Part shown: one piece after another, positions 1-64,000 of the stretch | Layout: every line of letters begins with the position of its first letter | How positions within the stretch are numbered: the stretch's first letter is position 1 | NCBI RefSeq assembly: GCF_003814835.1 | Contig: NZ_RKRG01000001.1 | Location: 434,001 to 498,000 of the forward strand | Length of the DNA: 64,000 nt | Direction: 5' to 3' | DNA from: Methanobrevibacter gottschalkii DSM 11977 | Lineage (GTDB): Archaea; Methanobacteriota; Methanobacteria; Methanobacteriales; Methanobacteriaceae | Notes under the pieces: generated by a model | Told to the model about the DNA's origin: nothing | Database searches by the model: none | The model's input: the letters and a program-made list of their open reading frames with translations, nothing else | Program-made: the position numbers and the translations under genes

Positions 1-359
1 AATATCCTCAAGGAAAATTAGTTCGTGTTATCAATGGTGAAGTATTTGATGTTGGAGTAGATTTAAGAGCTAATTCCCCCACTTATGGTAAATGGTTTGG
101 AACTATCCTATCTGATAAAAATAAAAAGCAGTTATTCATCCCACCAAAATTTGCTCATGGATTTTTAGTATTATCCGATGAAGCCGAATTTGTATATAAA
201 TGTACAGAATTTTACCATGGTGAAGATGAAAGTGGAATTAAATGGGATGATGAAGATATAGCTATTGATTGGCCATTGAATGATATTGATGAGATAATTT
301 TATCTGATAAGGATAAGAAATGGTTAGGCTTTAAAGAATCTCAAATTAAATATAAGTGA
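1..359 (+). CDS. rfbC: dTDP-4-dehydrorhamnose 3,5-epimerase (3' part)
   Basis: Partial gene: the last 118 codons, in frame from base 3 to the TGA at 357-359; the start lies outside the window. The enzyme epimerises dTDP-4-keto-6-deoxyglucose at C3 and C5 in dTDP-L-rhamnose synthesis. Visible family features are the start YPQGKLVRVINGEVFDVGVD, then PTYGKWFG, and the cupin segment IPPKFAHGFLVLSDEAEF with the family histidine, followed by YKCTEFY. The stop lies 4 bases before the dTDP-glucose dehydratase gene, so the two are surely co-transcribed. The remaining rhamnose genes are expected to the left. The symbol rmlC is also used. Confidence 0.93.
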   Translation, partial: YPQGKLVRVINGEVFDVGVDLRANSPTYGKWFGTILSDKNKKQLFIPPKFAHGFLVLSDEAEFVYKCTEFYHGEDESGIKWDDEDIAIDWPLNDIDEIILSDKDKKWLGFKESQIKYK

Positions 360-363
360 TTAT

Positions 364-1371
364 ATGTCAAAAATACTTGTTACTGGTGGAGCAGGATTTA
401 TTGGAAGTAATTTTGTTAGGTATATGGTTAATAAATACTCTGAATATGAAATTGTTAACTTGGATGCTTTAACATACTGCGGAAACCTTGAAAATTTAAA
501 AGATATCGAAAAAAATGATAATTATTCATTTGTTAAAGGCGATATTAGGGATAAGAACATCGTTGATGATTTAGTTCAACAATGTGATTATGTTATTAAT
601 TTTGCAGCTGAAAGTCATGTAGATAGGAGTATAACCGACCCTGAAATATTTATTAAGTCAAATGTTTTAGGAACACAAGTTCTATTAAATGCTGCTAAAA
701 AATATGGTGTTGATAAATACATACAAATTTCAACTGATGAAGTTTATGGTACTCTTGGAAAAACAGGATATTTTAAAGAAAATACTCCTTTACAACCTAA
801 TAGTCCTTATTCGGCTTCAAAGGCTGGTGGAGATTTAATTACTCGTGCTTATAGTGAAACATTTGATTTGCCGATAAATATTACTCGTTGTTCTAATAAT
901 TATGGTCCTTATCAATTCCCTGAGAAATTAATTCCCTTGATGATCTCAAATGCTTTGGAAGATAAAAAATTACCGGTTTATGGTGACGGTAAAAACATTA
1001 GGGATTGGCTGCATGTTTATGATCACTGCCGAGCTATTGATTTGGTGTTGCATGAAGGTAAACTTGGTGAAGTTTATAATATTGGTGGAAATAACGAAAA
1101 ACAGAACCTTGAAATCGTTAAATTAATATTAAATCAATTAAATAAGGATGAATCTTTAATTAAATTTGTGAAAGATAGGTTGGGTCATGATAGGCGTTAT
1201 GCAATTGATTCAAATAAAATTCAAGAGGAATTAGGATGGTCTCCTAAATATACATTTGAAATTGGGATTAAAGAAACAATTCAATGGTATCTGGACAATC
1301 AAGAATGGACTAGTAAGGTTAAAAGTGGTCAATACAAAGATTATTATAATAAAATGTATTCTGGCAGATAA
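364..1371 (+). CDS. rfbB: dTDP-glucose 4,6-dehydratase
   Basis: Converts dTDP-glucose to dTDP-4-keto-6-deoxyglucose, the second step of dTDP-rhamnose synthesis, in the cytosol. The 335 residues match the usual family length. This is an extended short-chain dehydrogenase: NAD-binding GGAGFIGS at residues 8-15, the catalytic STDEVYG at 123-129, and YSASK at 149-153 with the Tyr and Lys of the YxxxK motif. The PYQFPEKLIP segment after it is typical of RmlB. It starts 4 bases after rfbC. The product feeds the glycosyltransferases further downstream, which include rhamnosyltransferase-like proteins. The symbol rmlB is also used. Confidence 0.96.
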   Translation: MSKILVTGGAGFIGSNFVRYMVNKYSEYEIVNLDALTYCGNLENLKDIEKNDNYSFVKGDIRDKNIVDDLVQQCDYVINFAAESHVDRSITDPEIFIKSNVLGTQVLLNAAKKYGVDKYIQISTDEVYGTLGKTGYFKENTPLQPNSPYSASKAGGDLITRAYSETFDLPINITRCSNNYGPYQFPEKLIPLMISNALEDKKLPVYGDGKNIRDWLHVYDHCRAIDLVLHEGKLGEVYNIGGNNEKQNLEIVKLILNQLNKDESLIKFVKDRLGHDRRYAIDSNKIQEELGWSPKYTFEIGIKETIQWYLDNQEWTSKVKSGQYKDYYNKMYSGR

Positions 1372-1603
1372 TTTTTTACACTTGAAATCAACCTCTGTTT
1401 TTTTACATAATCATTCATATATTTTTTATTTTTTTTATAATACTGTTCATATTTATTAATATTTTAAGTGTATAATATTGATTTATTTTTAATTTTTAAA
1501 ATAAGATTTTTAGTTTAATTAAGATAATTTTATATATTATAATCTAATTAAAATGATTATTGTATACGGTAAATATTCAATATATTTATTGGGAGGAATG
1601 GAA

Positions 1604-1870
1604 ATGTTAGAACAATATTTGCCTTTTGTTGGGTTAATAATTTTTGGAAACATTGAAAACTTAGTATTATCTTCACAAGGTGTAGTTGCAGGCGTCAATC
1701 CGGTTAAATTAGGGATTGTAAGTATCTTATTTGTTATGGGATGGTTATTCATAGGTACAGTTGGTACTTCAATGTTAATGCAATATGTCGATTTCATTGA
1801 TTTTATTGGTGGTTTAGCTATTTTTATTTTGGGTTTACAAGCAATGGTAGAATCTATTAGAGGTGTTTAA
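1604..1870 (+). CDS. small three-helix membrane protein, first of a tandem pair
   Basis: 88-residue hydrophobic protein with about three membrane helices (roughly residues 5-25, 33-56, 62-82). GGGAGG at 1591-1596 fits the ATG at 1604; the ATGs at 1553 and 1598 are in frame but badly spaced. It is a paralogue of the next gene: both carry FGNIENL near the N terminus (here residues 14-20), a QGV shortly after, GTxGT in the middle and an IGGxAIFILGxQAMxES end. The end resembles the last helix of MntP, TerC and other LysE-superfamily exporters, and the N-terminal E-N could stand for their acidic helix motif. I therefore infer a half-size transporter subunit, but I do not recognise a named family. 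It sits between sugar-nucleotide and wall-polymer genes. Confidence 0.75.
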   Translation: MLEQYLPFVGLIIFGNIENLVLSSQGVVAGVNPVKLGIVSILFVMGWLFIGTVGTSMLMQYVDFIDFIGGLAIFILGLQAMVESIRGV

Positions 1871-2149
1871 ATGAAAGAACTAAAACCATTTTTAGCATTA
1901 TTAGTTTTTGGAAACATTGAAAACTTAATTTTAGCAGCTCAGGGTGTTGCTGCTCATGTAGATCCTATTATTTTAAGTATCTTAAGTTTAATTGCAGTTG
2001 TTTGCTGGCTTTTAATTGGAACATTTGGTACAAAATTAGCAATGAAATATTCACGTTATATTAATTTCATTGGCGGTTTTGCTATTTTTATATTAGGTAT
2101 TCAAGCTATGATTGAGTCATTACCGGGAATGTTAACATTTTTCCATTAA
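1871..2149 (+). CDS. small three-helix membrane protein, second of a tandem pair
   Basis: 92-residue paralogue of the preceding protein. The ATG follows directly on the TAA of the first gene, with AGAGGTG at its 3' end as ribosome site, so translation is coupled. FGNIENL is at residues 13-19, followed by ILAAQGVAAHVDP, a second helix with CWLLIGTFGT, and a third helix IGGFAIFILGIQAMIES. The two proteins differ in loop residues but keep the motif positions, which fits an ancient duplication with the products forming a heterodimer. The LysE/TerC/MntP resemblance is inferred from helix pattern only, and the transported substrate is unknown. Confidence 0.75.
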   Translation: MKELKPFLALLVFGNIENLILAAQGVAAHVDPIILSILSLIAVVCWLLIGTFGTKLAMKYSRYINFIGGFAIFILGIQAMIESLPGMLTFFH

Positions 2150-2167
2150 TTAAAATTAAAGTTTAAT

Positions 2168-3247
2168 ATGAGATATTTTAAACATAGAATTTATGGTGCT
2201 TTATTTAAATTATTCAAAGACACCATTATTAAAAAAAACAGAGTTTCATTTATTGTCGATTCAAAGGAATCATTTAAAGGTAATTTGGATTATATTCAAA
2301 AAGAATTTGAAAATAGAGGGAACTTTGAATTTCATTATTTTTACAAGAATAAACTTTCTATAGGTAGTTTTAGGAAATTATCAAGTTCTAAATTTATATT
2401 TTTAAATGATAACTTTTTTCCATTAGCTTTCATGGAATTTCATCCCGAAACCACAATTGTTCAATTATGGCATGCTCCAGGGGCTTCTAAAAAATTTGGG
2501 GGGTCTGTTGATATTCAAAACAGGGAAATCCTTGAGAAAATTTCTAAAAATACTGACTATTTGATTACTACTTCAGTCAATATTAAAGATTATTATTCTG
2601 AAGCTTTTCAAATGCCTTTAAATAAGATTAAATCACTAGGTATTCCTCGTATTGATTATTATTTTGAAAATCATGATGTCAATACTTTAAAATCAAATTT
2701 TCTTAATAAATATAATATTTCATCAAATAAAAAAATACTTCTCTATGCTCCAACATTTAGGGATGAAGAAAAATACAATAACGTATTCAATTACTTGAAT
2801 TTGGAGGAATTTAATGAAAATTTAGGTGATGAATATATTTTGGCTTTAAGACTTCATCCAAAAATTGAGAATTTTTATAAAAATGATATTTCGGATAATG
2901 GTAACTACATTGATGTAAGTGATTATGAAAGTGAGCAGGAATTAATGTTAATTAGTGATATATTAATAACTGATTATTCCTCTATAATGATTGAATTTGC
3001 CACTTTAAATAAACCTATAATCTTTTTTACATACGATTTAGATAGTTATTTGTCTAATGAACGTGGTTTTTATTATGATTTTAAAAAAACTGTCCCCGGT
3101 CCAATTGTTCATACTTCACAAGAATTAATCGATGTAATTAAAAAAAATGAATTTGATAAAAGTAAGATTTCTGAATTTCTTAACACCCAATTTGATTTAA
3201 TAGATGGTGATTCATCTAAAAGAATTGTTGATTTTCTATTAAAATAA
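2168..3247 (+). CDS. CDP-glycerol:glycerophosphotransferase family protein (TagB/TagF-like)
   Basis: 359 residues matching the glycerophosphotransferase domain of teichoic-acid polymerases. Landmarks in order: WHAPG at 101-105, YLITTS at 131-136, GIPRIDYY at 158-165, LYAPTFRDE at 192-200, RLHP at 228-231, and DILITDYSS at 264-272 followed by E276. The family transfers polyol phosphate from a CDP-activated donor to a growing wall polymer or glycan. In a Methanobacteriales archaeon, which has pseudomurein rather than murein, the likely role is phosphodiester-linked decoration of a surface polysaccharide; the exact donor cannot be told. It follows the small membrane proteins by 18 bases and precedes GT2 genes. 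No signal peptide is seen; the basic N terminus suggests membrane association. Confidence 0.85.
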   Translation: MRYFKHRIYGALFKLFKDTIIKKNRVSFIVDSKESFKGNLDYIQKEFENRGNFEFHYFYKNKLSIGSFRKLSSSKFIFLNDNFFPLAFMEFHPETTIVQLWHAPGASKKFGGSVDIQNREILEKISKNTDYLITTSVNIKDYYSEAFQMPLNKIKSLGIPRIDYYFENHDVNTLKSNFLNKYNISSNKKILLYAPTFRDEEKYNNVFNYLNLEEFNENLGDEYILALRLHPKIENFYKNDISDNGNYIDVSDYESEQELMLISDILITDYSSIMIEFATLNKPIIFFTYDLDSYLSNERGFYYDFKKTVPGPIVHTSQELIDVIKKNEFDKSKISEFLNTQFDLIDGDSSKRIVDFLLK

Positions 3248-3257
3248 GGCTGATAAA

Positions 3258-4217
3258 ATGGACAATATTAATGTAAGTGTCATAGTTCCAGTATATAATA
3301 ACTGTGAATATATAGAGAGTACACTCAGTTCAATTATTAATCAAAATTTCGATAATTTTGAAATAATTGTTATTGACGATGGATCAACAGATAATAGTTT
3401 AGAAATTGTTAAAGAAAAATTATCTGCTTCAGATATTTCTTATCTGATTATTCATCAGGAAAATGCAGGTGTAAGTTGTGCGAGAAATCGTGGAATTGAA
3501 GTTGCTTGTGGTGATTATTTAGTTTTTGTTGATGCTGATGATTATATTTCTCAAAATCATTTATCAGAATTGTATAATGGTGAAACTGATTTTAGTTTAA
3601 TTCAGCTGGTTAAAAGAGAAGGGAATGATTTATCTATCCCTTATCATTTTTCAGAAAGTTCAATTTCATGCAATGATTTTATTAAAATGGAGTTAAATAT
3701 GGAAATTCCATTTAATTTCTGCCAATTAATGTATAAAACAGACATTGTAAAGAAAAATAATATTAAATTCACTCCTAATATTATTTACGGGGAAGATACA
3801 GAATTCGCACTTAAAGCATTGAGTTTTGGTGATAGAATATCTATAAGTAATGAAGTAACTTATTATTATATTCAACACGAGCAATCTGCAATTAGAACAT
3901 CTGAATTTAAGCGTTTTGAGATTGTAGGTATTTTTGAAAACCTAGCTCAATACTATAAAAATCAGGGAAAAACTGATTTAGCTAATCTGATAATTACTTC
4001 TAGAATTCCAAAAGCAATATTTGGAAATATGAATTATTTTTTCTATAATAATTATGATTTTGATGATGTAATTGCTAAAATGCACCAACTAAATTTATTT
4101 ACCAAATTGTCTAAATTTGAAGGTGATTTTAAATTCAAATTTAAAATAAGATTATTTTTATTAAATCCAAAAATTTATTATAAAATATGGAGAAAAGTTA
4201 AAAATTCGATTGATTAA
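3258..4217 (+). CDS. family 2 glycosyltransferase
   Basis: 319 residues with a GT-A fold N terminus: VSVIVPVYNN at 6-15, VIDDGSTDNS at 38-47, NAGVSCARNRGI at 69-80, and the metal/nucleotide-sugar motif VDADDY at 91-96. The conserved GEDTEFALKA in the middle corresponds to the ED acceptor/catalytic region of GT2 enzymes. The C terminus is basic and aromatic, consistent with lying on the membrane. Substrate unknown. It is one of three consecutive GT2 genes and the most different of them; its stop lies one base before the next ATG, so it belongs to the same operon for surface glycan assembly. Confidence 0.9.
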   Translation: MDNINVSVIVPVYNNCEYIESTLSSIINQNFDNFEIIVIDDGSTDNSLEIVKEKLSASDISYLIIHQENAGVSCARNRGIEVACGDYLVFVDADDYISQNHLSELYNGETDFSLIQLVKREGNDLSIPYHFSESSISCNDFIKMELNMEIPFNFCQLMYKTDIVKKNNIKFTPNIIYGEDTEFALKALSFGDRISISNEVTYYYIQHEQSAIRTSEFKRFEIVGIFENLAQYYKNQGKTDLANLIITSRIPKAIFGNMNYFFYNNYDFDDVIAKMHQLNLFTKLSKFEGDFKFKFKIRLFLLNPKIYYKIWRKVKNSID

Positions 4218-4218
4218 T

Positions 4219-5178
4219 ATGAAAGTTTCAGTTGTAACACCAAATTATAATGGTGAAAAATTTCTAAAAACATTTTTAAAATCCCTTAATGAAGATAGTC
4301 AATATATCGGAGAAGTTATTATTGTGGATAATGGATCTGATGATGGTAGTTTGGACTATCTTAAAAATAATAGCTTTAGTTTCCCTTTAGTATTAATAGA
4401 AAATAAGGAAAATATTGGATTTTCTCCAGCTGTTAATCAGGGAATTAAAATATCTCAAAATAATCTTATTTTTTCAATTAATAATGATACTGAAATTAAA
4501 AAAGGTTCAATTAAATCATTAGTGGATTTAATTAATTCCAGTGATGATATTTTTTCTGTTCAAGCTAAAATGCTCCAGTATAATAATAAAAATCTAATTG
4601 ATGATGTTGGAGATGAATATAATTTGCTTGGTTGGACTAAAAAAATAGGTGAAAATCATCACTCTAATGAATATAATAAAGTAAAAAGGATATTTTCTAG
4701 TTGTGCAGGAGCGGCGATGTATAATAAGTCCATTTTAGATGAAATTGGACTATTTGATGATAACTTTTTTGCATATATGGAAGATGTGGATTTAGCAATC
4801 AGATCCCATATTAATGGTTATAGGAATTTGTCATGTCCTGATGCAATTGTTTATCATATTGGTAGTGCAACATCAGGAAGCAGATATAATGAATTTAAAG
4901 TTAAATTAGCTGCACGTAATAATGTATGGGTAATTTATAAAAATTTACCAGTTCCTTTAAAAATTGTAAATTTTATTTTTATATTTTTAGGATTTTTAAT
5001 TAAATACTTATTTTTTTATAAAAAAGGATTCGGATCCACTTATTTGTCAGGGATTCGTGAAGGATTATCTGCAAAAAGTAAAATTAGCAAAGTTAAATTT
5101 GAATCAAAGAATACAAAAAATTATTTTAAATTGGAATTTAGATTAATAATAAATACTATTAAATTTTTAAAAAGATGA
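4219..5178 (+). CDS. family 2 glycosyltransferase, rhamnosyltransferase-like
   Basis: 319 residues from the ATG at 4219, one base after the preceding stop; an in-frame TTG at 4210 inside the previous gene is less likely. GT2 features are VSVVTPNYNGEKFL at 3-16, VDNGSDDGS at 36-44, ENIGFSPAVNQGI at 64-76 and INNDTEI at 87-93. The later segment with SCAGAAMYNKS and AYMEDVDLAIRS is the acceptor and catalytic region seen in WbbL-type rhamnosyltransferases. A hydrophobic stretch near residue 250-270 likely docks it to the membrane. With dTDP-rhamnose genes next door, rhamnose is a plausible donor, but this is inference. Confidence 0.9.
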   Translation: MKVSVVTPNYNGEKFLKTFLKSLNEDSQYIGEVIIVDNGSDDGSLDYLKNNSFSFPLVLIENKENIGFSPAVNQGIKISQNNLIFSINNDTEIKKGSIKSLVDLINSSDDIFSVQAKMLQYNNKNLIDDVGDEYNLLGWTKKIGENHHSNEYNKVKRIFSSCAGAAMYNKSILDEIGLFDDNFFAYMEDVDLAIRSHINGYRNLSCPDAIVYHIGSATSGSRYNEFKVKLAARNNVWVIYKNLPVPLKIVNFIFIFLGFLIKYLFFYKKGFGSTYLSGIREGLSAKSKISKVKFESKNTKNYFKLEFRLIINTIKFLKR

Positions 5179-5182
5179 TTAT

Positions 5183-6040
5183 ATGGATCTTTCAATTGTA
5201 ATTTTAAATTATCAAACCTTTGAGCTAACAAAAAATACTATTAATTCTATATTTGAATATGAATATTCCTTTGACTATGAGATCTTAGTGGTTGATAATG
5301 CATCAGGTGATGATAGTTTAGTTCGCTTAAAAGAATATTTCGGTGATAAAGTCAATTTCATCGCATCAAAAGAGAATAATGGTTTTGCAGCCGGTAACAA
5401 TCAAGCTTTAAAAATTGCAAATGGCAAATATATTCTTCTTTTAAATTCAGACACTATAGTTTGGGAAGATACATTAGAAAATATTTATAACTACATGGAA
5501 AAACATAATGATGTTGGTGTCAGTGGTTGCAGGGTTCTTTTAGAAAACGGTGAACTTGATAAGGCTTGTAAAAGGAGTTTTCCTAATGTGAAAAATTCAT
5601 TTTTTAGATTATTTCATATTCCAACCAGCAGTAAAGATAATGATTATAACTTGGATAATCTTCCAGATGATGGAATTTATGAAATTGATTGTCTTACTGG
5701 AGCATTCATGTTCATGCGGGCTGATGCACTAAAAGATGCGGGTCTATTGGATGAAACATTCTTCATGTATGGTGAAGATATTGATTTTTGTTTTAGAGTT
5801 AAAAAAACTGGTTGGAAGATTACTTATTATGGTAAGTCAAAAATTACTCACTTAAAAGGAGCTAGTAGTAAAAAACAAAAATCTAAGTTGATTTATGAAT
5901 TTTATCGTGCAATGTATATTTATTATAAAAAACATCATGCTGATGACTCTTTATTTTTATTAAACTGGATTGTTTATTTTGGAATAGCTATTCTTTGTGT
6001 TTTGAAATTATTTTTAAATTTATTTAAAAAGAAAGATTAA
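5183..6040 (+). CDS. family 2 glycosyltransferase, rhamnosyltransferase-like
   Basis: 285 residues, clearly related to the preceding gene: LSIVILNYQTFELT at 3-16, VDNASGDDS at 37-45, ENNGFAAGNNQAL at 64-76, LNSDT at 87-91, then LTGAFMFMRADAL and MYGEDIDFCFRVKK. These are the landmarks of WbbL/RfbN-type GT2 transferases that add deoxysugars such as rhamnose to lipid-linked glycans. A hydrophobic C-terminal stretch suggests membrane attachment. It begins 4 bases after the previous stop, so the three GT2 genes form one transcription unit. The donor and linkage cannot be read from the sequence. Confidence 0.9.
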   Translation: MDLSIVILNYQTFELTKNTINSIFEYEYSFDYEILVVDNASGDDSLVRLKEYFGDKVNFIASKENNGFAAGNNQALKIANGKYILLLNSDTIVWEDTLENIYNYMEKHNDVGVSGCRVLLENGELDKACKRSFPNVKNSFFRLFHIPTSSKDNDYNLDNLPDDGIYEIDCLTGAFMFMRADALKDAGLLDETFFMYGEDIDFCFRVKKTGWKITYYGKSKITHLKGASSKKQKSKLIYEFYRAMYIYYKKHHADDSLFLLNWIVYFGIAILCVLKLFLNLFKKKD

Positions 6041-6090
6041 ATAATTATTAATTTCAAATAAATAATAGAAACTGGTTTTGGAGTAGTTAT

Positions 6091-7494
6091 ATGATTAAAG
6101 AGAATCAAAAATTATTAAATTTTTCATTGGTATTGATTGATGTTATTGTCATTGGACTGGCTCTTTTATGCTCTTTATGGTTAAGATTTAAAACTACTCT
6201 ATTTGGTCCAATTGGAGGACATTTAGGCTTTTTTAACTATCTTTTATTCTTTACATTTGCCGTTATACCTGTTTATTTAATTTTATATTTTGCATTTGGT
6301 CTTTATAAACCGCGTAGAACTTATAAAAACATTTTTTCAGAAGCAACACAACTTATTAAAGTAAATATATTGGCATTTATTACATTAGTTTCTATTTTAT
6401 TTATTATAAACCAACCTGATTTTTCAAGAATAATGTTAATTTTATTAGCCATTATTGCTTCATTTTTTGGAATAATTGAAAGATTTACAATTAGAACTAT
6501 TTTAAGGAAAATGCGTATTAATAATCGTAATATTAAGCATATTCTTATTGTTGGGGATAATGAATTAGCTTTTAGCTTTGCTCGTAAAATTCGTGAAAAC
6601 CCATATTTGGGATTTGTTGTAAGTGGCTTTTTAGGGCGTTCAGAGCATATAGGTCGTGAAATAGATGGGTGCAGTGTCATCGGATCATTTGAAGATATTG
6701 ATAAAATTCTTGATAAAAACAGATTTGATAGGGTTGTTTTGGCTATTCCTTTAAAATATTATTATAAAATCAATGACCTTGTGGAGAGTTGTGAAAGGGT
6801 TGGAATTAAAGCGGAAATTATTCCTGATTATATTAGGTACTTCCCAGCTCAACCTTCTGTGGACATGATTGAGGACATACCTATTATTAACATAAGATAT
6901 GTTCCTTTAGATGATGATTTTAATAAGTTCTTAAAATATCTTTCTGATTATATTATTTCCATAATTGCAATTATTATTACATCTCCTATAATGGTAGTTA
7001 CTGCAATTGCAATCAAATTATCTTCTAATGGTCCAATTATATTTAAACAGGAAAGAATAGGTTACAACAGTAAACCCTTCATGATGTATAAATTCCGTAG
7101 TATGAAAGTTCAGGATCCCAGTGAAGAAAAAGCTGAATGGACAACAAAAGATGACCCTAGAAAAACTAAAGTAGGACAATTTATAAGAAAAACTAGTATT
7201 GATGAATTACCTCAATTTTTCAATGTGTTGAAAGGGGATATGAGTGTTGTAGGTCCTAGACCTGAAAGACCATATTTTGTTGATCAATTTAAAGAAACTG
7301 TTCCAAAATATATGGTTAAACATCAAGTTAAACCTGGATTAACTGGCTGGGCTCAAATTCATGGTTGTCGTGGAGACACTTCTATTAAAAAACGTATTGA
7401 ATATGATATTGAATATGTAGAAAATTGGCACATGGGTTTAGATTTAGCAATAATGATTAAAACCGCATTAAAGAAAAACCCTAATGCATATTAA
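6091..7494 (+). CDS. polyprenyl-phosphate sugar-1-phosphate transferase (WcaJ/WbaP type)
   Basis: 467 residues with the full architecture of the polyprenyl glycosylphosphotransferases that start exopolysaccharide synthesis. About four N-terminal membrane helices come first (residues about 10-125), then a Rossmann-like CoA-binding domain (HILIVGDNELAFSFAR), a fifth helix, and the C-terminal bacterial sugar transferase domain with FKQERIGYNSKPF, YKFRSM, the catalytic IDELPQFFNVLKGDMSVVGP and PGLTGWAQIHG. It loads a sugar-1-phosphate onto a polyprenyl (in archaea dolichyl-type) phosphate at the inner membrane face. As the last gene of the cluster it supplies the lipid-linked primer for the glycosyltransferases upstream. 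The family usually uses glucose or galactose; which one is unknown. Confidence 0.92.
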   Translation: MIKENQKLLNFSLVLIDVIVIGLALLCSLWLRFKTTLFGPIGGHLGFFNYLLFFTFAVIPVYLILYFAFGLYKPRRTYKNIFSEATQLIKVNILAFITLVSILFIINQPDFSRIMLILLAIIASFFGIIERFTIRTILRKMRINNRNIKHILIVGDNELAFSFARKIRENPYLGFVVSGFLGRSEHIGREIDGCSVIGSFEDIDKILDKNRFDRVVLAIPLKYYYKINDLVESCERVGIKAEIIPDYIRYFPAQPSVDMIEDIPIINIRYVPLDDDFNKFLKYLSDYIISIIAIIITSPIMVVTAIAIKLSSNGPIIFKQERIGYNSKPFMMYKFRSMKVQDPSEEKAEWTTKDDPRKTKVGQFIRKTSIDELPQFFNVLKGDMSVVGPRPERPYFVDQFKETVPKYMVKHQVKPGLTGWAQIHGCRGDTSIKKRIEYDIEYVENWHMGLDLAIMIKTALKKNPNAY

Positions 7495-7569
7495 TTATTT
7501 TTCATATTTTAACATAATCATACTTAAGAAATATTTATATTAAATTTTTTTTAATTTTAGTATATAGAT

Positions 7570-7587
7570 TACTTTTCAAATGCTCTC
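7570..7587 (+). promoter_or_regulatory. 18-bp upstream element, copy 1 (RPA-radA promoter)
   Basis: TACTTTTCAAATGCTCTC, followed by TCTAA and then a TATA box TTTATATA at 7596-7603. The same 18-mer recurs at 30466, 53737 and 63479, always intergenic. Here it ends 8 bases before the TATA box, the position of an activator or an extended BRE in archaeal promoters. The match with copy 2 continues into the following TCTA. Function inferred. Confidence 0.7.
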
Positions 7588-7595
7588 TCTAATAA

Positions 7596-7603
7596 TTTAT
7601 ATA
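7596..7603 (+). promoter_or_regulatory. TATA box of the RPA-radA operon
   Basis: TTTATATA, a consensus archaeal TATA box. It lies 47 bases before the RPA start codon, which predicts transcription start near 7625 and a leader of about 25 bases containing the ribosome site GAGGGG at 7638-7643. Confidence 0.65.
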
Positions 7604-7649
7604 CATTCTAATTACAAACTAATAATTAACTTTCAATGAGGGGTTTGGT

Positions 7650-10274
7650 ATGCAAGAAAAAATTTTAAAATTATATGAAAAAATCAAAGATCAGCTTTCT
7701 GAAGATGAATTTCAAGCTGAAATGGCAGAAATTCGTGAAAATAATGCAGATGTAACATTTTTTGATGATTTGGATATTGCACATATGGTTTTACAGAATC
7801 ATGGAATTGAAAATACAATTGCTCAAAAAGAAGAAGATACTAACCAATTATCTTTTGAATCTAGTGATGGGACTGGATTCACAATGACTGAAGAAATTTT
7901 GGAAAAATATAATAAGGTTAAAGATAAAATTTCTGAAGAAGAATTTTTAGCTAAAATGAAAGTTCATGCAGAAAAAAATGAGCATGCCTCATTCATGAAT
8001 GATGTTACATTTGCTGATATGGTAGTTGGTGAATTTATAACTGAGGAAGTAGAATCAGTCTCCCAATCACCAGAATTTTCTGATAAAGCTATTAGTGATC
8101 TTGAAGAAAACAGTAAAGATGTAACTGTGTCTGGTAGAGTAATATCTATTTCAAACCCAAGATCTTTTAAAACACGTAAAGGACAAAGTGGAGAAGTTTG
8201 CAATGTTGAGTTAAAGGATAATTCCGGTTCACTTAGGGCTGTTTTTTGGACTCAAAATATTAAACTTCTTAAAAATGTTAATGAAGGGGATATTATTCAA
8301 ATTAAAGGTGTGGATATTAAAGAAGGTTATTCGGGCCTTGAAGCTAATTTAAGACCAAGATCTATTCTTGTTCATTTAGAGGAGGATACTTCAAAATTCC
8401 CAGAATATAAAGAAGACATTACTGATATTGCAGATATTAAACCAGACACTAAAGTTAACATAATTGCAAGAATTATTAGAATTCCAACAATTAGAACTTA
8501 TGAAAAGAATGGTAAAGAAGGTAAGGTTGCATCTATTGAATTACAAGATTATTCTGGTAAAATTACTTATACTCTATGGAATAAAAATGTTGAACTTATT
8601 AATGATTTAGGTCTTGAAGATGGTGATTCAGTTAAAATCATCCAAGCTCAAGCTCGTGAGAGAATTAACAGGGATGGTGGAAGTGAACTGTCCTTAACTC
8701 ATTGGGATGGAAGAATCATTAAAGGGGAATTTGATGTTCCTGAAGTTAAGCAGGAGTTCACTCCTATTGGTGATGTATTTGAAGCGCAAGATGTTTCTAT
8801 TAAAGGCATTGTTTCAAGACTCCAAGATATTAAAACATTTTTAAGAAAAAGTGATGGTAGTGAAGGAAGACTAAGAAATTTTGATGTTAGAGATATCACA
8901 GGTGAGATAAGAGTAACTTTATGGGGTGATGACACAACTCTACCAATTAATAAGGGAGACATTATTAAAATAATTGGTGGTAATGTAAGATATGATGAAT
9001 ATACACAAAGTCAATATTCAATGAATACTAATTTTAACACTCAAATTACTATTAATCCTGAAAATTTATCTACTGAAGAACTGGATGAATTAAATACATT
9101 AAGAGAAGAATTAAGACCAACCCCAATTGGAGAAATTTACACCATTGATGATGATGGTATTGAAATTGATGTACGCGGTAGAATTCTTTCAGTAGATGAT
9201 GTCAATGAATTCCAAAGAGATGATGGAAGTGTTGGTATTGTACGTTCAATAATTTTTGCTGATGAATCTGGTAAAGTCAGATTGTCTTTATGGAATGAAC
9301 GTGCTGAAGAAGAATATATAGTAGGTGATGCATATCAAATTGAAAATGCAAGAACTAGACTTGGTATGTATAGCGTTGATTTAAATATTGGTAGTGGGGC
9401 TCGTCTTATTAAATTATCAGAAGAACAGGCTTCATCAATGTTTATTCCAGAATTATCCACATTAGAAAAAGCATTATATGACTACAAAAAAATCGAAGAA
9501 ATCGATGAAGATGATCAAGACATTATTATAATCGGTAGAGTAATTGAATTAAATGATATTCGTAACTTTGAAAGAGACAATGGTGATACTGGTTCTGTTA
9601 GAAATATTGAGCTTGCAGATGAAACCGGTTCTATGAGGGTTGTTTTATGGGATGATGATGCAAAAAGAGAGTTTGAAATTGGTCAACCAATTAAATTGCA
9701 AAATCCACGTTTTGACTTAGATAGGGATAATCGTATTGAAGCTATTGTAAATCGAAGTACTGCCATTTTAGAACCTAGTGAAAGTGAAATAGAAAAATTA
9801 CCTACTCAAGATGAATTAATGGAAGCAATTTATGTTCCTAAACCTATTGAAGCATTAACAGAAGATGATGTTAATGTTTGTGTAACTGGTACTATTAGTG
9901 ATATTGAATCAGATAGAGTTATTCGTAAAAAATGTCCTTCTTGTGGAAATAATATAGAAGAAAGTGAAGATGAATATATTTGTGACAATTGTGGTCATGT
10001 ATTTGATGAACCTAGATATCTTCTCATGGTTCCTTTAAGAATTGAAGATGATACCGGTTCAATTAAAGTCACTTTCTTTGATAAGTTAGCTGAAGAATTA
10101 ATTGGAATGAATAAAGAAGAAATTATCAATATTATTGAAGATGGTTATGGAATTGAAGATAAACTTGAAGACTTAAATGGTCAAACTATTGAAATTATAG
10201 CTAATGTTAGTTTTGATGAGTACAGCGAAGAGAATAGGTTAAATCCTAAGAAAATTTTATCAAAGTATATTTAA
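7650..10274 (+). CDS. rpa: replication protein A, multi-OB-fold single-stranded DNA-binding protein
   Basis: 874 residues. Binds single-stranded DNA in replication, recombination and repair. After an N-terminal region come repeated OB folds, each with a G-R-V/I strand and a variant of R-x-F-x-R-x-D-G-x-x-G-x-V/L-R-N-x-x-L-x-D-x-TG-x-x-R-V-x-LW: about residues 157-240, 265-350, 385-470, 510-600 and 630-715. A sixth C-terminal OB-like domain (about 755-874) holds a zinc finger with CPSCGNN and CDNCGH. Unusual is the N terminus: residues 1-50 and 79-130 are two copies of one helical module (EKILKLYEKIKDQLSEDEF versus EEILEKYNKVKDKISEEEF). Six OB domains is at the long end for euryarchaeal RPA. 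radA follows after 22 bases. Confidence 0.93.
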   Translation: MQEKILKLYEKIKDQLSEDEFQAEMAEIRENNADVTFFDDLDIAHMVLQNHGIENTIAQKEEDTNQLSFESSDGTGFTMTEEILEKYNKVKDKISEEEFLAKMKVHAEKNEHASFMNDVTFADMVVGEFITEEVESVSQSPEFSDKAISDLEENSKDVTVSGRVISISNPRSFKTRKGQSGEVCNVELKDNSGSLRAVFWTQNIKLLKNVNEGDIIQIKGVDIKEGYSGLEANLRPRSILVHLEEDTSKFPEYKEDITDIADIKPDTKVNIIARIIRIPTIRTYEKNGKEGKVASIELQDYSGKITYTLWNKNVELINDLGLEDGDSVKIIQAQARERINRDGGSELSLTHWDGRIIKGEFDVPEVKQEFTPIGDVFEAQDVSIKGIVSRLQDIKTFLRKSDGSEGRLRNFDVRDITGEIRVTLWGDDTTLPINKGDIIKIIGGNVRYDEYTQSQYSMNTNFNTQITINPENLSTEELDELNTLREELRPTPIGEIYTIDDDGIEIDVRGRILSVDDVNEFQRDDGSVGIVRSIIFADESGKVRLSLWNERAEEEYIVGDAYQIENARTRLGMYSVDLNIGSGARLIKLSEEQASSMFIPELSTLEKALYDYKKIEEIDEDDQDIIIIGRVIELNDIRNFERDNGDTGSVRNIELADETGSMRVVLWDDDAKREFEIGQPIKLQNPRFDLDRDNRIEAIVNRSTAILEPSESEIEKLPTQDELMEAIYVPKPIEALTEDDVNVCVTGTISDIESDRVIRKKCPSCGNNIEESEDEYICDNCGHVFDEPRYLLMVPLRIEDDTGSIKVTFFDKLAEELIGMNKEEIINIIEDGYGIEDKLEDLNGQTIEIIANVSFDEYSEENRLNPKKILSKYI

Positions 10275-10296
10275 ATAAAGAAAAGGAATGAGAATT

Positions 10297-11232
10297 ATGG
10301 TTGAATTAAGTGATTTACCAGGTGTTGGAGAAAAAACAGCAGAAAAATTAAGAGATGCAGGATTTGCTGACATGATGAGATTAGCAACTGCTACTGCAAA
10401 AGAACTATCCGTAAAAGCAGAAATTGGTGAAGGTGTTGCTGAAAAAGTTATTGAAGCTGCTCGTAGGTCTGAAAATATAGATTTTGAAACTGCATTAGAA
10501 GTTGATGAAAGAAGAAAAGATGTTGGTCATATTACTGTAGGTAGCCAAGAATTCAACGATTTAATTGGTGGAGGGATTGAAACTCAATCTATTACTGAAG
10601 TATTTGGTGAATTTGGATCTGGTAAAAGTCAAATTTCTCATGAATTAGCTGTAACTGTTCAATTACCTGAAGAATTAGGTGGTCTTGATGGTGAATGTGT
10701 ATTTGTTGATACTGAAAATACTTTCCGTCCAGAAAGGATTAGACAAATAGCTGAAGGTTTTGAATTAGATGTTGAAGAGGTTTTAGGAAGAATTCATGTT
10801 GCTCGTGCATTCAACTCTTCTCACCAAATTTTAATGGTTGATAAAATTAATGATTTAATTCAAAGTGGTAAAAATGTTAAATTAGTCATTGTTGATTCAT
10901 TAATGGCCCATTTCAGAGCAGAATATGTTGGAAGAGAGTCTTTAGCAGTAAGACAGCAAAAATTAAATCAACATTTACATTCACTTCAACAAATTGCTAA
11001 TACTTATAATGTTGCTGTATTTATTACTAATCAAGTTCAAGCTAAACCTGATTCATTCTTTGGAAGTCCTACAAAAGCTATTGGTGGTCATGTTTTAGGA
11101 CATGCTTCTACTTATAGAATTTGGCTTAAAAAAGGATTGGCTGGTAAAAGAATTGCACGTTTAGTTGATTCACCTCACTTGCCTGAAGGTGAATGTGTAT
11201 TTAAAATTACTAGTGAAGGTATTGTTAGTTAA
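10297..11232 (+). CDS. radA: DNA repair and recombination protein RadA
   Basis: Archaeal RecA/Rad51 recombinase, 311 residues from the ATG at 10297. An in-frame ATG at 10288 touches the AAAAGGA ribosome site, so the later start is preferred, and it matches the usual [11 protein letters not shown] start. N-terminal helix-hairpin-helix domain [12 protein letters not shown] at 7-18, Walker [10 protein letters not shown] at 104-112, Walker [12 protein letters not shown] around 197-207, ERIRQ after it for filament formation, and the loop [12 protein letters not shown]. It forms the ATP-dependent strand-exchange filament on single-stranded DNA. Co-transcription with RPA, which coats the same substrate, makes functional sense. 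No intein is present. Confidence 0.97.
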
Positions 11233-11340
11233 TTATTAATAAGTAATTAATATACTTCATTTTTTTTAAATTTTTTTCATTTTTTTCTATTTTTTTATTT
11301 CATTAACTACTTTTAAATACTATAAAATTTAATTATTTTT

Positions 11341-12246
11341 ATGGATGCTATAGCTATTACTATTTTTTCAATTATAATAATGATTGGATTAGGTTATTTT
11401 CTTAAAAGAATTGATTTTTTATCTAAGAAAGATATGGATCCATTTAATAAAATAGTAATGTATATTTTAATGCCATGTATGATATTTCATGCAATTTACA
11501 ATGCAGATTTATCATCACTTCCAAAATTAAGCCTATTGCCTTTTGTTATTTTGGCTTCATCAATTGTCACAGGAGTTATCTCATATTTTATTTTAAAAAG
11601 ATTAAATCTTGATGATAAACAGGTATGGAGTGTATTAGTTACTGTAATGATTGCTAATACTGCTTTTATGGGTTATCCAGTTACTTTAGGAATTTATGGT
11701 CAAACTGGGTTTTTAAGAGCAATATTTTGTGATATTGCAACATTATCCATGTTTTTATTATTGTCTTTTGTTTTAATTTTAAGATTCGGAGGAACAGTTA
11801 AGACAGCTATTAGGAAAATTGCTATTTTTCCACCATTATGGGCAGTTATTTTAGGTTTGATTTTCAATTTATTGAATATTCCAATTGGTGATGTTTGTGA
11901 ATATACTGTTAATTATTTAGGTCAGGGTGCTATTCCTTTAATCATGATTACTTTAGGTTTATCTATTGATTTTTCAGCATTAGCTAGAAGTAAATCCATG
12001 ATTATTTTTACTTCAATTATGAAGTTAGCGTTTTTCCCATTAGTTGCATTTTTACTTGCAACAAAATTAGGACTAGTTGATTTACAGTATAATGTTTCAA
12101 TTATTGAAGCGGCAATGCCTTCTGGAATGATGTCATTATTGCTTGCGATTACATATAAATTAGATTATGAATTGACGTCAGATTGTATACTGATCAATAC
12201 TGTAATCTCTTTGATTACACTACCGGTTATCATATCATTATTATAG
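11341..12246 (+). CDS. AEC-family permease (auxin efflux carrier / malonate-malate permease type)
   Basis: 301-residue integral membrane protein with about ten helices in two five-helix halves. Family landmarks: an N-terminal helix ending GYFLKRIDFLSKKD, then FNKIVMYILMPCMIF with the P-C break in helix 2, NTAFMGYPV in the first half, and AMPSGMMSLLLA in the second half, the paired N/P-rich half-helices of the bile-acid/AEC fold. The family exports or imports organic acids or amino acids; substrate unknown. It starts 108 bases after radA behind a T-rich stretch and stands alone before the long hdrA upstream region. I see no strong ribosome site, so a leaderless mRNA is possible. Confidence 0.85.
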   Translation: MDAIAITIFSIIIMIGLGYFLKRIDFLSKKDMDPFNKIVMYILMPCMIFHAIYNADLSSLPKLSLLPFVILASSIVTGVISYFILKRLNLDDKQVWSVLVTVMIANTAFMGYPVTLGIYGQTGFLRAIFCDIATLSMFLLLSFVLILRFGGTVKTAIRKIAIFPPLWAVILGLIFNLLNIPIGDVCEYTVNYLGQGAIPLIMITLGLSIDFSALARSKSMIIFTSIMKLAFFPLVAFLLATKLGLVDLQYNVSIIEAAMPSGMMSLLLAITYKLDYELTSDCILINTVISLITLPVIISLL

Positions 12247-12547
12247 CTAAAAATTGAATTTTTTTTTAACTCATTCTATTTTATTTTTTAAAATAAGTTA
12301 TATTTTATCTTTTTTTCAACTAAATATTCTTATTTGCTTGTTAATTCTAATTTGATATTATTTTTTCATTTATTTTATTTAATACTATATAAAGTTTACT
12401 CAAAGTATTTTATAGAAATGTTTATAAGTGTGTATTTACTACATAAGTATATCTAATACTATGTAAAATTTTTATAGTCTATTTTTAAAAAATTGCAATT
12501 TTTTATATATATTAGATATTTTTCACGACTTGTACAAGGTGAATTAT
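12247..12547 (+). promoter_or_regulatory. long hdrA upstream region with dyads
   Basis: 301 bases without a gene. After a T-tract for the permease it holds AATACT at 12381-12386 and AGTATT at 12404-12409 around a TATA-like ACTATATAAAG. An imperfect inverted repeat follows at 12440-12465 (TACATAAGTAT then ATACTATGTA). An 18-bp perfect palindrome AAAAAATTGCAATTTTTT is at 12487-12504, running into the TATA box TTTATATAT at 12502-12510. AAGGTGA at 12536-12542 is the ribosome site. The symmetry suggests regulator binding next to a strong promoter. Confidence 0.5.
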
Positions 12548-14539
12548 ATGGCAGAAGAAAAAAGAGATAATAATGAAGAATTAAGGATTGGTGTTTACGT
12601 CTGTCACTGTGGTGTAAACGTTGGTGGAGTTGTAGACTGTCCTAATGTTGCAGAATACGCTAAAACATTACCAAATGTAGTTCATTCAACTGACTACAAA
12701 TACATGTGTTCTGACCCAGGTCAAGCTATGATTCAAGAAGACATTAAAGAGAAAAACTTAAACAGAGTTGTTGTTGCAGCATGTTCTCCTCGTCTTCACG
12801 AACCTACCTTCCGTAGATGTGTTGAAGAAGCTGGATTAAACAAATTTTTATTTGAATTTGCTAATTTAAGAGAACAAGACTCTTGGGTACACATGAACGA
12901 ACCTGAAGCAGCTACTGAAAAAGCTAAAGATTTAGTACGTATGGCTGTTGCAAAAGCAAGATTGCTCGAACCATTAGAAGCTACTAAAGTAGCTGTAGAT
13001 AACAAAGCGTTAGTTATCGGTGGAGGAGTATGTGGTATTCAAACTGCATTAGATTTAGGTGATATGGGATTCAAAACATACATGGTAGAAAGAAACCCAA
13101 CCATTGGTGGAAGAATGGGACAATTAGATAAAACTTTCCCTACTCTTGACTGTTCAATGTGTATTTTAGCACCTAAAATGGTAGACTGTGCAAAACACGA
13201 AAACATAGAATTAATTTCATACGCAGAAGTTAAAGAAGTTGATGGATACATTGGAAACTTTACTGTAAAAGTAGAGAAAAAAGCAAGATACGTAGATGAA
13301 GATCTCTGTACCGGATGTGGAGCTTGTGTTGAAGCTTGTCCTATCGAAATACCTAACTACTACGATGAAGGTGTAGGTATGGTAAAAGCTGCATACATCC
13401 CATTCCCTCAAGCTGTACCATTATGTGCAACTATTGATAAAGATTACTGTATTGAATGTATGTTATGTACTCAAGCTTGTGGACCTGATGCAATAGATCA
13501 CAATCAAGAAGCTACTGAAATCGAATTAGAAGTTGGTACTATTGTAGCAGCTATCGGTTACGATCCATTTGATCCATCTGGAATTTACCAATACGGTTAC
13601 GGTCGTTACACTAACGTAATTACTGCTATGGAAATCGAAAGGATGATTAATGCATCCGGTCCTACTGGTGGACATGTAATCAAACCTTCCGATGGTATTG
13701 AACCTAAACGTGTAGCATTTATCCACTGTGTTGGTTCAAGAGATGAAACAATTGGTAAACCTTACTGTTCCAGAGTATGTTGTATGTACTCTATGAAAAA
13801 TGCTCAATTATGTATTGACCACGAACCTGATACTGAAGTAACTTGTTACTACATGGATATTCGTGCATTCGGTAAAGGATACGAAGAGTTCTACAAAACT
13901 TCTCAAGAAAAATATGGAATTGAATTTATCAGAGGTAAACCAGCACAAATCTTCGAAAATGATGATTTAACATTAACTATCAGAGCAGAAGATACTTTAC
14001 TTGGTAAAGTAACTGAATACACTTATGATTTAGTTGTATTAAGTGTAGGTCTCGAACATGCTGAAGGATCTGATGAACTCAGACAAACATTAGGTGTTTC
14101 CAAATCTGCAGATGGATTTTACATGGAAGCTCACCCAAAACTCAGGCCAGTTGACACATTAACTGATGGTGTTTACATTGCTGGTGTAGCACAAGGTCCT
14201 AAAGATATTCCTGACTCCGTAGCACAAGGTTCTGCTGCAGCATCAAGAGCAGCAATTCCAATGGCACAAGGAGAAGTAGAAATCGAACCTATTATTGCAT
14301 CTAACGATGAAGCTATTTGTGGTGCTTGCCAAGTATGTGTTGAATTATGTCCATACGGCGCTATTGCTATCGCAACTGGTGTAGGTGGAAAAGAATTTGC
14401 ACAAATTAACTCCGCATTATGTAAAGGATGTGGTACTTGTGTAGGTGCATGTCCATCTGGTGCAATGAACCAACAACACTTCAAAACAGAGCAAATTATG
14501 GCACAAATCAGTGCTGCTCTTGAAGACATAGGTAAATAG
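12548..14539 (+). CDS. hdrA: CoB--CoM heterodisulfide reductase subunit A
   Basis: 663 residues from the ATG at 12548, preceded by AAGGTGA; the in-frame TTG at 12530 is not used. HdrA is the flavin subunit of the electron-bifurcating MvhADG-HdrABC complex, which reduces CoM-S-S-CoB and ferredoxin with hydrogen. Landmarks: [14 protein letters not shown] at 18-31, the FAD loop [10 protein letters not shown] at 156-165, [19 protein letters not shown] at 187-205, ferredoxin motifs [12 protein letters not shown] at 254-265 and [13 protein letters not shown] at 301-313, and two further C-terminal [4Fe-4S] motifs, [12 protein letters not shown] and [12 protein letters not shown]. The Cys in DCSMC is encoded as Cys, not as selenocysteine. 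Codons such as AAC, TAC, TTC and GAC are much more frequent than in neighbours, as expected for a highly expressed gene. hdrBC is not adjacent. Confidence 0.97.
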
Positions 14540-14543
14540 ATTT

Positions 14544-14577
14544 AGAGATTATATCTCTATTTCTTTTTTATTTTTTG
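14544..14577 (+). terminator. hairpin and T-tract after hdrA
   Basis: AGAGAT-TAT-ATCTCT at 14544-14558 followed by ATTTCTTTTTTATTTTTT. It lies 5 bases after the hdrA stop. Confidence 0.6.
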
Positions 14578-14772
14578 TCTGATTCATAATTTAACTTTTT
14601 TTCATAAATTAATAAATTCTATTAATTTAAAAATTTCTCATTTTATCATAATTTTTAACAATTTATATATAATATTTAAGATATATTTAATATAGACTAG
14701 TTTAAAATATTGATACATTCGCAAAAATTTAATTATTATAATGAGAATTTATCATGGATTATTGGTGATACT

Positions 14773-15948
14773 ATGAATGAGATATTTAGGACTTTTACAT
14801 CTGAATCTGTAACTCAGGGACATCCTGATAAAATTGCAGACATTGTTTCTGATGCAATATTGGATGCATATATGGCAAAAGATAAAAATTCCCATGTTGC
14901 ATGTGAAACCTGTTTAACAACTGATTTTTGTATGGTATTTGGAGAAATAACATCTGCAGGTCATTTATCTGAGAATGAAATTGAAGATATTATAAGGAAT
15001 ACAATTATTGAAATCGGTTATGATAATTCTGATTTAAAATTTGATGGGCATAGTTGTGAGATTTTAAACAAACTTCATGAACAATCTGCAGATATTAATC
15101 AGGGAGTTGATCGTGGAGATGATGAAACCGGAGCAGGTGATCAGGGTATGATGTTTGGTTTTGCAACTAATGAAACTGAATCATTAATGCCGTATCCAAT
15201 TGATCTTGCTCGTAAATTAACTAATAAATTAACAGAACTTAGAGAAACTGGAGAAATTCCATATTTAAGACCTGACGGTAAAGCCCAAGTATCTGTAAAT
15301 TATGATAAAGAGGGGAATGTTGTTTCACTCGATGCAGTGGTATTGTCAACTCAGCATGATGAATCAATGTCTGATAATCAAGAACAATTAAAAGAGGATA
15401 TTCGTGAAAAGCTATTTAAAGCAGTTATTCCAGAGGAATTAATGACTGAAAATACTAAAGAACATATCAATCCAACTGGAAAATTTGAAATTGGTGGTCC
15501 TCATGGAGATGCAGGATTAACAGGTCGTAAAATCATTGTTGATACTTATGGAGGATATGCTCGTCATGGTGGAGGAGCATTTTCAGGTAAAGACTGCACT
15601 AAAGTTGATAGAAGTGCATGTTACATGGCGAGATATATTGCCAAAAATATCGTAGCAAGCGGACTTGCTTCTAAATGTGAAATTCAATTATCTTATGCAA
15701 TTGGAGTTGCAGAACCAACTTCCGTAATGGTGGATACCTTTGGAACTGGAGCAAATATTGGAGATTTAACTTTTGAGAAAATAGTACGTGAAAACTTCAA
15801 ATTAACTCCAGATGGAATTATTGAAACATTAGGTTTAAGAGACATTACTTATAAACAAACTGCTAAATATGGCCATTTTGGTATTGATGGTCTTCCATGG
15901 GAAAAAACTGATAAAATTGATGAGTTGAGAAAATATATTAAAAATTAA
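14773..15948 (+). CDS. metK: S-adenosylmethionine synthetase, bacterial-type MetK
   Basis: Makes S-adenosylmethionine from methionine and ATP. 391 residues from the ATG at 14773, chosen because GGTGAT at 14764-14769 precedes it; an in-frame TTG at 14710 has none. The protein is of the bacterial/eukaryotic MetK type, not the divergent archaeal MAT. It has [20 protein letters not shown] near the N terminus, [33 protein letters not shown] and [20 protein letters not shown], all signature segments of the bacterial enzyme. Most archaea use the archaeal form, so transfer from a bacterium, possibly a gut neighbour, is the likely origin. It is a single-gene unit with a TATA-like TTATATATAA near 14663 and a hairpin terminator behind it. 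Confidence 0.95.
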
Positions 15949-15959
15949 ATGAAAATTTA

Positions 15960-15988
15960 AACCTCTCCTGAGGTTAAGTTTTTTTATT
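15960..15988 (+). terminator. intrinsic-like terminator after metK
   Basis: AACCTC-TCCT-GAGGTT at 15960-15975 followed by AAG and a long T-tract. It begins 12 bases after the metK stop. Confidence 0.7.
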
Positions 15989-16152
15989 TTTTTCTGTTAA
16001 TGCATTTTTTTAAGTTATTTTTATTCTTTTTTGTTTGATTTTTTGTTAATTAATATAATATCATTGTTTTAAGATTAATTTTCATAAATATTATATTAAA
16101 TGATTTACAAAAATTAAATTATAATTATTTAATTGGATATTAGGTGTAGTAA

Positions 16153-17421
16153 ATGACTAATTATCATGATGAAATTTTAAATTTTGAAAAAATTGCAAAA
16201 GAACATACTGAATACATGAGAAATAGTGTAAATCTCATTGCTTCTGAAAACGTTACTAGTGTGGAAGTAACTGAAGCATTAGCTACTGATTTTGCTCACA
16301 GATATGCTGAAGGACAAGCTTTTGAAAGATTTTATGAAGGATGCCAGTACGTAGATTTAATTGAAGACAGAACCAAAAAACTTTCATGTAAAGTATATGA
16401 CTGTGATTATGCTAATGTTCAACCTGTTTCTGGTGTAACTGCAAATCTTGCAGCATTTTTTGGATTTTCAAATCCTGGTGAAAAAGTTATGGCTTTAGAA
16501 GTACCGTCTGGAGGCCATATCTCTCATGCAGATGTAAGTGCTGCGGGTATTCGTGGATTAAAAACTGTATTCCACCCATTAGATAAAGATATCATGAATA
16601 TTGATATTGATGCAATGAACAAAAAAATCATTGAAGAGAAACCAAAAATTATTTTATTCGGTGGAAGTTTATTCTTGTTCCCTCATCCAATTAAAGAGGC
16701 ACGTGAAGCTGCTGATGAAGTTGGAGCAAAAATCATGTATGATGGAGCTCATGTATTAGGCTTAATTGCAGGAGGGCAATTCCAACAACCTCTTAAAGAA
16801 GGAGCTGATTTAATGATGGGAAGTACTCACAAAACATTCCCTGGTCCTCAAGGAGGAATTATTCTCTCACATGAAGAAAATGCAGAAATTATTGATAATG
16901 CAGTTTTCCCTGGTGTAGTAAGCAACCACCATTTACACCACTTACTTGGTTTAGGTATTGCTACTGCTGAAATGTTGGAATTTGGTGAAGATTATGCAAA
17001 ACAAATCATCAAAAATGCTCAAGCATTAGGTCAAGCAATGTATGAAAGAGGATTTGATGTATTATGTGAAGAACAAGGGTTCACCCAATCCCATCAAATT
17101 GCAGTAAATTTAACTAATATTAGATCAGCATCTGATATTGCACGTGAATTAGCTGATAATAATGTTATCTTAAACAAAAATCTTTTACCTGGAGATAATA
17201 GGGATAATTCTGATGATCCATCTGGTATCAGGATAGGTACTCAAGAAATTACTAGGAGGGGATTAAAAGAAAAAGAAATGGATGAAGTTGCTGAGTTTAT
17301 AAAACGTGTTGCTGTTGATAAAGAAAATATTGCTGATGAAGTAGCTGAATTCATGAATCAATACACTAAACTCGACTATGCATTCTCTGATAGAGATGCT
17401 TACCAATATCACAGATTATAG
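16153..17421 (+). CDS. glyA: serine hydroxymethyltransferase
   Basis: PLP enzyme interconverting serine and glycine with transfer of the C1 unit; in methanogens the carrier is tetrahydromethanopterin. 422 residues, the usual length. [10 protein letters not shown] at 27-36, HRYAEG at 49-54, [10 protein letters not shown] at 118-127, YDGAHVLGL at 196-204 and the PLP lysine K227 in [14 protein letters not shown]. The next gene starts 8 bases downstream and encodes a flavoprotein of the dihydromethanopterin-reductase family, so the pair probably joins pterin and C1 metabolism. The ATG at 16153 has a weak ribosome site, GGTGTAG, 5-11 bases upstream. Confidence 0.96.
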
Positions 17422-17429
17422 AGATTAAA

Positions 17430-18122
17430 ATGAGAATAGGATTTGCATTTACTGGGGCCGGTCATTTACTTAAAGAATCAGTACAAGTGGCTGAAAAACT
17501 TGCAAATGATCATGAGGTTACCATATTTTTATCTGGTGCTGCGGAAGAAGTTCTTAAAATGTATGGGCTTTATGAAAGAGTTAAAAGCTTAACTGGTGGA
17601 AAATACCGTGAACTTGCAACTGATTCTGATCAAAAATTTTCATATCCAATAACTGGTCGTCTTTCTCTTGGAAAGTATGATTTATTAATTGTTTCACCGG
17701 CTACAGCAAATACGGTTTCAAAAATCGTTTATGGGATAGCAGATACTTTAGTAACAAATGCTGTTGCTCAATCTGGTAAAGGTGCTGTTCCAGTATATAT
17801 GGTGCCTGTTGATATTCACCCAGGTCCGATTGATACAGTTCTTCCATCTAAAATGGAATTATCTAAATGTCAAAGTTGTGATGATTGTTTTGCATCTATT
17901 GCCTGTGAACAAGGTGCAATTCTTCCACATGAAGAAATAGATTTAACAAAATGTATTGGTTGCGGTTTGTGCAGGAACACATGTCCGTATGATGCAATTT
18001 CTGAAGGCAAAATCATAACAATCTATATGAGGGATATTGATATTGAAAATACCTGTAAGTTATCAAGTATTGATAATATTCAAATATTTGAAAATCCACA
18101 CGAAATCTTAGATAAAATCTAA
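17430..18122 (+). CDS. archaeoflavoprotein / dihydromethanopterin reductase (DmrX/AfpA-like) with two [4Fe-4S] motifs
   Basis: 230 residues. The N-terminal part is a flavoprotein domain of the UbiX/lactate-synthase type: FAFTGAGHLLKESVQ at 5-19, the phosphate-binding SPATANTVSK and the conserved YGIADTLVTNA. The C-terminal part has CQSCDDCFASIAC and CIGCGLCRNTCP, a bacterial-ferredoxin-like pair, although the first motif is irregular. This is the layout of archaeal AfpA and the acceptor-type dihydromethanopterin reductase, which reduces H2MPT to H4MPT with ferredoxin-like donors. Linkage to glyA supports a methanopterin role. The 3' end overlaps the convergent DUF192 gene by 15 bases. Confidence 0.8.
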   Translation: MRIGFAFTGAGHLLKESVQVAEKLANDHEVTIFLSGAAEEVLKMYGLYERVKSLTGGKYRELATDSDQKFSYPITGRLSLGKYDLLIVSPATANTVSKIVYGIADTLVTNAVAQSGKGAVPVYMVPVDIHPGPIDTVLPSKMELSKCQSCDDCFASIACEQGAILPHEEIDLTKCIGCGLCRNTCPYDAISEGKIITIYMRDIDIENTCKLSSIDNIQIFENPHEILDKI

Positions 18123-18425
18123 ACGATCCCCTATTTTTAATTTTAACTTATTTTTTCTTGTTTCTAGGATATATTTTGCTTGTTTTTTAGGTTTATAGAA
18201 TTTCCAAGGTTTTAAACTTGTCTTTTCAAAAATATATTTCTTTTCATTTAAAAAATAAACATCAATTTCAAATCTCATAAAAAATGTGTGGATGCTTGAA
18301 TCTTTAAGATTTGTAAATAATAATCCGTCATCAAAATCTTTTTTCAGCATTAATCCTTTAAAACGTTTGTAAAAGTTATTAGCATATGTTATTTTTATAT
18401 TAATTTGTTCATTATTGTATATCAT
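18108..18425 (-). CDS. DUF192 family protein
   Basis: 105 residues matching the DUF192 domain, a small beta-rich cytoplasmic or exported fold of unknown role. Seen: ANNFYKRFKGLMLKKDFDDG at 15-34 (the family's RxxGLM segment), then LLFTN, the IHTFFMRFEIDVYFLNE core (family pattern HTFFMRF-IDVxFL) and a C-terminal LKLKIGDRLDF. No signal peptide is visible here, so it is probably cytoplasmic. It runs convergent to the flavoprotein gene with a 15-base overlap and stands alone, 59 bases from the DsbA-like gene upstream. Family assignment is good; function is unknown. Confidence 0.8.
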   Translation of the reverse strand: MIYNNEQINIKITYANNFYKRFKGLMLKKDFDDGLLFTNLKDSSIHTFFMRFEIDVYFLNEKKYIFEKTSLKPWKFYKPKKQAKYILETRKNKLKLKIGDRLDFI

Positions 18426-18484
18426 TAATTAATTTTAATTTAATCAATTATTTAAGTTTTTAACAAATTTAAATCAATATTTAT

Positions 18485-19147
18485 TTAGATAAATGTTTTA
18501 TTTTTCATTTCACCATTAACTAAATCTTCTAGTGCAGTTTTAAAATCCTCTTTTTCAAAAACTCCGGGTATTATTAATCTTTCATCGTTGTAATTTATGA
18601 AATAATATGGAATTGTGTTTATTCCATTTGAAATAGCTTCATCCATATCAAGATCAACTTCAATTGAATAAGTTTCTTTTTTTAGAAATTCATATATCTC
18701 TTTTTCATTTAATTTACAGGAAATAGCAATTTTTATCAGAACATTGTAATCTGAAATATTCTCATTTTTAATAAAATTGGATTCAAATATTTTTAAAACA
18801 ATCTCTTGAGTTAATGTAGGATAATTACGTTCTACATATTTAACAAGTCTATGGGCATCTTTTGAACTTGAAAGTTGCATGTTTTTGTAATTTATATTTA
18901 ATCCTTCATCTTGAGCTATTTTTTCTATTTCTTCAATTTCATTTTCTGCATCTTTAATTGATAATCTATTTCTAATTGCATATCTATCGATGCTACATGT
19001 AGGGATATTGTTTAGTTCAGGTTCAAGTTCGAAAGATTTCATTTCCCATATAACATCTAAATTAAGATGATTACAAACACTCATGATACGATTTAATCCA
19101 ATATAGGAATATGGACAGTTAAAATCACTTAAGTATTCAATTATCAT
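18485..19147 (-). CDS. DsbA-family thioredoxin-fold protein (FrnE-like)
   Basis: 220 residues with a thioredoxin-like N terminus, YLSDFNCPYSYIGLNRI, a long helical insertion, and a return to the fold at NGINTIPYYFIN (the cis-proline loop TIPYYFI) near residue 180. This is the layout of FrnE and 2-hydroxychromene-2-carboxylate isomerase relatives. The active site reads C11-P-Y-S, so only one of the two redox cysteines is present, as in the isomerase/glutathione-transferase-like branch. No signal peptide is present, so it is cytoplasmic. The natural substrate is unknown. Its ATG overlaps the stop of a 36-codon ORF through ATGA. Confidence 0.8.
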   Translation of the reverse strand: MIIEYLSDFNCPYSYIGLNRIMSVCNHLNLDVIWEMKSFELEPELNNIPTCSIDRYAIRNRLSIKDAENEIEEIEKIAQDEGLNINYKNMQLSSSKDAHRLVKYVERNYPTLTQEIVLKIFESNFIKNENISDYNVLIKIAISCKLNEKEIYEFLKKETYSIEVDLDMDEAISNGINTIPYYFINYNDERLIIPGVFEKEDFKTALEDLVNGEMKNKTFI

Positions 19148-19254
19148 TTTTTATCATCTTTAGATTTTTCAGAATCTTTCTTAGCAACTTTGTATAATTT
19201 TACAAAATTATCTATAGTTCTAATAATTGTATTGTATTTTCTATAAAATCCCAT
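19144..19254 (-). CDS. possible 36-residue basic protein
   Basis: Short ORF reading MGFYRKYNTIIRTIDNFVKL and then YKVAKKDSEKSKDDKK. Its TGA overlaps the ATG of the DsbA-like gene in an ATGA junction, a common sign of translational coupling in archaea. The protein has an amphipathic N-terminal helix and a highly charged lysine-rich tail, and no known domain. There is no clear ribosome site before it. It may be a real small protein or only a leader that couples translation. Confidence is limited because ORFs of this length arise by chance. Confidence 0.4.
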   Translation of the reverse strand: MGFYRKYNTIIRTIDNFVKLYKVAKKDSEKSKDDKK

Positions 19255-19521
19255 ATATTTGATTTGGTTTTTATTTTATATCAAGTTATTTTTTTAAAAA
19301 TCAAATACCTTTTTTGATTTTATATTTTGCTGCTGTTAGTGTTAGATAATAACTCATTATATTTACTTCAATAATATTTTGAAAATCTTTTTTGCTTTTT
19401 TTTATTTGATTTTCTTTAAAACCTTTTCAATTTTTAAAATATTTAAAAATTGCAATAACATTTATTTATTAGCTAAAACAAAAAGACATATATTATAAAC
19501 TATTATTTTTGAGGAGTTACA

Positions 19522-22500
19522 ATGCCAATACATGAGGCAGAAAAATCATATGAGCATGATAAAATAGAAAAGAAAGTACAAAAATTCTGGAAAGAAGAAG
19601 ATACTTTTAAAAAAGTTAATGAACTTAGAGAAAAAGGTCCTAAGTACTCATTTTTAGATGGACCACCTTACTGTAGTGGTAAAATCCACTTAGGTACAGC
19701 CTGGAACAAAGTTATTAAAGATTCGTACCTTAGATTCAAATCAATGAATGGATTTGGCTTAAGACGCCAAGCAGGATGGGATATGCATGGTCTTCCTATT
19801 GAAAATAAAGTAGAACATTTAATGGGCATTCAAAGCAAACAAGAAATTGAAGAGGATATTGGAATAGCTGCTTTTGTTGACAAATGTAGGGAATTTGCAA
19901 TTGAAAATAAAATAGCAATGGAACAAGAATTCGATCAATTAGGTGTTTGGATGGATTGGGATAATCCATACATGACACTTGATCCTAAATATATGGAATC
20001 TTCTTGGTGGACACTTAAAAGGGCAAATGAACAAGATTTACTTGTAAATGACCAAAGAGTAATCAGTTGGTGTCCTCATTGCGGAACTGCACTTGCAGCT
20101 GCTGAAATTGAATATGAAGAAAAAGCTGATCCTTCTATTTATATTAAATTCCCTGTAAGGGGAGAAGAAAATACTTATTTTCTCGTTTGGACAACTACTC
20201 CATGGACTTTACCTGCAAATATGGCAATTTGTGCAAATCCGGAATTTGATTATGTTTATGTTTCAAAAGATGGTGAAACTTACATTTTAGCTGAAAACCT
20301 AATTGAGGAAGTATTAGGTAAACAAGTTAAAATTCATAGAACTGAAATTTCTGATGATTCTGAAGATGGTGAAAATCAAATTATCGAAGAAAAAGAAATC
20401 ATGTATGAAATTATTAAAACAGTTAAGGGTGAAGACTTGATTGGCATGAGTTATGACTATATTTTAGCTGATGAAGTTCCTATACATGATAAATTTGACG
20501 AAATTGATGCTGTTCACACTGTTCTGGAAGGCAATCATGTTGAACTAGGTGAAGGTACTGGATTAGTACATACTGCACCTGGGCATGGTCCAGATGATTT
20601 TGAAGTAGGTCAAGCTAATAATATTCCTATTTTTTGTCCGGTAGGTGAAGATGGATGTTTCACTGAAGAAGCAGGAAAATATAATGCTAAATTTACTAAG
20701 GATGAAAATTCACAAATCATCAAAGATTTGGAAGATAAAGGATTAATGTACAAATCAGAAACAATTGAACACAGATATGGTGTATGTTGGAGATGTAAAA
20801 CTCCTATTATCTATCGTGCTACTAAACAATGGTTTTTAAAAGTAACTGATATCAAACAAAAAATGTTAGATGAAATTGGTCGTGTTGAATGGGTACCAAA
20901 ATGGGCTGGTGAAGGTCGATTCTACGATTGGGTAGATAATGCTCGGGACTGGACAATTTCAAGACAAAGGTACTGGGGTATTCCAATTCCTATATGGGAA
21001 TGTCCTGACTGTGGGGAATTAAAAGTAATTGGTTCTCTTAATGAATTAAAAGAAGAATCATTAAATGATATTAATGTTTCTGATGCTGAACTTATACATA
21101 GGCCGTATGTCGATGAAGTTGAAGTAAAATGTGATAAATGTGGAAAAGTTATTAAGAGAATTCCTGATGTGTTGGATGTATGGATTGATTCAGGTGTAGC
21201 TGGCTGGGCTTCACTTTACTATCCAGAAGAAAAAGAAAAATTCGAAGAATGGTATCCTTATGACTTTATAACTGAAGGACATGATCAAACCAGAGGATGG
21301 TTCTACTCCCAATTAGGTACTGGAGTAATTTCCATGGGTAAAAGCCCATATAAAAAAGTATTAATGCATGGATTTGTATTGGATGAACACGGAAATAAAA
21401 TGTCTAAATCATTAGGTAATGTAGTATCTCCTGAAGAAGTAATTGAAAAATATGGGGCTGATGTTTTAAGATTTTACCTGTTATGGGCTTCAAAACCATG
21501 GGATGATTTAAAATTTGTTTGGGATGAACTTTTAAACATTAATAAAATGTTTAACATCTTATGGAATGTTTATGTATTTTCAACTACTTACATGTCATTA
21601 GATAACTTTAACCCTATTGGATTAACTGAAAAAGACATGATTCTAAGAGCTGAAGATAAATGGATTATCTCTAAAGCGAATACTTTAGTCAAAGAAGTAA
21701 CTGAGGATTTGGATAAATTATTCTTCCATAAGGCAACAAGAAAAATCAATAACTTTATTCTGGAAGATTTAAGCCGTTGGTATGTAAGACTTATTCGTGG
21801 AAGAACTTGGGTTGAGAGTGATGATCCTGATAAATTAGGTGCTTATTATAGTTTATACACAGCACTTGTCAAATTAATTTCAGTATTATGTCCAATAGCT
21901 CCTCATGTATCTGAAGAGATTTATGAAAACCTAGTAAAAGGTGTTAATCCTGATGCACTTGAAAGTATTCACATGAATGATTGGGGATACGATGATGATG
22001 CAATTGACACAGAACTCGAATCAAAAATGGATGTTGTCCGTAATGTAATTGATGCATCTATTAGAGCTCGTGATATTGCACAATACAAACTCAGATGGCC
22101 GGTTTCAGATATTACTGTTGTATCTCAAGATGAAAATATCTTAAAAGCTATTGAAGAATTAACTGATATTATTAAAGACCAGTCAAATACAAAAGATGTA
22201 CTTTGTGCTAGTGAATTCGAAAAATTATCATTTAATGCTAAACCTAACCTCAAAACTTTAGGTCCAAGACTTAAAGGAGACATGGGTAAAGTAATGAAAG
22301 CATTAAAAGAGAGTGATGGAAATCAAATAAAAGAGGATATTGAAGCAAATGGAAGTATTACTGTAGAAGGTCATGAATTATCAAATGGAGATGTATTATT
22401 CGATTCAGAACTTCCAGATGATTTTGTTTCGTCAGAATTTGAAGGTGGAAATGTCTTTGTAAATACTAATGTTACTTTAGAAATTAAACAAGAAGCTATG

Positions 22501-22758
22501 GCCCGTGAATTAATAAGAAGAATTCAGGACATGAGAAAAGATTTAGATTTGGATGTTGAGGCAAATATTAATGTTGATGTTGAAACTTCAGATGAATTTA
22601 AAGAATTAATTGTACCTCAATCTGAAGTTATTTCTCATGAAGTTAGAGCTAAAAGTTTAATCATATCCACTAGTGAAGAATGTAGTAAATATTCTAAAGA
22701 CTATACCAAAGAATGGGATATTGAAGGAGAAAAAGTAATTATTTCAATTAAAAATTAA
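19522..22758 (+). CDS. ileS: isoleucyl-tRNA synthetase
   Basis: 1078 residues, class Ia synthetase charging tRNA-Ile. The HIGH-type signature is in [16 protein letters not shown] near residue 53. The editing domain includes [14 protein letters not shown] and [19 protein letters not shown] appears as [15 protein letters not shown] near residue 630. Zinc-type cysteine pairs are seen ([23 protein letters not shown]), and a long C-terminal anticodon-binding region follows, as in the archaeal/eukaryotic-type enzyme. A TATA-like ATATATTATAAA lies about 20-35 bases upstream and GAGGAGTTAC is the ribosome site. It heads a run with purL, moeA and a site-2 protease, spaced 11, 19 and 16 bases. Confidence 0.97.
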
Positions 22759-22769
22759 GGTGTTTTAAC

Positions 22770-24908
22770 ATGACTTTAGCTGATTCTGAAATTGAATATA
22801 TTGAAGGAATCCTTGGTAGGAAAATGAATGAATTGGAAGAGGGAATGCTTGATGTAATGTTTTCAGAACACTGTTCTTACAAAAGTAGCAGACCATTTTT
22901 AAGAGCTTTTCCGACCGAAGGAAAAAATATTATTTTAGGTCCCGGAGATGATGCGGGACTTGTATCTATTACTGATAAATATGCCCTGGCTGTAGGAATG
23001 GAATCTCACAATCACCCTTCAGCTATTGAACCTTATGGGGGTGCAGGAACTGGAATTGGAGGTATTCTAAGAGATATAATATCTATGGGTGCAATGCCAA
23101 TAGCACTTTTGGATTCACTTAGATTTGGACCATTGGAAGATGATAAATCAAGATATTTATTTGAACATGTTGTTAAAGGAATTTCTGATTATGGGAATCG
23201 TGTAGGAATTCCAACTGTTGCCGGTGAAATCGAATTCGATGAATCATTTAGGACAAATCCTCTTGTAAATGTAATGTGTGTAGGACTTGTTGAAAAAGAT
23301 AAGATTGTTCGTGCTCAAGCACCGAATATTGGTGATGTATTTCTTTTAATGGGAGGAACAACTGGTCGTGATGGAATTCACGGGGTTACATTTGCATCTG
23401 AAGAATTAACTTCGGATTCTGAAACAGAAGATAGGCCTGCTGTACAGGTGGCAGATCCGTTTACTAAAAAAAGAGTTTTAGAGGCATCATTAGAAATCTT
23501 GGAAAAAATCAATGTTAGTGGTGTGAAAGATTTAGGTGGTGGTGGTCTTACCTGCTGTATTTCTGAACTTGTAGATTCATCCAGTAATGGTGCATTAGTA
23601 GATTTACGTTCAATTCCATTAAGGGAAACAGGAATGACTCCATATGAAATCATGCTTTCTGAATCACAAGAGAGGATGGTATTTGTTATTGGTCCTAATG
23701 ATGTAGAACTTGCTTGTCAAATCTGTGATAAACATGAAATTTCATCTTCCATTGTTGGAGAAGTAATTGAAGGAAACAACATGATTATTTCGGATGAAGG
23801 GAACGAAATTGCTAACTTACCAACTATTCTTTTAGCAGATCCACCTTCAATCAATAGACCTATTGTAGAAATATCTGCAGATACTGAAAAAATTGATGTT
23901 AAAGAGCCTTCAATACTTAAATCACTCCCGGCATTATTATCCAGTTCAAACATTGCTTCAAAGGAATGGGTTTACAAACAGTATGATCATGAGGTTCAGG
24001 TAAGAACTGTTGTAAAACCTGGTGATGATGCAGCAGTTTTAAGAATTGATGAAAACACTGCAATTGCACTCACTACCGATTCAAATACAATTCATACTAA
24101 ATTATCTCCATTTGATGGGGCGGCAGGTTGTGTTGCAGAAGCTATTAGAAATGTAATTTCAATGGGTGCAACTCCATACGCTGTTGTTGACTGTTTAAAT
24201 TTCGGAAATCCTGAAACTCCAGAAATTTTATGGCAATTTAAAACAGCTATTGAAGGAATGAGTTTGGTTGCTGAAAAATTTGATGCTCCAGTTATTAGTG
24301 GAAACGTAAGCTTCTACAATGAAACTGAAGGTGTTAAAATTAATCCAACACCTGCTGTGGGTGTAATTGGTGTTGAGGATATTGAAAATATAAGAACATT
24401 GGACTTCAAAAATGAAGGAGATAAAATCATTTTAATAGGCAAAACCTATGATGAATTATCTGGTTCTGAATATCATAGAACTGTTCATAATATTGAAAAA
24501 GGAACTGCTCCAAAAATCAGAATTGAAGAAGAAGTTGCAAATGGTAAAACTGTTTTAGATTTGATAGGTAAGGATAAAGATAAAAACATTACTGCAGTAC
24601 ACGATGTGTCTGCTGGAGGACTTGCAGTAGCTTTATCTGAAATGGTTATTAAATCCGGACTTGGCTGTGAAGTGACTTTAAGAGATGATGAGTTAGATAA
24701 AATTCAATTGCTTTACTCTGAAAGTCATGCTAGATATCTTTTAACTGTAAAAGCTGATGCAGTTGATGATATTTTATCTAAAATTGATGTTGAAGCAAAT
24801 GTCATTGGTGAAGTAAAAGGGACTTCATTATTCATTAATGGTCATGAATTTAAGTTTGAAGATTTAGATGATGCATATCATGGTGTTATTGAACAATATA
24901 TGGCTTAA
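22770..24908 (+). CDS. purL: phosphoribosylformylglycinamidine synthase subunit PurL
   Basis: 712 residues, the short PurL form that works with separate PurQ and PurS. It converts FGAR to FGAM with ATP and ammonia in purine synthesis. Seen: [12 protein letters not shown] at the N terminus (catalytic His), the metal and nucleotide loop [39 protein letters not shown] in part, [18 protein letters not shown], and a second pseudo-symmetric half with [15 protein letters not shown] and NVSFYNE. Sequence and length are ordinary. It lies 11 bases after ileS; purS and purQ are not in the window. Confidence 0.97.
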
Positions 24909-24927
24909 CTGATTCTGAGGTGTTATA

Positions 24928-26145
24928 ATGTTTTTATCTAAATTAGATTCTCTAGCAAATGCTATAAAACTTGTCAAGGATAATCAAAAGTTCACTGAAG
25001 TTGAAGAGGTACCAATTTCTGAAGCACATAAAAGGGTTTTAGCTGAAGATATTATGGCATTTCATGATTCACCACCTTTTGATAAATCTTCAATGGATGG
25101 ATATGCGGTAATTGCTGAAAATACGTTTGGAGCATCACAATCTGCCCCTAAAAAATTTAAAATCATTGATGCAATAGGCGCTGGGGATTTTTCATCTAAA
25201 ATAGTTAATAGTAATGAAGCTATTATTATTGCTACTGGTGCTCCAATTCCTGACGGAGCTAATGCTGTTTTAATGAAGGAATATACTACTTCTGATGAGG
25301 ATGATTTAACAATTTATTCTCAAGTAACTCCTGGTGAAAATATAAGTCCAAAATCTGAAGATATCGAAAAAGGTCAAAAAGTATTGTGTAAAAATACTTT
25401 TATAAGATATCAGGAAATGGGTTTAATAGCTTCTGCAGGATATGATACAGTTAAAGTATTTAAAAAACCTAGGGTTAAAATTATTATCACTGGTAATGAA
25501 TTGGTAGAACCTACAAAAGAAGAGATTGATAAAGCTAAAATTATTAATTCAAACCAATTCACTACAAAAGCAATGGTTGAAGATTCAGGTGCTATTGCTG
25601 AAATTACTCATGCTGGAGATACTTTTGGCGAAGTAAGGGAAGCTATTTTGGAAGCTTCTTTGGAGTTTGATGTAATTATAACTACTGGTGGAACAGCAAT
25701 CAGTAAAGGAGATGTTGTTTTAGATGCATTAGCTGACTTAGGGGAAATATTATTCCATGGTGTAGCTGTAAGGCCGGGTAAACCTGTAGGTGCGGGTATT
25801 GTTAATGGAAAAATGATATTTACACTTTCCGGACAACCAGTAGCATCCATGAGTCAATTTGATATGGTTGTGAGAAAATACTTATTTGAAATGCAGGGCA
25901 GACCTTTTGAATTCCATCTTCAAAAAAGAGTATCTGAGCTGAAAGTACCTTCTCAGCTTGGTAGAACAGATTTTATACGTGCAGTTGCAGATGATGAATG
26001 TGCAAAACATGTCTTGAATAGGGGTTCGGGTATTATTAGGTCAATGGTTGAGGCGAATAGCTATATCATAATTGATGAAAATGATGAAGGATATCAAAAG
26101 GATGATATAGTTGATGTAGTTTTCTTTGATTCACTGCTTTGGTAA
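24928..26145 (+). CDS. moeA: molybdopterin molybdotransferase MoeA
   Basis: Inserts molybdate or tungstate into molybdopterin-AMP, the last step of metal cofactor synthesis. 405 residues. MoeA landmarks: SEAHKRVLAEDI and PPFDKSSMDGYAV near the N terminus, IATGAPIPDGANAV, SAGYDTVKVFKKPRV, then the MoaB-like domain ITTGGTAISKGDVV, and the C-terminal GKPVGAGIVNGKMIFTLSGQPVA. In Methanobacteriales the metal is often tungsten, used in formylmethanofuran dehydrogenase and formate dehydrogenase. It follows purL by 19 bases. moaC lies elsewhere in the window (39439). Confidence 0.95.
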   Translation: MFLSKLDSLANAIKLVKDNQKFTEVEEVPISEAHKRVLAEDIMAFHDSPPFDKSSMDGYAVIAENTFGASQSAPKKFKIIDAIGAGDFSSKIVNSNEAIIIATGAPIPDGANAVLMKEYTTSDEDDLTIYSQVTPGENISPKSEDIEKGQKVLCKNTFIRYQEMGLIASAGYDTVKVFKKPRVKIIITGNELVEPTKEEIDKAKIINSNQFTTKAMVEDSGAIAEITHAGDTFGEVREAILEASLEFDVIITTGGTAISKGDVVLDALADLGEILFHGVAVRPGKPVGAGIVNGKMIFTLSGQPVASMSQFDMVVRKYLFEMQGRPFEFHLQKRVSELKVPSQLGRTDFIRAVADDECAKHVLNRGSGIIRSMVEANSYIIIDENDEGYQKDDIVDVVFFDSLLW

Positions 26146-26161
26146 TCCAAAGGTGCTTTTA

Positions 26162-27292
26162 ATGAATGGTATTTACTATTATTTGATAGCTTTTGTTATC
26201 ATCTGGATGTTAGTCACAATATTTCATGATAAATTATCAAACCATGGGTTTGAGTTAAATTTTCCTATTATAATGTGGAAGACTCAAAAACTTAAGGGAT
26301 TAATATCCAAAATTTCTAATTTTTCACCAACATTTTGGAAATGGTATATGAATGTTGGGATTGTTGTAGCATTTGGTGCTATGATTCTTGTTACCGGATC
26401 TATAATCTCGTCCATACCATCTATTTTTGAAACTCCTTCTGTTTCGATTTTAATTCCTGGTGTTGACATTCCAGGTTCTCAGATTTATGTTCCATTTATT
26501 TATGGTTTGATTGGTCTGGCAACTGTTGTTATAATTCATGAATTTTCTCATGGTATCCAGTCTGTTTGTGAAAAAATCCCAATCAAGTCTATGGGTTTAT
26601 TGTTGTTTTTTATTCTTCCAGGGGCATTTGTCGAACCTGATGAAAAAAGTTTAAAAAATTCTAAAAATGCCTCAAAATTAAGAATATATGCTGCAGGCTC
26701 AGTTGCTAATATTACTTTAGCAGTAGTTGCTTTGATGTTAATATCTTTAATATCAATTGGTATTCCACATTACTTTGCAGAAGATGGGATTTCTATCGAT
26801 AGGATTGTTTCTGATTCTCCTTCTGAGGGAATACTAAAAGAGGGTATGATTTTACAAGCTATTGATAATCATAAAATTAATGATTCTGAATCATATGTCA
26901 ATATTGTTAAATCTTTTAAACCCGGGGATAATGTAACGGTTCAAACGAATCAAGGCAGTTATTCTGTAGTGTTAAGTAAAAATCCAAATAACGATTCTGT
27001 TGGATTTTTTGGAATTCAAGCAGCTAAGCATTATGTGTTATTAAATGATAGTTTAGGACCGATACCTTGGATATTATTTGAGCTATTTGAATTATTTAAT
27101 TGGGTGTTTATCTTAAATCTTGGAATCGGATTGTTTAATCTACTTCCACTTAAACCATTAGATGGCGGGCATATGCTTGAAACACTCTTGTCTTATAAAT
27201 TTAAAGAACAGTTAGTAAAAAAATTTGTAAATGCATTGTCCGGCGTTATGGCAATAATAATTGTATTCAGTATAATTGCTGGTTTTTTATAA
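26162..27292 (+). CDS. site-2 protease family (M50) membrane metalloprotease
   Basis: 376 residues from the ATG at 26162, with AGGTG at 26151-26155; the longer TTG start overlaps moeA and is rejected. Zinc motif HEFSH at 126-130 lies inside a membrane helix, and the third ligand motif NLLPLKPLDGG is at 326-336 near the C terminus. Between them is a PDZ-like domain (IDRIVSDSPSEGILKEGMILQAI) typical of S2P proteases. About six membrane helices. Such enzymes cut transmembrane helices to release regulators or clear membrane proteins; the substrate here is unknown. It is the last gene of the ileS run. Confidence 0.9.
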   Translation: MNGIYYYLIAFVIIWMLVTIFHDKLSNHGFELNFPIIMWKTQKLKGLISKISNFSPTFWKWYMNVGIVVAFGAMILVTGSIISSIPSIFETPSVSILIPGVDIPGSQIYVPFIYGLIGLATVVIIHEFSHGIQSVCEKIPIKSMGLLLFFILPGAFVEPDEKSLKNSKNASKLRIYAAGSVANITLAVVALMLISLISIGIPHYFAEDGISIDRIVSDSPSEGILKEGMILQAIDNHKINDSESYVNIVKSFKPGDNVTVQTNQGSYSVVLSKNPNNDSVGFFGIQAAKHYVLLNDSLGPIPWILFELFELFNWVFILNLGIGLFNLLPLKPLDGGHMLETLLSYKFKEQLVKKFVNALSGVMAIIIVFSIIAGFL

Positions 27293-27307
27293 ATGATTAT
27301 GCTAAGT

Positions 27308-27335
27308 TGAGAGGATAATCTCCTCCGTTTTTTAA
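27308..27335 (+). terminator. hairpin terminator after the protease gene
   Basis: GAGGA-TAATC-TCCTC at 27311-27325, then CG and TTTTTT at 27328-27333. It lies 16 bases after the stop of the last gene of the run. Confidence 0.65.
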
Positions 27336-27347
27336 AAATAAAAAGGG

Positions 27348-27367
27348 AAAGAATTATAGAATTCTTT
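27348..27367. repeat. 8-bp perfect inverted repeat between convergent genes
   Basis: AAAGAATT-ATAG-AATTCTTT. It lies between the protease terminator and the 3' end of fprA and may serve fprA transcripts arriving from the right. No strong T-tract follows in either direction. Confidence 0.4.
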
Positions 27368-27480
27368 CATCGTGTTTAGAAATAAATAGATATTTATTTC
27401 CTTTGTTTTACTTTTAGATTCTGCTATAAATTCAACAGAAAGTGATTGTATTCAATTTGTGTTGTATTTAATCAAATAGA

Positions 27481-28707
27481 TTATAACTCTTTACATGCTT
27501 TGGCTAATTTTACACCTAAATCAAAGCTTGCATTTTCTTCATCAGCAGTTGGCACGAAATAAATTTCTTGACTGTCTACAACATCAAATCCGCAGTTACC
27601 TAATTCTTCAGCGAGTTTTGCAGGAGATCCTCCTTTTCCACCCATTGAACCGAAAGTAACAGCTTTTCTTTCTATACCTGTTCTGTTGAATAAAAGTCCT
27701 TTTAAGTAGTACATGATGTCTCCAATACTTGGATATGGCGCATCGTTAATTGTAGGATCACCAATTGCAACACCTTTACTGGTTAAAATACTTTTCACGA
27801 TTTCAGACCTTTCATCTTCATGTAAGTAGAATATTTCTACATCGTAACCTTCAGATATTGCACCTTCAGCAATTTCATGAGCCATTTGTTGGGTTGAATA
27901 GTGCATAGTGTCATAAATGATAGTAATTTTATCTTCACACACACCAGTGGCCCAATTCTGGTAAGCTCCGATTACTTGCATCGGGTCAGTCCAAATTTGG
28001 CCATGAGATGGTGCAATCATTTTAATGGAATCGAGTAAACCTAATTCAACAACTTCGTTTAATTTTTTAAGTACTAATTTGGAAAGCGGTGTAATTAAGT
28101 TTGCGTAGAATTTTTGTGCTGCATCCATTAAGACATTTTCTGGAATTTCGTCAGAGAATCTTTTTGTGAAACATAAGTGTTGACCAAATGCATCATTAGG
28201 GAATAAAATTCCAGTTTCATCAGCGAGTAAAGTGAACATACTGTCTGGCCAATGTAGTAAGAATGCATCTAAGAATGCTAAAGTTCTTCCACCAACATCT
28301 AAGGAGTCACCAGTTCCTACAGTGACGAATTCTGCACCTTCAAGTGCAGGGTAATGTTTTAAAAGACCTTTAACTGCAATTTCGGTACAGTAAATAGGTG
28401 CTTCTGGGAATTTTTTGTGTAAATCTACTAAAACTCCAGAATGGTCTTTTTCAACATGGTTCTGGACGATGTAGTCAACTTTAACATCTCTTCCTTCTTG
28501 TGCAAAAGCATCGTCAATACGCGCCATCATTTCTTTAGTTTTTCCAGGGTAAGCATTATCAATAATTGCTACTTCGTCTTCTCCAAACACTATGTATGCA
28601 TTATAAGTGGTTCCATCTAATGTGTAACCATGGTAAGTTCTTAAATCCCAGTCGAGTACACCAATCCAGTATACTCCATCAGCTATTTTTTGAGCATTAG
28701 CTTTCAT
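27481..28707 (-). CDS. fprA: F420H2 oxidase, flavodiiron protein FprA
   Basis: 408 residues. Reduces oxygen to water with F420H2 in the cytoplasm, protecting the anaerobe. The N-terminal metallo-beta-lactamase domain holds the diiron ligands: H84-x-E86-x-D88-H89 in NHVEKDHSG, a later His in LLHWPDSM, and Asp/His in PNDAFGQH. The C-terminal flavodoxin domain starts near residue 255 ([16 protein letters not shown]) and contains the FMN loop [10 protein letters not shown]. It is divergent from an MsvR-type regulator 253 bases away, the same arrangement known for the MsvR/flavodiiron locus of Methanothermobacter. GGAGAC-type ribosome site just upstream (AAAGGAGACT on the minus strand). Confidence 0.96.
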
Positions 28708-28813
28708 TTTTTTTAGTCTCCTTTTTTGTAATAATCCATAAGCATTTATGAATGTTAATATTAAATTGGAATCATCTATTATTTATAGTTAACTCAAATT
28801 ATTCTATACTTTA

Positions 28814-28824
28814 CGAACAGTTCG
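28814..28824. promoter_or_regulatory. palindrome CGAACAGTTCG, candidate redox operator
   Basis: Perfect 11-bp dyad CGAAC-A-GTTCG near the middle of the fprA/msvR divergent region. The same half sites, TTCG and CGAA, form the TGTTCG-N8-CGAACA dyad in the nrdD promoter (53611-53630). MsvR is known to bind inverted TTCG/CGAA half sites at its own divergent promoter in related methanogens; use here is inferred. Confidence 0.6.
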
Positions 28825-28930
28825 ATATTTATTTTTGATTTATTTCTAATTTTTGTATAATTATTCTAAATATTTTTATCATTTTGATTAAATTTTACAT
28901 AAATGGGTATATTTATTAACTAAAACTTAT

Positions 28931-28944
28931 TATACATAAGTATA
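28931..28944 (+). promoter_or_regulatory. TATAC-ATAA-GTATA dyad before msvR
   Basis: Inverted repeat overlapping the likely core promoter, ending 16 bases before the msvR ATG; GGGGGAGGT at 28950-28958 is the ribosome site. The contained 12-mer TACATAAGTATA (28933-28944) recurs exactly at 12440-12451 upstream of hdrA. It may be an autoregulatory site. Confidence 0.4.
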
Positions 28945-28960
28945 CATATGGGGGAGGTTA

Positions 28961-29737
28961 ATGAGCGAACAAAAACCAATACAAATATTTTCTGATTCAA
29001 CAGAATTGCGTGTTAATGTAGTAAAAAGTCCCGTCAAACTCACAATTTTAGAGATGCTAAGAGATCGAGATATGGAATTTGATGAAATAGTGATTAATAC
29101 TGGCAAATCAAAATCTACAGTTTCAGTGCATTTAAAAAACTTAAGAGAAAATGGAATTATATCATATAGGATGCATCCTATTGACAATCGAAAAAAAATA
29201 TTTTATTTAAATTCTAAATATCTTGGTTCTGTAAACTTTTCTGAACCAAAAGAACTTGAAGAAACCCAGTCTGATTATTTGATAAGGAATATTGTTGAAG
29301 GTGATGGACAGTTTTCAACATTATTATTCCATACTTTAAAAGCAATGCTTATTCAAGAAGGAATTAATATTGATCCTATTTTAAAATCAACTGGCAATCA
29401 AATTGGCAAATCTATCTTTTATAAATTGTATAATGAAGATCTAGATATCTTTATGGATAATTTATCTAAATTTTGGGAGAAAAAAGGATTAGGTAGATTA
29501 ACTTTTGAAATAGGTCAGATAATTAAAATTATAATTTATGATTGTTTTGAATGTGAATTACTTCCAAAAACAGGAAAACCTGCCTGTTTTTTAGATACAG
29601 GTATCATGGAAGGTTTATTCACAGAATTCTTCAAACTACCGGTCAGTGTTATAGAAACACAATGTTATACAATGGGTGATGGAAAGTGTGTCTTTGAAGT
29701 TGAACCTCAAAGCATAAAACTTACTAATCATCTTTAA
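28961..29737 (+). CDS. msvR: MsvR-type redox-sensing regulator (ArsR-like HTH plus V4R domain)
   Basis: 258 residues. The N-terminal winged helix (about 20-88) reads VKSPVKLTILEMLRD and then KSKSTVSVHLKNLRENGIISY, an ArsR-type recognition helix. A linker leads to a C-terminal V4R domain (about 175-247), ending in the typical ETQCYTMGDGKCVFEVEP. Cysteines at 195, 198, 209, 235 and 243 are candidates for redox sensing. In Methanothermobacter, MsvR represses its own gene and the divergent flavodiiron operon and responds to oxidation; gene order here is the same. The strong GGGGGAGG ribosome site sets the start. The 3' end overlaps the convergent cbiL by 14 bases. Confidence 0.9.
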   Translation: MSEQKPIQIFSDSTELRVNVVKSPVKLTILEMLRDRDMEFDEIVINTGKSKSTVSVHLKNLRENGIISYRMHPIDNRKKIFYLNSKYLGSVNFSEPKELEETQSDYLIRNIVEGDGQFSTLLFHTLKAMLIQEGINIDPILKSTGNQIGKSIFYKLYNEDLDIFMDNLSKFWEKKGLGRLTFEIGQIIKIIIYDCFECELLPKTGKPACFLDTGIMEGLFTEFFKLPVSVIETQCYTMGDGKCVFEVEPQSIKLTNHL

Positions 29738-30428
29738 ACTTTATGATCGATGTTGTAAGGTAAGGTTTTTCGTGAGAAAATCCTTCAATTATTTTTTCAT
29801 TTTCACGAGTACAGTTTTGCACGGAATAAATTTCTTTTTCTCTTTTATCATTTTTTATTTTTAATTCAAGTTTTGTTGAGTTTCTTGAAGCTTTCATAAG
29901 AACAATGGAATCAGTATATTCTAAAATATTTTCTATTCTGCTGTCAATTTTTGGAACAATAGTTAAAATATCATTTTGTTCTACTAATGCTTCGTTTTTA
30001 GCAGCGGCACACGCAGTAAATGATGTAATCCCGGGAATAGTTTCTATCTCATATCTATCCATTAATCTTTTTTGCAAATAGGAATAAGTACTGAATATTG
30101 ATGTGTCTCCAAGTGTAATGAATGCAACATCTCTTCCTGTATTAAGATATTGTGCAACTAATTCAGATGCACTATCCCATATTTTTTCAAGTTCTTTTTT
30201 ATCTTCAATCATAGGAAAAATAGGTTCAACAATCATTATTTTTTTATAATCTTTTCTTTCTTTAAGAATAGGCCTCACGATTGATAATGCAATGCTTTCT
30301 TTTTCTTTTGCAGATTTTGGTGAAAAAATAACTGGGACTTTTTCTAATACTTTTGCAGCTTTCAATGTTAATAATTCAGTATCTCCAGGTCCAACACCAA
30401 TTCCAATCAATTTTCCTTTTTTAACCAT
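29724..30428 (-). CDS. cbiL: cobalt-precorrin-2 C20-methyltransferase
   Basis: 234 residues. SAM-dependent methyltransferase adding the C20 methyl group of the corrin ring in the anaerobic B12 pathway; corrinoids are needed for the Mtr methyltransferase. The tetrapyrrole methylase fold shows GIGVGPGDTELLTLKAAKVL at 10-29, a central AFITLGDTSIFSTYSYL with the GD-S/T-F-S motif specific for CbiL/CobI, and the IPGITSF loop. Length is usual. It overlaps the msvR end and is divergent from a helicase gene 96 bases away. No other cob/cbi gene is in the window. Confidence 0.92.
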   Translation of the reverse strand: MVKKGKLIGIGVGPGDTELLTLKAAKVLEKVPVIFSPKSAKEKESIALSIVRPILKERKDYKKIMIVEPIFPMIEDKKELEKIWDSASELVAQYLNTGRDVAFITLGDTSIFSTYSYLQKRLMDRYEIETIPGITSFTACAAAKNEALVEQNDILTIVPKIDSRIENILEYTDSIVLMKASRNSTKLELKIKNDKREKEIYSVQNCTRENEKIIEGFSHEKPYLTTSIIKFKDD

Positions 30429-30465
30429 ATAATCACTTTAATTTATAATTATTAATTTTAAGAAT

Positions 30466-30483
30466 TATTTTTCAAATGCTCTT
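30466..30483 (+). promoter_or_regulatory. 18-bp upstream element, copy 2 (helicase promoter)
   Basis: TATTTTTCAAATGCTCTT, one mismatch from the 18-mer TACTTTTCAAATGCTCTT. It is followed by TCTATAA and a TATA-like TTTATTTATA at 30491-30500, spaced as in the RPA promoter. The start codon at 30525 is about 25-30 bases after the TATA element, so the message is probably leaderless. Confidence 0.7.
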
Positions 30484-30524
30484 TCTATAATTTATTTATA
30501 TTATCTTCACCTAATATATTTTTA

Positions 30525-32360
30525 ATGTCAAATTCAATTTTTTGCCCAAATTGCGGAATGTTAAAAAGTAATTGTACTTGTGGAAAATACCCTAAAAAAG
30601 AATCTAAAGGCCCAACAAATTTATTTAGTTTTACTAAATCAAAATCAAGAAGTTCATCAATATTAGATGATGAGATTCCTGAGGTATATTATGTTGATGA
30701 CCACAAACAGGATGAAGGGACTGCAGCATATTTGAAAGAATTATATCCAAATATAGATGATGATATAATTGAAAATTTTCCATTTGATGAACCTAGAATT
30801 GGACAATTGGAAATTATTCAAGATATTAATGATGCGATTAAAAAGGGTTATAAATACATTATATTGGAAGCAGGAACTGGAACTGGTAAATCTGCAATAG
30901 CTACAACATTAGCTAAAATGTATGAATCTGCTTATATTTTGACTATGACTAAACAATTGCAGTCACAATATTCTGACGAATTCGAATTTCCATTGGTTAA
31001 AGGTAGAGGTAATTTTGCTTGTTTGCATGATAATTTAGAATCTACTTGTGATATAGGGGCTTGTAAAACATCACCTACTTCAAGTAAATTTTTCTGCCCA
31101 TATGGTGTTGCTAAAAATCCAACTTTAGATGCAGAATTAGCTTTTGAAGATTCATTTGGGGGAACCGTTTTTTACCAATCAAGTGGGCATTGTCATTACT
31201 GGAATCAAAAAGCCAATGCAATTAATTCCCCAATCACATTAATGAATTATGATTATGCTATTGTTGAGCTTAACTATGTTAAACACTTTGGGACTCGTTC
31301 TTTACTTATTTTAGATGAAGCTCATAATATTGAAAGTAAATTAATGTCTACAATGGAAGTTACATTGTATAATAGGGTTCTTGAAAAAGATATTAACAAA
31401 CAAATCTCTCCTCAAACTTTAAAGGATGGTGAACTTGAAGATTGGATAATGGAAATTGATGCAATTAGAGAGGCATATGAAGATATTGATTTGAAAGATG
31501 TGAGTAAAAATAAATCTGAAAGGATTCGATCAACTATTGGTAGACTAAAAACTCTTAGAAATAATCTTGAAAAAGAGCCTAAAAATTGGGTTATTGATAC
31601 TGACGAGTCTGGTGTCACATTCAAACCACTAAGAGTCCATCATTATGCTAAAAATAATTTATTAAAATATGGGGATGTGGTTATTTTCATGAGTGCAACA
31701 ATTCTATCTCATAAAATGTTTTCAAAATGGTTGGGATTAAATCCTAATGAAGTTTATCACATTAAAGTGGATAGTCCTTTTACTAAAGAAAAAAGACCAA
31801 TTGTCCTTAATTTAGCTGGAAAAATGTCTGCTAATAGAATTAAAAAAACTGCTCCAAAAACAATCCCTATTTTGCAGGAAATTTTAAAGAAACATGAAGG
31901 GGATAAAGGTTTAATCCATACTCATAGTTATAAATGTCAACAGTATATTATAAATAATTTATATAACTCAAGATTAATTTCGCATACTTCAAAAAATAGA
32001 GAACAAATTTTGGATTTCTTTGAAAAAGATGAAAATCCTTTAGTTTTAGTTTCACCATCTATGAGTGAAGGGGTTGATTTACCATATGATAAGTGTAGGT
32101 TCCAAGTTATTTATAAAATGCCGTTTCCTTATCTCGGAGATAAACAAGTCAATATGAGAATGAAACGTGATAAAAAATGGTATGCTTATAAAACAGTAAT
32201 GACTTTAATGCAGGCGTATGGTCGTGGTATGAGGGCGGAAGATGATTCATGTTATACTTATATTATTGATAGTGATATTAACATGTTATTTAAAAGTCCA
32301 ATGTATAGATCTTTAATCCCAAACTTCTTTAAAGAAGCTGTTGTCAGAGTTAAAAAATAG
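30525..32360 (+). CDS. ATP-dependent DNA helicase, XPD/Rad3-DinG family
   Basis: 611 residues, superfamily 2 helicase. An unusual N-terminal cysteine cluster, C7, C10, C17 and C19 (FCPNCGMLKSNCTCG), looks like a small zinc ribbon. Walker A AGTGTGKS is at 116-123 and DEAH at 264-267 (LLILDEAHN). Cysteines at 166, 175, 180, 191 and 223 lie between them where the XPD/DinG iron-sulfur domain sits. C-terminal motifs are SPSMSEGVDLPYD and QAYGRGMRAEDD. The family unwinds DNA 5' to 3' in repair. The gene has the 18-bp element shared with RPA-radA, supporting a repair role. Its TAG ends directly against a convergent tRNA gene. Whether it is XPD or a DinG-like paralogue is not certain. Confidence 0.9.
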   Translation: MSNSIFCPNCGMLKSNCTCGKYPKKESKGPTNLFSFTKSKSRSSSILDDEIPEVYYVDDHKQDEGTAAYLKELYPNIDDDIIENFPFDEPRIGQLEIIQDINDAIKKGYKYIILEAGTGTGKSAIATTLAKMYESAYILTMTKQLQSQYSDEFEFPLVKGRGNFACLHDNLESTCDIGACKTSPTSSKFFCPYGVAKNPTLDAELAFEDSFGGTVFYQSSGHCHYWNQKANAINSPITLMNYDYAIVELNYVKHFGTRSLLILDEAHNIESKLMSTMEVTLYNRVLEKDINKQISPQTLKDGELEDWIMEIDAIREAYEDIDLKDVSKNKSERIRSTIGRLKTLRNNLEKEPKNWVIDTDESGVTFKPLRVHHYAKNNLLKYGDVVIFMSATILSHKMFSKWLGLNPNEVYHIKVDSPFTKEKRPIVLNLAGKMSANRIKKTAPKTIPILQEILKKHEGDKGLIHTHSYKCQQYIINNLYNSRLISHTSKNREQILDFFEKDENPLVLVSPSMSEGVDLPYDKCRFQVIYKMPFPYLGDKQVNMRMKRDKKWYAYKTVMTLMQAYGRGMRAEDDSCYTYIIDSDINMLFKSPMYRSLIPNFFKEAVVRVKK

Positions 32361-32434
32361 CGGACCTGGAGGGATTTGAACCCTCGATCTCAGGATCCGA
32401 AGTCCTGCGTCATTCCTGACTAGACTACAGGCCC
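32361..32434 (-). tRNA. tRNA-Arg (anticodon TCG)
   Basis: 74 bases folding as a normal cloverleaf on the minus strand. The acceptor GGGCCTG pairs with CAGGTCC with one G-T pair, discriminator G. The anticodon stem CAGGA/TCCTG encloses loop CTTCGGA with anticodon TCG (reads CGA, and CGN by wobble). The T arm is GAGGG-TTCAAAT-CCCTC. CCA is not encoded and no intron is seen. Its 3' end abuts the helicase stop codon with no spacer. Confidence 0.95.
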
Positions 32435-32459
32435 AATAAATAAAGAATATTATTCCTAT

Positions 32460-33422
32460 TTATTCTTTTTCTTCAGAATCAATAGAAATAATTGGTATTT
32501 CATCGATATCTTCTACTTCAGCAAAAATATCATCAATAGTTTCATTATCAAGTTTTGCTTGTTTATATTCAATATCTTCAATTTTTTCAATTGTTAATTC
32601 TTTTTTATTTTCCTCTTTTTCTTTTGCAGGAGGAATATTGTTTGTATCTTCTGGGCGTGGTTTTGGTTTTTTAGAAGTAGTTGATTTTTTAAATTTATTT
32701 TTTATATCTCCAATGTCGAATTCACCTATTTTATAGGAGTCTTTGTCCAATGGGATGTTGCTTTTAGGGATAATCTTTTCAGTTTCTTTTTCCTTAGAAG
32801 CATTAGTTTTTACTTTTTCTTTTCCATCAATAGAATTAATGCTCTCTGTTATTCCATTTAGGGGACTTTTAATATTAAATACTTTGTATATTCCGTAAAT
32901 TAATAATAAGATTCCTAATCCAAGAACTATGACAGAAATAAAGTTAGTCTCACCAGATACAACATTGTCTATTACTCTATCACTACGGGATTCGAAAATG
33001 ATTATTGAGATTGCTATAAATATGATCCCTAATACAGAGCTAACAATAGCTAAAACAGGTGTTTTACCAATTTTTGCATTAAAAAATTGATCAAAGTTTT
33101 CACTCACATCACTAATGATGTCTTCTGGCTCTTCTAAATCATCGGACATGTTTTTTAATTCTTCTTCTTTGGGAGTGTTAATTATAAATTCTTCATCAAT
33201 TGGAGATTCTTCTAAATTTATTACATAGTCTTCATCATCATCTGGATGATAGATAAATTCATCGTTAATTTCTAATTCATCAAAATCAACTGTATCTTCG
33301 TGTAAATAGTTTATCAATTCACTATCTTCTTGTGAATCGATATTGGAATCTTCTTCTTTCACATTGTCGATTAAGTCTTTTAAATTAGAAATTCTATGTT
33401 CTTTTTCTTTAGAATCTTTCAT
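32460..33422 (-). CDS. acidic two-helix membrane protein of unknown function
   Basis: 320 residues, no family recognised. A long acidic N-terminal region (about residues 1-115, many D/E, with the proline-bearing stretch IYHPDDDEDYVINLEESPIDEEF) is followed by two hydrophobic helices, about 121-143 (VLAIVSSVLGIIFIAISIIIF) and 162-184 (FISVIVLGLGILLLIYGIYKVF). A charged tail follows with a basic section (FKKSTTSKKPKPRP) and a second acidic end. Both tails would lie on the same side, presumably in the cytoplasm. It starts 9 bases after tfs, so the two are co-transcribed. Low-complexity charged tails suggest a scaffold or membrane anchor, but this is a guess. Confidence 0.75.
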   Translation of the reverse strand: MKDSKEKEHRISNLKDLIDNVKEEDSNIDSQEDSELINYLHEDTVDFDELEINDEFIYHPDDDEDYVINLEESPIDEEFIINTPKEEELKNMSDDLEEPEDIISDVSENFDQFFNAKIGKTPVLAIVSSVLGIIFIAISIIIFESRSDRVIDNVVSGETNFISVIVLGLGILLLIYGIYKVFNIKSPLNGITESINSIDGKEKVKTNASKEKETEKIIPKSNIPLDKDSYKIGEFDIGDIKNKFKKSTTSKKPKPRPEDTNNIPPAKEKEENKKELTIEKIEDIEYKQAKLDNETIDDIFAEVEDIDEIPIISIDSEEKE

Positions 33423-33431
33423 AAAAAGCCC

Positions 33432-33743
33432 TCAGTCGTAAGCTCTCCAAGTATGTTTACATTTTACGCATGTGAATATACGAGTAGGAGCTTCATCAGC
33501 ACTACGAGTCTGTAATAATTTGTAGGTTGCTATATTATGTCCACATTCAGGACATGTTTCTTCTGTTCTTGGGCCAACGTCTACATCTTCACCCAACATT
33601 TTAACAGTTTCTTCAGCTTCAATTTTCTTTGAAACTTTATAATCATTATTATCGGAGTCTTCTTTAATGTAACCACAGCTATTGCATTTTAAAACATTGT
33701 TGTTTGGAAACATCATTGCTCCACATTCAGGACAAAATTCCAT
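33432..33743 (-). CDS. tfs: transcription factor S (TFS)
   Basis: 103 residues, the archaeal TFIIS-like cleavage factor that reactivates backtracked RNA polymerase. The N-terminal zinc ribbon CPECGAMMFPNNN...CNSCG resembles RpoM/Rpb9, and the C-terminal ribbon CPECGHNIATYKLLQTRSADE carries the catalytic acidic pair DE on the hairpin, ending CVKCKHTWRAYD. A good ribosome site (GAGGAG on the minus strand, in TTGAGGAGGAGTT) precedes it. The unknown acidic membrane protein follows after 9 bases, and rpoL and csl4 lie just upstream, so this is a transcription and RNA processing neighbourhood. Confidence 0.96.
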   Translation of the reverse strand: MEFCPECGAMMFPNNNVLKCNSCGYIKEDSDNNDYKVSKKIEAEETVKMLGEDVDVGPRTEETCPECGHNIATYKLLQTRSADEAPTRIFTCVKCKHTWRAYD

Positions 33744-33819
33744 TTAACTCCTCCTCAATTAAGTTTAATAAGTTATATATTACAATAATTTTTTTTTCAA
33801 ATTATTTAAATATATAGCA

Positions 33820-34242
33820 TTATTTTTCATTTTTAACTATATTTAAGCAGTCTTTTATTATTTTATTATGGTCAAAAGCAATATTGATTTCATCTAATTT
33901 TTCAGCGGAAAATATGCCAATATCTATTGCATCATCATTGGCTTTTCTTTCATTGAAATCTCCTTTTGCAGTATATGTAATACTTATGGTATGACCTCTT
34001 GAATCTCTATCTGGATTAGAGTAAACATTAACTAAATCTTTAAGTTCTACATCAATACTTGTCTCTTCTTTAGCTTCTCTTATTGCAGCCGATTCTACAG
34101 TTTCACCATAATCAACAAATCCACCGGGCAACGCCCAATAATTTTTAAAAGGATTATTTTTTCTTTTAATTAAAATAAAATTAAAATCTTCATCAAAAAT
34201 AAAAATATCAGTTGTTACAGATGGTTTTTTGTATTTATTCAT
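33820..34242 (-). CDS. Nudix hydrolase
   Basis: 140 residues. A complete Nudix box GGFVDYGETVESAAIREAKEETSIDV at about 42-67 has the pattern G-x5-E-x7-REUxEExGU except that the last G is S. The preceding WALPGGF and LIKRKNNPFKNYW are typical of ADP-ribose pyrophosphatase and related small Nudix enzymes. Such proteins cleave nucleoside diphosphates linked to another moiety; the substrate cannot be fixed. The gene begins 30 bases after rpoL on the same strand. An ADP-sugar or housecleaning role is likely. Confidence 0.9.
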   Translation of the reverse strand: MNKYKKPSVTTDIFIFDEDFNFILIKRKNNPFKNYWALPGGFVDYGETVESAAIREAKEETSIDVELKDLVNVYSNPDRDSRGHTISITYTAKGDFNERKANDDAIDIGIFSAEKLDEINIAFDHNKIIKDCLNIVKNEK

Positions 34243-34272
34243 TAAACCACTTAAAAAAGGAATAATTGAAGC

Positions 34273-34554
34273 TTATTCTAAAGCTTCGTCAATAAGTTTT
34301 TTAAATTCATCACTTTCTTTTTGGAGTTGTTCTGCTGCTTTCTGTAATGCGTTTCTTGGTCTTTTTCCTCTTTTTGTTTTAATGGTCATTTCTGGTTTTC
34401 CAGTAAGGGGATGATCAATATTATAAACTGCATATTCAACATCAGGATTTTGCATTAAAATGTGTCTTAATGCATTACAAACTCCATGACTTTCATCCTT
34501 AACAATAAAAGTTAATTCTAATGTTTTATCTTCAATAATTTCAAAATTTTCCAT
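34273..34554 (-). CDS. rpoL: DNA-directed RNA polymerase subunit L
   Basis: 93 residues, the Rpb11/AC19-like half of the D-L assembly platform of archaeal RNA polymerase. The signature DESHGVCNALRHILMQNPDVEYAVYNIDHPLTGKPEM is at about 20-56 (family pattern HTxxNxLRxxLxxxPxVxxAxYxxxHPL, here HGVCNALRHIL). Length is normal. It lies 13 bases downstream of csl4, so transcription of csl4-rpoL is shared. Confidence 0.96.
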   Translation of the reverse strand: MENFEIIEDKTLELTFIVKDESHGVCNALRHILMQNPDVEYAVYNIDHPLTGKPEMTIKTKRGKRPRNALQKAAEQLQKESDEFKKLIDEALE

Positions 34555-34567
34555 TTTATCAACCTAA

Positions 34568-35137
34568 TTAATCATTAATGTAGTTTTTAGAAACTTTACG
34601 TTTTTCTTTTCTATTACAAGTATTACATTGAAGTTCATCAGCTTTTTGGGTAGTATGCATGTAATCTCTACAACGAGTACACATAGCTTTTAGGACACCA
34701 CAATCATCATCTGTACTACCTAAATCAACATTATCTCCAGTAATTTTAACAACTTTTGCTTGAATAATATCTCCTATTCTAAAAGCATCAGATAATTTCT
34801 CTAAATAATCTTTTTTTGCTTGTGAGATGTGTATAGCTCCCATATAGGGTAATGCTAATGGTCTTGCGTTGTCTTTAATACATTCAATGTTAACATTAGC
34901 TCTTTGTGGTTTAATATCAGTTATTTGGCCGTAAATTATATCTCCAACTTTTAAAAGAGCAGGTTTCGCATCTGACACAACAGAAATTACCTTCATTTTT
35001 TGATTAATTTTAACATTTCCAAGTACTGATGATTTAATGTCTCCGTCATCATCATAAGTACCCTCTCCTGGAAGATATTGTTCTATTATTCCTAATTTAT
35101 CCCCAGGCATTACAATTTCATCTTCTTCTATTTTCAT
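34568..35137 (-). CDS. csl4: exosome complex RNA-binding protein Csl4
   Basis: 189 residues. Cap protein of the archaeal exosome for 3'-5' RNA decay and tailing. Domains in order: N-terminal domain with MPGDKLGIIEQYLPGEGTYDD, a central S1 RNA-binding domain (KVGDIIYGQITDIKPQRANVNI to GAIHISQA), and a C-terminal zinc ribbon CTRCRDYMHTTQKADELQCNTC. This is the standard Csl4 layout and length. Next gene downstream is rpoL. Upstream a 74-base gap separates it from dph2, so a promoter likely lies there. Confidence 0.95.
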   Translation of the reverse strand: MKIEEDEIVMPGDKLGIIEQYLPGEGTYDDDGDIKSSVLGNVKINQKMKVISVVSDAKPALLKVGDIIYGQITDIKPQRANVNIECIKDNARPLALPYMGAIHISQAKKDYLEKLSDAFRIGDIIQAKVVKITGDNVDLGSTDDDCGVLKAMCTRCRDYMHTTQKADELQCNTCNRKEKRKVSKNYIND

Positions 35138-35211
35138 ATTAAAATCACCAAAATAAAGAGTTTATAAAACTTTCTTTAATATAATAATTTTATTCATATT
35201 AATATTTAAAA

Positions 35212-36216
35212 TTATTTATAATGTTCATGAAATAAAATTTCATCTAATTGGTAATTTTCCCATTTTCTCTTATTTAGGACTATTTCTAATTCTTGTGGGG
35301 TTAATAATGGTTTTTTATACATTTGTGAATCATCAATTGCGATTCTGGGACATGCACTAACAACAAAAGCATCTAATTCCAAGTAAGGAAGTAAAACATC
35401 TGGTGATACATTATCAACTAAAATAATATATGCTTCCATTTTTGAATCTTCTAGAATTTTTTTAATTTCCTTTGCTAAGGTCATTCTGTATTGACCTTCT
35501 TTTGTAGATACTAAAATTCCCCATTTTTTAGCACCACGAGCTTTTGTAATTCTTGCAAATCTTATTCTTAAAATCCTGTCTGCAAATTCATCCATACTTC
35601 TAATTTCACTATTGTATGGGTCTAGGGCAATTACGGGGGTGTTTGAAAATAATTTGATTCCTAATGGATGGAAATTTCCAGTTCCTATGAATAATATTAC
35701 TTCAGCATCTAAGTTTTTTATAGATGAAAAGTTGCATCCTAAAACTTGACCTTTTCTAGTCGATGGTGAAGAACCTAGAACAACTTCTTTTCCATTATCT
35801 TCTAAGTAATCTTTAGTTTCATTTAAAAGATGTAAATGTTGTGTTGTTGTTACGAGTCCTATTCTGTAATAATCTTTTAAATATTCTATTGACTTTTCAA
35901 GATCTTTTTTAATATCTATATTGGAATATGCTTCAATAAACAATGTTGGAACTTCATATTTTAAGGGAAGGGGGGTGTGTCCGTAATGAACGATTAAATC
36001 AACTGAACCTTTCATTTTATAATCGCTAACATCACAAGCTCCAAAACAGGGATCACCTGAAATAACAACTGTTGCATCGGTTTCTTCTTCAATTTGTCTA
36101 GCTATTTTTATAGCTTGCATTTTCAAACCTTCAGGAAATTGAAGACCAACAGTTTGAGCATCCATTGAAGTTATTTTACGGATTACTTTGTCTAAATCCA
36201 GATTATACATTGACAT
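35212..36216 (-). CDS. dph2: diphthamide biosynthesis enzyme Dph2
   Basis: 334 residues from the ATG at 36216, one base after the hpt stop; a TTG start 24 bases upstream would overlap hpt. Archaeal Dph2 forms a homodimer and uses an unusual [4Fe-4S]/SAM reaction to transfer the aminocarboxypropyl group to a histidine of EF-2. The three cluster cysteines are seen in [31 protein letters not shown] and [10 protein letters not shown]. The start [12 protein letters not shown] is conserved. It is co-transcribed with hpt, with no obvious functional link. Confidence 0.95.
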
Positions 36217-36217
36217 T

Positions 36218-36787
36218 TTAATCTTCAATTGTTTTTTCAATAACTACTTTTCCGTTGATGACATCTAGTTTAATAATAGATATTACATCAACACCAGTTT
36301 CTTTTTTAACGATATTTTTGCCTTCACCTTTTTCGATTACTGCAACAGTAGATTTAATTTTTAATCCTAAATCTTTTAAAGTGTTTAATAAAGCTATTAA
36401 TGTTCCTCCAGTACTTACCACATCATCAATTAGTAATATTTTTTCACCTTCATGTAAATCGTTTACATAAAGGTTGGATGAACCATATCCTGTTTTTTGA
36501 TAAACTTCTGTTTCTCCTTCAAGACCATATTGTCTTTTACGGATTACAACAAAGGGGATGTCAGTTGTAAGGGATAATGCAGTGGCTAAATGTATCCCCA
36601 TAGCTTCAACTGCTACAATTTTATCAACATCTAAATCTGCATGTTTATAAACTGCTAATGATAATTCTCTAAGCATTTTAGGATCCATTGCTGGAACACC
36701 ATCACTTATTGGATTTACAAAGTAGTTATAATCACCTTTTTTAACAATAGGAGATGCTTCTAAAGATTTTTTTACTTCTTCTAACAT
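36218..36787 (-). CDS. hpt: hypoxanthine phosphoribosyltransferase
   Basis: 189 residues. Purine salvage enzyme transferring PRPP to hypoxanthine (and guanine). The PRPP motif [16 protein letters not shown] is present, and [16 protein letters not shown] and [14 protein letters not shown] match the archaeal adenine-phosphoribosyltransferase-like Hpt family of methanogens. It is divergent from srp54 with 92 bases between the start codons, so the gap carries two promoters. The downstream dph2 starts one base after its stop. Confidence 0.92.
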
Positions 36788-36879
36788 GATATCACAAATT
36801 ATTAAAACTTTATTAAATATAGATATAAATTAATATAATTATATAAGTTTGCTAATTAGAGTTATTATATGTGATCAAT

Positions 36880-38223
36880 ATGCTTGGAAATTTAGGAGAA
36901 AATCTTACTAATACAATGAAAAAATTAGTAGGAATGTCTGTTATTGATAAAAAAACTATTAAAGAAGTTGTTAAAGATATTCAACGAGCTTTAATTCAAT
37001 CTGATGTTAATATTAAATTGGTTCTGGAGTTATCAAAAAAAATTGAAAGCAGGTCTCTTGAAGAGAAACCACCAAAAGGTATTACTCCAAGAGAGCATGT
37101 TATAACAATTATTTATGAAGAAATGGTAAATCTGTTAGGTAGTGAAACTGTTGGTTTAGATATTAATGAAAGACCTTACAAAATTTTATTCTTGGGTCTT
37201 CAAGGTAGTGGTAAAACAACTACAATTGGTAAATTATGTAGGTTTTTACAGAAAAAAGGTTTCAATCCTGCGGTTGTATGTACAGATACATGGAGACCAG
37301 CTGCCTATGTCCAATTAAAACAATTAACCGAGGAAATGGATGTTCCTTTATATGGGGATCCTGAGAATAAGGATGCTCTTGATTTAGCTAGAAAAGGTTT
37401 GCAGGAATTTAAAAATAGGAAAGTTATTATTTTCGATACTGCCGGCAGACATAAACAGGAAGAAGATTTGATTGCTGAAATGGATGAATTGGATGATATT
37501 ATTAATCCAAATGAAGCTATTCTTGTTATTGATGGAACAATCGGCCAACAAGCAGGTGAACAAGCGAAAGCTTTCTCACAAGCTACTGATATTGGATCAA
37601 TAATTATTACAAAATTAGATGGTTCAGCAAAGGGTGGGGGCGCGATGTCTGCTGTTGCAGAAACTGGTGCTCCAATTAAATTCATAGGTACTGGTGAGAG
37701 AATTGATGATTTTGAATTATTTGATCCTGAAAGATTTATTTCAAGATTACTTGGTATGGGTGATATAAAATCTCTCATTGAAAAAGCTGAAGAGAATATT
37801 GATGAGGATATTGCAGAAAAAACAATGACCAATATGCTCACGGGTAAATTCACTTTAATGGATATGAAAAATCAATTTGAAATGATGAATAAGATGGGTC
37901 CTATGCAACAAGTTTTAAATATGATTCCTGGCATGGGAAATAAAATTTCAAAAGAAGCTTCTAAAATGACTGAAGATAAAATAGGATTATATAAGGTTAT
38001 GATGTCTTCCATGACTGAAGAAGAAATGTTAAATCCTAAAATAATTAAACAGTCTCGTGTTCAAAGAATTGCTAGAGGATCTGGTGTTGAAGAAAGTGAA
38101 GTAAAAGAACTTTTAAAATATTATAACAACACTAAAAAGACAATGAAAGGAATTGGTAAACGTGGCGGTCGTTTAGGTGGCGGCGCTATGAATCGGATGA
38201 TGGGACAATTCATGAATAGATAA
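36880..38223 (+). CDS. srp54: signal recognition particle 54 kDa protein
   Basis: 447 residues from the ATG at 36880 ([13 protein letters not shown]), preceded by GTGAT; an in-frame GTG at 36871 is less likely. SRP54 recognises signal sequences and targets ribosomes to the membrane with 7S RNA. N and G domains: [28 protein letters not shown] and [14 protein letters not shown]. The methionine-rich M domain ([31 protein letters not shown] in part) ends in a glycine- and methionine-rich tail. It is followed after one base by pus10. The RNA gene is not in the window. Confidence 0.97.
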
Positions 38224-38224
38224 T

Positions 38225-39433
38225 ATGTACGAATTAGCAAAACAAATTTTAGAGGAAACCGGTGGTAGAATCTGTAAGAATTGTCTCGGTCGCAAATTAT
38301 CTAAAACAATTGAAGGAACAAACAATATTGAAAGAGCAGATAAAGTTTGTGTTGAATTAAATATCAGTTTGGATGATGTCGATTGTGTAATATGTAATAA
38401 TATCTTCGATAAACTTAATGACAAGTTATATAAAAAAATTAATGATAAAATTAATCAGTTAGGTCTTGAATTTGATACATTTTTAGTGGGTTCAAAAGTT
38501 CCTAAGGATGTTCAAGAACGTGACGATTGTTTATCTGAAAAATTCAATTTACCAGTTGAGACAATCAAAAAAGAAATTAATAGATTGATTGGTCTTGAAC
38601 TTTGGAAAATCTATGACAAAGAAGCCGAATTTGAAAGTCAGGATATTGTATTTAACATTGATTTAATAGATAATCCTAAAGTTAGAATTCAAATTAATCC
38701 TTTATATATTGAAGGAAAATACAATAAGTTCAAAAGAGGAATTCCACAAACTAAATGGCCATGTACTAAATGTAAAGGGAAAGGATGTTGCGAATGTAAC
38801 TTCACTGGAAAACAATACCCTGAATCAGTTGAAGAACTAATTTCCGAGCATATATTAAAATTAACTAAGGGTAAGGAAGCTAAATTCCATGGTGCAGGTC
38901 GTGAAGACATTGATGTTTTAATGTTAGGTTCGGGAAGACCATTTGTATTGGAAATTAAAGAGCCAAAAATAAGAAAACTTAATTTAGCAAAAGTTGAAGA
39001 TGAAATAAATAAAATTAACGAAGGTAAAACTTCATATCATAATTTACATTTATGTAAAAGAAATAGAAAAGCAGAAATTAAACAATCTTCTCCTGATACT
39101 TATAAAGTGTATAATGCAATTGTTGAGTGTGATGAAAGATTCGACGAGTCAAAACTTGAGGAATTATTAAAACTAGATGAAATTCATCAGCAAACTCCAT
39201 TAAGAGTATTAAGGAGGCGTGCTGATAAAGTTCGTATTAAACATGTTAAAGAGTTATCTTATGAAATAATTGATGATAAACATTTTAGTATGCGTATTAA
39301 AACAGAAGGTGGATTGTATATTAAAGAATTAATCTCTGGGGATGGGGGAAGAAGTCATCCTAATGTGAGTGAGATTTTAGGTATTAAAGCAATTTGTGAA
39401 CAATTGGATGTAATAGAAGTGAGTGAGAAGTAG
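38225..39433 (+). CDS. pus10: tRNA pseudouridine(54/55) synthase Pus10
   Basis: 402 residues. Makes pseudouridine 54 and 55 in the T loop of archaeal tRNAs. The N-terminal zinc and THUMP-like part has CKNCLGRKLSKTIEG and CVICNNIF and, later, KWPCTKCKGKGCCECNFTGKQYPESVEE. The catalytic domain includes FHGAGREDIDVLMLGSGRPF with the active-site aspartate in GREDIDV, and TEGGLYIKELISGDGGRSHPNV near the end. Length is normal. The ATG lies one base after the srp54 stop. Confidence 0.95.
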   Translation: MYELAKQILEETGGRICKNCLGRKLSKTIEGTNNIERADKVCVELNISLDDVDCVICNNIFDKLNDKLYKKINDKINQLGLEFDTFLVGSKVPKDVQERDDCLSEKFNLPVETIKKEINRLIGLELWKIYDKEAEFESQDIVFNIDLIDNPKVRIQINPLYIEGKYNKFKRGIPQTKWPCTKCKGKGCCECNFTGKQYPESVEELISEHILKLTKGKEAKFHGAGREDIDVLMLGSGRPFVLEIKEPKIRKLNLAKVEDEINKINEGKTSYHNLHLCKRNRKAEIKQSSPDTYKVYNAIVECDERFDESKLEELLKLDEIHQQTPLRVLRRRADKVRIKHVKELSYEIIDDKHFSMRIKTEGGLYIKELISGDGGRSHPNVSEILGIKAICEQLDVIEVSEK

Positions 39434-39438
39434 ATAAT

Positions 39439-39906
39439 ATGGCAGAGGAATTTACACATTTAACAGAAACAGGAGTGCATATGGTTGAAGTTGGTGGAAA
39501 ACCAGATCAAAAAAGAAGGGCTATTGCAAGTGGAAGTATATTTCTAGATAAAAATACTATTAACTTAATTCAAAATGATGAAATTAAAAAGGGTAATGTT
39601 TTAACAACCGCTCAGATTGCAGGAATTCAGGCTGTTAAAAACACATCTTCTATAATTCCACTTTGTCATCCATTGGCATTAACTGGTATTGAACTGGATT
39701 TTGATGTTAAAAAAGATGAAATAATAGCTACTTGTGCTGTTAATACATTAGGTAAAACCGGTGTTGAAATGGAGGCTATTACTGGTGTAAGTGTAGCTTT
39801 ACTTACTGTATGGGACATGGTTAAAGCTGTTGAAAAAGATGAAAATGGACAATACCCTGATACTAGAATTAGTGACATTAATGTAATTAAGAAAGAAAAA
39901 ATCTAA
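39439..39906 (+). CDS. moaC: cyclic pyranopterin monophosphate synthase MoaC
   Basis: 155 residues. Second step of molybdopterin synthesis, forming cyclic pyranopterin monophosphate. Landmarks: VGGKPDQKRRAIASGSI (family MVDVxxKxxTxRxAxAxG region), IPLCHPLALTGIELDF with the HPL motif, and TGVEMEAITGVSVALLTVWDMVKAVEK with the EMEAL-type catalytic segment. It follows pus10 by 5 bases. With moeA in this window and a substrate-binding protein at the right edge, metal-pterin cofactor genes are scattered rather than clustered. Confidence 0.95.
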   Translation: MAEEFTHLTETGVHMVEVGGKPDQKRRAIASGSIFLDKNTINLIQNDEIKKGNVLTTAQIAGIQAVKNTSSIIPLCHPLALTGIELDFDVKKDEIIATCAVNTLGKTGVEMEAITGVSVALLTVWDMVKAVEKDENGQYPDTRISDINVIKKEKI

Positions 39907-39908
39907 AC

Positions 39909-39916
39909 TTTATATA
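39909..39916 (+). promoter_or_regulatory. TATA box of the sec61beta unit
   Basis: TTTATATA 60 bases before the sec61 beta ATG, just after the moaC stop. It predicts transcription start near 39940 and a leader holding AAGGGGA. Confidence 0.5.
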
Positions 39917-39975
39917 CTATGAAGAAAATAACCATATATATTATTAATTATTAATTAATTATTAAGGGGATTATT

Positions 39976-40137
39976 ATGGCGAAAAAAGATAATAAAATTT
40001 CTATGCCTCAAACAGGTGCAGGTTTAGTAAGATATTTTGATGAAGAAAGTCTTGGACCAAAACTTTCTCCTGAGCATATAATAGTTGCTACTGTTATTGT
40101 AGCGATATTATGTTTCGTATTAAGATACTCAGCTTAA
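39976..40137 (+). CDS. secG: preprotein translocase subunit Sec61 beta
   Basis: 53 residues, MAKKDNKISMPQTGAGLVRY at the N terminus, then FDEESLGPKLSPEHIIVATV and a single hydrophobic tail helix (about 34-52) ending RYSA. This is the archaeal Sec61 beta: basic start, SMPxxxAGLxRYFDEE motif, PExVi and a C-terminal membrane anchor. It is part of the SecYE-beta channel. AAGGGGATTATT before the ATG is the ribosome site. Missed by length cut-offs because of its size; the match to the family is convincing. Confidence 0.93.
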   Translation: MAKKDNKISMPQTGAGLVRYFDEESLGPKLSPEHIIVATVIVAILCFVLRYSA

Positions 40138-40188
40138 ACTTATTGTTTTTTTAAAAACAATATTACTTTTTTTATTTATTTTGATATT

Positions 40189-41013
40189 ATGTTAACTAAA
40201 AGAATTATTCCTTGTTTGGATTGTGATTTACAAGTGCCTGAAGGTAGAGTTGTAAAAGGCGTAGAATTTAAAGAAATTAAATATGCTGGAAATCCAGTAG
40301 ATCTTGCAACTAAATATTATGAAGAAGGTGCAGATGAAATTGTTGTTTTAGATATCACTGCTTCACATGAAAGACGGGCTACTATGGCAGATGTTATTGA
40401 CATGTTAACAGAAAATGTATTCATGCCAATCTGTGTAGGTGGGGGGATAAGAAAAGTTGAAGATTATATTAAAATGCTTAGAGCAGGTGCTGATAAATGT
40501 TCTACAAATACAGCTGCAATTAAAAATCCGGAATTGTTAACTGAAGCTTCAAAAGTTGTAGGATCACAAGCAGTTGTTATTGGAATTGATGCAAAAAGAA
40601 GATATATCTCAAATCCAGATGACGCACCGGATAAAGTCGTTGTTGAAACTGATAAAGGCTTCTGCTGGTTTGATTCAAGTATTTATGGCGGACGGGAATT
40701 TACAGGAATCGATGCCATTCAATGGGCTCAAAAATGCCAGGACTTGGGTGCCGGTGAAATCCTTTTAACAAGTATGGATGGTGATGGGACTCAAAACGGA
40801 TATGATATTGAGTTGAACAAAGCTATTAATGATGCAGTTGATATTCCAGTCATTGCTAGTGGTGGTGTTGGTAAACCAAAAGATATTTTGGATGTATTTA
40901 AGAAAACTGATGTTAGTGCAGCTCTTGCAGCAAGTATATTTCATTTTAACCAGTATTCTATTGGTGATGTAAAAAAGTACTTAAAAGATAATAATGTGGC
41001 TGTTCGTTTATGA
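40189..41013 (+). CDS. hisF: imidazole glycerol phosphate synthase subunit HisF
   Basis: 274 residues, cyclase subunit of histidine synthesis that takes ammonia from HisH. TIM barrel with [10 protein letters not shown] at 5-14 (catalytic Asp), GDPV-like [52 protein letters not shown] with the second catalytic Asp, [15 protein letters not shown] and [10 protein letters not shown]. About 20 residues longer than many bacterial HisF, with an insert around [19 protein letters not shown], as seen in archaeal forms. Its TGA overlaps the next ATG through ATGA. Confidence 0.96.
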
Positions 41014-41924
41014 TAATTGAATCTCCAATTGATTTGGAATTAACACAAATTTCAGGTCAAACTTCACAACCTCCTTGGACGAAAGTTGATAATTCATATA
41101 GGGAAGTCGTATTAGTTAATAATAATCCGGTTATTTTTGATGTTGAACAATCTGGAGAATTCTTTAATTTTAATTATATTGGAAATATATCTAAAAAAGA
41201 AGCCGTATCTTCTCTAAAATATATTTTTGATTTGGAATTTGATTTAAATAAATTTTATAAATATTTGAATGGTCATGCAGAACTGGCTGAAATGTCTAAG
41301 TTTTGCCATGGTTTAAGACTATTTTTAGCACCAAATCCATTTGAATGTATTATTTCATCAATTTGTTCTGCAAATAATTCAATTAAAAGATGGACAAAAT
41401 CAATTTCTGATATTAAAGAGAAATGGGGAATCAATCATAATGGTTTTCACACTTTTCCAGAAATCTCTACTTTTCAAGAGATATTTTTAGATGCTGAAGA
41501 AGAATTGGATTTAACTGATGCAGGTGATATTTCCAATTGCAAAAACAATTTAAAATCTTGTGGTGTGGGATATAGGGCTTCCTACATGAGAAAAGCATCT
41601 GAACTTTTTTCATTGGAAATGGACATTTCAGAAATTTCAAAAATGAATTATGATGAGGCTTTTGAGACAATACTGCAAGTTCCAGGTGTAGGTCCGAAAG
41701 TTGCTGATTGCATTTTACTTTATGGATTTAATTTTAGAGAAGCATTTCCATCTGATATATGGATAAAACGCATTGTATCTTACTTATACTTTGATGGTAA
41801 AGATATTTCGGTTCCTAAGGTAAGGGAATTTGGAATGGATGAATTTGGAGATAATGCAGGTTATGTTCAGTTATATATGTTTCATTATGCTAGAAAATCT
41901 GGTTTAATGGCTAAGTTAAAATAA
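41010..41924 (+). CDS. ogg: 8-oxoguanine DNA glycosylase/AP lyase (Ogg1-type)
   Basis: 304 residues. N-terminal OGG-type domain (FQTSQPPW-like [13 protein letters not shown]) followed by the HhH-GPD fold. The hairpin and catalytic segment is [17 protein letters not shown] with Lys230, and PSDIWIKR follows with Asp249. The 19-residue spacing equals that of Lys249 and Asp268 in human OGG1, so it should be a bifunctional glycosylase/lyase removing 8-oxoguanine. Start overlaps hisF by four bases. Next to it are a VOC protein and an MFS exporter. It lacks the 18-bp element found at other DNA genes here. Confidence 0.92.
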
Positions 41925-41946
41925 TTGTAATTACATATTATTTTTC

Positions 41947-42297
41947 ATGAAAATCAGATATGCTACAATGATTGTTAATGATATGGAGGAAAGTGTTAAA
42001 TTTTATACTGAAACTCTAGATTTTACTGTTGATGAAGTCTTTGATGTTCCGGAAGGCAAAATCACTCTTTTAGATGGGGAGGGTTTTGCAGGAATTGAAC
42101 TAATTGAAAGTTCAAATTTTGGCAGTGGCCTATATTCCATTGGAATGGATGTTGAAGATATCCATAAAGAAATTGAAAATTTAGAAGCAAAAGGGGCTAA
42201 TATTGCCATGAAACCCATAAAAATACAGGTCGGTTATATGGCAAAAGTAATAGATCCAAATGGTATTAATATTGTTTTAGTTCAACATAATAGATAA
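41947..42297 (+). CDS. VOC-family (glyoxalase-like) protein
   Basis: 116 residues with the paired beta-alpha-beta-beta-beta units of the vicinal oxygen chelate fold. Seen are RYATMIVNDMEESVKFYTETLDF at 3-25, GEGFAGIELIE, SIGMDVEDIHKEIENLEAKGA and the final AKVIDPNGINIVLVQ. Members include glyoxalase I, epimerases and antibiotic-binding proteins; the metal ligands cannot be assigned with confidence, though E55 in GIELIE fits one position. It lies 22 bases after ogg and one base before the MFS gene, so it may share a detoxification function with the transporter. Specific role unknown. Confidence 0.82.
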   Translation: MKIRYATMIVNDMEESVKFYTETLDFTVDEVFDVPEGKITLLDGEGFAGIELIESSNFGSGLYSIGMDVEDIHKEIENLEAKGANIAMKPIKIQVGYMAKVIDPNGINIVLVQHNR

Positions 42298-42298
42298 T

Positions 42299-43675
42299 AT
42301 GAAACTTGAAAAAATCGTTTTAATTGTAGCAACATTGACATCCTTTTTCACAGTATTTTTATCATCTGCTGTGATGGTGGCAGTTCCAACTTTAGCTTCT
42401 GAATTTGGAATGAGCAATATTATCCAAAATTGGGTCACCATGCTATTTTTCTTAGCAGTAGCTATTTTTACAATTCCATCTGGGCAATTATCTGGAAAAT
42501 TCGGTCTTAAAAAATCAATGATATTTGGCTCATCAGTTTATATTCTAAGCTCTATTGCAGCTATTTTTTCAATAAACTCAGAAATTTTTTTAATCTGTCG
42601 ATTAGTTCAAGGTATTGGTGTTTCATTTTTAAATGTCGCTTCAATGGCAATGGTCGTATCAGCATTCTCTCCACAAGAACGTGGTAAAGCAATTGGAATT
42701 AACGTAACTGGAGTTTATCTTGCAACATCAACATCTCCAGTAATTGGGGGATTTTTAAACTTTCATTTTGGATGGAGATCTATATTTTTAACATCAGTGC
42801 CATTTTTAATCTTGATTTTAGTTTTATTAATAACTGAAATTAAGGAAGAATGGGTTACTATGGGGGATGTTCCGATTGATTGGAAAGGTTCTATTGTATA
42901 CTCATTAGGCATATTGTTATTTATTTATGGATTCACACGTCTTGATGAAAGTACTGGCATTATTTTGACTGTTATAGGTTTAATTGTATTGGGAGTATTT
43001 GTAGCTCTTGAACTTAGAGAAAAATATCCAGTATTCGATGTTAAATTCTTTAAAAATCCTAAATTTTCATCTGCGAACTTTGCAGCTCTAACAGCGTATC
43101 TCGCTACATTTGCTGTTACAACTATTGTAAATTATCATTTGCAATATATTAGAGGTTATGATTCTCAAATGGCAGGTATAATCTTGTTAGTTGCACCTTT
43201 AATTCAAGTAATTATGGCTCCAATTTCAGGAAGATTGTCGGATAAGATTAATCCACAAAAATTAGCGGCTATTGGAATGTTTTTTGGAGCAATTTCACTT
43301 GCAATGCTTTCAATGCTTAATGTTTCAACACCATTATGGTTTTTAATTATTGCGATGGTATCTCATGGTTTGGGTTTTGGAATATTTTCATCTCCAAATA
43401 CAAATGCAATTATGGGGTCAGTTCCACAAAAAGATACTCCTGTGGCTTCTGCATCAGTTGCAACAATGCGTGTTATTGGTCAAACAATGAGTATGGGTAT
43501 GTTAACATTAGTATTTGCATTTGTGATGGGTAATGTACCAATGATTGAGAAATATTTTCCTCTTTTAATTACTAGTTCTCAAATTACTTGCTTAATTTGT
43601 ATGGTGTTATGCGCAGCATCTGTTTTTGCTTCACTTGTAGGAATTAAATCTAAGGAAATGTTGGAATTTAATTAA
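42299..43675 (+). CDS. MFS transporter, DHA2-type multidrug exporter
   Basis: 458 residues with about 14 membrane helices, the number typical of the DHA2 drug:H+ antiporters. Motifs: SAVMVAVPTLASEF in helix 1 (like motif D1), GQLSGKFGLKKSMI (motif A GxLaDrxGrkxxl), RLVQGIGVSFLNVASMAMV (motif B with Arg), GKAIGINVTGVYLATSTSPVIGGFL (motif C GxxxGPxxGG-like) and GRLSDKINPQ in the second half. The substrate is unknown. Gene is coupled to the VOC protein by a one-base gap. Followed by a bidirectional hairpin shared with the convergent cyclophilin gene. Confidence 0.9.
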   Translation: MKLEKIVLIVATLTSFFTVFLSSAVMVAVPTLASEFGMSNIIQNWVTMLFFLAVAIFTIPSGQLSGKFGLKKSMIFGSSVYILSSIAAIFSINSEIFLICRLVQGIGVSFLNVASMAMVVSAFSPQERGKAIGINVTGVYLATSTSPVIGGFLNFHFGWRSIFLTSVPFLILILVLLITEIKEEWVTMGDVPIDWKGSIVYSLGILLFIYGFTRLDESTGIILTVIGLIVLGVFVALELREKYPVFDVKFFKNPKFSSANFAALTAYLATFAVTTIVNYHLQYIRGYDSQMAGIILLVAPLIQVIMAPISGRLSDKINPQKLAAIGMFFGAISLAMLSMLNVSTPLWFLIIAMVSHGLGFGIFSSPNTNAIMGSVPQKDTPVASASVATMRVIGQTMSMGMLTLVFAFVMGNVPMIEKYFPLLITSSQITCLICMVLCAASVFASLVGIKSKEMLEFN

Positions 43676-43688
43676 AATAAAATAAGTT

Positions 43689-43709
43689 GAAAGATAGAAT
43701 CTATCTTTC
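43689..43709. terminator. 10-bp inverted repeat between convergent genes
   Basis: GAAAGATAGA-A-TCTATCTTTC, a perfect dyad between the MFS and cyclophilin genes. It contains the cyclophilin stop codon (43701-43703) in its arm. A likely bidirectional terminator, with AT-rich sequence on both sides. Confidence 0.55.
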
Positions 43710-44132
43710 TTCCACTGTCAATTTGTTCATTTTGTCGCCTTGGCGAATAGCATTAACAACATCTTGACCTTTGATAACTTGACCAAATACAGTGTGTACT
43801 CCATCTAAGTGTGGTTGCGGACTGTGTGTAATAAAGAACTGGCTTCCACCAGTATCTTTTCCAGCATGTGCCATTGATAATGCACCAGTTCCATGTCTGT
43901 GCGGGTTTCCTTCAGTTTCACATTTGATAGTGTAACCTGGTCCACCAGTACCGTTTCCTTTAGGACAACCACCTTGAATTACAAAATTAGGAATTACTCT
44001 GTGGAATGTTAATCCATCATAGAATCCTTCTTTGATTAATTTTTCAAAGTTTGCTACAGTTCCAGGTGCTTCATTTGGGAATAATTCAAGTTCAATATTC
44101 CCTTTATCGGTTTCAATAGTTGCGACTTTCAT
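43701..44132 (-). CDS. peptidyl-prolyl cis-trans isomerase, cyclophilin type
   Basis: 143 residues. Speeds proline isomerisation in protein folding. Landmarks: [30 protein letters not shown] with the catalytic Arg in [34 protein letters not shown], and the GSQFFIT motif with [14 protein letters not shown] after it. No signal peptide, so it acts in the cytosol. Small cyclophilins of this type are common in methanogens. It is a single gene: convergent with the MFS gene and divergent from argD, 71 bases away. Confidence 0.95.
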
Positions 44133-44203
44133 TTTATCACCTAATTTTTAAATAATATTAATATTATAAATATTAATGATTAAATAGTTTATGGAATGAT
44201 AAA

Positions 44204-45364
44204 ATGAATACTCAAGAATTAATAAAAATAGAAGATGATTATTTCATAAACACTTTCACTAGACAACCAGTTGTACTTGATCATGGTGAAGGTGTAAGAG
44301 TTACTGATATTGATGGAAATGAATATTTGGATATGTTTGCAGGTATTGCTGTAAATTCTTTGGGTCATAATAACCCTAAACTTGTAAAAGCCATACAGGA
44401 TCAAGCTGCAAAACTCATTCACATTTCAAGTATTTATTATAATGAACCTGCATTAATCTATGCTAAAAGATTAATTGATTTAACTAGCTTTGATAGAATT
44501 TTTTATGCAAACAGCGGTGCTGAAGCAAATGAGGGAGCTATTAAACTAGCTGTAAAATACACCGGCAAGAGTGAAATCATCTCAACTGTTGATTCTTTTC
44601 ACGGAAGAACAATAATGACTCTTGCAGCTACTGGTCATGAAGAATACCATGAACCATTTAAATCAATAATGCCGCAAGGATTTATCAATGTTCCATATAA
44701 CGACCTTGAAGCTATTAAAAATGCAATTACTGAAAATACTGCAGCTATCATTGTCGAACCTATTCAGGGTGAAGGCGGGGTACATGTTCCTGATGTTGAA
44801 TATTTAAAAGGAATTGAAGCAATCTGTAGAGAAAAAGGCATTGTATTTATTGTGGATGAAGTACAAACAGGATTCGGAAGATGTGGAACATTATTTGCAC
44901 ACGAATTATTTGATGTCAAACCAGATATAATGACTATGGCTAAGGGAATAGGTGGAGGAGTTCCAATGGGTGGAATTTTAGCAACCGAGAAAATAGCTAG
45001 TGCATTCGTACCTGGAGATCATGGAACAACATTCGGCGGTGGGCCACTTGTATGTGCTGCAGCTAATGCTATTTTAGATGAATTTGCAGATAAAAATATT
45101 TTGGATAATGTTAATGAAGTTGGCGGATATTTCATTTCTGAATTAAAGAAATTAGATAAAGATATTATTGCCGATGTTCGCGGTAAAGGTTTAATGATCG
45201 GGCTTGAATTAACCAAACCTGGTGCTGAATATGTTGATAAACTAAGAAAAGCAGGTTTCTTAATAAACTGTACTGCAGGCAATGTTTTAAGATTTGTCCC
45301 ACCTTTAATAATTACTAAAACTGACATCGACGAGTTTGTAGAAGCTTTAGATGAAATTTTATAG
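44204..45364 (+). CDS. argD: acetylornithine aminotransferase
   Basis: 386 residues, class III PLP aminotransferase of arginine synthesis, which may also serve the lysine pathway as succinyldiaminopimelate aminotransferase. YLDMFAGIAVNSLGH at 41-55, NSGAEANEGAIKLA at 103-116, FHGRT at 132-136, VEPIQGEGG at 184-192, DEVQTGFGR at 218-226 and PLP lysine K247 in MTMAKGIGGG, then TTFGGGPL. Length normal. Its stop codon overlaps the first base of a strong terminator hairpin. lysA and dapF, the end of lysine synthesis, follow after a 0.5-kb gap. Confidence 0.93.
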   Translation: MNTQELIKIEDDYFINTFTRQPVVLDHGEGVRVTDIDGNEYLDMFAGIAVNSLGHNNPKLVKAIQDQAAKLIHISSIYYNEPALIYAKRLIDLTSFDRIFYANSGAEANEGAIKLAVKYTGKSEIISTVDSFHGRTIMTLAATGHEEYHEPFKSIMPQGFINVPYNDLEAIKNAITENTAAIIVEPIQGEGGVHVPDVEYLKGIEAICREKGIVFIVDEVQTGFGRCGTLFAHELFDVKPDIMTMAKGIGGGVPMGGILATEKIASAFVPGDHGTTFGGGPLVCAAANAILDEFADKNILDNVNEVGGYFISELKKLDKDIIADVRGKGLMIGLELTKPGAEYVDKLRKAGFLINCTAGNVLRFVPPLIITKTDIDEFVEALDEIL

Positions 45365-45393
45365 GTTATCTTTAGATAACCTCTTCTTTTTTC
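45364..45393 (+). terminator. intrinsic-like terminator of argD
   Basis: GGTTATC-TTTA-GATAACC at 45364-45381 followed by TCTTCTTTTTT. The stem begins on the last base of the TAG stop codon. Confidence 0.8.
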
Positions 45394-45877
45394 CAATACT
45401 TTAAAATAAGTAGACGGCTAATGTTATGGTATATGGGTTAGCTCACATAAACCGATGTGTTCATCACTTATAATCTGTTTACATTATTTAGATACATATC
45501 AATTGAACTGTATTTTTATTCATGTAATCATTTGAATATCTTTAATAAAAATCTCCAACTTCACATTCCGGGTCTGTTTCTTCAATCACGAATATATGTT
45601 TTAGTAAAATATTCACCATTTTTTACTTTCCCATCTTGGAGTTCCCACATTTCAGGGGCTGTTTTGATTTTGATTGTATTTTAACTATTGAGTATTATCA
45701 CCGCTATTTTCAATTATGCCTTTAAAAGTAATACTATAATATTTTTCCATTTTTTGCCTGTTTAATTATTTTATCATATTACTTAATTTGAACGGAAAAA
45801 CGATTTCCTTCATTAATTTTAAATAGCTTAAAATAAATAACTAAATTTATAATGTAACTTTTTTAGGAGTTTTAATT
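45365..45877. other. gene-free gap of 513 bases between argD and lysA
   Basis: After the argD terminator, 45400-45540 holds no ORF or RNA I can identify, although it contains a small dyad CACAT/ATGTG near 45445-45460. The part 45542-45750 has a decayed ORF on the minus strand (separate entry). 45751-45877 is AT-rich, with the lysA ribosome site TAGGAG at 45865-45870. Confidence 0.6.
45542..45750 (-). pseudogene. decayed short ORF, frameshifted
   Basis: On the minus strand a start at 45750 gives MEKYYSITFKGIIENSGDNT, then Q and a TAG. In other frames, directly after it, comes NTIKIKTAPEMWELQDGK and VKNGEYFTKTYIRD, then a stop, and after another frame change IEETDPECEVGDFY. Each piece has natural protein composition and codon use, and they lie end to end, which suggests one gene of about 70 residues broken by two frameshifts. 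I recognise no family. Sequencing error or chance are alternatives. Confidence 0.35.
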
Positions 45878-47161
45878 ATGGATTTAAATATTAAAGTAAA
45901 CGATAAAAACCACCTTGATATTGGTGGAGCAGATGCAATTGATATTGCAGAAGAATTTGGAACTCCAACCTATGTGATTGATGAGAATAGGATAAGAGAT
46001 AATTACAATAGATTTTATTCAGCTTTCTCAAAATATTATCCTGATTTTAAAGTATTTTACGCATGTAAAGCTAATACTAACCTTGCAGTAATGAAAATTT
46101 TAGAAAGTGAAGGTTGTTGTATTGATGCGGTTTCCCCTGGAGAAGTTCATATATCAAAAATGCTTGGATTTTCAGGAGATAGAATATTATTCACTGGTAA
46201 CAATATTACTAATGATGAATTAAAATATGTTCATGATGAAGGTGCAGTTTTAAATATAGACTCAGTATCAGCACTTAACAGATTATCTAAAATGATTGAC
46301 CCTGAAGGTGTAAAAATTTCCTTTAGAGTAAATCCAATGGTAGGTGCAGGACATCATGATCATTGTATTACAGGAGGGATAATGAGTAAATTTGGTATTA
46401 TGGAATCCGAAGCTGTTGAAGTTTATAAAAAAGCAGAAAAATTAGGATTCAATCCAGTTGGTATGCACTCTCACATTGGTTCAGGTATATTGGATCCGGA
46501 ACCATTTAAATTAGCTATTGAATCAACTATGGATATTGCAGGTAAAGTTCACCAAGATGCTGGAATTGACTTTGAATTTGTTGACTTTGGTGGGGGAGTG
46601 GGTATTCCTTACACTCCTGAAGAAAATGTTGTAGATTTAGACAAATTTGCAGAAGTTAATGTCGGATTATTTAAAGAAAAATTAGAACAATATGGCATGG
46701 GTAATCCTACAATGTATCTTGAACCTGGAAGATTCTTGGTTGGAGATGCATGTGTGCTTTTAGTAACTGTTAACAGTCTAAAACAAAGTTACAGGAAATT
46801 TATTGGTGTAGATGCAGGTTTTCATACTCTCTTAAGACCGGCGATGTATGATTCATACCATCATATTGTTGATGCAAGCAGAATGAATGCAGAAAATACT
46901 CAAACTGTTGATATTGCAGGAAATGTATGTGAATCTGGAGACTTATTTGCACGTGACAGACTAATGCCTGATGTGGAAGAGGGTGATGTATTAGGTATAT
47001 TAAATGCAGGTGCATATGGATTTACAATGTCTTCAAACTATAATTCAAGACCTCTTGCTTCAGAAATATTGGTAACTGATGGTGAATGCTCAGTTGTACG
47101 TGAAAGAGAAACTTTTGAAGATTTATATGCAAAACAAAGTATTCCTCCACATTTGAAATAA
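45878..47161 (+). CDS. lysA: diaminopimelate decarboxylase
   Basis: 427 residues. Last step of lysine synthesis, decarboxylating meso-diaminopimelate with PLP. The alanine-racemase-like barrel has the PLP lysine K64 in [33 protein letters not shown], the [15 protein letters not shown] motif, and the C-terminal [12 protein letters not shown] and [17 protein letters not shown]. Length normal. TTTAGGAGTTTT before the ATG is the ribosome site. dapF follows after 9 bases, so the last two steps of lysine synthesis are made together. Confidence 0.97.
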
Positions 47162-47170
47162 GTTGATAAC

Positions 47171-48031
47171 ATGGTAGATTTAAAAGGATTAAAATTTTCA
47201 AAAATGCATGGAATAGGTAATGATTTTCCAATTATTGATGAAACAAAAGGAAAAGTCATTTCTGAAGAAGACAAACCTGAAGCATGCAGAATTTTATGCC
47301 ACAGAAACTTCGGAGTAGGTGGGGATGGTGTTTTATTCGTAGAACCATCTGATGTTGCGGATATTGGGTACAGAATGTTCAATCCTGATGGAAGTGAGGC
47401 TGAAATGTGTGGAAATGGCATAAGATGCTTTGGAGATTTTGTATACAGAAAAGGTATTTTAAAAAAAGAGAAGATGACTGTTGAGACAAGGGCAGGAATC
47501 AAAACTATTGAAATTACTTTAGAAGATGATGAACCGGTATTATTTAAAGTAGATATGGGATTATCAACATTCAAAACTCCTGAAATCCCAATGATTTCTG
47601 AAATGGATGAATTTTTGGATTGTGAGTTGGAAGTTTTAGATACTACTTTTAATTTAACTGCTGTTAGTGTTGGAAATCCTCATGCAATCATCTTTGTTGA
47701 TGATTTAGATGAAATCGACATTGACAAATACGGTCCAGCTATTGAAGCACATGAAGTATTCCCTGAAAAGATCAATGTACATTTTGTTGAAGTAATTTCT
47801 AAAAATGAAGGTAAAATGAGAACATGGGAGCGTGGTGCTGGTGTAACACTTGCATGTGGTACCGGTGCAACTTCTACAGCTATTTCTGGTTACAAACTAG
47901 GTTTATTTGATAGTAATATCTTACTTCACTTACCTGGCGGTGACTTGAAATTCAATGTATATGAAAAAGATGATGCTCTTGGCGCATTCATGAAAGGTCC
48001 AGCAGAGCTTGTTTATGATGGGGAATTCTAA
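47171..48031 (+). CDS. dapF: diaminopimelate epimerase
   Basis: 286 residues. Converts LL- to meso-diaminopimelate by a two-cysteine mechanism. FSKMHGIGNDF at 9-19; active-site Cys80 in AEMCGNGIRCFGDF and Cys229 in GVTLACGTGATSTA; GNPHAIIFVDD at 168-178. Typical length. It is the substrate supplier for LysA next to it. As Methanobacteriales make lysine for protein and for the pseudomurein peptide, the pair also serves wall synthesis. It is convergent with the HemK-like gene, 11 bases apart. Confidence 0.96.
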   Translation: MVDLKGLKFSKMHGIGNDFPIIDETKGKVISEEDKPEACRILCHRNFGVGGDGVLFVEPSDVADIGYRMFNPDGSEAEMCGNGIRCFGDFVYRKGILKKEKMTVETRAGIKTIEITLEDDEPVLFKVDMGLSTFKTPEIPMISEMDEFLDCELEVLDTTFNLTAVSVGNPHAIIFVDDLDEIDIDKYGPAIEAHEVFPEKINVHFVEVISKNEGKMRTWERGAGVTLACGTGATSTAISGYKLGLFDSNILLHLPGGDLKFNVYEKDDALGAFMKGPAELVYDGEF

Positions 48032-48042
48032 CTTTCTCCATT

Positions 48043-48627
48043 TTAAATTTTATACGCATTAATCAATGTTATATCTTCGAAAAAAAAGTGCTCTTTTTTT
48101 GCAATTTCTGAAATAAAACCTAATTTATCGAGTTTTTTCAGTGTTTCTTCATTATCTGATAGTGAAGACTGTATCATCTGCACTATTCCGCCATCATTTA
48201 AGTGATTTCCCACTTCATTTAAAAAGGCATCAATAACTTTTCTACCATCTAATCCACCGTCAAAAGCATAATTTATTGTGTCATCTAAAACCTCCCCTTT
48301 TTCAGTAGGCAGATATGGAGTATTGAATAAAATTACATCAAACTTTCTATTCTGCACGGGGTCAAACAAATTTCCAAATAATATTTCAATATTTTCAATG
48401 TTATTTGCTTCAAAATTTTTGCATGCAAGTTCACATGCATCAAAATTAATGTCTGTTACAGTAATATTGTCTGTAAGTCTTGAAGCATACATTGCAACAA
48501 TACCCGATCCAGTTCCAATTTCCAGCACACTTTGTCCTTTTTTAATCTGTAAGTTATCAGCAAGTAAATAGCTGTCTTCAGCGGGAATATAAACATTATC
48601 ATCAATATTAATTTTAAAATCAGGCAT
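48043..48627 (-). CDS. HemK/PrmC-like N5-glutamine methyltransferase (archaeal Mtq2 type)
   Basis: 194 residues, SAM-dependent class I methyltransferase. YIPAEDSYLLADNL at 13-26 is the usual start of the archaeal/eukaryotic HemK2 group; the SAM loop is VLEIGTGSGIVAMYA, and the catalytic motif is F-N-T-P-Y-L-P, a variant of NPPY. In archaea and eukaryotes the enzyme works with Trm112 to methylate the GGQ glutamine of the release factor aRF1; that target is inferred. It follows rsmA with 6 bases between and lies at the end of the DUF655-rsmA-hemK run. Confidence 0.9.
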   Translation of the reverse strand: MPDFKINIDDNVYIPAEDSYLLADNLQIKKGQSVLEIGTGSGIVAMYASRLTDNITVTDINFDACELACKNFEANNIENIEILFGNLFDPVQNRKFDVILFNTPYLPTEKGEVLDDTINYAFDGGLDGRKVIDAFLNEVGNHLNDGGIVQMIQSSLSDNEETLKKLDKLGFISEIAKKEHFFFEDITLINAYKI

Positions 48628-48633
48628 AGTAAT

Positions 48634-49506
48634 CTATCCGTTTAAAATTGAATTTAAATCTTTAGATAAAAATAGTATTTCTTCAGGTGTTACTACAACA
48701 ACTCTTTTTTTGAGATAATTATTTAGTTTTTCATCTTCAATTTCATTCATACATTTTTTCATTTCTTTTTTATCAAGATTAGTTATTATGTGTCTAGAAT
48801 CAATCAATGCATTTCTAATTTTTTTGTTTCTATGCTGAAATAATGCTTTTGTAAATTTGGAATAAATTTTAAAATCTTCAAGTGAAATTTTATTCTTTTT
48901 TGGTGTTAATTTTACAACTGTTGAATCAATTTTTGGTTTTGGAATAAAACTTTCAGAACTCACATCTGTTAATTTTTTCACATCACATTTGAAATGTAGC
49001 ATAGCTGAAAGTCTAGAATAATTTTTAGTTCCAACTTCCCCATTCATACGATCAGCAAACTCTTTTTGATACATTAAAATAGCTAAATCAAAATCATATT
49101 CTAAAAATTTAAAAGTAATAGGTGATGAGATTTGATAAGGTAGATTGGAGATGATTTTATTGAATTTTGGAAATTCAATATTTAAAGCATCTTCATTGAG
49201 TAATTCTACATTATCTATTTTTTCTTCTTTAAGTCTTTTGGCTAATATGTCACATATATTTTTATCTTGTTCAATAGCTATTACTTTTTTAGCTTTTTTG
49301 GCAAGTTCAATTGTTAATGTTCCAATTCCAGTCCCAATTTCTAAGATTACATCATTTTCATTGATGTTTCCAAAGTTAATGATTTGATCTCTTTTATTTT
49401 TATCAATTAGATAATTTTGACCAAGATTCTTATTTAACTTTATCCCATTTTGATTTAAGATGCTTTTAGTTGTCTTAGAAAGGGATATGGAATTTTCACT
49501 ATTCAA
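48634..49506 (-). CDS. rsmA: 16S rRNA dimethyladenosine transferase RsmA (KsgA/Dim1)
   Basis: 290 residues. Dimethylates the two adjacent adenosines of the last helix of 16S rRNA, a late step of small-subunit assembly. Motifs: NLGQNYLIDKNKRDQI near the N terminus, VILEIGTGIGTLTIELAKKAKKVIAIEQD with the SAM loop and acidic end, NEDALNIEFPKFNKIISNLPYQISSPITFK with catalytic NLPY, and the C-terminal helical domain with FQHRNKKIRNAL. An 8-base gap from the DUF655 gene upstream makes an operon, a link kept in many Euryarchaeota. Confidence 0.96.
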   Translation of the reverse strand: MNSENSISLSKTTKSILNQNGIKLNKNLGQNYLIDKNKRDQIINFGNINENDVILEIGTGIGTLTIELAKKAKKVIAIEQDKNICDILAKRLKEEKIDNVELLNEDALNIEFPKFNKIISNLPYQISSPITFKFLEYDFDLAILMYQKEFADRMNGEVGTKNYSRLSAMLHFKCDVKKLTDVSSESFIPKPKIDSTVVKLTPKKNKISLEDFKIYSKFTKALFQHRNKKIRNALIDSRHIITNLDKKEMKKCMNEIEDEKLNNYLKKRVVVVTPEEILFLSKDLNSILNG

Positions 49507-49514
49507 TTTATCAC

Positions 49515-50147
49515 TTATCTTGGATTTCTAGGTTTTTTTGGAACCTGTGTAAATATGTAATATTTACTTTTGCCTCTTTTAATTGCATTTCTATCCAATT
49601 CTTGTTTAACTCTGTTTACTATCATTCCTGCAGGGTCGGTTAATGTTGGGAGTCTTTCGGTTATATCTTTGAAACTTTCAAATGGTTTTTCTTCTCTGGC
49701 ATTAATAATGTCCCACATATATTTTTTACCGATTCCTGGAATTAACTCAAGTGTATGGAGCCTTGTACTAACGGCTCCAGTTGTATTGAAAAAGTTAACA
49801 TATTTTTCTTCGTTTGATTCAACAATGTCTCTGATTGTGTAATCTAATTCAATTCTACTTGTTGCAGTTAATCTTTCAAAGTTTAATCTTCCAAGTACTC
49901 TATATATTTTATCTTTTTTTCCTTGTCCTATAAATACTGTGTCTCCTATTTCTAAATCAACACCATTTTTAGGAGCTAATTCAAGTAAAGTGAATTGTTC
50001 TGTACCAATAGCTTGAGCAATAGGTTTTCCGCCAAATTTAGACATATCTGACTTAACATAGCCTCTGCTTAAATAATCAAGAACAACAGCATATTGTTCT
50101 TTTTTTACAGTTGGTTTTTTTCCATTTCTTTTTTTATTATCAACCAT
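49515..50147 (-). CDS. DUF655 protein with helix-hairpin-helix
   Basis: 210 residues from the ATG at 50147, with GTGAT before it; an in-frame GTG 9 bases upstream is also possible. Basic N terminus (NKKRNGKKPTVKKEQYAVV), then an OB-like part (EIGDTVFIGQGKKDKIYRVLGR) and a helix-hairpin-helix LELIPGIGKKYMWDIINARE near residue 135-155, typical of DUF655. The family is archaeal, binds nucleic acid by fold, and is usually next to ksgA/rsmA, as here. A role in ribosome assembly or RNA handling is inferred. TATA-like TTTATATAGC lies about 40 bases upstream of the start on the minus strand. Confidence 0.88.
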   Translation of the reverse strand: MVDNKKRNGKKPTVKKEQYAVVLDYLSRGYVKSDMSKFGGKPIAQAIGTEQFTLLELAPKNGVDLEIGDTVFIGQGKKDKIYRVLGRLNFERLTATSRIELDYTIRDIVESNEEKYVNFFNTTGAVSTRLHTLELIPGIGKKYMWDIINAREEKPFESFKDITERLPTLTDPAGMIVNRVKQELDRNAIKRGKSKYYIFTQVPKKPRNPR

Positions 50148-50279
50148 CTTTATCACTCACTATTGTTTTTATAAAATAAACTAGCTATATAAATAAACTA
50201 TTTAATAAATTTATTTGTTAAGTATAATAAAGATATCTAAAAAAAGTATATTTGACGGTAATAAAATTATAAAAAATAA

Positions 50280-50308
50280 TAAAAAAAGAGAATAGCCCAA
50301 AACTATTC
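50280..50308 (-). terminator. terminator of the rpl21e-rpoF unit
   Basis: On the minus strand GAATAG-TTTTGGG-CTATTC (50308 to 50290) followed by TCTTTTTTTATT. The rpoF stop codon (50303-50305) lies in the first arm. Confidence 0.7.
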
Positions 50309-50656
50309 TTCAATATTGTATTGTTCTAAGAGTTCAAGTATCTTTTCCATATCGGGTTTTTCAATTTTTATAGCTTCTTTAGCGAAGATTAATCTTAAAT
50401 CTGCTAAATCTTTTGGAACTAAATCTACGATACGTACAGCAACTTTATCTCTTAGGCCAAATTCTTCTTGGAGTTTTTCAATAATTTCTTCTGAATCTTC
50501 AACAGAATATCTTTTAAATCTTGCAAGATGATTTAAAGTAATATTCTGTTCGTAGTTTAATTCATTGTCTTCTGAAAAATCTTCAAGAACTTTTTTTACT
50601 TCTGCACTTGATATTGGTTCACTTTCAATAATTTCTTTTCCAATCATAGAAATCAT
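50303..50656 (-). CDS. rpoF: DNA-directed RNA polymerase subunit F (Rpb4-like)
   Basis: 117 residues. Forms the stalk of archaeal RNA polymerase with subunit E. All-helical; [23 protein letters not shown] at the N terminus, [22 protein letters not shown] in the middle and the C-terminal [20 protein letters not shown] match Rpb4/RpoF. Its first ATG overlaps the TGA of rpl21e (ATGA). A second ATG 9 bases on, giving MIGKEI, is an equally good start. The rpl21e-rpoF pair is conserved in Euryarchaeota. Confidence 0.95.
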
Positions 50657-50943
50657 TTTTGTAATTTTAAATGGTCTGGTCTTACAATTAATTCTTTTGC
50701 TTTGTTTCCTTCTTTTAAGGATACAATATATGCTTTACCTTTTTGACCAGTAACCTTTCCAGTTTTACCATGGAATCTAGGAGCCGGTTGTCCTTTTTGA
50801 ATACTTGGGTTGATAGTAATATGAACTAAATCTCCATCTTCAAACCTTTGCATTCTGTTAGTAATAGGATTGGTTCTACCTGGTCTTTGGGTTTTTGTCA
50901 TTTTTTTTCTTGATCTACTTTTTAATCCTCTTGATCTTTGCAT
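50653..50943 (-). CDS. rpl21e: 50S ribosomal protein L21e
   Basis: 96 residues, highly basic. [20 protein letters not shown] at the start, then a beta-rich SH3-like part with [30 protein letters not shown] and [24 protein letters not shown], diagnostic of eL21. Ribosome site AGAGGTTATATT on the minus strand. It heads a unit with rpoF and is preceded by a leader with two inverted repeats (50985-51036 and 51054-51077). Confidence 0.97.
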
Positions 50944-50984
50944 AATATAACCTCTTATAAACTGTCTGGGTATATTTGATTAAT

Positions 50985-51036
50985 CTATGTTATCAGCTAC
51001 CTAGTATTAAATTGCCCATAAATACTAGTAACATAG
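50985..51036 (-). promoter_or_regulatory. structured leader hairpin before rpl21e
   Basis: Nested inverted repeat: CTATGTTA (50985-50992) pairs with TAACATAG (51029-51036), and CTAGTATT (51001-51008) with AATACTAG (51021-51028), giving 16 base pairs with an 8-base bulge (50993-51000) and a 12-base loop. It lies between the probable TATA element near 51107 and the rpl21e start, so it should be in the mRNA leader. Confidence 0.5.
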
Positions 51037-51053
51037 AATGTGAAAATAATTTA

Positions 51054-51077
51054 ATTATCACTCAGTAACATGATAAT
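51054..51077 (-). promoter_or_regulatory. second dyad before rpl21e
   Basis: ATTATCA (51054-51060) and TGATAAT (51071-51077) around CTCAGTAACA. It lies close to the predicted transcription start (TATA-like GTATATTAA near 51100-51110 on the minus strand), so it may be an operator or the first leader hairpin. AGTAACAT occurs here and again at 51027-51034 inside the larger hairpin. Confidence 0.4.
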
Positions 51078-51178
51078 ATTATAATTTTGGTTTATGCTAT
51101 TAATATACTTTTAGTTTTTTAGCATTTATTGAAATTTATAATAAAAATTTTTTAAATAGGGTTTTATGGTTTTAAAAA

Positions 51179-51210
51179 TGGTGTGTGAAGATAACCAATT
51201 AGTTATCTTC
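51179..51210 (-). terminator. hairpin at the nrdD 3' end
   Basis: GAAGATAAC (51187-51195) and GTTATCTTC (51202-51210) enclose the nrdD stop codon at 51199-51201. On the minus strand it is followed by ACACACCATTTTTAAAA. Confidence 0.6.
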
Positions 51211-53517
51211 AAATCTTCTTCTGTCAATTAATTCTTGACGTTTACCTGGGTTCCATCCGCCAGATGCAGATTTTGCACGTCCAACTTGTTGTACGTATCC
51301 TGTAATTCTATCATACCATTCTACATCTTCTTTTTCACCGCAGGTAGGACAAACATTGTTTAATCCTTTCATTAAAGTTTTACATTTAAGACAGAAACTT
51401 AATGCTGAGCTGTAAGCCCAGAATCCTATATCGGATTTTTTAGCAATTTTATTAGTTAAACTCATTAAAGAATCAGGATCAGAGTATGATTCACCCATGA
51501 ATGCATGGAAGATATGTCCGCCAGGTGTTATACTGTGATATTGTTCTTCAATTTTGATTTTTTCGATAAGTGAAAGTCCTGTGTCTACCGGTACATGGGA
51601 AGAGTTAGTGTAGTAGTTTGCATTTCCTTCACCTTGAACGATAGCTTGATCTCCATATTGTTTTTTATCAAGAGTTGCGAATCTGTAAGCAGTAGATTCA
51701 GCAGGAGTTTGAATAACAGACCATCTGAGTCCAGTTTCATCTTTTAATTGATTAGCTCTATCATTAATATATTCAATGCATTTTACTCCAAATTTGTTTG
51801 CATCAGCATTTTCAATACCTGCACCAAATAATGATGATAACATTTCGTTAAGTCCAACGAAACCAAATGATAAAGTTGAATTTTGGATTCTGTAGTATGA
51901 ATCTTCAGCTACTTGTTGTTTTAAGAAGGGTAAGATATGGAAATCATTTAAACATTTTAATCCTTGTTCTCTTCTAAGCATTAAAGTTTCAACCGCAAGA
52001 TCCATGTATTCATCTAAATATTCGAATACTTGACTTTCATCTTTAGATTGGTATCCTATTCTTGGTAAGTTTAAAGTAACATATGCAAGGTTACCAGTTC
52101 TTAAACAGTCTTGATCCCAGTCACCAGTCCAAGTATCTTGTAAACAAGTTCTACATCCCATGTAGTTTGCCATGTTTCCTCTGTATTTAGGGAACATATT
52201 TACAAAGTAGGAAGAACCATATTTTGCAGATAATTCATGAACTAATCTAATATCCTCTTCGTATTCACTAGTCATTGTTTCTTTACGGAGGGTGTAAATT
52301 GTGTTAGGGAATAAATGAGGTTTTCCTTCGTTATCTCCTTCTAATAATGTTTCAGTGAATGCTCTTTGAATTAATCTGGTTTCTTCTTCGAAGTCAGCAT
52401 AGGTTCCAACTACTTGTCCTTTTGGTCCGTATGCAGTTTCTTCTTTTAAGAAGTCCGGAACACCAAATTCTAATGCCATACTTGTGAATGGAACTTGTGA
52501 TCCTCTTGCTGCATATGCCATGTTTAAGTTGTAAACAAGCATTTGTACTGATTGTTTGATTTCTTCGTAGGTTCTTCCTCTTGCAAATGGTGCTACAAAT
52601 ACGTTCCAAAGTGACATTCCTTGTCCTCCGGACATATTTTGTTGTGCTGCAAGCATGATTTCGCCAGTGTGGTTCATTAAAGTTTCCATGTGGTTTGGTG
52701 CTCCTGCAATGGAAGTGTGGTCACCAGTACCGTCTACTTTAAGTCCGTATTTGATGAAAGTTCTAATGTCGTGTTGCATACAGTTTAAAGGTCTGCCTGC
52801 AAAGAATTCTAAATCATGAATGTGAATATCGCCAGACATGTGTGCATCTGCTAAATGTGCAGGGAGCATTTTTAAAAGTGCATATTGTTTTAATGCTTCA
52901 TCTGCAACATGTTTGTGGATACTTTCAGGATTGTGAATCATGTTTGCGTTATCCCTGTTACCGTTTTCAATTAAATTTGTAATGTTGTATACAGGAATAC
53001 CTAAACGAGTGTAACGACTTCTTAAATCTTCTAATCCATATTCTACTAATTTAGTGTTAACAATTTCTCTGATCATTGGAGCAGTTAAGTATTCTACATT
53101 TAATTTTTTCAGTTCTTTCCAAGTTTCAGTTGCAATTTCGAATGCAGTTTCTTGGCTTGCTCCAGTTTCTTCAATTAAAGTGTTTGCAATTTTTGATAAG
53201 TCAAATGCTTCAATAGTATCTCTAGAAGTACGTACTTTTAATCTGGTACTTGCTAAATATTTGTTTGCAATTTCAGAATCAATGTCTTCTAAACATTCAT
53301 GCACTATTTTTTTGATTTCTTTAGTTTTGATTCCGTCGTATAATTGTGATACTACTGTTGCTACAATTTTGTCGGATTCAAAAAATGGAGTTTCAACCAT
53401 TACTAATGATTTCAATAACTTTTCATAGCTGAACCTTTCTTTAATCCCGTTATTTTTTTCTACATTAATTTTTGTAGATTCATGTAAATTTTTTCCTAAT
53501 TCTGAAGTTCTTTCCAT
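51199..53517 (-). CDS. nrdD: anaerobic ribonucleoside-triphosphate reductase (class III)
   Basis: 772 residues. Makes dNTPs with a glycyl radical; destroyed by oxygen. The N-terminal ATP-cone (NGIKERFSYEKLLKSL to IKKIVHECLEDID, about 25-95) gives allosteric control. The catalytic barrel includes GDIHIHDLEFFAGRPLNCMQHD, NMSGGQGMSLWNVFVAPFARG and MGCRTCL. Near the C terminus, CLKCKTLMKG and CPTCGEKE form the zinc site and RITGYVQQVG carries the radical glycine. The activase NrdG is not adjacent. The upstream region has a TTCG/CGAA dyad and an 18-bp element shared with RPA and helicase promoters. Confidence 0.97.
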   Translation of the reverse strand: MERTSELGKNLHESTKINVEKNNGIKERFSYEKLLKSLVMVETPFFESDKIVATVVSQLYDGIKTKEIKKIVHECLEDIDSEIANKYLASTRLKVRTSRDTIEAFDLSKIANTLIEETGASQETAFEIATETWKELKKLNVEYLTAPMIREIVNTKLVEYGLEDLRSRYTRLGIPVYNITNLIENGNRDNANMIHNPESIHKHVADEALKQYALLKMLPAHLADAHMSGDIHIHDLEFFAGRPLNCMQHDIRTFIKYGLKVDGTGDHTSIAGAPNHMETLMNHTGEIMLAAQQNMSGGQGMSLWNVFVAPFARGRTYEEIKQSVQMLVYNLNMAYAARGSQVPFTSMALEFGVPDFLKEETAYGPKGQVVGTYADFEEETRLIQRAFTETLLEGDNEGKPHLFPNTIYTLRKETMTSEYEEDIRLVHELSAKYGSSYFVNMFPKYRGNMANYMGCRTCLQDTWTGDWDQDCLRTGNLAYVTLNLPRIGYQSKDESQVFEYLDEYMDLAVETLMLRREQGLKCLNDFHILPFLKQQVAEDSYYRIQNSTLSFGFVGLNEMLSSLFGAGIENADANKFGVKCIEYINDRANQLKDETGLRWSVIQTPAESTAYRFATLDKKQYGDQAIVQGEGNANYYTNSSHVPVDTGLSLIEKIKIEEQYHSITPGGHIFHAFMGESYSDPDSLMSLTNKIAKKSDIGFWAYSSALSFCLKCKTLMKGLNNVCPTCGEKEDVEWYDRITGYVQQVGRAKSASGGWNPGKRQELIDRRRFEDN

Positions 53518-53610
53518 TTAAACACACCATTTTCTCTTTTTGACCATATTTTAAATTTGAGAGTGGATGCTCTCACATGCAATAATATATATTTAGACAT
53601 GTATAATAAT

Positions 53611-53630
53611 TGTTCGTATTTTAACGAACA
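53611..53630 (-). promoter_or_regulatory. TGTTCG-N8-CGAACA dyad in the nrdD leader
   Basis: Perfect 6-bp arms with an 8-base spacer, about 30-40 bases downstream of the nrdD TATA box, where binding would block transcription. The arms contain the half site of the CGAACAGTTCG dyad between fprA and msvR. Candidate redox operator. Confidence 0.55.
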
Positions 53631-53636
53631 TTACTA

Positions 53637-53660
53637 ATACTACATTGATTTTTGTAGTAT
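53637..53660 (-). promoter_or_regulatory. ATACTACA-N8-TGTAGTAT dyad at the nrdD core promoter
   Basis: Perfect 8-bp arms (53637-53644 and 53653-53660) with an 8-base spacer; it overlaps the edge of the TATA box TTTTATATACT (53657-53667, minus strand) and the transcription start. Centre-to-centre distance to the TTCG dyad is 28 bp. Likely a regulator site. Confidence 0.5.
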
Positions 53661-53736
53661 ATAAAATGCTCGACTTGCATTTAACAAATTATGTCATGAT
53701 AGTTGTTATTTTTTTAATGTTAAAAATTAAAAATCC

Positions 53737-53754
53737 AAGAGCATTTGAAAAGTA
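53737..53754 (-). promoter_or_regulatory. 18-bp upstream element, copy 3 (nrdD)
   Basis: TACTTTTCAAATGCTCTT on the minus strand, 5 bases after the polC stop and 220 bases before the nrdD start. It points toward nrdD. The spacing to the nrdD TATA box is about 70 bases, longer than at RPA and the helicase. Confidence 0.6.
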
Positions 53755-53759
53755 GTTTC

Positions 53760-56700
53760 TTAGAAAAAGATATCTAAAGAACTCTGTTTTGATTTATCAC
53801 TTTCAAACAATGAGTTAATACCAAATTCTTGGATTTCAAGACGCTGTTTCAAGTAATGTGAAACAGGATATCTGTTAACAAGCTCTTGTGATATCTCAAG
53901 ATATTTAGTAACTGATCCTTTTGAAACTGATAGAATTAAATTACCTCCACACTTACATTTTCCAGTAAGTGGCATCCTTCTATATTTAGCGCCGCATTTA
54001 GGGCATCTTACTTTTTGTTTGGAGAATGCTCTTGAGTTACCCATTATATCAGGTAAGAAATGTGATGATAAAACTTTTTCCACAACACCTCTTTGGTCTA
54101 CTGCTCTAATAGTTTCAGCAAGTGCAATTTGAGCTTCAACTTTTTCTCTCATTGAAGGTAATCTTTTATAGAGGCAGACAGTAGGTCCGGCATGTATGCT
54201 TGAGGTATGATGGGAAAACATTAATCCTTCATATTGTTGTGGAGTTCCTAAATGCATTTCTACATTATCAATGTATTTTAAAACCTCTGCAGGCTTATGA
54301 GGAGTATAAGTTTCTTCATAAAATTCCACCGGGAATCTTTCAAAGATGTCTAAGTTGTGAGATTCATCATCTATCTCTTCAGGATCAATTCTTGAAGATA
54401 AAACTAAAGGAGCATCCATACTTCCTCCCCGGGTATTCGGCAGATATGATTTTGAAAAGTTAATTAATGCATCCAATAATAACATTACTGCATCTTCGTC
54501 ACTGTCACAGTTCCTACGTTTTGCTGAATGGAAGTAAGGGTGAGCATAACAAGCTAATGCTTTTGTAAATCCTACAATTCTTCCAAGTACTCCTGCAGAT
54601 GTATGCGGAGCAAGTCCTGCGACTAAATGCCCAATTAAATCACTTTTCTCTTTAACATTATAGAATGGATCCATATCGTAATATCTTTCAAGTTCGTCAT
54701 CAATGTATTGGGCAGTACGAAGTAAATACTCGCCACAATTGTCTGAAATGACGATGTCTTGAACTTTAAGTTCAATGATCTGATTTTCATTTTCAATTGG
54801 ATTTCCGTAACAATCTTTTTCATAACCCATTTTAAGTAGTTTTTCAACTGTAACTCCAATTTCCTTTGGGATAAAATGAGTAAGTGGCAAGTCAGTTGAA
54901 TCGTGTCTAATAGTTCCATCTTTAAAAGTGAATACTTCATGTTTTGCCCTAAGTATTCCTTTTTCGATAGGTTCTGGTAATTTGGATTCAGAAATCATAC
55001 CAACTACTCCTTTAACTTCATCAACACGTCTTACTTTAACATTATCTGATGCTTTTTTAAGCATAGTTGCAAGGGGAATAGTTTTTTGAGACGGTTTTCC
55101 TACTTCAGTTGGGCTGCCACATTTAGGGCAAAGTGATCCAAATGAACTTATTCCACATTCTGGGTTTGTACATTTTCTTCTAGAAATATCTACTTTCACA
55201 CTTCCTTTTTTAGCAGCTGTTGCCACAAGTCTTCTAGAACCACCATTATTTCCTATTGGTATTAATCCATGAGGGGCGGGTTTCATTAATCTTTCTTTTG
55301 ATTTTTCAGGCCTACCTACACGGGTACCAATGTATGCTGGAGCTTTATTTTTTATTTCAATAGGTGAAATTTCGTTTACTGCTTCTATAGTTGTTTCATT
55401 TTCTGGTAGTTTTTTGGGCAATGTTTCTAAAAGTGAATAAGAATGGTCTTTATCAATGATAATTTTATCATTGCGTACAATGTGGGGGACACCTATGATT
55501 TCAAGAATTCTTTTTTGATATGATAAATCGAGTTTCATTCCTTCATCCTTATTAAATGTTGATTTTCCATTTTCAATCAAATCAATTAATGAATTTAAAT
55601 CTTCAATTGTCACATCATTGTAACAGTATGTATATTTAGGATGGAGAGGAATGTTATACTCCTTAGATAAATTAAATGCTTCAGTAGCTGATAAATATTC
55701 ATATTCAAGCTTATACAAGTCTAAATCAGTATTTTCTGCATCAAACTTATCACTTCTCATCAATAATTGAATCCACCATTCTTCACACCATCCGGAGGGA
55801 TATAATGTTTGGTTGTTTCTTAAGAATTCTCCAAATGCAACAAGCATATCACCAAGGAATAATATTTCAACAACATCTTTTTTAACTTCCCTTGCTTTTT
55901 TTACAGAATCAAGAATTAATACATCACCATTTTTAAGTTTAACTGTAGGTCCTTCAATTGAATCCACGGGAACCACACAGTTACCTTTTCCGGGATACTC
56001 AATTTTAAGTTGTGTTCCAACTGCTAAAAAATCAAGCAAGGCCATTGTTGCTGGGTGAACACCCATAGTTGCAAGACCAGTATTTCTAGATCGTCCATAT
56101 CTTAATCTAAATGCACCTTTCTCAGAGGGGTATCCAAGAACTGGTCTTCCACCAATGATATCTTGAATATATTTAGGTTCACTAACAATTTCACTGTCTC
56201 CTGAATCCTCTTTTGAATCGTCTTTTTTAGGTTTTGAGTATTCTTCAAGCCAATTCCAATCTAGACCTAATTTATTTGAGATTTTTTTAATCTTTTTAGA
56301 TTTTTGGATAACTCCTTCAACCATTGCAAGAAGAGCTCCGCCACGAATATTATTGGTTTCAACACGTTCTAAATCACGATGAGATACTTCTACTTTGTCA
56401 GTCTGTTCTCCTGAAACTTCTACAGGAATATGGTTTGCTGCAAATCTCACTTCTTCTGGTGTTGGTGAGTATTGTAAATTTGTAACTTCTGATTCGTATA
56501 ATTCAACTTCTTCTACATATCTTTCGATTTCATCATCGATTGGTTTGAATGCATCAATGCCAATAGCTTGTCTAATTTTATCCCCTAAAAGTACTGCTAG
56601 TGCTGCTGCTGTTCCTCCTGCACTTCTGATTGGTCCTGCAAAATATACTCCTATATATTTTGTTCCATCAAAGTTATCTTTAATTTTGACATCTGAAATT

Positions 56701-57056
56701 CCTTCAAGTGGTGCTGCCACCACTCCTTCTGTAAGAATAGCAAGTGCAGTCCTAAGACCTTGGTCACATCTTTGTTCTGTATCCCAGTTAGCTTTCTCAC
56801 CTGTAAGCTCAAATTTGCCTGAAGCAATTTCAGCCGCAATTTCAAAAGCGACTTCCTCTCTTGTAATGTTTTGTTCTAATATTTTAATTCTTTTAGCCAC
56901 GCCTTCAGGACCAACAAGCCCTTCCACTCTTTCAGCTAAATCCTTTGCAAGGGGTACTTCTGTTTCTATTTCAACATCTAACCCTCTAGACCTGGCTTTA
57001 TTAGCTATGTCGTATAGGTGATGGGTATCAGCTTCTAATCTATCAAAATAATCCAT
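53760..57056 (-). CDS. polC: DNA polymerase II large subunit (PolD DP2)
   Basis: 1098 residues, catalytic subunit of the archaeal replicative polymerase D, which works with the DP1 exonuclease subunit. Landmarks: N-terminal [20 protein letters not shown], then [42 protein letters not shown], the zinc finger [19 protein letters not shown], the catalytic region with [20 protein letters not shown] (the NCDGD-type motif, here NCDSD) and [18 protein letters not shown], and the C-terminal zinc modules [10 protein letters not shown] and CKCGG. No intein is seen at the usual sites, and the length agrees. Start ATG at 57056. DP1 is not in the window. Confidence 0.97.
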   Translation of the reverse strand: [1098 protein letters not shown]

Positions 57057-57247
57057 TGTATCGCCACAAGTTACAAAATTAATTTAACATATACTCTATT
57101 GATTTTCCTAATTTAATAATGTTTGTAATTTTTAAAAACCATTATTGAAATCTATATTTAACAATACTTAAATATTGAAAAATCTAAATTTTTAAGTGTA
57201 AATTGTGGTTGAATTTATTTATTAATATTGCTGTTCTGGTGATTTTA

Positions 57248-58201
57248 ATGTCAAATGATAAACCGATTAATGCTATGTATGGTAGCAAAATGAAATTAGA
57301 TTTAGATAAACTCAAAAATAATCGCAAAAAAGATGACGAAGGAAAAGTTATTGAAACAAAACATATCTTGGAAGGTTCTGAAGAACCAGTTGTTGAAGAT
57401 GCTCCTGAAGAGGTAGTTGAAGAGACTGTCAAAAAGGAGGCTATGGAAGAAGCAGTTAAAGAAAAACCTTCCAAAAATGTTGATTCCAGTGTTGTAGATA
57501 GTTTAAAAGTTAAATTAGGCGAAAGAGAAAAAAAATTATCTAATCAATCTAGTGAACTTAATTATTTAACTAATAAATTAATTCCCAAACTTAAAAAGGA
57601 AAATGCTAATCTAAAAAGTCTTAAAATAGAATTAACCGATGCACTTGAAAAATCTACTAGAAAATACTTTGATCAGTTAGATATTAATGCAGATTTGAGT
57701 AATAAAATTGGAAAAATTGGTGCTGAAGGTGCTGTTAATAAAGTAAGGGCAGATAAATTTGAAGCTGAAATTAATTCTGTTAAAGAAGAATTGCAGGATA
57801 AAATAAACCAATATAAAGAAAAACTTGATTCAGTTAATATTGATGGGTTGAAAAAAGAAAACAATGAATTGTCATGCGAATTAAGGGATATAAAAACTGA
57901 ATTGGATAAGACTAAAAAAGAAAACATGAAACTTTCTGAAGAAGTTAAATCATTAAGGGACGAGATAATCGAAATTGGTAACTACAAACAAGAAGTTGAC
58001 AACCAAAATAAGAAAGAAATAGAAGAATATAAAGAAGAAATTTCATCAATTTCCACTAAACTCAGACTTAAGGAAAGTAGCTATGATAAATTGTTCAATG
58101 AATCTAGTAAAACTATCTCAAATTTAAGAAAACAAGTTGCGAAACTTGAAGAAGACTTGGAAAAAGAATCAAACAGGGGATTATTTAATAGATTCAAATA
58201 G
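57248..58201 (+). CDS. coiled-coil protein of unknown function
   Basis: 317 residues from the ATG at 57248, set by GGTGAT at 57238-57243; a longer TTG start would add a hydrophobic segment but has no ribosome site. Residues about 1-85 are charged and disordered, with acidic repeats (EEPVVEDAPEEVVEETV). Residues about 85-310 are heptad-rich coiled coil (for example KLKKENANLKSLKIELTDAL and ENNELSCELRDIKTELDKTK), ending NRGLFNRFK. No enzyme motif is present. It is divergent from polC, 191 bases away, and may be an SMC-like or structural partner, but nothing shows this directly. Confidence 0.8.
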   Translation: MSNDKPINAMYGSKMKLDLDKLKNNRKKDDEGKVIETKHILEGSEEPVVEDAPEEVVEETVKKEAMEEAVKEKPSKNVDSSVVDSLKVKLGEREKKLSNQSSELNYLTNKLIPKLKKENANLKSLKIELTDALEKSTRKYFDQLDINADLSNKIGKIGAEGAVNKVRADKFEAEINSVKEELQDKINQYKEKLDSVNIDGLKKENNELSCELRDIKTELDKTKKENMKLSEEVKSLRDEIIEIGNYKQEVDNQNKKEIEEYKEEISSISTKLRLKESSYDKLFNESSKTISNLRKQVAKLEEDLEKESNRGLFNRFK

Positions 58202-58203
58202 AT

Positions 58204-58232
58204 GATTAATTTTATTTAATCTATTTTTTTTT
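58204..58232 (+). terminator. hairpin and T-tract after the coiled-coil gene
   Basis: GATTAA-TTTTAT-TTAATC at 58204-58221, then TA and nine Ts. It begins two bases after the stop. Confidence 0.65.
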
Positions 58233-58235
58233 AAA

Positions 58236-58727
58236 ATGACAAACGATAATTATTTTATGGATGAAGCTATTGTTGAAGCTCAAATATCTTTAAATGAAGG
58301 AGGACTTCCAATTGGAGCAGTCCTTGTAAAAGATAATGAGATAATATCCAGAGGCCATAATAGGTTAATTCAAAATAATTCTGTAGTTTTACATGCAGAA
58401 ATGGATGTGCTTGAAAAAGCTGGTCGTTTAAACTATGAGGATTATATTAAATGCACTCTTTATACAACATTATCACCATGCCCAATGTGTTCTGGAGCTT
58501 TAATATTATATAATATACCAAGAGTTGTCATTGGAGAAAATACTACTCTTATGGGTGCTGAGAATTTACTTGAATCTAATGATGTTGAGGTTGTTATATT
58601 AAATAATTTAGAATGTAGGGAGTTATTTTTGAAATTCGTCAAAGATAATCCTGGAGTATGGGAAAAAGAACTTAAAAAAGTTGGAAATAATACTACGGTG
58701 AAATATGGAGATTATTGTAACAAATGA
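58236..58727 (+). CDS. cytosine deaminase-like zinc deaminase (yeast Fcy1 type)
   Basis: 163 residues of the cytidine/deoxycytidylate deaminase fold. Zinc ligands H53 and catalytic E55 in VVLHAEMDVLEKAGRL, and C82/C85 in YTTLSPCPMCSGALILYNI. The His-Cys spacing (29 and 32) equals that of yeast cytosine deaminase, and the following IPRVVIGENTTLMGAENLL and the end FVKDNPGVWEKE also read like that enzyme rather than the tRNA adenosine deaminase TadA. It would convert cytosine to uracil in salvage, a guess from these similarities. It starts only a few bases after the terminator T-tract and is overlapped by the next gene by 23 bases. Confidence 0.82.
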   Translation: MTNDNYFMDEAIVEAQISLNEGGLPIGAVLVKDNEIISRGHNRLIQNNSVVLHAEMDVLEKAGRLNYEDYIKCTLYTTLSPCPMCSGALILYNIPRVVIGENTTLMGAENLLESNDVEVVILNNLECRELFLKFVKDNPGVWEKELKKVGNNTTVKYGDYCNK

Positions 58728-59082
58728 AATGGATGAAAGATTTATTGAAATATGTAACTCTTTTGAGTGCTTTTCAGACGAACCTCAGGTAGTTTTACTT
58801 TTAAATAATTTCGGTAAAATTGTTGGTTGTGCGAGTTTTAAAGTTTATGATGCAGATTCTGCGGAGATTACTACATTATTTTTAAATTCACATGATAATT
58901 GTGAAAAGATAGCTTATAAATTAATTAGACAGCTCGAAAAAATAGCAATCGATTATGAATTTAAAAGTATAGTTGTTAATTTTGATAGTTATGAAGATAT
59001 TCTTATTGAAATCTTTGAAAAATTAGATTATAAATTCATTGATGAACTTTTAATGAAAAAAGAATTTAAAAGTTTAATTTAA
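58705..59082 (+). CDS. GNAT-like acetyltransferase fold protein
   Basis: 125 residues. The central part, VVLLLNNFGKIVGCASFKVYDADSAEITTLFLN, followed by a helix CEKIAYKLIRQLEKIAIDYEF, has the beta4-beta5-alpha pattern of GNAT N-acetyltransferases, but the acetyl-CoA loop Q/RxxGxG/A is not clear, so it may be degenerate. GGTGA at 58697-58701 supports the ATG at 58705 even though it overlaps the deaminase gene by 23 bases in another frame. Function unknown. Convergent with lysS, 36 bases away. Confidence 0.65.
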   Translation: MEIIVTNEMDERFIEICNSFECFSDEPQVVLLLNNFGKIVGCASFKVYDADSAEITTLFLNSHDNCEKIAYKLIRQLEKIAIDYEFKSIVVNFDSYEDILIEIFEKLDYKFIDELLMKKEFKSLI

Positions 59083-59118
59083 TTTGCTTATTTTAATTGG
59101 AAAAATAGATTTAAAAGA

Positions 59119-60702
59119 TTAAGCTTCTTGTCTTAATCTTTTTACAACAAAATCTTTATCTAAACTCAATAGGAATGAAGCTGCTCTTGGACCTTGTTTT
59201 TGACCAAGAATCATTTTGTAAATAGCTTGGAATCCTTTTTGTGGTTTTAATTCTTGAGATTCTAAGATTTCATACATTGCATCATGCAATTGAGTTGCTT
59301 CTGCAAATTCATTGTTTTCCATTAAATCAGCTAAATCAGTTAAAAATTTAGTTTGTTCATCAGTTAATGGCAATTTTGGAATGTTTTTCTCTTGCACTTG
59401 GAATTTTACAAATTTAGGTGCATAAGTATCTAACCAGTAGATTACATTATCAACTCTTTCACGATATTGAGCTAATTCTGCTTCAGTCAAATCACCAAAT
59501 TCTTTGTCTTTAAAACTTTTGGATAATTGTGAGTTTCTTTTTAAAATTCCATAAATTTTTTCTAAGTCATTTCCAGCAATTTGATATGCATTAACTAAGA
59601 ATCTGAAAGATGGTCTGAATGGTAAAGGACTACCTTCGTTGATTTGTACAATTTCATATATTTCTTTGAATTTTTTACCTTCTTTTTCAGATGGTGCTTC
59701 CTCTTCATCATAGAATACTTTTTCAACAGTATCAAATTGGTCGATAAAGTCTAAAAAAGGCATTTTTGGTGAGAAATCCTTTGATTTCATTGGTTTGGAT
59801 CTAAATAAGTAATAGTTAAGACTTTCTGCAGGTCCAATTTTTAACCATTCTTCAGGAGCAAAGAATACTCCATGAGATTTACTCATTGCTTCACCATCGA
59901 GTGTAATCCATTCGTATGGTACCGGATAAGGTGCAGGGTAATCAAAAATCTTTTCTGAAATTATGCTACTCACATCGTAGGATCCGCCACTAGCAGCATG
60001 GTCTTTTCCAAACGGCTCACATGTTGTTTTAAAGATTTTCCATCTTGCAGCCCATTCTACTCTCCAAGTAAGTTTACCGTTACCTGATTTAATATCCATC
60101 TCACCTTCATGGCCACATTCACATCTATATTTTATAATGTCACCATCAAAGTCATAAGCATAAGTTGTATTCACACGTCCACATTCATCACAAATTGGGT
60201 TGTATGGTAACCAATCATCTGCTAAAGGTTCTCTTCTGTATTCGTTGAAGATTTCTTTGATTTCATCAGTATGTTCAAGAGAAGTTCTAATGTAATCGTT
60301 GTAAACTCCATTTTTATACATTTCAAAACCAGATTTGGTCTCCATTTCAATTCCATAATCGTCCATTACTGAAAGTAATGGTTTTTCAAAATGTTCCACA
60401 AAGTTAGCGCAGCAACCATCAGGGCATGGAATAACTGAGTATGGCATACCTAAGTATTTATCATAGTCTTGGGGAAGAGGGAATGGAACTTTTCTTAATG
60501 GGTCATGGTCATCTGCAATCCAAATTGTTTTTGCTTTTTTTCCAAGTTTCCTTAATTTCTTTCCAATTGCATTAGCAATAAATATATCACAAGAGTTTCC
60601 AATGTGTATTGAGCCTGAAATAGAGGTTCCACTTGCAATAACATGTTCTTCTACATCTCTTTCTGCTAATTCTTTAGCTACATTTTCAATCCAATGTGTC
60701 AT
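59119..60702 (-). CDS. lysS: lysyl-tRNA synthetase, class I
   Basis: 527 residues. Class I LysRS, the form found in most Euryarchaeota and few bacteria, charging tRNA-Lys. HIGH-type motif [10 protein letters not shown] at about 32-41, [14 protein letters not shown], and the KMSKS-type motif [10 protein letters not shown] near residue 270-280. Zinc-type cysteines are in CDECGRVN and CECGHEGE. C-terminal helical anticodon domain. TATA element TTTATATAAA at 60771-60780 on the minus strand predicts a leader of about 45 bases. Single-gene unit. Confidence 0.96.
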
Positions 60703-60840
60703 TTATATTCACCGTTTTTAATAAAAAAGTTATCATAAAATAAGTTATATTTGATTAATATCTGTTGTTATTTATATAAAAAGATTAAGTAAAAATAGTA
60801 TATTTTCAAAGTTGGGATTAAAATTCTATGATAAAATGAG

Positions 60841-60874
60841 AAAAAAAAGAATGGGTAGATAGAAATCCATCTAT
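60841..60874 (-). terminator. terminator of thiC
   Basis: On the minus strand ATAGA-TGGATT-TCTAT (60874 to 60859), overlapping the stop codon at 60871-60873, then CTACCCATTCTTTTTTTT. The T-tract is strong. Confidence 0.65.
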
Positions 60875-62169
60875 TTAATTAAGTCAGAATCAGATTTATC
60901 TAACCATTCGTTTACAATTTTTACTGCACAGTAGTTACCACACATTGTACAGGTATCTTCTTCTTCAGGTGGTCTTTGATCCCTTTTTGCACGTGCAGCT
61001 TCAGGGAACATTGCACATGAGTATTGTGCTTCCCAATCAAGATTTTTACGAGCTTCAGCCATAGCTAAATCTTGTGATCCATCAATTTGACCAGTTGCTA
61101 AGTCACCAGCATAAGCTCCGATTTTAGTTGCAATTACTCCTTCTCTTACATCATCAGGGTTAGGCAGAGCAAGGTGTTCGGCAGGTGTTACATAACAAAT
61201 GAAGTCTGCTCCGGCTTTTGCAGATGATGCAGCACCTATTGCAGAAACAATGTGGTCATAACCTGGTGCTACATCACACACAATAGGTCCTAGCATGTAA
61301 AAAGGAGCATTTGAACACATCTTCTTTTGAATCATAACGTTTGTTGGAATTTCATTAATAGGGATGTGTCCAGGGCCTTCAATCATACATTGTACTCCAG
61401 CTTCACGAGATCTATCAATTAATTCTCCTAAAATGATCAATTCTTGGATTTGTGCCCTGTCAGTTGAATCAGCTATAGATCCTGCTCTCATACCATTTGC
61501 AAGTGAAAGAACAACGTCGTGTTCTTTTGCAATTTCTAAAACATAATCAAAGTTGGAGTATAATGGATTTTCTTTTTCGTTTTCAACAATCCATCCGGAC
61601 ATAAATGACCCTCCACGGGATACAAGTCCAGTTACACGGCCTTGTCTTTTTAGTCTGGTTAAAGTTTCAATATTAATGCTACTGTGGATTGCCATGAAGT
61701 CAATACCGTCTTTAGCTTGTTTTTCAATAGCATTGAACAGGTCATCTTCAGTCATGTCAACTACTGAACCATGTTCTCTAATACTTTCAATGGATGCTTG
61801 GTAAACTGGTACGGAACCTACTGGTAACGGTGACATATCGAGAACCCTTCTTCTGATTTCATCTAAGTCTCCACCAATACTTAATTCCATTAAACAGTCT
61901 GCACCATGGTCAATTGCGATTTTTGCTTTTTGTACTTCTTCATCAAAGTTAACAATATCAGTTGAAGTTCCAACTGTTGCATTTACTTTAGTTCTAAGGC
62001 CTGCACCAATACCTGCAGCTTCAACATCTCTGTTTACATTTCCTGGTATTACAATTGTACCTTCAGCTACTGATTTTAAAATAAAATCTTCTGAAACATT
62101 TTCAATTTTTGCAACATGTTTCATTTCTTCGGTTAAAATTCCTTTTCTTGCATCACTAATTTGAGTCAT
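60871..62169 (-). CDS. thiC: phosphomethylpyrimidine synthase ThiC
   Basis: 432 residues from the ATG at 62169, preceded by GGTGTGAT; a longer start at 62208 has no such site. Radical-SAM enzyme turning aminoimidazole ribotide into HMP phosphate for thiamine. Family landmarks: [16 protein letters not shown] near residue 40, [55 protein letters not shown], and the C-terminal cluster motif [13 protein letters not shown] near residue 410. This is the shorter ThiC form lacking the long N-terminal extension of many bacteria. No TPP riboswitch is visible upstream. Confidence 0.96.
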
Positions 62170-62402
62170 TTTATCACACCATAGTCCAATAAGTTTTAAA
62201 ACAGTCAAATTTATTTTAATTAAATTTCATTTCAATTTGATATTCTCTTATATTTATTTATTAATATTTAAAGTAATGGGTTTGTATTCAATTAAAATAA
62301 TATTGATATATATCAATCTTTTTTGAAAAAATAGTGTTTTTAGTTTTTAAATTGGTAAATAAAGTATTATTGATAAAAATAAAGTGTATTTTAAAAAAAG
62401 TT

Positions 62403-62433
62403 AAAAAAAGAATAGATTCAGTAAAATCTATTC
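62403..62433 (-). terminator. terminator of the PfkB kinase gene
   Basis: On the minus strand GAATAGAT (62433-62426) and ATCTATTC (62417-62410) around an 8-base loop that holds the stop codon, then TTTTTTT. One of the clearest intrinsic-type terminators here. Confidence 0.75.
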
Positions 62434-63332
62434 ATTCTCTCAAATGAATCATCAAAAGTAGGCATATTTGTTTGACAACCTTGGTGCTCGACAATAAATG
62501 AGGATACAGTTGATGCAAATTTTGCAGATGCTTCTAACGATTCACCATTTAAAAATCTTGATAAAAATCCCGCTCTATAAGAATCTCCAGCTCCAGTTGG
62601 GTCAACAACTTCTGTTTCAATAGCATCAATTTTTATCTTATCTTCATTTGAATAAATTTCACTACCCTTAGCACCGCATGTTTTAACAATTATTTTTGGA
62701 CCTAATGTCCTAAGACCATCCAAATCCACTTCGAGGGATTCTAAGATTCTTCCAATTTCATGATGGTTTCCAAAAAGAATAGTAGTGTTTTCAATAACAT
62801 CCCTTAACTTTTTTATATCATACATTCCGAGATCCTGACCTGGATCGAATGAAACAAGTAACTCTTCATTTTTAGCTTCTTCAGAACATCTCCAATTAAA
62901 ATTAGGATCTCCTGTTGCTAAATGCACTGCTTCAGTATTTTTAATTGCAGATGCGGGTACTTTGCTTTCTGCAAATTCACGAGCAGCACCCCAATAGAAA
63001 TAACTAATTTGATCTTCATTATCATCAGTTAATACAAATGCAGTAGGTGTTGATTCACCCGGAACAATAATCAAAGAATCCGTGTCAATATCTAAATTCT
63101 GCATATGCTCATAATATTCCGTTTTTTTAAAATCTCCACCAACTGCTGAAACTAAAGAAGTTTTTAATCCTAATTTAGCTCCAACACAAGCAACATTTGC
63201 TGCAGCTCCGCCATTAAATGTTTTCATATTTGTTATTGGAGCAGAAAAATTTGCTTTTGGAAATTCAGGCACTCTAATAATGTAGTCATGAGCAGAGTGA
63301 CCAATAGCTAGTAAATCTCTGTTTTTTGCCAT
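62418..63332 (-). CDS. PfkB-family sugar/nucleoside kinase
   Basis: 304 residues of the ribokinase fold. Substrate motif FNGGAAANVACVGAKLGLKTSLVSAVGGD near residue 39-67 and the ATP/anion-hole motif EVVDPTGAGDSYRAGFLSRF near 245-265 with catalytic Asp in GAGD. An N-terminal GHSAHDYIIRVPEFPK and an overall resemblance to archaeal nucleoside kinases suggest phosphorylation of nucleosides such as inosine, cytidine or guanosine, but sugar substrates cannot be excluded. Monocistronic, with a strong terminator. The 18-bp element shared with RPA, helicase and nrdD promoters lies 147 bases upstream, which fits a nucleotide-supply role. Confidence 0.85.
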   Translation of the reverse strand: MAKNRDLLAIGHSAHDYIIRVPEFPKANFSAPITNMKTFNGGAAANVACVGAKLGLKTSLVSAVGGDFKKTEYYEHMQNLDIDTDSLIIVPGESTPTAFVLTDDNEDQISYFYWGAAREFAESKVPASAIKNTEAVHLATGDPNFNWRCSEEAKNEELLVSFDPGQDLGMYDIKKLRDVIENTTILFGNHHEIGRILESLEVDLDGLRTLGPKIIVKTCGAKGSEIYSNEDKIKIDAIETEVVDPTGAGDSYRAGFLSRFLNGESLEASAKFASTVSSFIVEHQGCQTNMPTFDDSFERMNRFY

Positions 63333-63478
63333 AATATCGCCTTTAAATCTTTTAATCTAATATTGTGTTTTATCATTATTTAATGTTTTGAAAATTCAAA
63401 TTGATGATAAATCACAAAAAAATGTGTTCATATGAGTGTAAATGATAATATGTTATATAATAATAATTTTATTTTCCT

Positions 63479-63496
63479 AAGAGCATTTGATAAGTA
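63479..63496 (-). promoter_or_regulatory. 18-bp upstream element, copy 4 (PfkB kinase)
   Basis: TACTTATCAAATGCTCTT on the minus strand, one mismatch from copy 3, located 3 bases after the stop of the substrate-binding protein gene and pointing toward the kinase. A TATA-like TTATATAAC lies at 63452-63460, 18 bases downstream on that strand. Confidence 0.65.
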
Positions 63497-63499
63497 TTT

Positions 63500-64000
63500 T
63501 TACATTGGTGTAAAACCTTGTTTTTCAATGCTTTCTTGGGCTTCATTAGTTAAATATTTAATAAATTCATCAACCTTTGCTTTATCTTCATTAACTTTAA
63601 TCAAGCTAATTACATGTTGGGTATTAAATTTTAAAAGTTCGTTTCCTTTAAAGTAACTTGCATTTAAAAATGTATGTAAATTTTTTGAGTTTCTAACTTT
63701 TTTATATGCATCAAATTGCGAACTTACATTTTCTTTAATATTAACATGTATGTCATAATGTTTTAAACTGTTCCATGCCAACCTTTGGGCAGATCCAGAC
63801 ACACTTACAAAATCAAGGTTCTCTAAATCTGAAATACTTTCAATTTTTTCAGAGTCTGGACTTGAAATAAGAACCAGGTAATCATAGGCTATTGGATAAA
63901 AGTTTATATCTCTTTCAAATGCTATTAATGGATCATCTAATGTTAAAATATCAACTACGCCTCTTTTTGCAAGTTCAAAAGCATCTTCATCGTTACTACT
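63500..64000 (-). CDS. periplasmic-type substrate-binding protein, C-terminal part
   Basis: Partial: the last 166 codons, open to the window edge, with the start outside. The visible part reads SSNDEDAFELAKRGVVDILT at the edge, then FYPIAYDYLVLISS, LENLDFVSVSGSAQRLAW and a C-terminal helix region ending EKQGFTPM. The pattern of a ligand loop GVVDIL, a hinge strand IAYDYLVLI and the last helix EFIKYLTNEAQESI is that of the class II binding proteins of ABC importers for tungstate, molybdate or phosphate. A tungstate/molybdate role would suit moeA and moaC in this window, but ligand residues cannot be fixed. No permease is in view. Confidence 0.7.
   Translation of the reverse strand, partial: SSNDEDAFELAKRGVVDILTLDDPLIAFERDINFYPIAYDYLVLISSPDSEKIESISDLENLDFVSVSGSAQRLAWNSLKHYDIHVNIKENVSSQFDAYKKVRNSKNLHTFLNASYFKGNELLKFNTQHVISLIKVNEDKAKVDEFIKYLTNEAQESIEKQGFTPM

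Follow-up and report, generated by a model that had tools for sequence, protein, structure and literature searches.

Feedback control by a structured mRNA leader has seldom been described in archaea, and the leader of the rpl21e-rpoF operon considered here is probably a switch of this kind. The 2020 survey of ribosomal leaders by Eckert and Weinberg lists, in the sections consulted, four archaeal leaders, those of eL15 (Euryarchaeota), S15 (two leaders, in Halobacteria and Methanomicrobia), and L4 (Archaeoglobi), and describes a pattern in which different lineages carry different leaders before one ribosomal gene (PMC7247131). The rpl21e element is like these leaders in being structured, covarying, limited to a lineage, and placed before a ribosomal-protein gene, and it is set apart from them by its protein and by the RNA polymerase subunit in its operon. 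In the autoregulation of archaeal L7Ae through a k-turn, a ribosomal protein likewise controls translation via structure in the 5′ leader (PMC5539422, PMC6298567); the leader described here, in contrast, has an 8/0 bulge without the k-turn layout, and the gene that it precedes is rpl21e. The bacterial S4 leader (rpsD, rpoA, rplQ) is similar in that one leader precedes genes for a ribosomal protein as well as an RNA polymerase subunit (PMC7247131), although its proteins are others, it belongs to another domain of life, and homology is not claimed.

The terms “L21e”, “eL21”, and “rpoF” are absent from the main text of the 2020 survey (PMC7247131). A literature search, which covered mainly open-access journal papers, revealed no published L21e leader, and no literature was found on L21e, rpoF, and archaea together. 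Five archaeal candidates are reported, without names, in the consulted part of a human-microbiome survey (PMC8040213), and the element may be among them as an earlier, unlabeled listing. On the best reading, the leader element is new. ARRPOF was considered as an archaeal rpoF motif and rejected, as it is a Fusobacterium plasmid RNA. No Rfam 15 family matched over the element at gathering score in the window, that is, in the 64,000-nt stretch of the Methanobrevibacter gottschalkii DSM 11977 genome that was analyzed (positions 434,001 to 498,000 of contig NZ_RKRG01000001.1). A search of the leader at E up to 10 gave two weak matches, neither of them over the hairpin, and five related loci gave no Rfam match. 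A tRNA gene (32361-32434) was the only Rfam match at gathering score within the window.

Both genes of the operon lie on the minus strand. The rpl21e ORF (50653..50943, with its start at 50943 in the ORF list) encodes ribosomal protein L21e/eL21 and scores over the cut-off for Pfam PF01157 (Ribosomal_L21e); it is presumed to be the regulated gene, and its product is the likeliest ligand. Its end is overlapped by the ORF at 50303..50656 (start 50656), which we take to be rpoF (RNA polymerase subunit F), as it was named in the earlier note, and which is presumed to be co-regulated. In a set of 127 loci, with three genomes included twice, 107 have rpoF behind rpl21e and the remaining 20 end fewer than 250 bases downstream; the two genes are thus adjacent in 107 of the 107 loci where this is visible. 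Their aligned ends lie -1 to 15 nt apart in 106 loci and 35 nt apart in one, which is close enough for one leader to serve both genes, and the consistent abutment makes their joint control by one leader plausible, as judged from gene order. Upstream, on the same strand, lies a gene of 772 aa (51199-53517), presumably an anaerobic ribonucleotide reductase. It was found in 40 of the 127 loci (same strand in 40/40), 239-1063 nt before rpl21e, a distance of which many of the loci end short.

A predicted BRE and TATA box occupy 51100..51119 of the minus strand, with TATATTAA at 51107-51100, in agreement with the probable TATA box that the earlier note had placed near 51107. In 58 leaders, positions 51119-51100 show 91-100% identity per position, compared to 35-70% in the 52 positions upstream, and conservation stays high in the leader downstream. 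This rise, kept through the leader, fits the transcription start near 51080 that would be predicted from the TATA box, which would give a leader of ~135 nt. At the opposite end, the Shine-Dalgarno core GAGG (50951..50954, minus strand) stands 7-9 nt before the ATG and 11-18 nt after an ACCCAG motif in 62/62 leaders, and the end of ACCCAG is separated from the start codon by 22-31 nt, again in all 62.

The minus-strand leader (~51080-50944) was found to contain a large hairpin of 17 bp and a small hairpin near its predicted 5′ end. The small hairpin, P0 (51054..51077), is formed by pairing of 51077-51071 with 51060-51054, near the predicted transcription start. The large hairpin consists of two stems, P1 (9 bp) and P2 (8 bp). 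As placed by the covariation alignment, P1 pairs the 5′ arm UCUAUGUUA (51029..51037) with the 3′ arm UAACAUAGA (50984..50992), and P2 pairs CUAGUAUU (51021..51028) with AAUACUAG (51001..51008), all on the minus strand. A one-sided 8-nt bulge, GUAGCUGA (DNA GTAGCTGA; 51000-50993), separates the two 3′ arms, and the hairpin loop (51009..51020) begins with an invariant UAUGGGC (51020-51014), followed by a variable, mostly U/A run. Two inverted repeats between the TATA box and the rpl21e start had been noticed earlier, and both are present. The larger one, counted then as 16 bp with an 8-base bulge, has the helix and the bulge, and comes to 17 bp when the outer U-A pair is counted. The word said to be common to both repeats, AGTAACAT, does occur at 51027-51034 and at 51064-51071, but most relatives have ATATCACT in place of the upstream copy. 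For lack of conservation it was rejected as a repeated binding word, and the repeat looks coincidental.

The hairpin was compared among relatives using one rpl21e locus from each of 62 genomes of the genus. The full core was present in 60 of these, and merging of identical cores left 46 distinct sequences; the two left out were L025, in which the P1 5′ arm is lost, and L036, which lies at a contig end. The pattern by which cores were collected itself required ACCCAG, TAGTA, and parts of P1, and it missed only these two of the 62 leaders, both of which retain ACCCAG. A long alignment was made without L036 and L048. In the 46 distinct sequences, 99.8% of the pair cells of P1/P2 were found to be standard pairs (99.5% of cells paired in P1 and 100% in P2), whereas control structures slid along the alignment paired in 24-48% of cells. 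Four pairs changed on both sides (11 cells in all), three of them among the nine pairs of P1 and one among the eight of P2, the latter adjoining the length-variable loop, and 12 further pair types were observed. None of 500 shuffles, which ignore relatedness, reached the observed value on any of five covariation measures, and at least 23 pair-state changes, seven of them at one pair, were counted on a quick FastTree tree of the coding DNA. The two-sided changes per pair are few, and the two G-U cells at the pair closing the loop are alignment-dependent. The earlier note had looked to compensatory changes in the stems for support and to a lack of pairing conservation for refutation; the former were found and the latter was not. 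That the rpl21e leader contains a real, conserved RNA structure is practically certain.

The one-sided changes are also informative. At six pairs (15 cells), an A on the sense strand has been replaced by G while its partner U is unchanged, and the exceptions to this wobble pattern, one C-A and one A-A cell, both occur at the outermost pair. Such strand-biased G-U wobble changes indicate an RNA read from the rpl21e strand, because a DNA site should not favor one strand. In alignment A1, columns 5 and 64, which flank P1, are correlated without base pairing (35 TT, 5 CC, 4 CT, and 2 AT) and show ten changes on the tree; this U-U/C-C correlation may be due to chance.

Folding calculations gave a more mixed picture. 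The isolated large hairpin had a z-score of -2.55, with 3 of 200 shuffles equally stable. When the 142-nt leader was put through 600 dinucleotide shuffles, a helix of this length (17 Watson-Crick pairs, interrupted by no more than a single one-sided bulge of 8 nt or less) arose twice. The leader as a whole was not more stable than chance (z = -0.36, with 72/200 shuffles as good; z = -0.52 and 65/200 in a second run). Since whole-leader stability is near chance, stability alone is weak evidence, and the comparative evidence decides. For P0, a 6-pair stem starting at TTATCA is possible in 56 of 60 relatives and a 5-pair stem in one, and TTATCA is absent from the stretch read in three; this test accepted G-U pairing and loops from 3 to 23 nt long, and the stem has alternative registers. 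The evidence for P0 thus appears to be mostly sequence conservation, not covariation.

The distribution of the element was mapped with R1, a covariance model of the core. Among 67 genomes of the genus, source genome included, R1 matched before rpl21e in 61, comprising 60 full cores and a truncated one in G051. Across the phylum, 61 of 151 genomes matched, all of them in the genus, and 0/84 elsewhere, in a search whose stricter filters can lose weak matches. No match at E up to 1 was obtained in 62 rpl21e loci of 15 other genera, and a core common to several genera was therefore rejected. An extra strong match at a contig end in G045 is probably an assembly overlap, and four further matches of 18.4-21.9 bits (E 0.12-0.96) were taken as chance. 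Among the six genomes missed by R1, G019 has a sequence that breaks off 34 nt upstream of the start codon, L21e was not matched at all in G032 and G043 and only as a short fragment in G046, and in G057 the L21e start is off the contig. G061 has an assembled rpl21e leader without the element (L207, about 1040-1203), and this leader, together with the truncated one of G051, indicates that the element is not kept everywhere in the genus. In G051 (L025/L209), P0 and the P1 5′ arm have been lost at a join, which leaves the promoter, the loop, the bulge, the tail, and most of P2; this join reflects either a deletion that arose naturally or a misassembly. Scanning the genome collection with a pattern strict enough to miss variants gave 44 stretches, two of them contigs of one assembly (RUG12316). 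Forty-three of the 44 lie in Methanobrevibacter records (including M. millerae and M. thaueri), and one lies in a record named only “archaeon”.

Outside P1 and P2, 18 positions never vary in the 46 distinct sequences. They make up UAUGGGC in the loop, GCUGA in the last five bases of the bulge, which reads [G/A][U/C/G][A/C]GCUGA in 46/46, and ACCCAG in the tail behind the hairpin (50966..50971, minus strand). The spacers beside them do vary, that preceding CCCA measuring 5-15 nt and the 3′ portion of the loop 4-8 nt. Three invariant patches within variable sequence resemble a binding site, and loop, bulge, and tail together look like a candidate for one. The loop UGGG (51018-51015) is complementary to CCCA of the tail (50970-50967), upstream of the Shine-Dalgarno sequence, and the two could form a pseudoknot. 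This pairing is put forward because both words, short and mutually complementary, stay invariant while the sequence around them varies; its four pairs, all invariant, contribute no covariation. Because the linker behind P1 can shrink to 5 nt, the pseudoknot would require a bend in the helix, for which the bulge is a plausible site. The leaders showed no conserved strand able to pair with the Shine-Dalgarno sequence. Sequestration of the latter by the P1 3′ arm (AUAAC with GUUAU) was rejected, as this pairing is broken by GAGGTAAT in 20/62 leaders, and a switch helix GUUAC/GUAGC was rejected as well, its pairing being broken by C at the third bulge position in 18 of the 46 sequences.

The preferred reading, to which about an even chance is given, is that of a lineage-specific, cis-acting ribosomal-protein leader that is bound by L21e and controls rpl21e together with the abutting rpoF, with both the ligand and the off-switch as its inferred parts. 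The RNA folds into P1-bulge-P2, as the covariation demonstrates, and the conserved bulge would probably let the helix bend, such that the loop UGGG pairs with the CCCA behind P1. When in excess over 23S rRNA, L21e would bind the invariant loop, bulge, and tail, and the fold, locked in this way 11-18 nt ahead of the Shine-Dalgarno sequence, would impede the 30S subunit. Translation of rpl21e would then fall, with that of rpoF following. The constant spacing of ACCCAG from GAGG would bring a locked pseudoknot close enough to hinder the 30S subunit, and the off-state is assumed to be steric because no conserved pairing to the Shine-Dalgarno sequence was found. A more specific version, held somewhat more tentatively, is that L21e senses its own excess via the bulge-hinged loop-tail pseudoknot, throttles itself and RpoF, and thereby ties ribosome supply to polymerase supply, sister genera having replaced the leader with unrelated structures. 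The leader offers covariation support and clear candidate contact bases in Methanobrevibacter, a genus of gut methanogens, and could reveal how the supply of a ribosomal component is matched to that of an RNA polymerase subunit in archaea.

Ribosomal leaders commonly, though not necessarily, resemble the rRNA site of their protein. Such a resemblance was scanned for in L203 alone of four rRNA loci, a flanked, partial 23S rRNA sequence (469 N) from another genus; a search of six genomes of the window's own genus yielded no 23S rRNA. The best R1 match in L203 scored 11.6 bits (E 0.14) and lay in the 3′ flank, and the next had an E of 2.2. No clear resemblance was seen in the readable part of this partly masked sequence from another genus, in which 16 shared 8-mers were counted, most of them in the flank, compared to 8-9 in mononucleotide shuffles.

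Other explanations can be offered for the same structure. The leader might merely stabilize the mRNA or keep the ribosome site open, with P0 and P1-P2 protecting the 5′ end of a highly expressed transcript and no ligand involved. The location of P0 near the predicted 5′ end, its possible formation in most relatives, and the failure to see a conserved anti-Shine-Dalgarno strand are all consistent with this; a stabilizer, however, would have no need for loop, bulge, and tail to keep 18 positions invariant, and this explanation is considered unlikely. Those invariant bases could instead belong to a small-molecule riboswitch, in which loop, bulge, and tail build a pseudoknotted pocket for a metabolite reporting growth or nucleotide supply. 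Some translational riboswitches are compact, with invariant unpaired bases and a pseudoknot near the Shine-Dalgarno sequence, and the rpl21e element has a compact fold, invariant unpaired bases, and a possible pseudoknot at a similar place. However, every strong match stands before rpl21e-rpoF and none before a metabolic or transport gene, the element is confined to one genus, and no Rfam riboswitch lies over it, such that a riboswitch appears improbable.

A protein ligand other than L21e, namely RpoF (with RpoE), L7Ae, or another RNA-binding protein, has barely better prospects than a metabolite. The RpoE/F stalk binds RNA, and rpoF follows in every visible locus; the leader, however, stands directly before rpl21e. 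In a canonical k-turn, the site of L7Ae, a bulge of 3 nt adjoins tandem sheared G-A pairs to which both strands contribute. This layout was rejected for the rpl21e element, as the 5′ strand runs from P1 straight into P2, with no unpaired base opposite the bulge in any of the 46 aligned sequences, which also argues against L7Ae as the ligand. The inverted repeat could, finally, be a DNA operator, that is, a transcription-factor site downstream of the promoter. Its proximity to the promoter and the high similarity of the sequence in many species would suit such a site, but the compensatory changes, the strand bias of the wobble changes, the presence of the 8-nt bulge in one arm only, and the invariance of bases in unpaired parts make an operator very improbable.

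Genera other than that of the window appear to carry different structures before rpl21e. In genus g9, the leader at the same place contains an outer stem, AAUAGCUA/UAGCUAUU, in which two pairs have changed in both partners, a second hairpin with the loop UGAUGGG, and an invariant UAAACCGAAGGGCU. The g9 set comprised 15 leaders, 14 of them distinct (L081, L082, L084, L085, L087, L088, L091-L094, L096, L097, L105, L115, and L120). Shuffles reached the five observed measures in 13, 1, 1, 425, and 0 of 500 cases, and slid versions of the structure gave 0-1 two-sided pairs; the case for a covarying leader structure of its own in g9 is suggestive, not firm. The letters AUGGG recur in the g9 loop, and no conserved partner was found there by eye. 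The different g9 leader matches the lineage-bound distribution described for ribosomal leaders in the consulted sections of the 2020 survey (PMC7247131), and rpl21e is likely another ribosomal gene that is preceded by different RNA structures in sister genera. A third layout, with an RNAalifold energy of -45.9 from five sequences only, was seen in genera g4, g15, and g16 (L077, L106, L107, L109, and L111), and places a small G+C-rich hairpin next to the Shine-Dalgarno sequence.
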